DNA of 41,983 bases, taken from the NCBI GenBank assembly GCA_023384455.1, contig JAHDWH010000027.1, forward strand, positions 1 to 41,983, in the 5' to 3' direction. Numbering within the stretch: position 1 is the first letter of the stretch; the number at the start of each line of letters is the position of its first letter. The position numbers and the translations under genes are program-made. A model generated the notes under the pieces. The model saw only the letters and a program-made list of their open reading frames with translations. It made no database searches and was not told where the DNA came from. Positions 1-41,983 of the stretch are shown here, piece by piece. Source of the stretch: Caldilineaceae bacterium. Lineage in GTDB: Bacteria; Chloroflexota; Anaerolineae; Caldilineales; Caldilineaceae.

Positions 1-51
1 AGTTCCCTCCCTGGAATGGGGAGGGGTAGGGTGGGGTGGCTGAACAGGTAC
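1..51 (-). mobile_element. MITE copy A (truncated by window start), 103-bp family
   Basis: AGTTCCCTCCCTGGAATGGGGAGGGGTAGGGTGGGGTGGCTGAACAGGTAC, identical in layout to the end of copy B; terminus GTACCTGTTCAGCC on the minus strand. Confidence 0.8.
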
Positions 52-54
52 GAT

Positions 55-621
55 TCAGAAAGCCAGCGGGAAGGCGTGGCCGTTGGTGCGCGGGCAGAAA
101 TGACCGGCCGCGTCGATGGGGCGACCGCACAGGGGGCAATCCGGGCGACCAGACCCCACTGCCCGCAGTGCCTTCTCGCTCAAGGCCCGCATCTGGCTAC
201 GTGTAGCAAAAAAACGGGCACGGGGCAGATCGTCCTTTGTCAGCACGCCCCCCTCTTCGTCGTCTTCATCCGGTTCTTCCGTGGGCAGGGCTTGGGCCAC
301 CACAACGATCAGGTCTCGATCTTCGTCATAGCCCAGCCCTAATTGACCGACACGAAAAGCCGGATCGATAGGCTCTACCAGCCGGGGCAGTTGGGAAGGG
401 GAGTCGGCCGGCTCCAGTTCCGGGTGCTGGGACTGCAATTCGTCCAGGAGTTGGAGCACGGAAGCGGCCAGCGCGGCCACCTGCTGCTTTTCCATAATCA
501 GGCTGGCCGTGCGTCGCCCCTGGCGAGCCTGGAGGAAAAAGGTACGCCGCCCCGGTTGGCCCAGGGCATCAGCCACAATATGGGTTACGGATTCAAAGTC
601 GTAGGTAAAATTGGGACTCAT
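55..621 (-). CDS. DUF3090 family protein
   Basis: MSPNFTYDFESVTHIVADALGQPGRRTFFLQARQG... matches the DUF3090 family as remembered; the next gene is the histidine phosphatase commonly found beside it. Confidence 0.8.
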   Translation of the reverse strand: MSPNFTYDFESVTHIVADALGQPGRRTFFLQARQGRRTASLIMEKQQVAALAASVLQLLDELQSQHPELEPADSPSQLPRLVEPIDPAFRVGQLGLGYDEDRDLIVVVAQALPTEEPDEDDEEGGVLTKDDLPRARFFATRSQMRALSEKALRAVGSGRPDCPLCGRPIDAAGHFCPRTNGHAFPLAF

Positions 622-676
622 TCTTCGCCTCGATACTCATAACAGCCAGCTACAACAACAAACCTATCCAGAAATA

Positions 677-738
677 TAGGTCGGACTGTTAGTCCGACCG
701 CTGATAGAAAGGGCTGGTCGGACTAACAGTCCGACCTA
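677..738. repeat. Double palindrome TAGGTCGGACTGTTAGTCCGACC ... GGTCGGACTAACAGTCCGACCTA
   Basis: 23-bp perfect inverted arms, each arm itself self-complementary; the outer edge supplies the TAG stop of the upstream phosphatase gene. Confidence 0.9.
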
Positions 739-1362
739 CGAGGCCGCTTCCCAACGAACCTGTGGAATCTCTCCGGTCTCGTTCATCAGCAAAATGCGCG
801 GCCCGAAGTGATGAAAGCTGATGACGCTGACCGACGCTGTGCTGATCACAATGCGCTGGAAAAGGTCCAGGGGTGCGCCCAGATACCAGGCCAGAGTGGT
901 GCGCAGAATGTCGCCGTGGGCAAAAAGGGCCACGGCTTCGCCCAGGTGTTGGGTACGGATGCGCTCCAGGGTTTCCACCACCCGGCTTTGCACTTCGCGC
1001 AGGGTTTCGCCCCCAGGAAAGCGAAAGCCGCTGGGATATATCTGCACCAACTGCCAATCGGGCTGCTTGGAAAGCTCCTTCAGTTCCCCACCCCGCCACT
1101 CGCCATAATCCACTTCCAGCAGCCCCGGCTCCTCGGTGACGGGCAGGCCCAGGCGCTGGGCCAGCGGTTGCGCCGTCTCCACACAGCGCACCAGAGGGCT
1201 GGAGTAGATGGCGCTGATGGGCTGGTTTGCCAGCCGCTCGGCCAAGGCCGCTGACTGTTGGTGGCCCTTCTCGTTGAGATGAACCCCCGGTGTGCGCCCG
1301 GCCAGTTTACCCGTTTCCACCCACTCGTTCTCCCCGTGGCGAATCAGAAAGAGATAAGTCAT
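736..1362 (-). CDS. Histidine phosphatase family protein (phosphoglycerate mutase-like)
   Basis: [12 protein letters not shown] motif near the start [17 protein letters not shown] extends to 1434 but the start at 1362 fits better. Confidence 0.85.
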
Positions 1363-1618
1363 GCGGGGCGGGGGTGTGCTCTCCCTGACCTTCTCGACAG
1401 ACGCATCCACATTTTTTTCGCTGGAGACAATCAAGGCGCAAGCCTTTCCGAAGTTTGAGTATAATCAGGGTTGTATTTTACCACAACCCAGCCAGGCAGA
1501 TTGCTAGATTGATTACCCTTCCCGCCCAGTGTATCATAGAAATCGGCAAAGAAACAGCGCTCTGCACCCCCATCACCCTGATTGACTGATACATTTATTT
1601 CATATGTCAGTAAGGTCA

Positions 1619-1841
1619 GTGCTCATCCGCTAATCCTTTGATTTAGAAATTAAACCGAAAAACGCTGTTTTGGGCCTTCCAATGATACGTTCACGGCTTA
1701 TTAACCACGGAAAACACGGAAAACACTGAAAAAAGCGAAGAATTTCCGCGTATTCTGTGTATTCAGTGGTTATTTCTGTCGTTGGCTGAGTAGTTACCAA
1801 TTTTGAGCAAAATCATAATCAAAGTATTAGCGGATGAGCAC
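1619..1841. repeat. Candidate MITE-like element, 223 bp, bounded by ~26-bp imperfect terminal inverted repeats
   Basis: GTGCTCATCCGCTAATCCTTTGATTTA at the left, and AATCATAATCAAAGTATTAGCGGATGAGCAC at the right, which is its reverse complement with few mismatches; no convincing ORF. Confidence 0.6.
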
Positions 1842-2025
1842 CATTCCGTACAAAATCCACGCAAAAGATGACAAGTATGCACCGCAAACCATTTCTGATT
1901 GCGCTGGTGGAACTGCTGGTGGCCTACCGTCCCTATTTCAGCCTAAAATAAGCCCGCTGCCATTCAGCAGCGGGCCTCTCCCCTCTTATCCGCGCAAATC
2001 CGCTCTTTCCGCGTCCATCCGCGTT

Positions 2026-2796
2026 CTATTTCTGGTAAACTTCGCTCGTAATCCGCACCATCTCCCCGTAGCTCTTCCCATCCAGCGCCGCGCCGCCGAT
2101 GAGCGCGCCGTCGATGTCGGGCTGCTGCATAATCTCGGCGATGTTGCCTGGCTTCGTGCTGCCCCCGTAGAGAACCCGTGTGGCCTCGGCCACCGCCTCC
2201 CCGTAGAGTTCCCGCACCGTCGCCCGCACCACCCCGCCGCAGATATCGCCGGCCTGCTGGGATGTCGCCGCCAGACCCGTGCCAATCGCCCAGATCGGTT
2301 CGTAGGCCAGGACCAGCGACTGTACCTGCTCGCCGCTCAATCCTTCCAGCGCACCCCGCACCTGTCCGCTGACAAAACTCTGGGTCTCCCCCGCTTCGTT
2401 CTGGGCCAGGCTCTCGCCGATGCAGACAATCGGCGTTAACCCCGCGGTCAGGGCGGCTTTGGTCTTTTTGTTGACCGTCTCGTCGGTCTCGCCGAAGAAC
2501 TGGCGACGCTCGCTGTGGCCGATGATCACATACTCCGCCAGCCCCGCCAGCATCGCCGCGGCCACTTCCCCCGTGAACGCGCCGCTCTCTTCCCAATAGC
2601 AGTTCTGCGCGCCCACCCCAATCGGCGCGCTGCCCACCGCAGCCTTCACCGCGGAGAGAGAGATAAAAGTCGGGCAGATCACCCGATCCACATTCGTATA
2701 GCCAGAAGTCAACTCAACAATCTGGCCTGCCAGGGCCGTGGCCTCGGCAACCGTCTTGTTCATCTTCCAGTTTCCGGCCATCATTGGTTTGCGCAT
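2026..2796 (-). CDS. tpiA: Triose-phosphate isomerase
   Basis: [26 protein letters not shown] and [10 protein letters not shown] motifs; the ORF extends upstream to 2886 only through repeat sequence. Confidence 0.95.
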
Positions 2797-3084
2797 AGGA
2801 TTTGCTCCAAAGTTGTGGTAAAAAAGCGGACGCAGATGACGCTGAAAAAGAGGATTGACGCAGATGGAAATCTTATATCCGCTCAATCAGCCAAATCCGC
2901 GTTCTATTCTTGAGCCTGAATTATCAAACAGGCTCTTGATCTGACCACAGAAAACACGGAATACACAGAAGAAAAGCCGAAAGAGGATTTTCCGTGGTTA
3001 CAAAGCTGCGCGGTTAGAGCCTGAATTAAGCAGACTCCTATCTGCGTTCATCAATCCAAATCATGAAAATCTGCGTCCCATCTG

Positions 3085-3483
3085 TTATCCAAAACCACCC
3101 GAACCGCCCGTATCCGCCCCGGCTATCTCGTCGTCCTCTTCTTCTTCCGGCGGTGCATTGAAGCGCTCCAGTTCGGTTTCGTATTCCTCCGCGGTCAGCC
3201 AACGCCCACCTGTCACCGCGTGGCGCAGTAGCCCCCGTTGGCTGTTGAACCAGAGTTCCACCTCCACCTGGGCAAAGCAGCGATTCTTGCCCGTGCCCTG
3301 GATCACCTTACGGGTATAGAGCGCGGCGTCGCCGTCGTCGCTGCCACTGAGCGCGTTGAGCGTATCCACCTGCGCGCTCAGCGGTTCGTTGCAGCGGGTG
3401 CTCAACACATAAACCGTCAGGTTGCGGCCACCGCTGGAGGATTTGCCTGTAAAGAGAGATGCGAGTCGTTTGAGAAATGACAT
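3085..3483 (-). CDS. Small hypothetical protein with acidic/Gly C-terminal tail
   Basis: 132-aa ORF between pgk and tpiA on the same strand; tail ...[22 protein letters not shown]. Confidence 0.7.
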
Positions 3484-3485
3484 AG

Positions 3486-3575
3486 TTGGAAACCGGGGAT
3501 TGGGGATTGGGGACTGGAGACTGGGGACTGGGGCGAATTTCCAATCCCCGATCCCCGATCCCCAGTCCCCAGCCT
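3486..3575. repeat. GGGGATTGGGGACTGGGG / CCCCAGTCCCCGATCCCC inverted low-complexity repeat
   Basis: G-rich half followed by its approximate reverse complement; a related copy is at 38095-38165. Confidence 0.75.
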
Positions 3576-4754
3576 CTATCGATCCTTCAACGCTGCCACA
3601 CCGGGCAGCACTTTGCCTTCCAAAAATTCCAGACTGGCCCCGCCGCCGGTGCTGACGTGGGAGATTTTCCCGTCCAGCCCGGCCTGGCGCACAGCCGCCG
3701 CACTGTCGCCGCCGCCGATGACTGTCGTGGCGTTGGACAGCCCCGCCAGAATTTCGGCGATGGCGACCGTGCCCGTAGCAAAGGCGGGCATCTCAAAGAC
3801 GCCCATCGGCCCATTCCAGACGACGGTTTTGGCCCCGGCCAGCCGGTTGGCAAAGTGGGCAATCGACGCCGGGCCGATGTCCAGAGCCATCCAGCCCTCG
3901 GGGATGGCGTCTACCGCCACCACTTCCCGAACGGCGTCGGCGGCGAAGGCGTCCGCCACCACCAGGTCCACGGGCAGATGGATGCAGCCCTCCCCCTTTT
4001 CCAGCAGGGAGCGGGCGGTATCCAGCGCCTCTTTTTCCACCAGACTCTTGCCCGTGGCGTAGCCCTGGGCCGCCAGAAAAGTATTGGCCATCCCGCCGCC
4101 GATGAGAATCGCGTCCACCTTCTCCAGCAGCGCTTCGATGACCGGGATTTTGTCGCTGACTTTGGCCCCGCCCAGAATCGCCACGAAAGGTCGTTGCGGA
4201 TCTTCCAGCGCGTCGCCCAGATAGTCCAGTTCCTTTTGCATCAAAAAACCAGCCACCCCGGGCAGATAGTCGGCTACACCGGTCGTGCTGGCGTGGGCCC
4301 GGTGCGCGCTGCCAAAGGCGTCGTTGACAAAGAGATCGCCCAGTTTCGCCAATTGGGCGGACATCGCCGGGTCGTTCTTTGTCTCGCGTGGGTCAAAACG
4401 GGTGTTTTCGATCACCAGCACATCGCCGGGTTGCAACGCCTGGGCCGCATTTTCTGCTTCCGACCCGACGGTTTCACCCACAAACTGCACCGGGCGTCCC
4501 AGCAGAAGGGCCAGATGTTCGGCGATAGGGCGCAGGGAATACTTCGGGTCCGCCCCCCCTTTGGGGCGACCCAAATGGCTCATCAGCACCAGCGCTGCGC
4601 CGTTGTCCAGCAGATAGTGGAGGGTGGGCAGGGCAGCCTGAATACGGGTGTCGTCGGTGATGGCCCCGCTCTCGTCCTGGGGCACATTGAAATCGACCCG
4701 CACCAGGGCCCGTTTGCCCGCCCAATCGATGTCACGAATGGTCTGTTTGCGCAT
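3576..4754 (-). CDS. pgk: Phosphoglycerate kinase
   Basis: [28 protein letters not shown] and [14 protein letters not shown] motifs. Confidence 0.97.
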
Positions 4755-4903
4755 AGTCGCCTCCGGTCAGTGAGCAGTAATCAGTTATCAGTTTTTCATA
4801 CGCCACGGGGGATGAAAAGCGGGACGCAGATTTCGCAGAAAACCACAGATTTTCGCAGATGAAATCCGTGCAAATCCGTTTTTTCCGTGTGCATCCGTGA
4901 CTC

Positions 4904-4994
4904 TACTGCAAAAAGTCCGACTTCTGCCATTGCGCCACGCTTCCACCAGAGAGAAGAAGTCGGACTTTTGGGGTGCAGAGACCTTTTTGCAGTG
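4904..4994. repeat. Nested inverted repeat (outer ACTGCAAAAAG/CTTTTTGCAGT, inner AAAAGTCCGACTTCT/AGAAGTCGGACTTTT)
   Basis: Visible inverted arms; possible 5-bp GACTC duplication on both sides (4899-4903, 4995-4999). Confidence 0.6.
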
Positions 4995-5072
4995 GACTCA
5001 TCCGTGTCCTACTTTTCAAGACAGTAGATTGACGGTGCGACTGATTACTGACTACTGTTCACTTTCTGCCTG

Positions 5073-6083
5073 TTAGATTCCTTTAGAGGCGATATACGCG
5101 GCCAAATCCGTCACCCGCACGCTGTAGGCCCACTCGTTGTCATACCAGGTGACAACCTTCACCAAATCGCCGTAGAAGGCGGTGAACTCGGCGTCGATGG
5201 TGCTGCTAAAGGCATTGCCTTTGTAGTCGATGCTCACCAGGGGCTCCCGGCTGACGGCCAGAATGCCCGCCATCGGACCCGCGGCCGCGGCGTCAAAGGC
5301 AGCCAGCAGGTCGGCGGTGCTGCCGGGGTTCTTCACCTTTGCCACAAAATCGACCACCGAGACGGTGGAGGTGGGGACCCGCATAGCCATCCCGTCGAAT
5401 TTGCCCTTCAGTTCGGGTACAACCAGAGAAACGGCCTTGGCCGCGCCGGTGGTCGTCGGGATAATGCTCAGGCCCGCGGCCCGTGCCCGGCGCAGGTCTT
5501 TGTGGACCAAATCCAGAATCTGCTGGTCGTTGGTATAGGCGTGGACAGTCGTCATCACGCCCTGCTCGATGCCAAAGGTGTCGTTGACAACCTTCGCCGC
5601 CGGGGCCAGACAGTTGGTGGTGCAGCTTGCATTGCTGATAATGTGGTGCTTGCCTGCATTGTAGAGGGTGTGATTGACGCCCATACAGACGGTAATGTCT
5701 TCGCCTTTGGCCGGGGCGCTGATAATGACCTTCTTGGCCCCCGCCGCGATGTGCAGTTCGGCCTTCTCTTTGGAAGTGAAGATGCCCGTGCTCTCCACCA
5801 CCAGGTCCACGCCCAGATCGCCCCAAGGCAATTTGCTGGGGTCCCGTTCACTGAGGACCTTCAGCCGGTCGCCGTTGATCACAATATCGCCGCTGTCCAC
5901 TTCTACTGAGCCGGAGAAGATGCCATAGTTGCTGTCATATTTGAAGAGGTGAGCGTTGGTGTTGACATCCGACAGGTCGTTGATAGCAACGATGTCGAAC
6001 TCGCCGGGGTGCTGCTCGAAGAACGCTTTGGTCACCTGTCGACCGATGCGCCCGAAGCCGTTGATTGCAATTCGTGTAGCCAT
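5073..6083 (-). CDS. gap: Type I glyceraldehyde-3-phosphate dehydrogenase
   Basis: [23 protein letters not shown] active site, [11 protein letters not shown]. Confidence 0.97.
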
Positions 6084-6276
6084 TGATGTTGCTCCTTCAA
6101 AAAAGGTGAAAATGTGTTAGCGCAGCTTTTAGAAGTTCGACTTTTTCCGAAAAGTCGAACTTCTGTAGTCGAACTTCTGTTTGCAACGCTAGAAAGTATA
6201 TTCAGTTGTGGAGCTTGACCGGCACGTCTTCGACCGGTCGGCGATGCCCAATCCATAGGGCTGGCAGCCCACGCGT

Positions 6277-7848
6277 TTATTCTATCATATGCGAGACAAA
6301 AGGGCTGCTTTCCGGGGATGGCGATCTGTGTGCTTCTCCTTCGGCCTGCAATGCCCGGTATACTTCCATCACTTTGGCAGCCATTTTGGCCGGGTGGTGG
6401 TGGCGGGGAGTGGCGTCGTCCACAATGTCGCCGGTGAAGAGCCGATAGCCCAGTTCTTCTTCGGCTGCGGGCAGCGTCACCCACTCCACGCCCGCCTCCT
6501 CTGCCGGGTGGCGCAGATAGGCGTCATTGGCCAGCACTGTAGTAAAAGCATCCCCCGCGTGCAAACGCAGATGGCGCATGTGGTCGCTTACGCCAAAACC
6601 GTCGGTCTCGCCCGCTTCGGTCGCCACATTGCAGACGTAGAGCCGGATGGCGTTCGAGGCCCGGATAGCTTCGCGCACGTAGGGCACAAGCAGGTTGGGC
6701 ATCAGGCTGGTGAAGAAGCTGCCCGGCGCGGCCAAAATCAGGTCCGCCTGCAAAATGGCCCGCACAGTCTCCGGGTAGGCCCGACAGGCAGACGGCTCCA
6801 GATGCACCCGGACGATCTCGCCCCGTGCCGCGGGGATATTGCTTTCGCCCCGCACAAAGAGCCACTCCTCTGCGTGGGGCTGGCCGTCTCCGTTGAGTGG
6901 GGACGTCTTGCGCCGTTTGATCTCGGCGCACAGCTCCACATTGTCCAGCGTGCTGGGCAGGATGCGTCCCCGCACCCGCAACACCCGGCTGCTGTCGGCA
7001 ATGCCCGCTTCAAAGCTGCCGCTCAGGGCTGTCATCGTCGTAATAAAGAGATTGCCAAAGTTGTGGTTGTCCAGCCCGTCCCGGTCACCAAAACGGTATT
7101 GGAGCAGTTGGGTCATCAGCTCTTCCGCGTCGCTGAGCGCGGCGATATTGTTGCGGAAATCCCCTGGCGGCAAGACACCCATCCGCTGGCGCAGAATGCC
7201 GCTGCTGCCCCCGTCGTCGGCCACTGTGACTACGGCTGTAATGTTTTCGGTATAGTGGCGCAGCCCGCGCAGGAGGGTAGGCATCCCTGTGCCCCCGCCA
7301 ATCACAACAACTCTCGGCCCGGTCAGCCGCTGGCGGCGCTCCTGGCCCGACACCAGTACATCCATCAACTCCAGGCTGTTCATAGAATCCTGCCGACCCA
7401 GTAATACGCTGGCAAACTGCCGGTTGATCTGCCAGACAGCCCCGCCGGCCAGCCCAAAGCCCGCGGCAATGAGCAGACCACCCCGCAGCCAATCCGACAG
7501 ATCCGGGAAGGTCAACCCCACAACCGGCGGGGGCAGAAAGGGTGGCAAGGACAGGTTACGCAGGAGGAAGGCCATCCCCAGCCCGGCCACAAAGATACCC
7601 ACCATCAGCAGCAGAATCCAGCGTTTGACGGCCAGCCCCGGCGCCACCAGCAGCGACCAGCGGGAGCGGGAAGGTAACCGCTCACCCCCACCCAACCTCC
7701 CCCACAGTGGGGGAGGAGTCGATCCAGTTCCCTCCCTGGAATGGGGAGGGGTAGGGTGGGGTGGCTCAACAGGTACGCGGGAAGATTGCCCCTGTCTCGG
7801 GTCAAATTTTGTTGCGGTTAAAAGGTTTACAACAGCGCGTCTGAACAT
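6277..7848 (-). CDS. yvcK: YvcK family gluconeogenesis factor, membrane-anchored form, carrying an in-frame MITE insertion near the N-terminus
   Basis: VVVIGGGTGMPTLLRGLRHYTENITAVVTVADDGGSSG motif; two hydrophobic segments N-terminal to it; start MFRRAVVNLL upstream of the repeat-encoded segment. Confidence 0.88.
   Translation of the reverse strand: MFRRAVVNLLTATKFDPRQGQSSRVPVEPPHPTPPHSREGTGSTPPPLWGRLGGGERLPSRSRWSLLVAPGLAVKRWILLLMVGIFVAGLGMAFLLRNLSLPPFLPPPVVGLTFPDLSDWLRGGLLIAAGFGLAGGAVWQINRQFASVLLGRQDSMNSLELMDVLVSGQERRQRLTGPRVVVIGGGTGMPTLLRGLRHYTENITAVVTVADDGGSSGILRQRMGVLPPGDFRNNIAALSDAEELMTQLLQYRFGDRDGLDNHNFGNLFITTMTALSGSFEAGIADSSRVLRVRGRILPSTLDNVELCAEIKRRKTSPLNGDGQPHAEEWLFVRGESNIPAARGEIVRVHLEPSACRAYPETVRAILQADLILAAPGSFFTSLMPNLLVPYVREAIRASNAIRLYVCNVATEAGETDGFGVSDHMRHLRLHAGDAFTTVLANDAYLRHPAEEAGVEWVTLPAAEEELGYRLFTGDIVDDATPRHHHPAKMAAKVMEVYRALQAEGEAHRSPSPESSPFVSHMIE
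7674..7776 (-). mobile_element. MITE copy B, 103 bp, inside the yvcK ORF
   Basis: Perfect 8-bp target duplication GCGGGAAG at 7666-7673 and 7777-7784; ends GTAACCGCTCACC and (reverse complement) GTACCTGTTGAGCC. Confidence 0.92.
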
Positions 7849-7900
7849 ACACCCAGTATACGTCTGCCCTCTTTCTTGCGCAACGATTAGGGGTGTAGGA

Positions 7901-9415
7901 ATGCCCGATTTTGTCACCTTTTCCCCCGTGGGTTACAATCAAACCAACTCCTGTTTCACCCACCCTTTACGCCCAGTGGAGGCGACGACAGTGGATCCCG
8001 CCCAGACCGTGACCCTGAACCCTGAACTCTATCTGCCCTCTCTGTCTATTCCCCTGACCTATGAGGAGAGCCTAGCCTGGATCTTTCGCGATGTGCGCTT
8101 TAGCGGGCGGGGGCGTAAATATGACAACCCAGAGCGCAGCCTGGCTCGGATGCGGGAGATTCTGGCACACCTGGGCAACCCCCAGCAACGCTTCCACGCC
8201 CTGCACATTACCGGCACAAAGGGCAAGGGCAGCACCAGCGCCTATGCCGAATCCATCCTGCGTCACCTGGGCTATCGAACCGGTCTCTTTACCAGCCCCC
8301 ACCTGCACAGCTTCCGCGAGCGCATTCGGGTGGGCGGCCAGCTGATCAGCCGGGATGAACTGGCCGGGCTGGTCAGCCAGTTGCGCGGGCCGCTGGAAGC
8401 GGTAGAAGACCTGAGCGTCTTTGACCGCATCACCGCCCTGGCTTTTCAGCACTTCGCCAACGCCGGGGTGGAATTTGCTGTGATTGAAGTCGGTCTGGGC
8501 GGACGGCTGGACAGCACGAATGTACTCCTGCCCGCTGTCTGCGCCATTACACGAATCAGTATGGACCACATGCACATTCTGGGCGACACAATCACCAAAA
8601 TTGCCCACGAAAAAGCCGGTATCATCAAAGCCGGTGTGCCCATCTTTAGCGCGCCCCAACACGAGGACGCGGCCCACGTATTGGCCGCACGGGCTGCCGA
8701 ATTGAATGCTCCTTTGCGTATAGTCGAGCCTTTGCAGAGCGCATCTGTACCTCTGGTGGGAACCCACCAGCAGATCAATGCCAGCCTGGCCAAAGGGATG
8801 ATTGAGAGTCTGGCCGAGCGCGATTTGATTCGGAGCCACTGGGACGGGGTGTTGTGGGGGTTGTCGGAGACCCGCTGGCCCGGCCGTTTCGAGCTGCTGC
8901 CCGACGCGGCCAATGCCCCTTTCCCCCTGCTGGTGGATTGCGCCCACAATGTGGACAGTGTGACGCTTCTCTTATTAACCCTGCAACAGTGCTATCCCGG
9001 ACGGCCCATTACCTTTATTTTTGGAGCCAATCGGGATAAGCAGCTAGAGCCGGAGATGGAGCTGATTTGGCAGCACACGGACCGGGTGGTGCTGGTGCAG
9101 AGCCAGCACCCCAAAGCGACCCAACTGGCCGATCTGGCCGCCCAATTTGCCCAGGTAGTGGCCCGGCAGCCCGCGCCGTCGGGCAGGCAGCCGGTGGCCG
9201 CGGCTACAATGACCGAAGCCATCGCCGCGGCCAACGCAATGACCCTACCCGGCGGTCTGCTTGTGGGCAGCGGCTCGGTTTTCGTGGCGGCAGAGCTGCG
9301 GGAAGCCTGGAACACCCTGCATCCTGGCCTTTTCCCGCCGCAGGATTGGGTACACGCGGCCGCGGGAGAACCGGTCCTGGTGCCGCCCCAGCCCGCACCC
9401 CAGCCAGGGGGATGA
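7901..9415 (+). CDS. folC: Bifunctional folylpolyglutamate synthase / dihydrofolate synthase-type Mur ligase
   Basis: HITGTKGKGSTSAYAESILRHLGYRTGLFTSPHLHSFRERI motif, DCAHNVDS; start uncertain (7901 ATG or a downstream GTG). Confidence 0.9.
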   Translation: MPDFVTFSPVGYNQTNSCFTHPLRPVEATTVDPAQTVTLNPELYLPSLSIPLTYEESLAWIFRDVRFSGRGRKYDNPERSLARMREILAHLGNPQQRFHALHITGTKGKGSTSAYAESILRHLGYRTGLFTSPHLHSFRERIRVGGQLISRDELAGLVSQLRGPLEAVEDLSVFDRITALAFQHFANAGVEFAVIEVGLGGRLDSTNVLLPAVCAITRISMDHMHILGDTITKIAHEKAGIIKAGVPIFSAPQHEDAAHVLAARAAELNAPLRIVEPLQSASVPLVGTHQQINASLAKGMIESLAERDLIRSHWDGVLWGLSETRWPGRFELLPDAANAPFPLLVDCAHNVDSVTLLLLTLQQCYPGRPITFIFGANRDKQLEPEMELIWQHTDRVVLVQSQHPKATQLADLAAQFAQVVARQPAPSGRQPVAAATMTEAIAAANAMTLPGGLLVGSGSVFVAAELREAWNTLHPGLFPPQDWVHAAAGEPVLVPPQPAPQPGG

Positions 9416-9416
9416 G

Positions 9417-10748
9417 ATGAGCGCCGCCTTTGTGCCTTTGTGTCTTCGTGGTTTTGTATCTGTTCAGCTACCCCATCCTGCCCCTCCCCATTCCAGGGAG
9501 GGAACTGGAGCGGCTCCTCCCCCACTGTGGGGGAGGTTGGGAGGGGGTGCGCAGGTACGTGGTTTTTGTCTCTTTTTTGCGCTGTTCCTATTGGCCGGGT
9601 GCAGCCGGGGCGAAGAGCAGCTAAACATCAATCTGCGCGATATTCTGCCCGCGGAATGGAAGGCCGTGGAAAACTGGAAACCGGTCAATATCGACGCGGA
9701 CAGCGAGCAGGAGTATCTGCTCTTTTACACCTACGACGCCAGCACTACCGCCGACGGCCTTGCCATCGACGGTCCTATCGGCGGGGTGATCTACGACAGC
9801 CAGACCCCCGCCTCTGTCCCGGCCAACGAAGCGGACAGCCGCCCCCCTTCCCCCTGGCTACAGCCCTACGCGTTGCTCCCCAGCTATTGGAAGGGCGCCG
9901 GCTATGGCTTTATTGCGCCCCCCCAGGCCGCTTCCCCCTCCTCTTTTGAAGTCAAGCGGGTCTTTGCCGAGGAGACGAAGAATCGCTACTTTGAAGCCCT
10001 GGCGGCCCAACAGATCGCCAGCGCCGGGGCCACACCCACCCCCGCCGCCCTGCCCGCCAACGACGAACTGGTGGTCTATGGCGGCTCCAGCCCCATCGGC
10101 GGCGTCACCCACATCAGCATCTTCTGGTGGAGCAGCCCCCGGGAGGGCTACGGCAGCACGCAGATTTCTGCTTCCGGCGGGCTGAAGGTAGTCAAATGGG
10201 ACGGCGGGGCCAACCGCTCCCCCATACGCGAGGTGCGGGCCCGCTACGCCGAGGAAGACCGCAGCCAACTCTGCAAAGAATCCATCTTCACCCGCTATCT
10301 GGACCCGGACTTTACCAGCGAGGTCGCCTTCCGGCCCGCGGTATACTATCACGAAGGCCCCCGTTCCCTTATCTTCTGTTATGGCATTCCCGAAACGCCC
10401 TTCTACCCCGAAGCCATTGTCTTGGCCTATCTGCTGGACCCCCGGGGTCACCGGGAGATGGTGGCCGAGGATGCCCGTAAGAGTGTGGACGCCACCCTGG
10501 AAAGCTGGCTGCGGGTGACCGCTCTGCAATATCATCAGACAGTAGATGCCATTGGCCCCCGCATCGCGCTGCCTGGTGCCGCGCCCTTGCGCACAACCGT
10601 TCGGGCCTATCTGGTCTATCCCACCCAGACCGGGGAGGAAGCGCGGATTTACGAATTCACCCTGGAACACCTGCCCACCAATAACAGCCAGCGCACCACC
10701 GACCAATGGCGTATCGTGGGCGCTACGCCGGTTCAGCCAAAGGGGTAG
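9417..10748 (+). CDS. Hypothetical lipoprotein whose signal peptide is interrupted by an in-frame MITE
   Basis: ATG two bases after the folC stop; hydrophobic [13 protein letters not shown] lipobox; repeat-encoded peptide between start and lipobox. Confidence 0.82.
9456..9558 (+). mobile_element. MITE copy C, 103 bp, inside the lipoprotein signal peptide
   Basis: Perfect 8-bp duplication GTGGTTTT at 9448-9455 and 9559-9566; ends GTATCTGTTCAGC ... GCGCAGGTAC. Confidence 0.92.
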
Positions 10749-10752
10749 ATGG

Positions 10753-12165
10753 ATGACCTTTGCCTATCGCCGCCCCTCCCCTGTCACAGCCCAGGCCGTG
10801 GCCGATCTGCTGGCTGGCGGCGAAAATGACCGATTGCTCTTTCTCTCTGCCAAAACCAGCGCCAACGCCCTGGCCGAGGGGCTGGCCGCCCTGGCCAACG
10901 CCCACGGCGGGGTGGCCCTGCTCGGCGTGACCCGGGGCGGCAAGCTCCAGAGTGGTAACGACCCGACAGAGATGCAGGAGCGGGCTGTGCAGGCCGGTCT
11001 GCTCACGGATCCCCCCCTGATCCTGCCCGCCTCCCAAATCGTCGAAGTAGAGGGCAATCCGCTGGTGGTCGTCCAGGTGCCGCCGGGCCTGCCCCATATC
11101 TACAGTCTGCAAGGCCGCTATCTCACCCGCACCGGGGGGCAGAATCGCCCGCTCACCACCCCGGAACTGCGCCGCCTGCTCTTTGACCGGGCCGACGCCG
11201 GTTTCGAGACAGGCGTGGCAGAGGGCGCAACCCTGGATGATCTGGACCGGGCCCAGATTCGCCGCTATCTCGAATCCATTCACGCCGGCCCCCAGGAGAA
11301 TGTAGGCCAGCTACTCGTCAGCCGGGGCTGTGTGATGGCCGGCGACGACGGCGACTATCTGCCGACCGCGGCGGGGATACTGCTCTTTGGCCGCAATCCC
11401 CAGCGCTTTTTGCGCAGCGCCGAAATTGTCTGCGTGCGCTACCCCGGCCCGGTTATGAGCGATGAGTTTGTGCGCCAGGAGATCGGCGGACCATTGGGGG
11501 ATCAGATTCGCCAGGCCGAAGCGTTTGTGGTGGGCAATATGCGCCGGGTTATGCGCATTGTCGGAATCACCCGGGAAGAGGTCCACGAATACCCGGTGGC
11601 AGTGGTGCGCGAGGCGATTGTCAATGCGGTGGCCCATCGGGATTACAGCATCCGGGGGGAAGGTATCCGTCTGCTGATGTTTGGTGACCGGCTGGAAATC
11701 TATAGCCCTGGACGGCTGCCCGGTCACGTCACCCTGGAAAATCTGCTGGAAGAGCGCTACAGCCGCAACGAGGCGATTGTGGCCGTTCTCAGCGATCTGG
11801 GCTACATCGAACGGCTGGGCTATGGCATCGACCGGATGATCGGCGCAATGGCTGGGCTGGGGCTGCCCGCGCCGGAATTTGCTGAAACCGCGGCCGGTTT
11901 TCAGGTCACGCTCCACTCCGCCAACGAGAGCCTGACCGCTCCCCATCCCCAGCCGCCGCCGGGCGTCCAGCCATTTCTCAACGAACGTCAGGAGATGGCG
12001 CTGGCCTTCTTGCAACAGACAGGCCGAATCACCAACAGCGATTACCAACAGCTGGTCCCCGATGTCAGCGCCGAGACCATCCGCCGGGACCTTTCCGATC
12101 TGGTGGAACGCAATCTGGTGATCCGCATCGGCTCCAAACGGGCTACCTACTATATTCTCAAATGA
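10753..12165 (+). CDS. ATP-binding protein with AlbA_2 (Schlafen-like) N-terminal domain and C-terminal winged-helix
   Basis: [47 protein letters not shown] motif typical of the family. Confidence 0.82.
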
Positions 12166-12321
12166 GAGAGTGGCAGGCAGAAGGTGGCAGGCGTCCACCC
12201 CATTCACAATTCATAATTCACTATTCACCATTCGCTATTTCTCCCTTCCATCCCCTCTCCACCATCTCCTTTTCCTCAAGTCGATAGCTTTTGACAGTTA
12301 AACGCTGGCACAATTCTAAAT

Positions 12322-12424
12322 GTATCTGTTCAGCCACCCCACCCTACCCCTCCCCATTCCAGGGAGGGAACTGGATCGACTCCTCTCCCAAAGTGGGGGA
12401 GGTTGGGTGGGGGTGAGCAGGTAC
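12322..12424 (+). mobile_element. MITE copy D, 103 bp, intergenic
   Basis: Perfect 8-bp duplication TTCTAAAT at 12314-12321 and 12425-12432; same ends as copy C. Confidence 0.93.
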
Positions 12425-12478
12425 TTCTAAATGTATCAATCAATTATCTCTCGTCCGTGTTTCCCCCGGAGGTTTTTT

Positions 12479-13642
12479 ATGCGTGGAATTTCTATCGTAG
12501 GTATCGGGCAGACGCCCGTAGGCGAACACTGGAATCTTTCCGCACGCCACCTGGCCCACAGCGCGCTCTCGGCGGCTATGCAGGACGCCAATATCGACCG
12601 GGCCGATGCCCTCTTTGTGGGCAATATGCTCAGCGGCTCCCTGCTGGAGCAAGAGCATCTGGCAACGCTGATTGCCGACTTCAGCGGTTTGCGCGGTGTG
12701 GAAGCGGCCAAAGTAGAGGCCGCCTGTGCCAGCGGTGCGGCTGCCCTGCGCGTGGGCTGTATGGCCGTTGCCAGCGGTATGCACGACGTTGTGATTGTGG
12801 CGGGTGTTGAAAAAATGACCGACACCCCCAGCGGCAGTACAACGGCTGGGCTGGCTACCGCAGCCGATGCCGAGTACGAGGCCGCCCACGGCATTACTTT
12901 TGTAGGTCTCAATGCACTGCTTATGCAGCGCTATCTCTATGAATACAATGTGCCCCTGGACGCCTTTGCCGGCTTCAGCATCAATGCCCACCGCAACGGG
13001 GCCAACAACCCCAACGCGATGTTCCAGCGGGCTATCGGGTTGAAAGAATATGTCAACGCCCCGATGATATCCACACCGATTAATATGATGGATAGCAGCC
13101 CGGTCTGCGATGGCGCGGCCGCGCTGGTTCTGGTCCCCACCGAGCGGGCCTCGGAGTTCACAGTCGGCCAGCACAGGGGCGCTGTGCAGATTCTTGCCAG
13201 CGCCAGCGCCACGGACACCCTGGCCGTACACGACCGCAAGGATCCGCTCTTTCTGGAAGCCGCCTATCTGAGCAGCCAGAAGGCCTATCTGCAGGGGGGT
13301 ATCACCCCGGACGAGATCGACTTCTTCGAGCTGCACGACGCCTTTACAATTATGAGCGCGTTAAGCCTGGAAGCCACCGGTTTTGCCCGGCGGGGCGAGG
13401 GTTGGCGTATGGCCTCCGACGTGGAGATCGGCATTGGCGGGCGGCTGCCCATCAGCACAATGGGCGGGCTGAAAAGCCGGGGGCATCCGGTGGGCGCAAC
13501 CGGTGTCTATCAAATTGTGGAGACTGTACTCCAATTGACCGGACAGGCGGGGAAGAACCAGGTGAAAAATCCCCGGATTGGGATGGCCCAGAATATCGGC
13601 GGCAGCGGCGCGACGATTGTGACCCACATCCTGGGGGTCTGA
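12479..13642 (+). CDS. Thiolase family protein (acetyl-CoA acetyltransferase-like)
   Basis: VEAACASGAAALRVG active-site region, ELHDAFTIMSALSLEATGF, GGLKSRGHPVGATGVYQ. Confidence 0.9.
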   Translation: MRGISIVGIGQTPVGEHWNLSARHLAHSALSAAMQDANIDRADALFVGNMLSGSLLEQEHLATLIADFSGLRGVEAAKVEAACASGAAALRVGCMAVASGMHDVVIVAGVEKMTDTPSGSTTAGLATAADAEYEAAHGITFVGLNALLMQRYLYEYNVPLDAFAGFSINAHRNGANNPNAMFQRAIGLKEYVNAPMISTPINMMDSSPVCDGAAALVLVPTERASEFTVGQHRGAVQILASASATDTLAVHDRKDPLFLEAAYLSSQKAYLQGGITPDEIDFFELHDAFTIMSALSLEATGFARRGEGWRMASDVEIGIGGRLPISTMGGLKSRGHPVGATGVYQIVETVLQLTGQAGKNQVKNPRIGMAQNIGGSGATIVTHILGV

Positions 13643-13883
13643 TTGGCCGTAGAAAGGGATGGTTTCCTACTGCCAAAAGCTACCAAACCCGGCCAATGGC
13701 GGCTTTCGATAGAGAATGAGCGTTGAAATTGGGCATAATTGCCACAGCAGCACGCACAATCTAATCGAATGTGCCTTTTGGGGGATATTCTTCCAGCGTA
13801 TTTTGCGTAGATTTAATTACAAGTGTAACGACGCTGACGAAGCTCACCCAATCGGGTGCATAAACAAACTAAGGACACTTTCT

Positions 13884-14288
13884 ATGGGAATCGCATCTGC
13901 CTGGCGCACCAAACAACAACGCTACTCTCTGCGCGGTGAAGTCTGCCCGGATTGTCACCAGGCCATCTTTCCGCCCCGGGATGTGTGCCCCCATTGCAGC
14001 CAACAGGCCGGACCTGTCCACGCAATGAGCGGGCGGGGCGAAGTATTCAGCTTTACAAAGATGTTCAGTGTGCCCGACGGCTTCAAAGATCAGCGCCCCT
14101 ACACTGTGGCTCTGGTCAAGTTGGAAGAGGGGCCGATGGTCACTGCCCAGTTGACCGATCTCACCGAAGGTGATGTGAGTATCGGCATGAAGGTAGAAAT
14201 GGTCACCCGCAAGCTGCGCGAAGAGGGCAACGACGGCCAGATTGTTTATGGCTACAAATTCCGCCCTGCCCTGGCCGTGGCCAGCTAA
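13884..14288 (+). CDS. Zn-ribbon / OB-fold protein (DUF35 family)
   Basis: CPDCHQAIFPPRDVCPHCSQ zinc ribbon followed by FSFTKMFSVPDGF...VALVKLEEGPMVTAQLTD. Confidence 0.88.
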   Translation: MGIASAWRTKQQRYSLRGEVCPDCHQAIFPPRDVCPHCSQQAGPVHAMSGRGEVFSFTKMFSVPDGFKDQRPYTVALVKLEEGPMVTAQLTDLTEGDVSIGMKVEMVTRKLREEGNDGQIVYGYKFRPALAVAS

Positions 14289-14310
14289 TTGGGAGCAAAA
14301 TCGTATAGCC

Positions 14311-14351
14311 AAAATGCAGAGAGACGGCGCGCCGTCTCTCTGCATTTTTTT
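14311..14351 (+). terminator. Intrinsic terminator
   Basis: AAAATGCAGAGAGACGGCGCGCCGTCTCTCTGCATTTTTTT, long perfect stem followed by T-run, downstream of the DUF35 gene. Confidence 0.9.
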
Positions 14352-14413
14352 CTCTGCCAATGGTAGACAATTGTCCTTTCCTATGGGATAATACCGGGCA
14401 GGAGGCATTACGC

Positions 14414-15667
14414 ATGACGAATACGTTGCAATACCCCAGTTATCTGGACTGCGTTGCAGGGATTTTAGGCTGTTCCGCCGAGCCGCTTTTGGTGGATGAA
14501 CTGGTGAATCGGGTCAAAGCCCAGCGGCCTACCGGCAAAGGTGTGCGCAGCGCGGTCTATCAGGCCATTGGCAAACTCTATCAGGCTGTCCCCGTTGCCC
14601 AGGCAACCTTCGGCTGGCTCCCTACACTGCTCCAGGGACAGACCTTTCGCCATCCTCTGAACAACTCCGAAATGCAACGGGGCAATCTGTTGATGGACGA
14701 GTTGGAGCACGCACTCTTTTTCCCCGAGTTTTTTCAGGACCATCAGCCAGACGCCCGTCTGGTTCGGCTGCATCTGATGGGCGGCCCTGTCCTGGAAGTA
14801 CACGCCGCGGTGGATCAGGAGACCTGGGCCTTGCGTATGGGCAAGGATTTTCTGGATTGGGTGGATGAAGCGGGGGGGGCGGCCTACGATGACCTGCTGA
14901 TTCACGTCTTGGACGCCGCCGCCGGCGAGTACAGTATGCGTTTGCAGCCCCGGGAAGGGCGGCAGGAAGCAGAAATCCACGAACGCAATCTGCACATGGC
15001 CCGCACTGCCGAGGCGATTGTCAGCGGGGATCGCAAGTCCCGCTCGGCTATGCCTGTTTGGGAGCTGGCCGCCGCGCTCATCGGGCGGGGTGTCTTTGCC
15101 GATACTGTCGCGCCCGACGATATGCACTTTGTGCTCCACGAACACAGCACCCTGCGTCTGTTGGACGATCTGGGCTATGCCCAGGCCAGCCGGGAGTATC
15201 TGCGCCGGGAGAAGCGCCAACACGAGAAGAGTGTCGGTCGTTATGATGGCGAGACACCGCCCTGGCTGGAGACTGGTCAAGGCAGCGGCAGGCAACCCGC
15301 TGGACGGGAGGTGCCGGACCTTTTTGACGACGAGGGCGATGGCGACGGCTTCTGGGATGTGGTGGAAGACAATGTGACCGATTTTTCCGATATGGAAGCG
15401 GCACATTGCGAGGGGTATCAGTACTATCTGAGTGAGTTCAAGCTCTTCATGCCGGCAGAAGACCCGCTAGGCCATATGGATTATCACCTGCTGGAGGCCG
15501 AACTGGAGACACTGGTGGGGTTGGAGCATGAATTTGGCTATCTGATGCCCGAACAGGCCGAACGCAAACAGGCCCTGGCCGCCCGTCTCTTTATCGATCC
15601 CGATATGTTCTATGGCGGCGATTGGGATCAGTCAGACTACGACGCCCCCCCCTATTGGGACAATTGA
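14414..15667 (+). CDS. Conserved-looking hypothetical protein
   Basis: ATG with long open frame MTNTLQYPSYLDCVAGILGCSAEPLL...; acidic C-terminus; no family recognised. Confidence 0.75.
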   Translation: MTNTLQYPSYLDCVAGILGCSAEPLLVDELVNRVKAQRPTGKGVRSAVYQAIGKLYQAVPVAQATFGWLPTLLQGQTFRHPLNNSEMQRGNLLMDELEHALFFPEFFQDHQPDARLVRLHLMGGPVLEVHAAVDQETWALRMGKDFLDWVDEAGGAAYDDLLIHVLDAAAGEYSMRLQPREGRQEAEIHERNLHMARTAEAIVSGDRKSRSAMPVWELAAALIGRGVFADTVAPDDMHFVLHEHSTLRLLDDLGYAQASREYLRREKRQHEKSVGRYDGETPPWLETGQGSGRQPAGREVPDLFDDEGDGDGFWDVVEDNVTDFSDMEAAHCEGYQYYLSEFKLFMPAEDPLGHMDYHLLEAELETLVGLEHEFGYLMPEQAERKQALAARLFIDPDMFYGGDWDQSDYDAPPYWDN

Positions 15668-15670
15668 GCA

Positions 15671-15991
15671 TTGTCGAAGCCAGTCAACTGCCGCTATTTT
15701 TTCGGCGATTATCACCGGGGAGCCAATCTGGAAAAGTGCCGGTTGCTGGAAGCCAGCCCCGACAACGCCCGCCCCTGGCAGCGCAAACTCTGTGATAGCT
15801 GCCCCGTGCCAGCGCTTCTGCACACAAGCACCTGTCTCGATCTGCTCTTGGAAGCCGAAGTGCAGAAGGGCTTCCTGCGCGAACGTGTAGAAGTGACTTT
15901 CGCAGTATGCGCCCGCCACCTCCAGCAGTTGGAAGACCCCCACCATTGCCCCGGGTGCGCCGCTGAACAGCAACTGCTCGGCGGCGGTTGA
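15671..15991 (+). CDS. Small cysteine-rich (probable metal-binding) hypothetical protein
   Basis: TTG start 3 bp after the previous stop; eight Cys including CDSC and CPGC. Confidence 0.65.
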   Translation: MSKPVNCRYFFGDYHRGANLEKCRLLEASPDNARPWQRKLCDSCPVPALLHTSTCLDLLLEAEVQKGFLRERVEVTFAVCARHLQQLEDPHHCPGCAAEQQLLGGG

Positions 15992-16000
15992 TATCTTCTC

Positions 16001-16960
16001 CTATTTTCGCGCTTGCGAAGCCACGGCCGTTGTGCCCCGGTTTCCTGTCAGGTTCTGCCAACCCGCGCCGATGGCTGTGGAAAGTCGGTGTATGGCCGAA
16101 GGCTTCTCCGTCAGTGGATGGTTGTGTTTGGTGTTCAGCGCGCCCAGATAATTTTGGGTCGTAGTGTAACCCGCTTCGTAGAGCCGCTGGGATTGGGACC
16201 ATTCGTTAATATCCGGCATATTCTCGGCCCAGAGACGGATGTTATACAGCCGGGGCTTGCGGGCTACACTCGTCAACAGCAGGTCGTGTTCGGCTTGCAG
16301 ACGCAGCATTGTGCTGATGCTGCGGTTGATAATCGACGAGACCCCCCGCTGAATCTGCTCGCTGGCGTTGGGTTCGTCCCAGATGTGCAGCGCGTAGATT
16401 TCGGTGGCACCTTTCTCAATCGCTACGCGCAGGGGCAGGGGGGTGACTGTGCCACCGTCAATGTAGCGCTCGCCATCGACTGTCCAGGGCGGGTGAACCG
16501 GCGGCAGGGCAGTACTCGCCATCAGTGCATCCAGCACCCGGTCGCCCGGCTCTTGGCCAAAGATGCGCATCTTTTCGCTGATCAGGTGCGTGGCTGTGAT
16601 GTAGAGAGGGATCTTCCCTTCCAGCGCGCCAAAGGTCAACGCTGGATCGATTCCATTGCGCTGCAAATAGGCGTAGAAGTTCCGGTTGTCATAGAGGGAG
16701 TCTTTTCCTCTAACGACTCGCCAGAGGACCTGTAGACCCTTGCCGGGATAGACATCCTCTTTGGTCGTCTTTTTCCATACGTCGAGCAGTCGCTCGATTT
16801 GGGTCAGCGAATACTCTCGGGCGATGAAGGCTGCGTTCAGCGCCCCCGCCGAGCAGCCGATGATCATATCCGGGGCAATGTTGTGCTCCAGCAGCGCGCG
16901 CAAGGCACCGACCTGCAAGCCCCCCCGATTTCCTCCTCCACTCAAAACAAGTGCGCGCAT
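16001..16960 (-). CDS. Patatin-like phospholipase family protein
   Basis: MRALVLSGGGNRGGLQVGALRALLE, GCSAGALNAAF (GxSxG), DGGTVTPLPLRVAIEKGA (DGG). Confidence 0.9.
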   Translation of the reverse strand: MRALVLSGGGNRGGLQVGALRALLEHNIAPDMIIGCSAGALNAAFIAREYSLTQIERLLDVWKKTTKEDVYPGKGLQVLWRVVRGKDSLYDNRNFYAYLQRNGIDPALTFGALEGKIPLYITATHLISEKMRIFGQEPGDRVLDALMASTALPPVHPPWTVDGERYIDGGTVTPLPLRVAIEKGATEIYALHIWDEPNASEQIQRGVSSIINRSISTMLRLQAEHDLLLTSVARKPRLYNIRLWAENMPDINEWSQSQRLYEAGYTTTQNYLGALNTKHNHPLTEKPSAIHRLSTAIGAGWQNLTGNRGTTAVASQARK

Positions 16961-17155
16961 AGGATACCACCTTTCCGAAACCAGCGGTTTCGCGGACTCC
17001 TGCAACACCCCATTGTGTTGTCTGGGATTAAGTATAACATACGCTATTTTCGTCTCTGGTGGGAATAGTACATAAGTGCGCAAAAATGTTGTGGGCTTGT
17101 GTGGTTGGCTATTTGCCCGCCACGCGCTTGTGCTATAGAATAAGCCATAACTGCA

Positions 17156-17250
17156 TAGATGGGGAGCTTGGATGTGCCAGGCTGAGAGGACAACCGACCA
17201 GTTGTCGACCCGTGGACCTGATCTGGGTAATGCCAGCGTAGGAAGCAAAT
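17156..17250 (+). promoter_or_regulatory. TPP (THI-box) riboswitch
   Basis: GGCTGAGAGGAC...GACCCGTGGACCTGATCTGGGTAATGCCAGCGTAGGAAGC matches the conserved TPP aptamer core. Confidence 0.96.
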
Positions 17251-17254
17251 TGCC

Positions 17255-17284
17255 AAGCCTGCCCAGATCGAGCAGGCTTTTTTG
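17255..17284 (+). terminator. Intrinsic terminator, probable expression platform of the TPP riboswitch
   Basis: AAGCCTGC-CCAGATCGA-GCAGGCTT followed by TTTTTGTTT. Confidence 0.88.
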
Positions 17285-17329
17285 TTTGGCCGGTTGGTTG
17301 ATTGGTTTCTTTTGGAAAGGATGACTGGT

Positions 17330-18418
17330 ATGAAAAATGAATGGTTGACGCGGTATGCGAGTCGTATAGCAGTTTTGGCTCTTTTGTGGCTCCTGGGGGC
17401 CGGGTGTACGCCGGTGGCCGATCTTTCGTCCCTGCCGGGACAGGCAAAACCCGGGGCGCTGGTGGTGGCATCCCACGATTCTTTCAGCGCCAGCGAAGAG
17501 GTGCTGGCCGATTTCAGCGCAGAGACGGGTATTGAACTTCAGTTTCTGGCATTGGGCGACGCAGGCGAAGCCCTGAACAAAATGATTCTCAGCAAAGACG
17601 CGCCTCTGGCGGATATTTTCTTTGGCGTGGACAATACATTCCTCAGCCGGGCCCTGGCCGCGGAGATTTTTCTGCCCTATGCCTCGCCGCTCCTGGCCCA
17701 GATTCCCGATGTGTACGAGCTGGACCCGGAGCAGCGCCTCTTGCCTGTGGACTACGGCTTTGTCAATCTGAACGCCGATCGAGGGTGGTTTGCCGAGAAG
17801 GGACTGCCTATCCCTGCCACTCTGGAAGAACTGGCCCAGCCGGCCTACAAAGGATTGCTGGTGGTCGAAAATCCAGCCTCCTCTTCCCCCGGATTGGCCT
17901 TTCTGTTGGCGACGATTGCCTACTTTGGCGAGGAGGGCTATCTGGACTATTGGCGGGCCTTGCGCGCCAACGATGTGTTGGTGACCGATGGCTGGAGCGA
18001 AGCCTATTTTGAACATTTTACTGTGGGTGGCGGCGGGGATCGACCGCTGGTTGTCTCCTACAGCAGCAGCCCGCCTGCGGATGTGCTCTTTGCCGGGGAT
18101 GGGCGCACAGAACCGGCCAGTGTGAATGTGAACCCGCCGGGGGGCACCTTCCGTCAGATCGAGTTTGTGGGGATTGTGGCGGGCACAAAACAGGAGGCGG
18201 CAGCCCGGCGCTTTGTGGACTTTCTCTTAGACCGCGCATTTCAGGAGGATATCCCCCTGCAGATGTTCGTCTATCCGGTCAACAGCCGTGCGGCCCTGCC
18301 CGATCTTTTCGTCCAGTTTGGCGAAACCCCGGATGATCCGGCGGTGGTGGACCCGGCAGCTATCGAGGCCAACCGGGAAGGCTGGATCGCTGCCTGGACG
18401 GATGTGATGGTGCGCTGA
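17330..18418 (+). CDS. thiB: Thiamine ABC transporter substrate-binding lipoprotein (ThiB/TbpA family)
   Basis: Lipobox LLGAGC; periplasmic binding protein with [15 protein letters not shown]; directly downstream of TPP riboswitch. Confidence 0.85.
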
Positions 18419-18459
18419 TTGGGCGTCTGAGCGGATGAAGGGTGAAACGTGAGATCGGG

Positions 18460-19884
18460 CTAACTCTTCTCGCGTTTCACCTTTTCATTCCCCGGCAGCC
18501 AGACGAAAAAGACGCTCCCTCTTTCCTCTCCCGGCGCAGGACTCACCGCCCAGATACGTCCGGCGTGGGCCTCCACCAGTTGACGGGCGATCGTCAGCCC
18601 CAGTCCAGAGCTGCCCGTCCCTCGGCTGCGGGAAGGGTCGCCCCGATAGAAGCGGTCGAAGATGTGGGGCAGGTCCGCGGCGGCAATGCCGGGACCGCTG
18701 TCCTGCACGGAAAGGAGCAGTCCGCCGTCCTGTGCGCTGACAGCCACTTCGATTTTGCCCCCGGCAGGGGTGTGGCGCAGGGCGTTGGAGAGCAGATTGG
18801 AGAGCACCTGGCCCATACGCTGGCTGTCCGCCCACAGCCGGGTGGCTGGGGTCACCTGCCATTCCAGCCGGATACCCGCTTGCTGGGCGCTGGGCAGCAG
18901 ACCGCTGACGATCCGCTCGACCAGTTCCCCCATCTCCACCTCGGCCCTGTCCAGCGAAAGATGACCGGCCTCCGCATTGGCAAGGGTGCGCAGGTCCTCC
19001 ACCAGACGGCCCAGCAGCAGGGTCTCCGCGTGGATGGGGTCCAGGCTCTCCGCGGTCAAGGGGAAAATACCGTCCTGCAGCGCTTCGACAGTGCCCTGAA
19101 TGGCGGTGAGGGGGGTGCGCAGTTCGTGGGCCACATCGGCCATCAGATGGCGGCGCAGGGTTTCCTGGGTTTCCAGCGCGGCGGCCATCCGGTTGAAGGC
19201 GTTGCCCAACTGGCCCAGCTCATCCTGCCCCTGGACAGGTACCCGCACCGTCAGATCGCCCTGACCCACACGGCTGGAGGCATCGCGCAGAGCGGTCAGC
19301 GGGTGGGTAATCTGGCGCACAAGCACAATCGCCAGGGCAAAGGCCACCAGCCCGGCCAACAGACCGGCAATCAGCGCGGCCCGGGTGACACCGGAAAGCA
19401 GGTCGCTGCCGTCGCCGGTGGTCCCGCGCATCGGCTCGCCGTCGATGAGCAATATCCCTACCTGCCGCCCGTCCACCCGGATCGGCCAGGGCTGGCCGGT
19501 CGGGTTGGCCCGATTCTGTGCGCCGCGGCTCTGTGAGCGACTGCCTAGCAGCGCCAATATTTGGCCGTTTTCGTCCACCAGCGCAATCCCGCTGTCATAC
19601 ATCCCCATCGCATGGCCCATCATTCCGCCCATCATCCCGCCGCTGGAAGCACTGCGCACCACCTGGCGCAGGCCGGTGTCGATGCCCTGCCAGCCGCCCT
19701 GCTGCTGGTAATAGGTGGCCAGGTCCTCCTGCAAATGTTCGGGCTGGAACATCTGGTCGTCGGCCATAAAGTGGGAGAAGCGGGTAGCCGCGCCCTGGCG
19801 GGTGAGCAGAACCGTCGTTGCCACGCCCAGGACGATAATCAGCGTAAACGCGCCCAGCAGTTTGACCCACAAGCGTTGGCTCAT
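18460..19884 (-). CDS. HAMP-domain sensor histidine kinase
   Basis: [14 protein letters not shown] (H-box), [50 protein letters not shown]; Met/His motif [14 protein letters not shown] in the extracytoplasmic region. Confidence 0.95.
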
Positions 19885-20615
19885 TGGAGTGGCCTTCCCA
19901 TTGGCTGGGGCACAAAGCGGTAACCGACGCCGTGGACGGTCTCGATAAAGCGGCTGTTGCGCCCGCCGTCGCCCAACTTGCGGCGGATATTCTTGACGTG
20001 GACATCAATCGTGCGCTCGTAGGCCGAGACATCCCCCAGCGCGTCGTCCAGAGAAACGTCCAGCAGTTCGTTGCGTGTGAAGGGGCGGCCCGGATGACGC
20101 ATAAAATAGGCCATCAGGTCGAACTCAGTCGTCGTCAGGTCAACCGGTGCGCCGTCGAGGGTGAGGGTGTAGTATACCGGGTCCAGACGCAGGGGGCCGG
20201 CGCGCAGAATCTGGCTGCTCTCGCTCTGGGGCGCGCTTTCCAGACGGCGCAGGGCGGCGCGCACCCGGGCCACCAGTTCCCGGGGGCTGAAGGGTTTGGT
20301 CACGTAATCGTCCGCGCCGATCTCCAGCCCCACCACCCGGTCGGTCTCCTCCACACGGGCGGTCAGCATCACAATATAGAGTCCGGCCAGGCTGGGGTCG
20401 TCCCCGGAACGCAGGCGGCGGGTGATCTCCCAGCCGTCCAGACCGGGCAGCATCAGGTCCAGCACCAGCAGGGCGGGCCGTTCCCGGCGCACCAGAGCCA
20501 GCCCGGTTGTGCCGTCCGCCGCGCTGAAGACCCGGTAGCCGGCCTGCTGCAAGTATCCTTCTACCACCCGGCGAATCTGGGCGTCATCTTCGATTACAAC
20601 GATTGTTTGGCTCAT
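19881..20615 (-). CDS. OmpR/PhoB-family response regulator
   Basis: [56 protein letters not shown], winged helix C-terminus; 4-bp overlap with the kinase. Confidence 0.96.
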
Positions 20616-20663
20616 AGGGGTAATTATACGTGAGGAATCGGATGCGGTAAATCGGTAGTTTCA

Positions 20664-20710
20664 GAAACGTGAAACGTGAGATCGCCGGGCGATCTCACGT
20701 TTCACGTTTC
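20664..20710. repeat. 22-bp perfect palindrome GAAACGTGAAACGTGAGATCGC-CGG-GCGATCTCACGTTTCACGTTTC
   Basis: Direct reading; degenerate relative at ~18444-18484. Confidence 0.9.
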
Positions 20711-20739
20711 ATTCTTCCTTTAGCATACAGCCGCGTCGT

Positions 20740-21156
20740 CTAGTGCCAGCTACCCATCATCCGGCCCATTCCCCGCTGGATGCCGTCGATCATTCCGCCA
20801 AAGCGCCCCGACATCCCGCCCGAATGACCCCTCATTCCCATCATCCCACTGTGACCGTCACGGTGGCCTTCGCCGTGACCGTTACTGTGACCTTCGCCGT
20901 TGCAACCTTCACTGGTTGCCATGCGCTGGAGCATTTCACCCGTGGCCTCGGCCCCGTGGCGTTCGGTCATGCGCTGGACCATCTGCCCAAAGCCTTCCGG
21001 CCCCAACATTTCCTGCATCCGTTGCAGACGGCTGGGTGGTGCGTCGGCTGTGGTAGCCGGGTCCGGTGTTTGGGCTTGGGCTGCGCCCACAATGCCGATG
21101 AGAAGCAGGGCCATCACAAGCACGGCCACGGCCACTTTCTTTGTTCGACCTGACAT
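20740..21156 (-). CDS. Small secreted Gly/His/Met-rich protein
   Basis: Signal peptide MSGRTKKVAVAVLVMALLLIGIVGAAQAQ; C-terminus GHSNGHGEGHRDGHSGMMGMRGHSGGMSGRFGGM...MGRMMGSWH. Confidence 0.8.
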   Translation of the reverse strand: MSGRTKKVAVAVLVMALLLIGIVGAAQAQTPDPATTADAPPSRLQRMQEMLGPEGFGQMVQRMTERHGAEATGEMLQRMATSEGCNGEGHSNGHGEGHRDGHSGMMGMRGHSGGMSGRFGGMIDGIQRGMGRMMGSWH

Positions 21157-21408
21157 TTTGCATCTCCTTTGCAGAGGTAATGAATTGTGTAAATCTGTTC
21201 GGAACAGATGGGTGATCTTTTTCTGTTCTGATCCAATCATAAGCCCCAGTTGTGAACGAAATGTGAAGGAATTGGATGCGTATGATAAAGGTTTTGAAGC
21301 GGCACTGGTCAGTGCTGTATAAGTATCATCTTGGCGCTGGCAACAGCCAGTGGGTCCGGCGCAGCGGCCTGACAACAGACGGATCCAAACATTCCACGGA
21401 GGGAAAAG

Positions 21409-21960
21409 ATGAGAAAATTACGAACGATTGTTGCGCTGATTGCATTTGCACTGCTGGTTGGGGCGTGTGCCGCTGGGCCAGAGAGCAGCGCTGTTGCCCC
21501 CGCGCCAGGCGGGCATACTGGAATGTCCGGGATGATGAACCGATCAGAAGCCGCAGTGCATACAGATGCGGCTGGGCATACGCAGGAGTCTGGGCAGATG
21601 CCAGCGGGTGAACACACGGCCGCGACCCACGGCATCCCGGAAGAGGCGGCTGGTGTGCCGAATCCTGTGGCCGTCTCCGATGCGTCTGTGGCCGCCGGCA
21701 AGGCGACCTACACCCTCTACTGTGCGGTTTGCCACGGCGAACAGGGCGAAGGGGACGGCTCAGCCGCGGCCGGTCTGGACCCCAAACCGGCGGATTTTCA
21801 CGCGCCCCACGTCCAGGAATTGCCCGATGGCGCGCTCTTTCACGTCATCACCCACGGGCGGGAGGGGACAGCGATGGTGGCCTGGGAGTCGATAATCGGC
21901 GAGGAGGAGCGTTGGGATCTGGTCAACTTCCTGCGCACGTTTGAGGCAGCAGATCACTAA
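21409..21960 (+). CDS. Lipoprotein c-type cytochrome with Met/His-rich linker
   Basis: Lipobox LVGAC; CAVCHG haem site; linker GHTGMSGMMNRSEAAVHTDAAGHTQESGQMPAGEHTAATHG. Confidence 0.9.
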   Translation: MRKLRTIVALIAFALLVGACAAGPESSAVAPAPGGHTGMSGMMNRSEAAVHTDAAGHTQESGQMPAGEHTAATHGIPEEAAGVPNPVAVSDASVAAGKATYTLYCAVCHGEQGEGDGSAAAGLDPKPADFHAPHVQELPDGALFHVITHGREGTAMVAWESIIGEEERWDLVNFLRTFEAADH

Positions 21961-21963
21961 AGA

Positions 21964-22061
21964 AATAGAACGCGGATAAACGCGGAAAGGCCGGATGGGC
22001 GCGGATTCAGACAAAATCCGTGCTTTTTCCGCCCTTTCTGCGTTTATCCGCGTTCTATTCC
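21964..22061. repeat. Inverted repeat GAAATAGAACGCGGATAAACGCGGAAAGG ... CCCTTTCTGCGTTTATCCGCGTTCTATTCC
   Basis: ~27-bp arms; related words at 1985-2030, 2823-2910, 3042-3086, 4820-4902 and 36820-36860. Confidence 0.85.
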
Positions 22062-24610
22062 GCATACAATCGCGTGTAGTGGTAATAGTGGGACAAAATC
22101 CGCTGCAAGTAGAGGCGGGTTTCCGAGTAGTCCATCAACTCCACAAAAAGCGTATCATCCGCGCCGGCCCGCTCCCGCCAGCGCTGGGAGTTGCCCGGCC
22201 CGCCGTTGTAGCCAGCCAAAGCCGAGGCGATCCGTCCATCCACAAAATCCCGCACCCAGGCCAGATAGAAGGCGCCGAAACGGATGTTGATGTACGGGCG
22301 GTAGATGAGGGCGTTGGAATAGTTGGGGAAGCCCATCCGCCCGGCGATCTCCTGACCGGTGGCGGGGATAATCTGGGCCAGCCCCTGGGCTGCGGCAAAG
22401 GAACGCGCTCCCTCCTCAAAGAGACTCTCCTGGCGGATGAGGCTGTAGAAGATCAGCGGGTCGATGGCGTTGCGCCCGGCTTCGGCGTCGATCAGTTCGG
22501 CGAAGTGGCGGGGATAGGCCATCCGTTGCAGAAAGAGGGGCGCGTTCTCCGTCACTTTGGCCGGGCTGTGTTCGATCAGCCAGACCGCACTGATCAGGCT
22601 CAGGCGGAAGGTCTCCAACTCCTCAAAATGCAGGGCCAGGGCGTAGATGGCCGCGGGATCGTCCCGATAGCGCCGGTAGACCAGTTCCAGTTGGGCCAAC
22701 GCTTCGCCCCGCCGTCCCAAATCCAACAGCAGTTCGCCGTTGCGCAGGTCCGCATCGACGGCTACCGCCGCTGGCAGCTTGCCCCACCCGTCCGCCGGCG
22801 CGGTCGTCCAGCCCGCCAGCCAGCCCTCGACAAAGGCCCCACTGCCGTCGTCCCCGGCCAGTGTGGTGGCAGCGCCCGCGACCTGCTCCATTCCCCCAAA
22901 GATAAATTCTTGCGGTGCAAAGCCCACCCGCTGGGCGGCCAACCCGGCCAGCACGCCGTAATAGCCCCCCGGCTCCCGCTCCACCGTTTCCGCCCACAAC
23001 TGCCGGGCCGCTTCCCGCTGGTCCTGGGCATAGAGCGCACGACCCAGCCAGTAGGCGCTGGCCTCCGGGCGTACCTCCGGGTAGCTGTCCCGCAAACGCT
23101 GAAAGGCATTCCCGGATTGATTGTACAGCCCGTTGACATACGCGCCGATGCCCAGCACCGACAGCCCATCCGCGGCCCGTTCGCTGCCGGGGAAGCCGTC
23201 GGCCAGGGCCAGAATATCGGCGGCGGCTTCCAACGCGTTGTCCGCGGCAATGGCAGAGAGCGCGCTGCGCCAGAGAGCTTCGGGCGCGTTGGGGTCGGTC
23301 GGGTGTTCCCGGGCAAAGGTGCGGTAGATGCGCCGCCCCGCCGCCGCATCGCCGCGCAGAATCTCCAGACGCCCCTTTTCCAGCCAGGCCAGGCCAAAAC
23401 AGCCACAGGCCGGATCACCGGCAGTAATCCCGTCCAGGGCAACCAGCGCGTCGGCCCAGCGCCCCAACCCCATATAAGACCGGGCCACCCCCAGCCAGGC
23501 ATCTCCCCGGCGGGTGTCGTCCTCGGCAGATTCAGCGAGAAAGCTCTGATAGGCGTCCAGCGCGGGCTGCCAGGCTTCGGCGTAGAGGTCGATCTGACCG
23601 CGCAGAAGGGCGTCTACGGGCTGGTTGCGGTTGACCAGTTCGATGAGGGCCAGATAGGCCGCCCCGCTGTCGGGCCGTTCGGTCAGCGCCGCCTGCCAGT
23701 GGGTGATGGCCGCAGCTTCGTCGCCCCCCCGCGCCCGCGCGTCCCCGGCCCGGCGCAGCAGCCCCACCCGATAGCCGGGGTTGACACTCTGGGAGAGCAT
23801 CTCTTCCAGCACAGCCCCGGCCTCGGCCCAGCGCCCCGCGCCTTCCAGCAGCCCAGCCAGCCGTTCCAGAATCCGCACCCGCTCCACCCGATCAGCCGTG
23901 GCATCGGCGGCCAGGCGGAAGGCCGACCCGGCCCGGCTGCTATCTCCTGCCCGCAGCCAGCCATCGGCGAGTATCTCCTGGACGATACCGGTCAGGTCCG
24001 GGTGGCTTTCCAGAAAAGTCTGGTAGGCGGCCGTGGCTTCGCCCATCCGGTTCAGACCGGTCAGGGCCTCGCCGCGCAGGAAGATGGCCTTGACCCGGCG
24101 GGGATCGTCCGCGGGCAGGCGGATGGCTTCGCCCTGAAATTTGTCCAGGCTGTCCAGGGCCAGGGCGAAACTGTCCTCGGCCAGGTAGGATTCTGCCAGC
24201 CGGTAGCGGGCGGTGAGGCGGTGGGCGTCGTCTGCGCCCGCGTCGGCCAGCAGACCCAGCAGCAGCCACTGTTCGTCGGTGTAGTAGCCGTAACGGTGGA
24301 GATGGGCGGCCTGGGCCAGCCTCTCGTTGAGGTCTGGCGTGGCCCCGGGGGTGGGTGTGTCTGGGATGACGACGGTCGGTTTGGATTCGGGAGAGATGGC
24401 CCGGCTCTGGGATTGGGCGGAGACAGGCGCGGCGGCGGTGACGGGTGTGGGTGTGAAAGTGGGGACGGCGTTCACAGCCGGAGCGGGAACGGGAGTGGGT
24501 GTGGGGTCATCGCCACACGCGGACAAGACAAGCGCACACAGAAGCAAAATCAGACTATGAAAATGACCAACTCGGCGATTCGACACAGCAGTTTCCTGAG
24601 CAAATGACAT
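22055..24610 (-). CDS. Lytic transglycosylase with tetratricopeptide-like repeats, lipoprotein
   Basis: Lipobox LVLSAC; SLT signature IRQESLFEEGARSFAAAQGLAQIIPATG...ALAGYNGGPGNSQRW. Confidence 0.92.
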   Translation of the reverse strand: MSFAQETAVSNRRVGHFHSLILLLCALVLSACGDDPTPTPVPAPAVNAVPTFTPTPVTAAAPVSAQSQSRAISPESKPTVVIPDTPTPGATPDLNERLAQAAHLHRYGYYTDEQWLLLGLLADAGADDAHRLTARYRLAESYLAEDSFALALDSLDKFQGEAIRLPADDPRRVKAIFLRGEALTGLNRMGEATAAYQTFLESHPDLTGIVQEILADGWLRAGDSSRAGSAFRLAADATADRVERVRILERLAGLLEGAGRWAEAGAVLEEMLSQSVNPGYRVGLLRRAGDARARGGDEAAAITHWQAALTERPDSGAAYLALIELVNRNQPVDALLRGQIDLYAEAWQPALDAYQSFLAESAEDDTRRGDAWLGVARSYMGLGRWADALVALDGITAGDPACGCFGLAWLEKGRLEILRGDAAAGRRIYRTFAREHPTDPNAPEALWRSALSAIAADNALEAAADILALADGFPGSERAADGLSVLGIGAYVNGLYNQSGNAFQRLRDSYPEVRPEASAYWLGRALYAQDQREAARQLWAETVEREPGGYYGVLAGLAAQRVGFAPQEFIFGGMEQVAGAATTLAGDDGSGAFVEGWLAGWTTAPADGWGKLPAAVAVDADLRNGELLLDLGRRGEALAQLELVYRRYRDDPAAIYALALHFEELETFRLSLISAVWLIEHSPAKVTENAPLFLQRMAYPRHFAELIDAEAGRNAIDPLIFYSLIRQESLFEEGARSFAAAQGLAQIIPATGQEIAGRMGFPNYSNALIYRPYINIRFGAFYLAWVRDFVDGRIASALAGYNGGPGNSQRWRERAGADDTLFVELMDYSETRLYLQRILSHYYHYTRLYAE

Positions 24611-24623
24611 CCAAACCACAAAG

Positions 24624-25094
24624 CTATTCTAATACCATCACCGCTACTTTTACCTTGAAAACCCGGACCAGAAAGCGCGCCACCCGCCACTTTTTCTGCA
24701 ACGGAGCGGGCAATTCTATATCTGCGGGCAGACGGCGAAAGCCAAAACGCCAGTAGTAGCGCACATTGCGCAGCCCACAAAAGAGGTAGACCGGGCGGGG
24801 GTACTTTTCCAGAAAGTGGTTGAGCAGCGCCGCGCCGATGCCCTGACCCCGGGCTTCCGACTCCACGACCAGACTGCCGAATTCCCGTACGCCTTCGCCC
24901 CAATCCTTCATCTGGGCAAAGCCGAGAATTGCGCCATCCGCACCCTCGGCCACTACAAAACGCCGCCACTCCAGCTTTGTAGGATCCAGCCGTTCACGCA
25001 GGACACGCCGGACGATCAGCCAGCGTTCGTCCGGACGAGCCGGGCGCAGAGAGACGGCGGGCCGTCCCTCTGCGGGTTGGTTGGGCACACTCAC
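24624..25094 (-). CDS. GNAT family N-acetyltransferase
   Basis: EFGSLVVESEARGQGIGAALLNHFLEKY acetyl-CoA motif; GTG start overlapping the upstream TGA (GTGA). Confidence 0.85.
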   Translation of the reverse strand: MSVPNQPAEGRPAVSLRPARPDERWLIVRRVLRERLDPTKLEWRRFVVAEGADGAILGFAQMKDWGEGVREFGSLVVESEARGQGIGAALLNHFLEKYPRPVYLFCGLRNVRYYWRFGFRRLPADIELPAPLQKKWRVARFLVRVFKVKVAVMVLE

Positions 25095-25990
25095 GCGGCT
25101 TCGGAGCCTACGGTGATACCGCTCAGATTCTCCAGCGCCTTGACCAGCGCGTGGTTGCCCTCTTCGCCCAACCCCATCTGCTGCAACGTGCGGTAGAGGT
25201 TGAAGATCAGCCCGGTCGCCATCACCGGCACGCCCAGGTCGTCGGCCTCTTTCAGAATCAGACGCACATCTTTCTGCTGCAAATTGATGGTGAAACCGGG
25301 CCGCCAATCCCGGCGCATAATCTGGGGTCCCCGGTTGGCAAGCATCCAACTGCCTGCCGCGCCGCCGGTGACCGCGGCCAGACATTTTTCCAAATCCACC
25401 CCGCCCGCCTGGGCAAAGACCATCGCCTCGCACATCGCCAGACAGTTGCCCACCACCAGAATCTGGTTGACCAGCTTTACCGTCTGGCCCGCGCCCTGGC
25501 CGCCCACGTGGGTAATCGTCTTGCCCATGGCCTGGAAAGCCGGCATAGCCCGCTCCACATCCGCCCCGTCGCCGCCAATCATAATGCTCAGGGTGCCTCG
25601 TGCCGCGCCTTCGCTGCCGCCGCTGATTGGCCCATCCAACATCTGCACCCCTTTGGCATTCAGTTGTTTGGCGATCTCAATTGTGGCCTGGGGGCTGATG
25701 GTGCTCATATCGATCACCAGGGAGCCAGCCGCCGCGCCGTGGATGATGCCATTCTCGCCCAAAATCACCGCCTGCACGTCCGGCGTGTCGCTGACACAGG
25801 TGATGATAATATCGCTGTGGGCGGCCACGTCCGCCGGGCTGCTGCCGATGACCGCGCCATCCGCGGCCAGCTCCTCCGAGCGGCTGACTGTACGATTCCA
25901 GACCCGCACGCTAAAGCCGCTTTTCAACAGATTGCGGACCATTCCACGGCCCATAATGCCCAGACCAACAAATCCGATACGCTCACTCAT
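25091..25990 (-). CDS. NAD(P)-dependent oxidoreductase (3-hydroxyisobutyrate dehydrogenase family)
   Basis: IGFVGLGIMGRGMVRNLLKSGFSVRVWNRT, DGPISGGSEGAARGTLSIMIGG, GGQGAGQTVKLVNQI. Confidence 0.93.
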   Translation of the reverse strand: MSERIGFVGLGIMGRGMVRNLLKSGFSVRVWNRTVSRSEELAADGAVIGSSPADVAAHSDIIITCVSDTPDVQAVILGENGIIHGAAAGSLVIDMSTISPQATIEIAKQLNAKGVQMLDGPISGGSEGAARGTLSIMIGGDGADVERAMPAFQAMGKTITHVGGQGAGQTVKLVNQILVVGNCLAMCEAMVFAQAGGVDLEKCLAAVTGGAAGSWMLANRGPQIMRRDWRPGFTINLQQKDVRLILKEADDLGVPVMATGLIFNLYRTLQQMGLGEEGNHALVKALENLSGITVGSEAA

Positions 25991-26028
25991 TGGGTTCTCT
26001 CCTCTGTGGGGGATTCAGTGATTGATGT

Positions 26029-26084
26029 GTAACGCAAGCTGTTAGCTTGCGCTCTTGTGGATGCAAGCTAACAGCTTGCAGTAC
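26029..26084. repeat. 56-bp palindromic repeat, copy 1 (GTAACGCAAGCTGTTAGCTTGCG...GCAAGCTAACAGCTTGCAGTAC)
   Basis: Direct reading; same layout as 26140-26195. Confidence 0.9.
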
Positions 26085-26093
26085 CACTATAGG

Positions 26094-26129
26094 ATAACAA
26101 AACAGGCCCACTCTGTCGAGTGAGCCTGT
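26094..26129 (-). terminator. Intrinsic terminator of clpC
   Basis: On minus strand ACAGGCTCACTCGACAGAGTGGGCCTGTTTTGTT. Confidence 0.8.
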
Positions 26130-26139
26130 CGCTTGTACT

Positions 26140-26195
26140 GTAACGCAAGCTGTTAGCTTGCGCTCTTGCCTACGCAAGCTAACAGCTTGCGTTAC
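26140..26195. repeat. 56-bp palindromic repeat, copy 2
   Basis: GTAACGCAAGCTGTTAGCTTGCGCTCTTGCCTACGCAAGCTAACAGCTTGCGTTAC; the last TTA is the reverse complement of the clpC TAA stop. Confidence 0.92.
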
Positions 26196-28714
26196 AGCAA
26201 CAGCGCCTCAATCGCCTCGGTCGTCTCTGTATCTTCCGGCGTCACATCCCGGTGGGCAATCGTCTCGAAGAAATACTCCCCGTGCTCCTTGCCGTCGTCC
26301 CCGGTCAGCTTGCGGTGATCCACCTGAATCGTATCGCCGGGGACAAAGCGCCCGGCCAGAATCGCCTCGCTCAGCGGGTCCTGTATCTCGTTCTGGATCA
26401 CCCGGCGGATGGGCCGCGCGCCGTAGTCGGGATCGTAGCCTGCATCGGCGATGGCCAACCGGCCCGGCTCGGCCAACACCAGTTCCATCTCCTGCTCGGC
26501 CAGTTGCAGGCGAAGGGTCTTCATCTCCAACTCCACAATTTTGGTGATCTGCTCTTTCGTCAGGCTATGGAAAACCATAATCCCGTCCAGCCGGTTGATA
26601 AATTCCGGGCGGAAGGTCTTTTTCATGGCATCCATCACCCGCTTCTTCATCGTCTCGTATTCGTTCTCCAGCCGCACAGTCTCGTCCGCGGTGATGGCAA
26701 AACCGAGACCCTTCGACCCCTGGATGAGTTTGGCCCCCACATTGCTGGTCATAATCAGCAGCGCGTTGCGGAAGTCCACCCGGCGGCCTTTGGCGTCGGA
26801 AAGATAGCCATCTTCCATAATTTGCAGCAGCATATTGAAGGCTTCGGGATGGGCCTTTTCGATCTCATCCAGCAGAATCACCGAATAGGGGCGGCGACGC
26901 ACGGCTTCGGTCAACTGGCCGCCCTCGTCGTAGCCCACATAGCCGGGAGGCGCACCCACCAGACGGCTGACGTTATGCCGCTCCATAAATTCGCTCATAT
27001 CCAATTTGATCAGCGCATCTTCGCTGCCAAAGAGGAACTCGGCCAGGGTTTTGGTCAGGGCCGTCTTGCCGATGCCGGTCGGCCCCAGGAAAATAAAACT
27101 GCCGATGGGCCGCTTGGGGTCTTTCAGTCCCGCCCGTGCCCGGCGCACAGCCCGGCTGATGGCTTTGATCGGTTCTTCCTGGCCGATAATGCGCTTGTGG
27201 AGTTCGTTCTCCATATCCAGCAGACGCACCTTCTCTTCCCCGGCCATGCGATGCACAGGCACACCCGTCCACATAGCCACCACTTCGGCGATGTCGTCCG
27301 GGGTGACGTGGGGGCGGTTTGTCACCTGCTGCCAGCCCTCGCGCAATTTGTCCAGACGGCTCTGTAGCTCCACCTCCCGATAGCGCAGGTCGATGGCGTC
27401 GTCAAAGCGCTGGGTTTCCAGGGCTTCGTCCTTTTCCTTCTGCAAGCGCTTCAGGTCCATAAAAGTCTCGCGCAGGCTGGCCGCGTGGGGCGCTTTGTAC
27501 ATACGCACCCGGCTGCCCGCTTCGTCCATCAGGTCGATGGCCTTGTCCGGCATAAAGCGATCCGGGACGTAGCGAGCGGCCAGATTGGCCGCGGCGTGCA
27601 GCGCGTCCTCGTTGATAATCAATTTGTGGTGTTCTTCGTAGCGGCTTTTAATGCCACGCAAAATCTCAATCGTATCTTCGATGCCCGGCTCATCCACAAT
27701 AATCGGTTGGAAGCGCCGTTCCAGGGCCGCATCAGACTCGATATATTTGCGGTATTCGTCCAGGGTCGTCGCGCCAATAACCTGCAACTCGCCCCGGCTC
27801 AGGGCCGGTTTGAGAATATTGGCCGCGTCCACACTGCTGCCCGCGGACCCCGCGCCTACCAGCATATGTACTTCGTCGATAAATAGAATCGAACCGCTGG
27901 TAATAATTTCTTCGATAACCTTCTTCAGCCGTTCCTCGAACTGCCCCCGGTACATTGTCCCGGCTACCAGGCTGCCCACATCCAGCATCAGAATCCGTTT
28001 GTTGAGCAGTGTCTCCGGCACATCGCCTTCGATCACTCGCTGGGCCAGCCCCTCCACAATAGCCGTCTTGCCTACGCCCGGCTCGCCGATCAGCGCCGGG
28101 TTGTTCTTTGTGCGGCGGCTGAGAATCTGGATGACCCGCTCGATCTCCTTTACCCGCCCAACCACCGGGTCCAGCTTGCCCTCTTCCGCGGCTGCGGTCA
28201 GGTCCATACCCAACTGGTCGACCAGAGGCGTTTTGGATTCTTTCTTCTGCTTCTCTTTGCTCTGGGCCTGGCTTTGCAGCAAATTGCGTGCGGTCTGGGT
28301 GCGCACCCGGTCCAGGTTGATGCCCAGACCCCGCAGCACATTGACCGCGATCCCTTCCCCTTCCCGTACCAGCCCCAACAACAGATGCTCGGTGCCGATG
28401 TAGTGATGGCCCATCATCCGGGCCTCTTCCACGGCCAATTCGATCACCCGTTTGGTGCGGGGTGCCAGCGTGGGTTTGCCAAAGGGGGCACGTTCGCCCC
28501 GTCCGACCGTGCGTTCCACAGCCCGCACCACCTGGCCCGGTTCCACACCCAACTCTTTGAGGACTTTGACAGCCACGCTATTCTCTTCGCGTACAAGCCC
28601 AAGCAGCAGATGTTCGGTGCCGATGTAATTGTGATTGAGACGTAGCGCCTCTTCCTGGGCCAGCGTCAATACGCGCCGCGCCCGTTTGGTAAAACGATCC
28701 AGTTTGTCAGACAT
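26192..28714 (-). CDS. clpC: ATP-dependent Clp protease ATP-binding subunit ClpC
   Basis: Two Clp N repeats ([15 protein letters not shown]), Walker motifs [17 protein letters not shown] and [23 protein letters not shown] region. Confidence 0.97.
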
Positions 28715-29070
28715 TGGGTTTGCACCTCAGAAATTGCGTCGATAGGGTTAGTCTGCTTCGCGCAGACAACACGACTATACCAGCGGTTCGCAACCGCTGC
28801 CGTAACGGGTATTCCGCTTCACATTGTACCGACCCACCATCGGATTTGTCAATCCAGCAAATCATCTCCGCAAAATGGCCCTGGTAGCAGGACTTCCATA
28901 CTATAGCAAACATACTATAGCAAATTTTCTTTGAAATGTGGATTTCGTGGAGCAGGTTTCTTACCTGCCATCAGCAGCGGAAAGGAAATCCATCCTACGA
29001 AAACTCCGTTTTTCTGTCGCATTTTAGTATAGAAAACCCGAAAGAACTCCAATAAGTTCCATCCTGCGCC

Positions 29071-29108
29071 AAAAAAAATGGCGCACCGGCAATTAACCGG
29101 CGCGCCAT
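29071..29108 (-). terminator. Intrinsic terminator of the S1-domain gene
   Basis: Minus strand ATGGCGCGCCGGTTAATTGCCGGTGCGCCATTTTTTTT. Confidence 0.92.
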
Positions 29109-29134
29109 TAGAAACCAATTTATGCGCTATTGGA

Positions 29135-30409
29135 TTATGCGAATTCAGGCACGGCCATTTCGGCCACCAGCACATTCTCATCCTCATTCGCCGCGGGATT
29201 CTCATCCAACGGGACAATCTCCCAATCAAACTCATTGCTCTCCGGTTCGGGCAGGGCCTGCTTAAGGCTCAGCCCCATACGGCGGCGGTCAATGTCGATA
29301 CGAATGATGCGCAAATCGAACTCGTCACCCTCGGATACAACCTCCCGCGGGTGGGTAATGCGGCGATCCGACAACTCGCTGATGTGAATAAGCCCTTCCA
29401 CCGCGTCGTCTTCCAGACGGGCAAAGGCCCCAAAGTTGACCATTTTGGTAATCACACCCTTGACCACCTGGCCTACCGCATACTTCTCGGCCACGGTCTC
29501 CCAGGGCTCCGGCTGCATCCGGCGCAGGCTCAGGCCAATGCGCTTGCGTTCCAGGTCCACGCTCAACACCTGGACTTTCACCTTCTGGCCGATCTGAATC
29601 ACTTCGCTGGGGTGGTTTACCCGGCCCCAACTCAGTTCGCTCAGATGGATCAGACCGTCAGCCCCGCCCAAATTGACGAAAGCGCCAAAGTCGGCCAGGC
29701 TGCTGACCACACCCTCGGCCATGCCGCCCTCTTTCAGGGATTCCAGCAACTTCTCCTTCTGGGCCTGCCGCCATTCGCGCATGGCCAACCGTTCCGAAAG
29801 GATCAGCCGGTTGCGGCGGCGGTCCAGGTCGATGACTTTGTAACGCAATTCTGTCCCAACCAGTTTGCTCCAGCGCTCTTCCGGATCGATATCCGTGCGT
29901 TGCAGACTCTGGCTTTCGCTGCTAAGCTGGCTGGCTGGCACAAAACCGCGCACCTGGCCGATTTTGATGATGACGCCACCCCGGTTGTAGCCGCTGATCA
30001 TACCAGAATCCGTATCCTGATTTTCCAGCAACTTTTCGGCCAGAATCCAGTCCTCCTCGGCCTTGGCTTTGGAGATGCTGAGCATCAGGTTTCCGTCCCT
30101 GTCCTCGCGCATGACATAAACGGGCACTTCGTCACCAATCGCAAGGTTGTCAAACTCATCCCCCAATCGTTCCAGATCTTTACCGGAGACGACACCTTCC
30201 GATTTGAAACCAATGTCCACAAGCCATTCGCCGGAGCGTTTGTCCACAATTACGCCCTGGCGAATGTCGCCCATAACAGGCGTCTTCATGTAGGAATCTT
30301 CAAATTCCTCCAGAAGCAACGCCATTGGGTGGTTTTCCATATCAATGTCCGGCTCGGCAAAATCGAACATAAAATGGGTGGGATCCAGAACTGCCTGCTG
30401 ACTTTTCAT
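29135..30409 (-). CDS. S1 RNA-binding domain protein (ribosomal protein S1-like)
   Basis: Repeated S1 domains such as [53 protein letters not shown]. Confidence 0.92.
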
Positions 30410-30582
30410 AGCTCTAACACTTCCTCCAAAAATATAATTCGCAACACGAAAAAAGTATTCACATATCGTCGATTCGGGCGATTTATCATTCTGTCGCCCG
30501 ATTTTTGTCCATAGGCCACCGCTGATTTCCCCCCCCTTAACCGCTACAGTAGAGGCAGACCAACAGTGGGCGTGGGGTCAAA

Positions 30583-30969
30583 TCAGTTTGCCAGTGCCAC
30601 CGCCTCGATCTCAACCAGCGCACCCAAAGGCAGGGCCGACACCTGTACGGTGCTGCGGGCCGGCGGATCACCCGTGAATGCTTCGGCATAGATTTTGTTG
30701 ACTGTGGAGAACTCTGCAATATCGGTCAGGAAGATCGTCGTCTTGACGATTCTCTCCATCCCGGAGCCGGCCGCGGCCAGAACTGCTGCCAGATTGGCAA
30801 GCACCTGGCGCGTCTGTTCTTCGATGCCAAGCCGCAACTGCCCGGTCAGGGGGTTGATCCCGATTTGACCGGATGTGAAGATAAACTGTTCGACTGCAAC
30901 TGCTTGGGAATAGGGGCCGACAGCGGCGGGCGCTTTTTCGGTACTAATCACTGTTCGATTCACAAACAA
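30583..30969 (-). CDS. ridA: RidA family protein
   Basis: AVGPYSQAV, FTSGQIGINP, VKTTIFLTDIAEFSTVNKIYAEAF, PPARSTVQVSALPLGALVEIEAVA. Confidence 0.93.
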   Translation of the reverse strand: MFVNRTVISTEKAPAAVGPYSQAVAVEQFIFTSGQIGINPLTGQLRLGIEEQTRQVLANLAAVLAAAGSGMERIVKTTIFLTDIAEFSTVNKIYAEAFTGDPPARSTVQVSALPLGALVEIEAVALAN

Positions 30970-31197
30970 ATCTCACATTGAACTCAGTGCGCTGTTCGGA
31001 CTGCAACTGCATTTTCCAGCGCTACGCGTATAAAGAGGAAACGTCTCTGCAAGGGGTGTGGGGGTCAGCAAAGCACGTTGCTTCAATTGTAATTCACCCT
31101 ACACAGATTGTCAAACCGGCAACGGCAAAAGTCAACGAAACCTCTACATCTGCTCTCCGAATCAAATACGGCATTCTCGGAATTGCAAATGATAAGG

Positions 31198-32211
31198 CTA
31201 TGAGTAGACTGTTGGCAGGCTGCGCCGCATAATCTCATAATTCTCCAGAGCCTGCCCCGCGCCCAGTGCTACGCAGGCCATCGGGTTTTCGGCCACGTAG
31301 GCCGGCACACCGGTTTCCGCAGTGAAGAGACGGGAGATGTTGCGCAGTTGTGCGCCCCCACCGGTGATGACCATTCCCCGGTCAATAATGTCGGCTGCCA
31401 GCTCCGGCGGCGCCTTTTCCAGGGTAGCGCGCACAGTGCTGACAATCGCCTGCAATGGCTCGCTCATCGCTTCGGTCACTTCGGCGCTGGTGATTTCGAT
31501 GGTTTTGGGCAGGCCGTTGACCTGATCCCGTCCCCGCACTTCCATACGCCGCTCTTCTTCCAATGGCAAGGCAGAGCCAATGGCAATTTTTATCTCCTCG
31601 GCGGTCTGGTCGCCGATAAGCAAATTGTATTTTTTGCGGATATAACTGGTGATCGATTCATCCAGCCGGTTGCCGCCCACCCGGACGCTGCTCCAAACCA
31701 CAATGTCGTACATCGAGACGATGGCGGCTTCGGTTGTGCCACCGCCCATATCCACCACCATATTTCCTGTGGGCGTGCCAATGGGCAAGCCAGCGCCATA
31801 GGCCGCGGCCAGGGGTTCGGGAATGAGATAGGCCGCACCCGCGCCGGCCTGCATAGCCGCGTCGTGGACGGCGCGCTCCTCCACGCTGGTCACACCCCGG
31901 GGTGTGCTGATCATCACTTTGGGTTTGAAGAGGGGGTTGAAACGACCGGCAATGGCTTTGATAAAATAGCGCAGCATCGCTTCGGTGACAACAAAATCGG
32001 CGATGACCCCGTCCCGCATAGGGCGGGCCACTTCGATACTTTCCGGTGTGCGTCCCAGCATATCATAGGCTTCGTGGCCTACGGCCACCATTTTGCTGTC
32101 TCGGGCGCGGATGGCAACCACCGACGGCTCGTGGAGAACAATGCCACGCCCCCGTACATAGACGAGGACATTCACAGTGCCCAGATCAATACCTATTTGC
32201 TTTTCAAGCAT
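31198..32211 (-). CDS. mreB: Rod shape-determining protein MreB-like
   Basis: [62 protein letters not shown]. Confidence 0.94.
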
Positions 32212-32400
32212 AGAACGCTGATTCCTGATCGGAATTGCCAAACACACGACGTTCCACCGCGGAAGCCGTGGAACGCTGACACTTTATTATAGCGGGTGAC
32301 GGATGCTACGACAAATCGCATACAACCGCGCAGACAAAGTATATCCACGAGGTATACAGCGTAAGAACAGCGTCTTTCTCGCGTTCGCATACTTCACGCC

Positions 32401-35400
32401 TCACTCCGTCTTCAATTGCAGCCAGACCATCGGGATCAGCATTCCGATAAAGACTACCGCGGCCGCGCCCCAGGGGTAGAGATTCAGTTGCAGCCAGGTT
32501 CCGCCTGGCATCAGACCGACGCCATAGAGAATGTAGACCGCCCAGCCGGTGATGGTGGCCCAGAGCAGTCGATAAACCAGCATCTGCCGGGGCATCACCC
32601 GCACCAGGACGACCAGAAAGAGGGCCAGGACCACAAGTTGGGTGATAGCGGCCACCGCCAGCGTGAGGAGGGTAACACGCGTCGTGGGTCTGGCGGGCGC
32701 AGCCGGTTCGATGGCGATTACCGGTGTTGGCTCCGGAGCCGATGTTGGGACGGGGGTGTCCGTGGGCGGAACTTGGGTGGGCGGCTCGGAAATGTTAATT
32801 TGGGCCAGGTCTTGGCCTGCCTGGATGCTGACGGAGATTTTGCTGCTCAGCAGGGCATCCACACTGGTTGCGGTGATGTTGAGTGTGCCCGGACGCTCCA
32901 GGGGAACCGCAATGTGCGCCATTCCATTTTCTGTCGGCACAGGCTCCGCAGGCAGGGCCAGGTCTGCGTCACTGTAGATCAGTCGGAAGCTGACATTCGT
33001 GCCATCGGGTGCCGGGTTGCCGTTACGGTCTACAATCGGCCCGGCCTCCACTTCCAGAATATCGCCGATGGTTACATCGGCTTGCAGGCTTACCTCGCCG
33101 TTGCCTGTACGATTGGCTACCACCTCTTTGTTGAGAATACGCAATTCGATCCGCTGTTCCGGGTTCGGTTCCAACCGTTCCAGCAGATTGCCGTAGCGGG
33201 TGCCCGGCGCGCCGACCGGGGGCGCTCCTGTCGCCGGGACAGCCCGAAAAACGGCCCGCACCGCTGCATCCAAAAAGGGGTCGGTTTTGCTGTAGACGCC
33301 CAGATAGGCGGTCAGCTTGCTTATCTCTGTGGAGTCCAGAAAATAGGGAGCGTTGAGGGCCAAGACCACCACCCGGGCACCCAACTGGTCGCTGCGCAGA
33401 CGCAGAAACTGCTTAACTGCATCGCTGTATTCAAAGCGGGCCACATCCACATCGGACATTGCAAAGAGCAGCCAGTCAGCCTCTTCGATGGCTGCGTCCA
33501 TAGCCGTTGCTAACTCTGGCGCGGCCGCATCCCGCAGCAGATCGCTCAACTGCTCAAAGGTGTAGCTGATGATGTATTCGGGTGAGAGTTGGCCTGTGGC
33601 GTCCGGGCCATAGAGTTGCAGGATGATATTTTCCAGGGCCTGGGGATCGATGGCGCGCTGGGGCGGGCAATCAACACACTCGGCAATTGCACGACTGTCC
33701 GTAAAGATGAGCAGCCTGTCGTTGGGTTGGGGCGCTTGAGGAAGCGCATCACTCAGCCCCAATGGGTCCGGATAGAGAATTGTCAACGCTTCCCGGGCTA
33801 CCTGCCCGATCAGCGCCTGGGCTTCGTCCCGGTTTGGCCCGCTAAAGACGCGCAGATGTTCTGGCCGCACCAAAATCTTCTCCAGATCGATCTTGCGCGG
33901 GTTTGTGCTGCCCTGGGCGTCCGGCGCAATGCCGGACAAGCCATAGAGACGAAATTTCAGCCGCAAAATCCGGCGCAGAGAGTCGTCTACCCGGGACGCA
34001 AAATTGGGGTCTCGGGTGTAGAGATCGCGAAAGAAGAGAATTGTCTCTTTGATATTGTTGCGGGAATCTTCCCAGCGATCTGTCAAGGAGAATCGGGAAA
34101 GATAGAGCAAGTCATTACCGGCCAGGAAGGCATCCAGTGCGATCTGCTTGCGCTGGAAACGCTCCAGTTTCGGGTCGTAGTAACGGCGCACCGCGGGCAA
34201 TCCCAGGGCATCACTCATCACCAATCCGCCCTGAGAGCGCCAGGCGACGAACTCTTCCAGGGCCAGGATTGTGCCCAGTTCTGTAGCCAGGCTAATGGGT
34301 GGGGTTCGTTCCCGGCTGCCTTGAAAGCTGCTGTAGCGTATATGACCGGAAATCAGCCCTTCGGTCATCGCATTGTCGCCGTCGCTGCGCAGAATGGCTG
34401 ACGATCTGTCGGTCACACTGGCAAAGGGCAACAGATCCGTGCGTCGCAGCTCTTCCAGGCTTTTCTGGATGGTGGCAACTTCTTCATCCGGGCGTCGATC
34501 TGCCCCACCCTGCCCTGGAAAGTGGGAGGCCATTGTGGCGATCCGGTTGTTGCTTCCGCTGTGGATGCCGCTGATATAGGCTTGCCCCAGCTTGCCCACC
34601 CAATAGGGGTCACCGCCAAAGCTCTGTACCCCCAGGCCCAATCCCAAATCGGGCCGGGGCTGCTCCAACACATCCAGCGTTGGCCCGATGAGCAGATTGA
34701 TACCCACCGCGGCTATCTCTCTGCCCACAATTTCTCCCACATTTTCCACCAATTCGGGATTCCAGGTGGCCCCCAGGGCCATTTGGGAGGGAAGGCTGGT
34801 AAAGCCCTGGCGCAAGCTGGCGTTGCTCGGATCGTCCCCCATCTGTTCCACGCCAATCAGCAGAGGCAACGGTTGGGCCGCCCGTTGGAATATCCCCAAG
34901 TCCAGGGTATCTGGCGTGCGCAGCAGCGCCGCGGGGGGATTCAACGCCTGGTCAGAGCGCAGATAAACGCCATAGGCCAGCGCTTGCAACTGATTGGTCA
35001 GGATAGCCACCTGGACCGGCGTGTCACCCCCCGGCGTATTACTAAAATTGCGGTTCTCTGGGTTGATGGCTACACCGCCAATTCGATACTCCTGAATCAA
35101 TTCGGCAATGTCACTGGCGGCGGCTGTCTGGTTGCCCTGGAAGTCGATAACGAAGAGTTGACCTACCCGGTCGGCAACACTCATCCCCCCAATCACCCGG
35201 TTGATATCCTGGGTGAGCAGGTCGTCGGGGCCAGGGGTGGGGGATGGGGTAGCCATCAGCGTGGCTGCGCCCGGCGTGGCCTGCGCGGTCATTGTTTGGG
35301 CGGCTTGGGCAGTAGCTGTGGCAATCGCCCGCAATGTTTCTGTAATAGATGTAGTGGGCCGAAGGGTGGGCGTGAATTCATCCTGCCCTGGCCCTTCGTC

Positions 35401-35592
35401 CAGAGAGAACGGGGTGCCCGGGGGGCGGGGTGTCTGCTCCTGGGCCAAAAGGGCTGTGCTTTGACCCAACGCCCAAAAGAGGGAAAGAAAGAGCAGAGCC
35501 ATCCCTACGCCCAGGGGAAAGAGGCGGCGGAGGCGGGTATGGGAACGGATGGTGGGGACGGTCAATGGTTCGGATCGTTTCATCGTCCGCAT
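32401..35592 (-). CDS. Large membrane-anchored glycoside hydrolase family 3-like protein
   Basis: N-terminal hydrophobic anchor; GH3 N domain (LPSQMALGATWNPELVENVGEIVGREIAAVGINLLIGPTLDV, VMSDALGL); C-terminal transmembrane segments. Confidence 0.8.
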   Translation of the reverse strand: MRTMKRSEPLTVPTIRSHTRLRRLFPLGVGMALLFLSLFWALGQSTALLAQEQTPRPPGTPFSLDEGPGQDEFTPTLRPTTSITETLRAIATATAQAAQTMTAQATPGAATLMATPSPTPGPDDLLTQDINRVIGGMSVADRVGQLFVIDFQGNQTAAASDIAELIQEYRIGGVAINPENRNFSNTPGGDTPVQVAILTNQLQALAYGVYLRSDQALNPPAALLRTPDTLDLGIFQRAAQPLPLLIGVEQMGDDPSNASLRQGFTSLPSQMALGATWNPELVENVGEIVGREIAAVGINLLIGPTLDVLEQPRPDLGLGLGVQSFGGDPYWVGKLGQAYISGIHSGSNNRIATMASHFPGQGGADRRPDEEVATIQKSLEELRRTDLLPFASVTDRSSAILRSDGDNAMTEGLISGHIRYSSFQGSRERTPPISLATELGTILALEEFVAWRSQGGLVMSDALGLPAVRRYYDPKLERFQRKQIALDAFLAGNDLLYLSRFSLTDRWEDSRNNIKETILFFRDLYTRDPNFASRVDDSLRRILRLKFRLYGLSGIAPDAQGSTNPRKIDLEKILVRPEHLRVFSGPNRDEAQALIGQVAREALTILYPDPLGLSDALPQAPQPNDRLLIFTDSRAIAECVDCPPQRAIDPQALENIILQLYGPDATGQLSPEYIISYTFEQLSDLLRDAAAPELATAMDAAIEEADWLLFAMSDVDVARFEYSDAVKQFLRLRSDQLGARVVVLALNAPYFLDSTEISKLTAYLGVYSKTDPFLDAAVRAVFRAVPATGAPPVGAPGTRYGNLLERLEPNPEQRIELRILNKEVVANRTGNGEVSLQADVTIGDILEVEAGPIVDRNGNPAPDGTNVSFRLIYSDADLALPAEPVPTENGMAHIAVPLERPGTLNITATSVDALLSSKISVSIQAGQDLAQINISEPPTQVPPTDTPVPTSAPEPTPVIAIEPAAPARPTTRVTLLTLAVAAITQLVVLALFLVVLVRVMPRQMLVYRLLWATITGWAVYILYGVGLMPGGTWLQLNLYPWGAAAVVFIGMLIPMVWLQLKTE

Positions 35593-35690
35593 TGTACCCG
35601 TCTCGTCCGAAGGAGGTCAAACGGAGATGAGCGGAAAAAGCAGAAGTGCAACTTCTTCAAGAAGTCGCACTTCTGCGGGAAGTCGCTGTT

Positions 35691-35876
35691 TCAGTTACGA
35701 ATTATCAATTGAAAGCCAAGCCAGTAGGTGGTGAAAAAACGCTGCCAGTGGGTGGTGATAAAATGGCCCACGAAGCGGGCGACTGGGCGAATGAGAAGCA
35801 TGGCCAATAGCAACCCATTCAACAGAATACTGAAACCGAGCAAAGGCAAAATCATTGCGAGCATTTCCTGGGTCAT
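35691..35876 (-). CDS. Small hydrophobic membrane protein
   Basis: 61-aa ORF MTQEMLAMILPLLGFSILLNGLLLAMLLIRPVARF... Confidence 0.45.
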   Translation of the reverse strand: MTQEMLAMILPLLGFSILLNGLLLAMLLIRPVARFVGHFITTHWQRFFTTYWLGFQLIIRN

Positions 35877-35995
35877 TCTTTTGTTCCCCCGTGTGTAACG
35901 AATTTGGCCCTGAGTAGTACCACAATACTACCACCCGTCACACTCGAAGCTGTCAATCTGTTGACATTTCATCCAGAAAAGAGAACATTTATTGG

Positions 35996-36400
35996 CTATG
36001 GTTTCATACGCAGACCCATTTGGGCGAAGTGGTGATCAAAGCTGAATGCCTGGTCGATGCCCCGGTTTTGGGCCAGGGCCAGACAGACACAATCGGTGTA
36101 GCTCCAGTTTTTGTCGCTGTAGCTGCTGAAAAGTCGCCAGGCCGCGGCCTCCTCGCCGCCATCCACGACGATTAGTTCGATCAGACTACTGTTGCGCAGA
36201 CGCATCCCCAACTGGCGGGCCACGTGAACCCCCAGCCGGGCTTTGGTCAGGGTCATTGCTTCGTCAAAGATGTGGTTGGAGACCAGCAATGTACCGGGCG
36301 TCTGAATCGATTTCAGAAAGGCGGCCGCGGCCGCGTGGTGGGGGTCCGTGCGATCCACCAGTGCATAGAATCCACTCGTGTCAGCTATGATTTGGGCCAT
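35996..36400 (-). CDS. PIN-domain toxin (VapC-like)
   Basis: IIADTSGFYALVDRTDPHH, WSYTDCVCLALAQNRGIDQAFSFDHHFAQMG acidic motifs. Confidence 0.9.
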   Translation of the reverse strand: MAQIIADTSGFYALVDRTDPHHAAAAAFLKSIQTPGTLLVSNHIFDEAMTLTKARLGVHVARQLGMRLRNSSLIELIVVDGGEEAAAWRLFSSYSDKNWSYTDCVCLALAQNRGIDQAFSFDHHFAQMGLRMKP

Positions 36401-36686
36401 CTTCTGCCACCGCCAGGAATTGTGCCGGTTCCCGCTCTGTCCAGTCGGTCCGGTAGAGGAATGTGTCGAGATTCTCGCTGGTCACGCCGTCGTCCGGGCT
36501 AACCCCAATGCCGATAATTCCCCACAGGGGGTCGTCGGCCAGGGTAGCCGCCTGCCGCTGCTCGATGGCCGCGGTGATCAGCTCCCGCAGCAGGGCGGAC
36601 ATTGTGGTTGTCTGGCGCTGGGCCTCTTCGGACAGCCACTCGTGCTGCCATTCTTCCAGAATCATCTGTACGCGTTTCATAGCCAT
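36381..36686 (-). CDS. Antitoxin-like ribbon-helix-helix protein
   Basis: MAMKRVQMILEEWQHEWLSEEAQRQTTTMSALLRELITAAIEQ; overlaps the PIN start by 20 bp. Confidence 0.8.
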   Translation of the reverse strand: MAMKRVQMILEEWQHEWLSEEAQRQTTTMSALLRELITAAIEQRQAATLADDPLWGIIGIGVSPDDGVTSENLDTFLYRTDWTEREPAQFLAVAEDGPNHS

Positions 36687-36695
36687 CTTCCCGAT

Positions 36696-36737
36696 TTGAT
36701 ATACACATTTCAACTACACAAAAACAGTGTACATCAA
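36696..36737. promoter_or_regulatory. Candidate operator of the toxin-antitoxin module
   Basis: Inverted repeat TTGATATACAC (36696-36706) / GTGTACATCAA (36727-36737), 10/11 complementary, just upstream of the antitoxin start. Confidence 0.5.
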
Positions 36738-36871
36738 TTCAAAAGGTTTGTCAAGCACTTTTTTTCTTGAGATAGAACAAAGCGGGGCGCTTTCGCCACC
36801 CCGCCTTGCGATCTCTCCAAATCAGCGCCGATCAATCCAAATCAGGAAAATCTGCGTCCGCTCTTTGGTCC

Positions 36872-38071
36872 CTACGCTTCGTAGACGCAATCCACCTGGC
36901 GTTTGCTGTCGGAGGATTGCAGGATGGCGTCGCAGATGACTGAATTGCGATAGCCGTCCAGGAAGTCGGCCCCGATGGGGGCCACCTCCCGGTTGTTGAC
37001 GATGCAATCGAGCAGGTGGGTAATCTCGTGGACAAATGTGTGCTCCCAGCCGATCATATGTCCCTGGGGCCACCAGTTCTCCCACCAGGGGTGGAAGGGT
37101 TCCGAGACCAGCACATTGCGGAAGCCCTGGGTCTCTTTGGGTTCGTCGCCCACCCAATAGACCTCCAGTTCGTTCAGCCGCTCCAGATTGAAGACGATAC
37201 TCGCCTTCTCCGCGTTGATTTCGATGCGCTGACCGTTCTTGCGCCCGGCGGCAAAGCGGGTGGCTTCCACTGTGCCCAGCGCGCCGTTCTCAAAATCCAG
37301 CAGGGCGGTGAAGGCGTCGTCCACATCCACCGTGCCCATTGTGCCGTCGCCCCAGGGCCGCTGGGGAATGAAAGTGCGGGCCATACCCGATACGCTGCGC
37401 ACTTCGCCCACCAGGTAGCGGGCCAGATCGATGATATGCGCGCCCAGATCGCCCAGCGCGCCGCTGCCCGCCATCTTCTTTTGCAGCCGCCAGATCATCG
37501 GCATATTGTAGTGGGGCATAATCCACTCTTGCAGATAGACGGCCCGGAAGTGGTAGATTTTGCCCAGCAGCCCGGAATCGACCAGTTTGCGAATCTGGCG
37601 GATGGCAGGCACAAAGCGGTAGTTGAAGGCCACCATATTTTTGACGCCCGCTTTGTTCACAGCGTCCAGCATCAGCTTGGACTCCTCGGCGGTGCGGGCC
37701 AGGGGCTTCTCACAGAGGATGTGCTTGCCCGCTTCTGCCGCGGCGATGCACGGCTCGGCGTGAGCGTCGTTGGGGCCGCCGTTGTCAAAGAGTTGGATAT
37801 CCGGGTTGCTGATCAGGTCCCGCCAATCGGTGTAGGCGTGCTGATAGCCATAGCGCTTGGCAGCCTCGCTCACCGCCTCCTGATTGCGCCCGGCAATACC
37901 TACCAGTTTGGGCACAGCAGGCGGCGGATACATCATATGCCCGATATTCAACATCGCGTGGGTGTGGGCCTTGCCCATAAAGGCATAGCCCAGCATCCCC
38001 ACACCGATCTCCGGGGCCTCGCCCTCGGCCTTCGCCCCGGCCATAGAAGTAAAACCACTTGCTTCGCTCAT
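36872..38071 (-). CDS. Gfo/Idh/MocA family oxidoreductase
   Basis: GVGMLGYAFMGKAHTHAMLN, HILCEKPLARTAEESKLMLDAVNKAGVKNMVAFNYRFVPAIRQI; GAGGAG before the start. Confidence 0.92.
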   Translation of the reverse strand: MSEASGFTSMAGAKAEGEAPEIGVGMLGYAFMGKAHTHAMLNIGHMMYPPPAVPKLVGIAGRNQEAVSEAAKRYGYQHAYTDWRDLISNPDIQLFDNGGPNDAHAEPCIAAAEAGKHILCEKPLARTAEESKLMLDAVNKAGVKNMVAFNYRFVPAIRQIRKLVDSGLLGKIYHFRAVYLQEWIMPHYNMPMIWRLQKKMAGSGALGDLGAHIIDLARYLVGEVRSVSGMARTFIPQRPWGDGTMGTVDVDDAFTALLDFENGALGTVEATRFAAGRKNGQRIEINAEKASIVFNLERLNELEVYWVGDEPKETQGFRNVLVSEPFHPWWENWWPQGHMIGWEHTFVHEITHLLDCIVNNREVAPIGADFLDGYRNSVICDAILQSSDSKRQVDCVYEA

Positions 38072-38171
38072 TGTCATCTCCTCGTGGGTATGGAAGATCG
38101 GAGATTGGGGACTGGGGATCGGGCGGCCGGACTCAAAACCACCCGATCCCCAGTCCCGATTTCTCAATTAC

Positions 38172-39173
38172 TTACTTGTCAGCAAAGGCTGCATCGAAGG
38201 CTCGATCCGACGACGGGAAGTCGATCTTGCGGGTGTAGGCGCAGGATTCGGTGGCGCCGTGCTCCCGGTCCATCCCCGCATCTTCCCATTCAATGGAAAG
38301 GGGGCCAGCATAGCCGATGTCGTTCAGGGCGCGGATGATCGACTCGAAGTCGATTTTGCCCCGGCCCACCGAGCGGAAGTCCCAGAAGCGGCGGTGATCG
38401 CCGAAGGGAGCGTGGCCGCCAAAGACCCCGGCCTGGGTGGGGCTGTTCGCCCAGCCCACATCCTTCATATGGACGTGGAAGATGCGCTCGGCGAAGGTGC
38501 GGATGAAGCCCACGTAGTCCACGCCCTGATAGCCGAAGTGGCTGGGGTCGTAGTTGAAACCAAAGGCCGGGTGGTCGTTGAGCGCGTTGAGTGCGTTCTG
38601 CGCGCTGTAGATGTCGAAGGCGATCTCCGTGGGGTGGACTTCCAGGGCGAACTTCACGTCGTTTTCCGCAAAAACATCCAGAATCGGCGTCCACAGCTCG
38701 GCGAAGAGAGCCAGCCCTTTTTCCAGATAATCCGACGGGTTGGGCGGGAAGGAGTAGACCATATGCCAGATGGGTGAGCCGGTGAAGCCGGGCACAACCT
38801 TTACGCCGAATTTGGCCGCGGCTATAGCCGTATCCTTCATCTCCTGGGCTGCCCGGGCCCGCACGCCGTCTTCTTTGCCATCGCCCCAGAGACGGGGGGG
38901 CAGGATGCTGGCGTGGCGTTCGTCGATGCGGTCGCAGACGGCCTGGCCCACCAGATGGTTGCTGATGGCGTAGCAGCTCAACCCGTATTGAGCGAGGGTG
39001 TCCCAGCGCTTCTGGACGTAGCTGTCGTCGGACAGGGCCTTGTCCACCTCGAAGTGATCGCCCCAGCAGGCGAGTTCCACGCCGTCATAGCCAAAGGATT
39101 TGGCCTTCTGGCAGATGACTTCAAAGGGCAGATCGGCCCACTGGCCGGTGAAGAGTGTAACGGGTCGTGGCAT
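38172..39173 (-). CDS. Sugar phosphate isomerase/epimerase (AP endonuclease 2-like TIM barrel)
   Basis: [64 protein letters not shown]. Confidence 0.9.
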
Positions 39174-39419
39174 GGCTGACTCCTTATAATTTGTGGTATG
39201 AATAACAATTTGTGTGGATGCGGGTTTTCAGGCCGCGCCTGAACCACACGGGGTGATGGCTCCACTATACAATTGGAGAGGAAAAAAGACAATTTGACTG
39301 CCAGAGAAGGCTTCGGTTGACAGGGGGGCACCAGACAGAGAAAAATCAGCGGTATCTTCTCAACAGGGAGTGGGATAGACCTGACAGGTCTCGCTCCACC
39401 AATGATTGAGAAGATACAA

Positions 39420-40514
39420 TCAGCGCCAGGTAAAATTGCGCACGTCGCTGGGAACACTGGCCGCCTGAATGCCCCGCCCCTCGCCCTGATCGGGCAGAAT
39501 ACGCACGACCGTCACTTGCCAGCCATATTGCATAGCTGCGCTGGTTACAGGCACTGCGTCCGGGTGTAGCCGATGGCTGGTGGCTTTGGTCCACACCGCG
39601 GGCAGTAACCCCACCGAACCTTCCACTGGCCAGATGCGCAGGACATACCATTCGTTGGGGGCCAGCAGGTCCACGCTGATCCAGCGGAAGATGACTTCTT
39701 CGCCCCGGGGCAGAGCAACTCCATCCCCAGGCTCCAGCAGCCGTGCCGCGGCGTAGCCACCAGCGGAGTTGTTTAGCCCTGGCACGTTGCGCGCCGATTC
39801 ACTGGACGCGGCGACCCCCGGCGGCAGTTCTACTGGAATGCGTAACACCTGTTCCGGGCGGATAAAGTCGCTGGCGACAATGCCGCTGGCCTTCAAAATC
39901 CCTTCGACTGTCGCACCAAAACGCACGGCAATGGAGACAACCGTATCGCCAGGCTGAACAGTGTACCGGAAAATGCTGGGCACCTCCACCTGATTGGTGA
40001 TCTCCGAAACCACCTGGGGCACAGGGATCACCAGTTCGCTGCCAGCGCGAATGAGTGAGTCCTTCAACCCATTGGCCGCTTGAATCGTCTCCACTGTCAC
40101 GCCGTATTGAATGGCGATGGCGGAAAGCGTCTCGCCGGACTGCACTGTATGAATGACGAGCAGGGGTCCAGGTGTGGGTTCGCTCTCTGAAATCGGTGTG
40201 GCCGTGGTCAGAATTGCAACGGCCGCTGCCTCGTTCTGTGGGGTTGTGATAACCGGCGTTGGCGTGTTGATCTGTGTCTCGGTCTGGGCATTCGGCCTGT
40301 CTGAACGGTTGCCCATTTGCCACCAAATGGCTACAAGCGCCAACAGCGCAACCACCAGCGCCAGGTCCAGCCAGGTGACCTGTCGCTTGCCCGGACCCGG
40401 CTTTGTCAAGTCGTGACCACAGAAGAAACAGGTCTCAGCTTTCTCTGCCACCCGGGTTCCACAGTTGGGACAGCGGTGCAGTTGATTGGAGGAAGTACCA
40501 ACATTCTGTATCAT
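39420..40514 (-). CDS. Zinc-ribbon membrane protein with two LysM domains
   Basis: CPNCGTRVAEKAETCFFCG; TM segment; HTVQSGETLSAIAIQYGVTVETIQAANGL and YTVQPGDTVVSIAVRFGATVEGILKASGI. Confidence 0.88.
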   Translation of the reverse strand: MIQNVGTSSNQLHRCPNCGTRVAEKAETCFFCGHDLTKPGPGKRQVTWLDLALVVALLALVAIWWQMGNRSDRPNAQTETQINTPTPVITTPQNEAAAVAILTTATPISESEPTPGPLLVIHTVQSGETLSAIAIQYGVTVETIQAANGLKDSLIRAGSELVIPVPQVVSEITNQVEVPSIFRYTVQPGDTVVSIAVRFGATVEGILKASGIVASDFIRPEQVLRIPVELPPGVAASSESARNVPGLNNSAGGYAAARLLEPGDGVALPRGEEVIFRWISVDLLAPNEWYVLRIWPVEGSVGLLPAVWTKATSHRLHPDAVPVTSAAMQYGWQVTVVRILPDQGEGRGIQAASVPSDVRNFTWR

Positions 40515-40568
40515 AGGCAAATTATAGCACGCGTAGGGGATGGATGCGAACCGCTACGTATTCTTTAC

Positions 40569-40632
40569 GTAACTGTTCAGCCACCCCACCCCCTCCCAAC
40601 CTCCCCCACCGTGGGAGAGGGTGGGCAGTTAC
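40569..40632 (+). mobile_element. MITE copy E, 64 bp, internally deleted
   Basis: Both ends retained (GTAACTGTTCAGCC ... GGGTGGGCAGTTAC); flanks TTCTTTAC / GTCTGTAC match 6/8; first internal hairpin missing. Confidence 0.75.
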
Positions 40633-40743
40633 GTCTGTACGAAGGGTCTCTTGCGATAATAACCGAATTACCGACGAAAAAAGTGCAGTCTGTGTTACAA
40701 ATTGTAATGGAACTCCAGCCTACCCGGAAAAGTCACAACAAAA

Positions 40744-40840
40744 GTAACTGTTGAGCCACCCTACCCCTCCCCATTCCAGGGAGGGAAGTGGATCGACTCC
40801 TCCCCCACTGTGGGGGAGGTTGGGTGGGGTGAGCAGTTAC
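40744..40840 (+). mobile_element. MITE copy F, 97 bp
   Basis: Ends GTAACTGTTGAGCC ... GGGTGAGCAGTTAC; flanks CAACAAAA (40736-40743) / AAACAAAA (40841-40848) match 7/8. Confidence 0.88.
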
Positions 40841-40878
40841 AAACAAAAAGCCCTTCAGCAGAGCGGCTGAAGGGCTTT
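40841..40878 (-). terminator. Intrinsic terminator of the downstream cytochrome gene (minus strand)
   Basis: AAAGCCCTTCAGC-AGAGCG-GCTGAAGGGCTTT with A-rich tract on the plus strand (T tract on minus). Confidence 0.9.
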
Positions 40879-40899
40879 GATCTGGCAGGAAGTCTTCTG

Positions 40900-41436
40900 C
40901 TATTGGCCTCGTTGGGTTAACAGATAGGCGACAATATCCACAATATCCTGGGCGCTTAGGATGTCCTTATAGGTTTGCGGCATCACACCGCCATTGTAAC
41001 CGTTGGTCACAAAAGCATTGGGGGCTGTGATGCTGGTGTACAGATAGAGCGCCGGGGATTCGCCCTGTACACGGGTGATCGCCGTGCTTGCCACATTGCC
41101 CCAGGTGGGTGCAACCACATCATTAGAATTGTCCAGCCGATGGCAACCCACACAACCAGCGCTGGTAGCCACCTGCTCGCCGTTGACCGGATCGCCAGGG
41201 AGGAGCGCTGCCACATCCGCAGCCAAGCCAGCATATATCTCTTCATCGGTCAGCGTGTTAATATCTGGGATAGGTGTGGGGATGGGCGGCACAAAGGCTT
41301 GCCCTTTGACTTCGGGGACCATATCTGGCGAAATTAGCTGGGCGCGCGGATTGGGCGCACAGGCAGCCAGAACAAAAATGACGACGAGCAAGGATGCCGT
41401 CAACAGATAGAATCGATTGCTATGAAGACTTCCCAT
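40900..41436 (-). CDS. Lipoprotein c-type cytochrome
   Basis: Lipobox VLAAC; SAGCVGCHRLD haem site; GVMPQTYKDILSAQDIVDIVAYLLT. Confidence 0.88.
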   Translation of the reverse strand: MGSLHSNRFYLLTASLLVVIFVLAACAPNPRAQLISPDMVPEVKGQAFVPPIPTPIPDINTLTDEEIYAGLAADVAALLPGDPVNGEQVATSAGCVGCHRLDNSNDVVAPTWGNVASTAITRVQGESPALYLYTSITAPNAFVTNGYNGGVMPQTYKDILSAQDIVDIVAYLLTQRGQ

Positions 41437-41983
41437 CGATACTCTCCACAAGAAAGTGCAGCCCAGGGCGGTTTCGGTGGATGGACTACGAACCGGGTAA
41501 AAGGTAGAATAAACAGGACACAGTGTAACACGGGACGCGCTGGGATGCAATTCTGTGCGCAAAAATTCACAAAGGCAATAGTTGGAAACTCACAGCGTCG
41601 GGGGTATCACCGCCAAAGACTTCGAATTGGCGCGAAAAACAGAAGACATACTCCTCTGGATGCCTGGGACCGGAGACGCATTGGCTGGTCCGGTGGGAAA
41701 ATGGGTCGAGTGAAAGAGAGAGAGGGGATTGGGCATTAACGATGGAATGAATAGTGAGAAGACCAGATCACATCAGCGTCTATGCAATGCAGACGCCCCG
41801 GGCTATGCGATGTTGAGGATAGTGAAGGGTTGGCCCAATGTTCTCGTGGCTTCTTTTGCCCAATCTTACCCACACTCTATCTCGCGCTGGCCGGGAAGTC
41901 AAATCCACAAAATCTGTTTCGTTGGGTACTTGAGTTTGGCTCTTTAGCGAAGGGGGTAGAAAAAGGGATAATTTTGGTGTAGA

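Follow-up and report, generated by a model that had tools for sequence, protein, structure and literature searches.

The locus

This study examined a window of 41,983 nucleotides, the whole stretch of DNA analysed, from a genome whose named relatives are Caldilineaceae of the phylum Chloroflexota. Beside the stop codon of folC begins an open reading frame encoding a putative lipoprotein, for which no family match was found in Pfam or NCBIfam, and between codons 13 and 14 of this gene lies a copy of a MITE, hereafter copy C (Table 1). The frame is open from ATG 9417 through the element to the LAGC motif.

Table 1. Features at the junction of folC and the putative lipoprotein gene (window coordinates)
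Feature	Position	Strand	Remarks
Stop codon TGA of folC	9413..9415	+	folC: TIGR01499, 333 bits
RBS-like AGGGGG	9406..9411	+	5 bases before ATG 9417
Putative lipoprotein gene, 443 aa in present form	9417..10748	+	mature part conserved, 13 orthologues
Second dispersed repeat, remnant TTTGTGCCTTTGTGTCTTCGTGGTTTT	9429..9455	+	encodes FVPLCLRGF
Left copy of target duplication, GTGGTTTT	9448..9455	+	
MITE copy C, 103 bp	9456..9558	+	sense orientation, frame 0 open (34-residue peptide)
In-frame TTG within MITE, possible alternative start	9537..9539	+	GGGGGAGG directly 5', zero spacing, predicted paired
Right copy of target duplication, GTGGTTTT	9559..9566	+	
Hydrophobic stretch and lipobox LAGC	9567..9602	+	Cys62 in long form; Cys25 after in silico MITE excision

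The insertion and the start of translation

The initial annotation had proposed a MITE with an 8-bp duplication at this site, and both its coordinates and its sequence were verified, the duplication being exact. A reading of 9 bp, CGTGGTTTT, is also possible, since the element ends in C and a C likewise precedes the left copy. The proposed preservation of the frame (103 + 8 = 111 bp = 37 codons) was likewise confirmed, and in silico excision joins codon 13 (TTT) to TGT CTC TTT exactly as described, at the boundary between the n-region and the h-region of the leader. Judged on the assembly, an artefact is unlikely; the duplication is exact, and folC, the start context and the lipoprotein gene stand in the congeners' order on both sides.

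The ATG adjoining the folC stop is kept in all 13 orthologues, and in five congeners AGGAG(G) lies upstream of it. An ordinary intergenic MITE with the gene starting downstream was rejected, the only in-frame start between the element and the mature protein being TTG 9591, within the lipobox. The initial annotation had held that no start lies between the element and the lipobox and had allowed for one inside the element; no such codon had been named, and TTG 9537 is in frame. If translation began there, the element would supply a new start and a leader of 22 residues with the cysteine at residue 22. The purine-rich, Shine-Dalgarno-like GGGGGAGG just 5' of this codon is consistent with such a start; it abuts the TTG at zero spacing, however, and is 96% paired in the element hairpin according to the folding prediction. 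Given also the ATG kept beside folC, we regard initiation within the element as unlikely.

The element alone is predicted to form a strong hairpin (-56 kcal/mol). Around the ATG start, pairing is predicted whether or not the MITE is present, so RNA folding cannot decide between ATG 9417 and TTG 9537, and folding of the start region was unremarkable (z = -1.38). Rfam revealed no known RNA family at the insertion site. Its sole match in the window was a TPP riboswitch at 17150-17261 (60.6 bits; gathering threshold 54.3).

The MITE family

The element is short, dispersed and present in many copies, leaves no room for a transposase gene, and carries inverted terminal repeats (GTAACTGTTCAGCCACCCC ... 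GGGGGTGAGCAGTTAC in the consensus); the consensus ends are GTAACTGTTCAGCC... and ...GAGCAGTTAC. In its own genome, 45 scored matches were obtained from 574 first-look candidates. A search with the consensus returned 601 candidates in this genome and 26-50 in six congeners, a loose count in which copies were not confirmed, and this difference indicates that the family was probably amplified in this Caldilineaceae species. Among the papers covered by a literature search on MITEs in Caldilinea-type Chloroflexota, none dealt with this family.

We then considered stretches totalling 0.99 Mb (987 kb) of the genome, which contained 126 profile hits and 98 full copies; the sample favours contigs with known copies, a bias that affects copy density but should leave the placement of copies with respect to genes unaffected. 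The 8-bp duplication was exact in 58 of the 98 full copies and had at most one mismatch in 76, whereas the same offset search at random positions gave 24 and 110 of 2000, respectively. The target duplication around the MITE thus exceeds chance, as judged against random positions. No strong common target sequence was found among the duplications.

The length was 103 bp in 56 of the 76 copies with a good duplication, and sense frame 0 was open in 55 of the 63 copies of canonical length. Because 103 + 8 is a multiple of three, frame preservation is a property of the family and not a coincidence of copy C; with 37 codons added and one sense frame usually open, sense insertions can read through. 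By a hexamer coding score, which overlooks sites close to the end of a gene, the lipoprotein site among them, 4 of the 76 MITE sites (approximately 5%) were gene-interior, compared with 407 of 600 random sites. A preference for genes was therefore ruled out, and the scarcity of MITEs in genes presumably reflects removal by selection. The four gene-interior copies all read in the sense direction and keep the frame. One of them (L105:12727-12829) lies in frame at approximately residue 200 of a TilS-like gene (tRNA lysidine synthase), inside its PP-loop domain (residues 54-284); this gene is expected to be essential, and the copy there tests tolerance more strongly than does the lipoprotein copy.

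Copy C has 10 differences from the consensus over 103 positions, more than most copies, whose median is approximately 5. Nine of these differences also occur in at least one other copy and may therefore be subfamily variants. Eight are nonsynonymous in frame 0, so the element peptide shows no conservation; there is no sign of selection on its sequence. The peptide might nevertheless be a selected, useful addition, whether as a new domain or as a hairpin with a regulatory role, since its open frame has been retained and similar hypotheses exist for RPE and RU elements (PMC10969869, PMC2759123). These nonsynonymous differences, the rarity of the family within genes and the restriction of the insertion to one species argue against such a role, which appears highly improbable.

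The likely mobilizer

Two IS66-family elements of 1553 bp, 99.9% identical to each other, were identified in the congener G005, flanked by the 8-bp duplications gaaaatac and tcaatttg and with the ends GTGACTATTCAG (GTGACTATTCAGGCTG). Of the 12 outermost bases, 10 are the same in the left end of the MITE (GTAACTGTTCAG) and 8 in its right end, and no match longer than these 12 bp was found. The MITE thus has in common with both IS66 copies the duplication length and similar outer ends (GTRACTRTTCAG), but it carries no transposase gene and the agreement is seen in the outermost bases only. For IS66 elements, 8-bp repeats and termini of the form GTAAGCG have been reported (PMC11946415), and the 8-bp duplication is also given elsewhere (PMC3281130). 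On this comparison of ends, the MITE was most likely mobilized by an IS66-family transposase. The IS66 transposase domain (PF03050) had no match in the element's own assembly and was present in four congeners; an IS66 origin is therefore a good lead and not proven.

Leaders of the orthologues

The comparison covered 13 orthologues with an N-terminus, five of them from congeners; the G003 sequence is truncated. Residue numbers of the cysteine refer to the start codon adjoining folC. At this site the MITE was absent from all five congeners, and only one species carries the insertion. The lipobox cysteine lies at residue 47-66 in 11 of the 13 orthologues and at residue 62 in this genome (G000), so a long leader is not peculiar to the MITE. 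The congeners G004 and G005 have neither the MITE nor the second repeat, and in their leaders, MAATLVRLLCSLIFPLLLAGC and MSRVPRFLYCLPLLLLLAGC, the cysteine lies at residue 20-21.

A lipobox was sought as the pattern [LVI][ASTVI][GAS]C after a hydrophobic stretch. LAGC was found in 6 of 6 same-genus genes, and the sister genus has a lipobox-like motif. A custom script then applied the classical rule (cysteine at 15-35 and K or R in the first seven residues), which is a prediction rule and not a biochemical definition. The long form, with Cys62 and no K or R in its first seven residues, falls outside it, whereas G004 and G005 pass on both points. Because most orthologues also fail on the cysteine position, we call the product a putative lipoprotein throughout. 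Excision had been said to restore a textbook signal peptide, and this was borne out for Cys25 but not for the first seven residues, which have no K or R.

Every one of the 13 orthologues keeps the n-extension open. The shuffled-sequence probabilities of the individual cases were 0.13-0.39, and owing to shared ancestry the cases are not independent. In the sister genus its pN/pS was 0.54-1.35, compared with 0.12-0.26 in the mature protein. These findings fit a translated stretch whose residues are little constrained. An untranslated n-extension would also fit the pN/pS values, but the open frames in all thirteen would then be a coincidence. For the mature part of the present gene compared with congeners, pN/pS was 0.25-0.29, a value that lumps together the periods preceding and following the insertion.

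The insertion may instead have impaired export or expression, so that the gene would now be decaying into a pseudogene. An n-region of approximately 50 residues, rich in proline and glycine, and the strong predicted hairpin just past the start would be in keeping with such decay, but the 443-codon reading frame is intact despite the ten differences in copy C, and orthologues free of the MITE have n-regions equally long. We consider decay of the gene distinctly improbable.

An older repeat beneath the MITE

The sequence directly 5' of the element is itself repetitive. Allowing one mismatch, the pattern CTTTGTGYCTTYGTGG had 47 matches in the genome and none for the reversed control, and congeners had from 24 to 382. 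In G004 this palindrome family is expanded (191 + 191 matches, compared with 26 + 21 here), and the G004 leader lacks it. FVPLCLRGF or FVSLCLRGF stands directly 5' of the hydrophobic stretch in G001, G002 and G000, and in G001 both palindrome arms of the repeat are visible at the junction. Because FVPLCLRGF is encoded by a dispersed repeat and occurs at the same spot in G001 and G002, the MITE is nested in what remains of an older repeat.

The pre-insertion leader proposed in the initial annotation is therefore upheld in part. The MITE is indeed absent in five of five congeners, but the excised FVPLCLRGF is the remnant of another repeat and not an original classical signal. A different ancestral N-terminus among orthologues, which had been named as counting against the proposal, was partly encountered in the repeat-free congener leaders. 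The 'restored' pre-insertion sequence should thus be read with caution, as it may itself derive from a repeat.

In the mature-protein tree, G000 grouped with G002 and G004, and G001 with G005 and G006, with moderate support. That the junction is shared points to a single old insertion of the second repeat followed by two losses; alternatively, the repeat may have been gained repeatedly.

Interpretation and known systems

We favor the explanation, to which we assign a probability of roughly 0.68, that an IS66-mobilized insertion was tolerated, that translation reads through it from ATG 9417, and that export of the protein and its lipidation at Cys62 persist. A non-autonomous element would have inserted at the boundary of the n-region and h-region, most likely by means of an IS66-family transposase. 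Ribosomes starting at the ATG beside the folC stop would read through the element, and its 34-residue peptide would be added to an n-region that is dispensable. Neither the hydrophobic stretch nor the lipobox would be affected, and export and lipidation would be retained.

More tentatively, and with rather less than even confidence, we propose that the leader may serve as a landing pad, in which unrelated repeats become nested, in different species and always in frame, since the n-region would tolerate almost any open sequence; the 37-codon period of the MITE could let it pass through genes harmlessly.

In-frame palindromic insertions are already known, as RPE and as enterobacterial RU. The MITE resembles RPE in being a small palindromic repeat with an open frame that lies in frame in protein genes and for which translation as part of a fusion is predicted (PMC10969869). 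Nearly half of the RPEs lie in ORFs (PMC10969869), however, compared with the approximately 5% of gene-interior MITE sites here; host, length, ends and probable mobilizer also differ, and the 8-bp duplications are plain for the MITE. The likeness to RPE is therefore one of behavior only. In the enterobacterial ERIC-type elements RU-1, RU-2 and RU-3 (Delihas 2007, PMC2759123), the repeat forms part of the signal, whereas here the host gene provides the hydrophobic part and the lipobox, and the MITE does no more than extend the n-region.

The locus is a clear example, from Chloroflexota, of a mobile repeat turned coding sequence, and congeners with the empty site are available for comparison. 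It is also a natural test of the permissible length of a lipoprotein n-region. The nested pair of repeats, in a leader that has been repeatedly rebuilt, adds to its interest.

Other repeats in the window

A full MITE with the exact duplication CTTCCCGC occupies positions 7674-7776 on the minus strand, between folC and a CofD/YvcK-like gene. The same frame 0 can be read there in the ORF 7917-6277 if GTG 7917 is its start, and the copy may simply be intergenic. The contig begins within another copy (1-51, 92-98% complementary to 9456-9506 and 12322-12372), which suggests that the assembly breaks at these repeats. Two divergent copies or pieces lie close together at 40560-40841, and clusters also occur in L005, L007 and L023. 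A third repeat family is represented at 26028-26205 by two 57-nt direct repeats, both of them palindromes of the CGCAAGCTGTTAGCTTGCG type.
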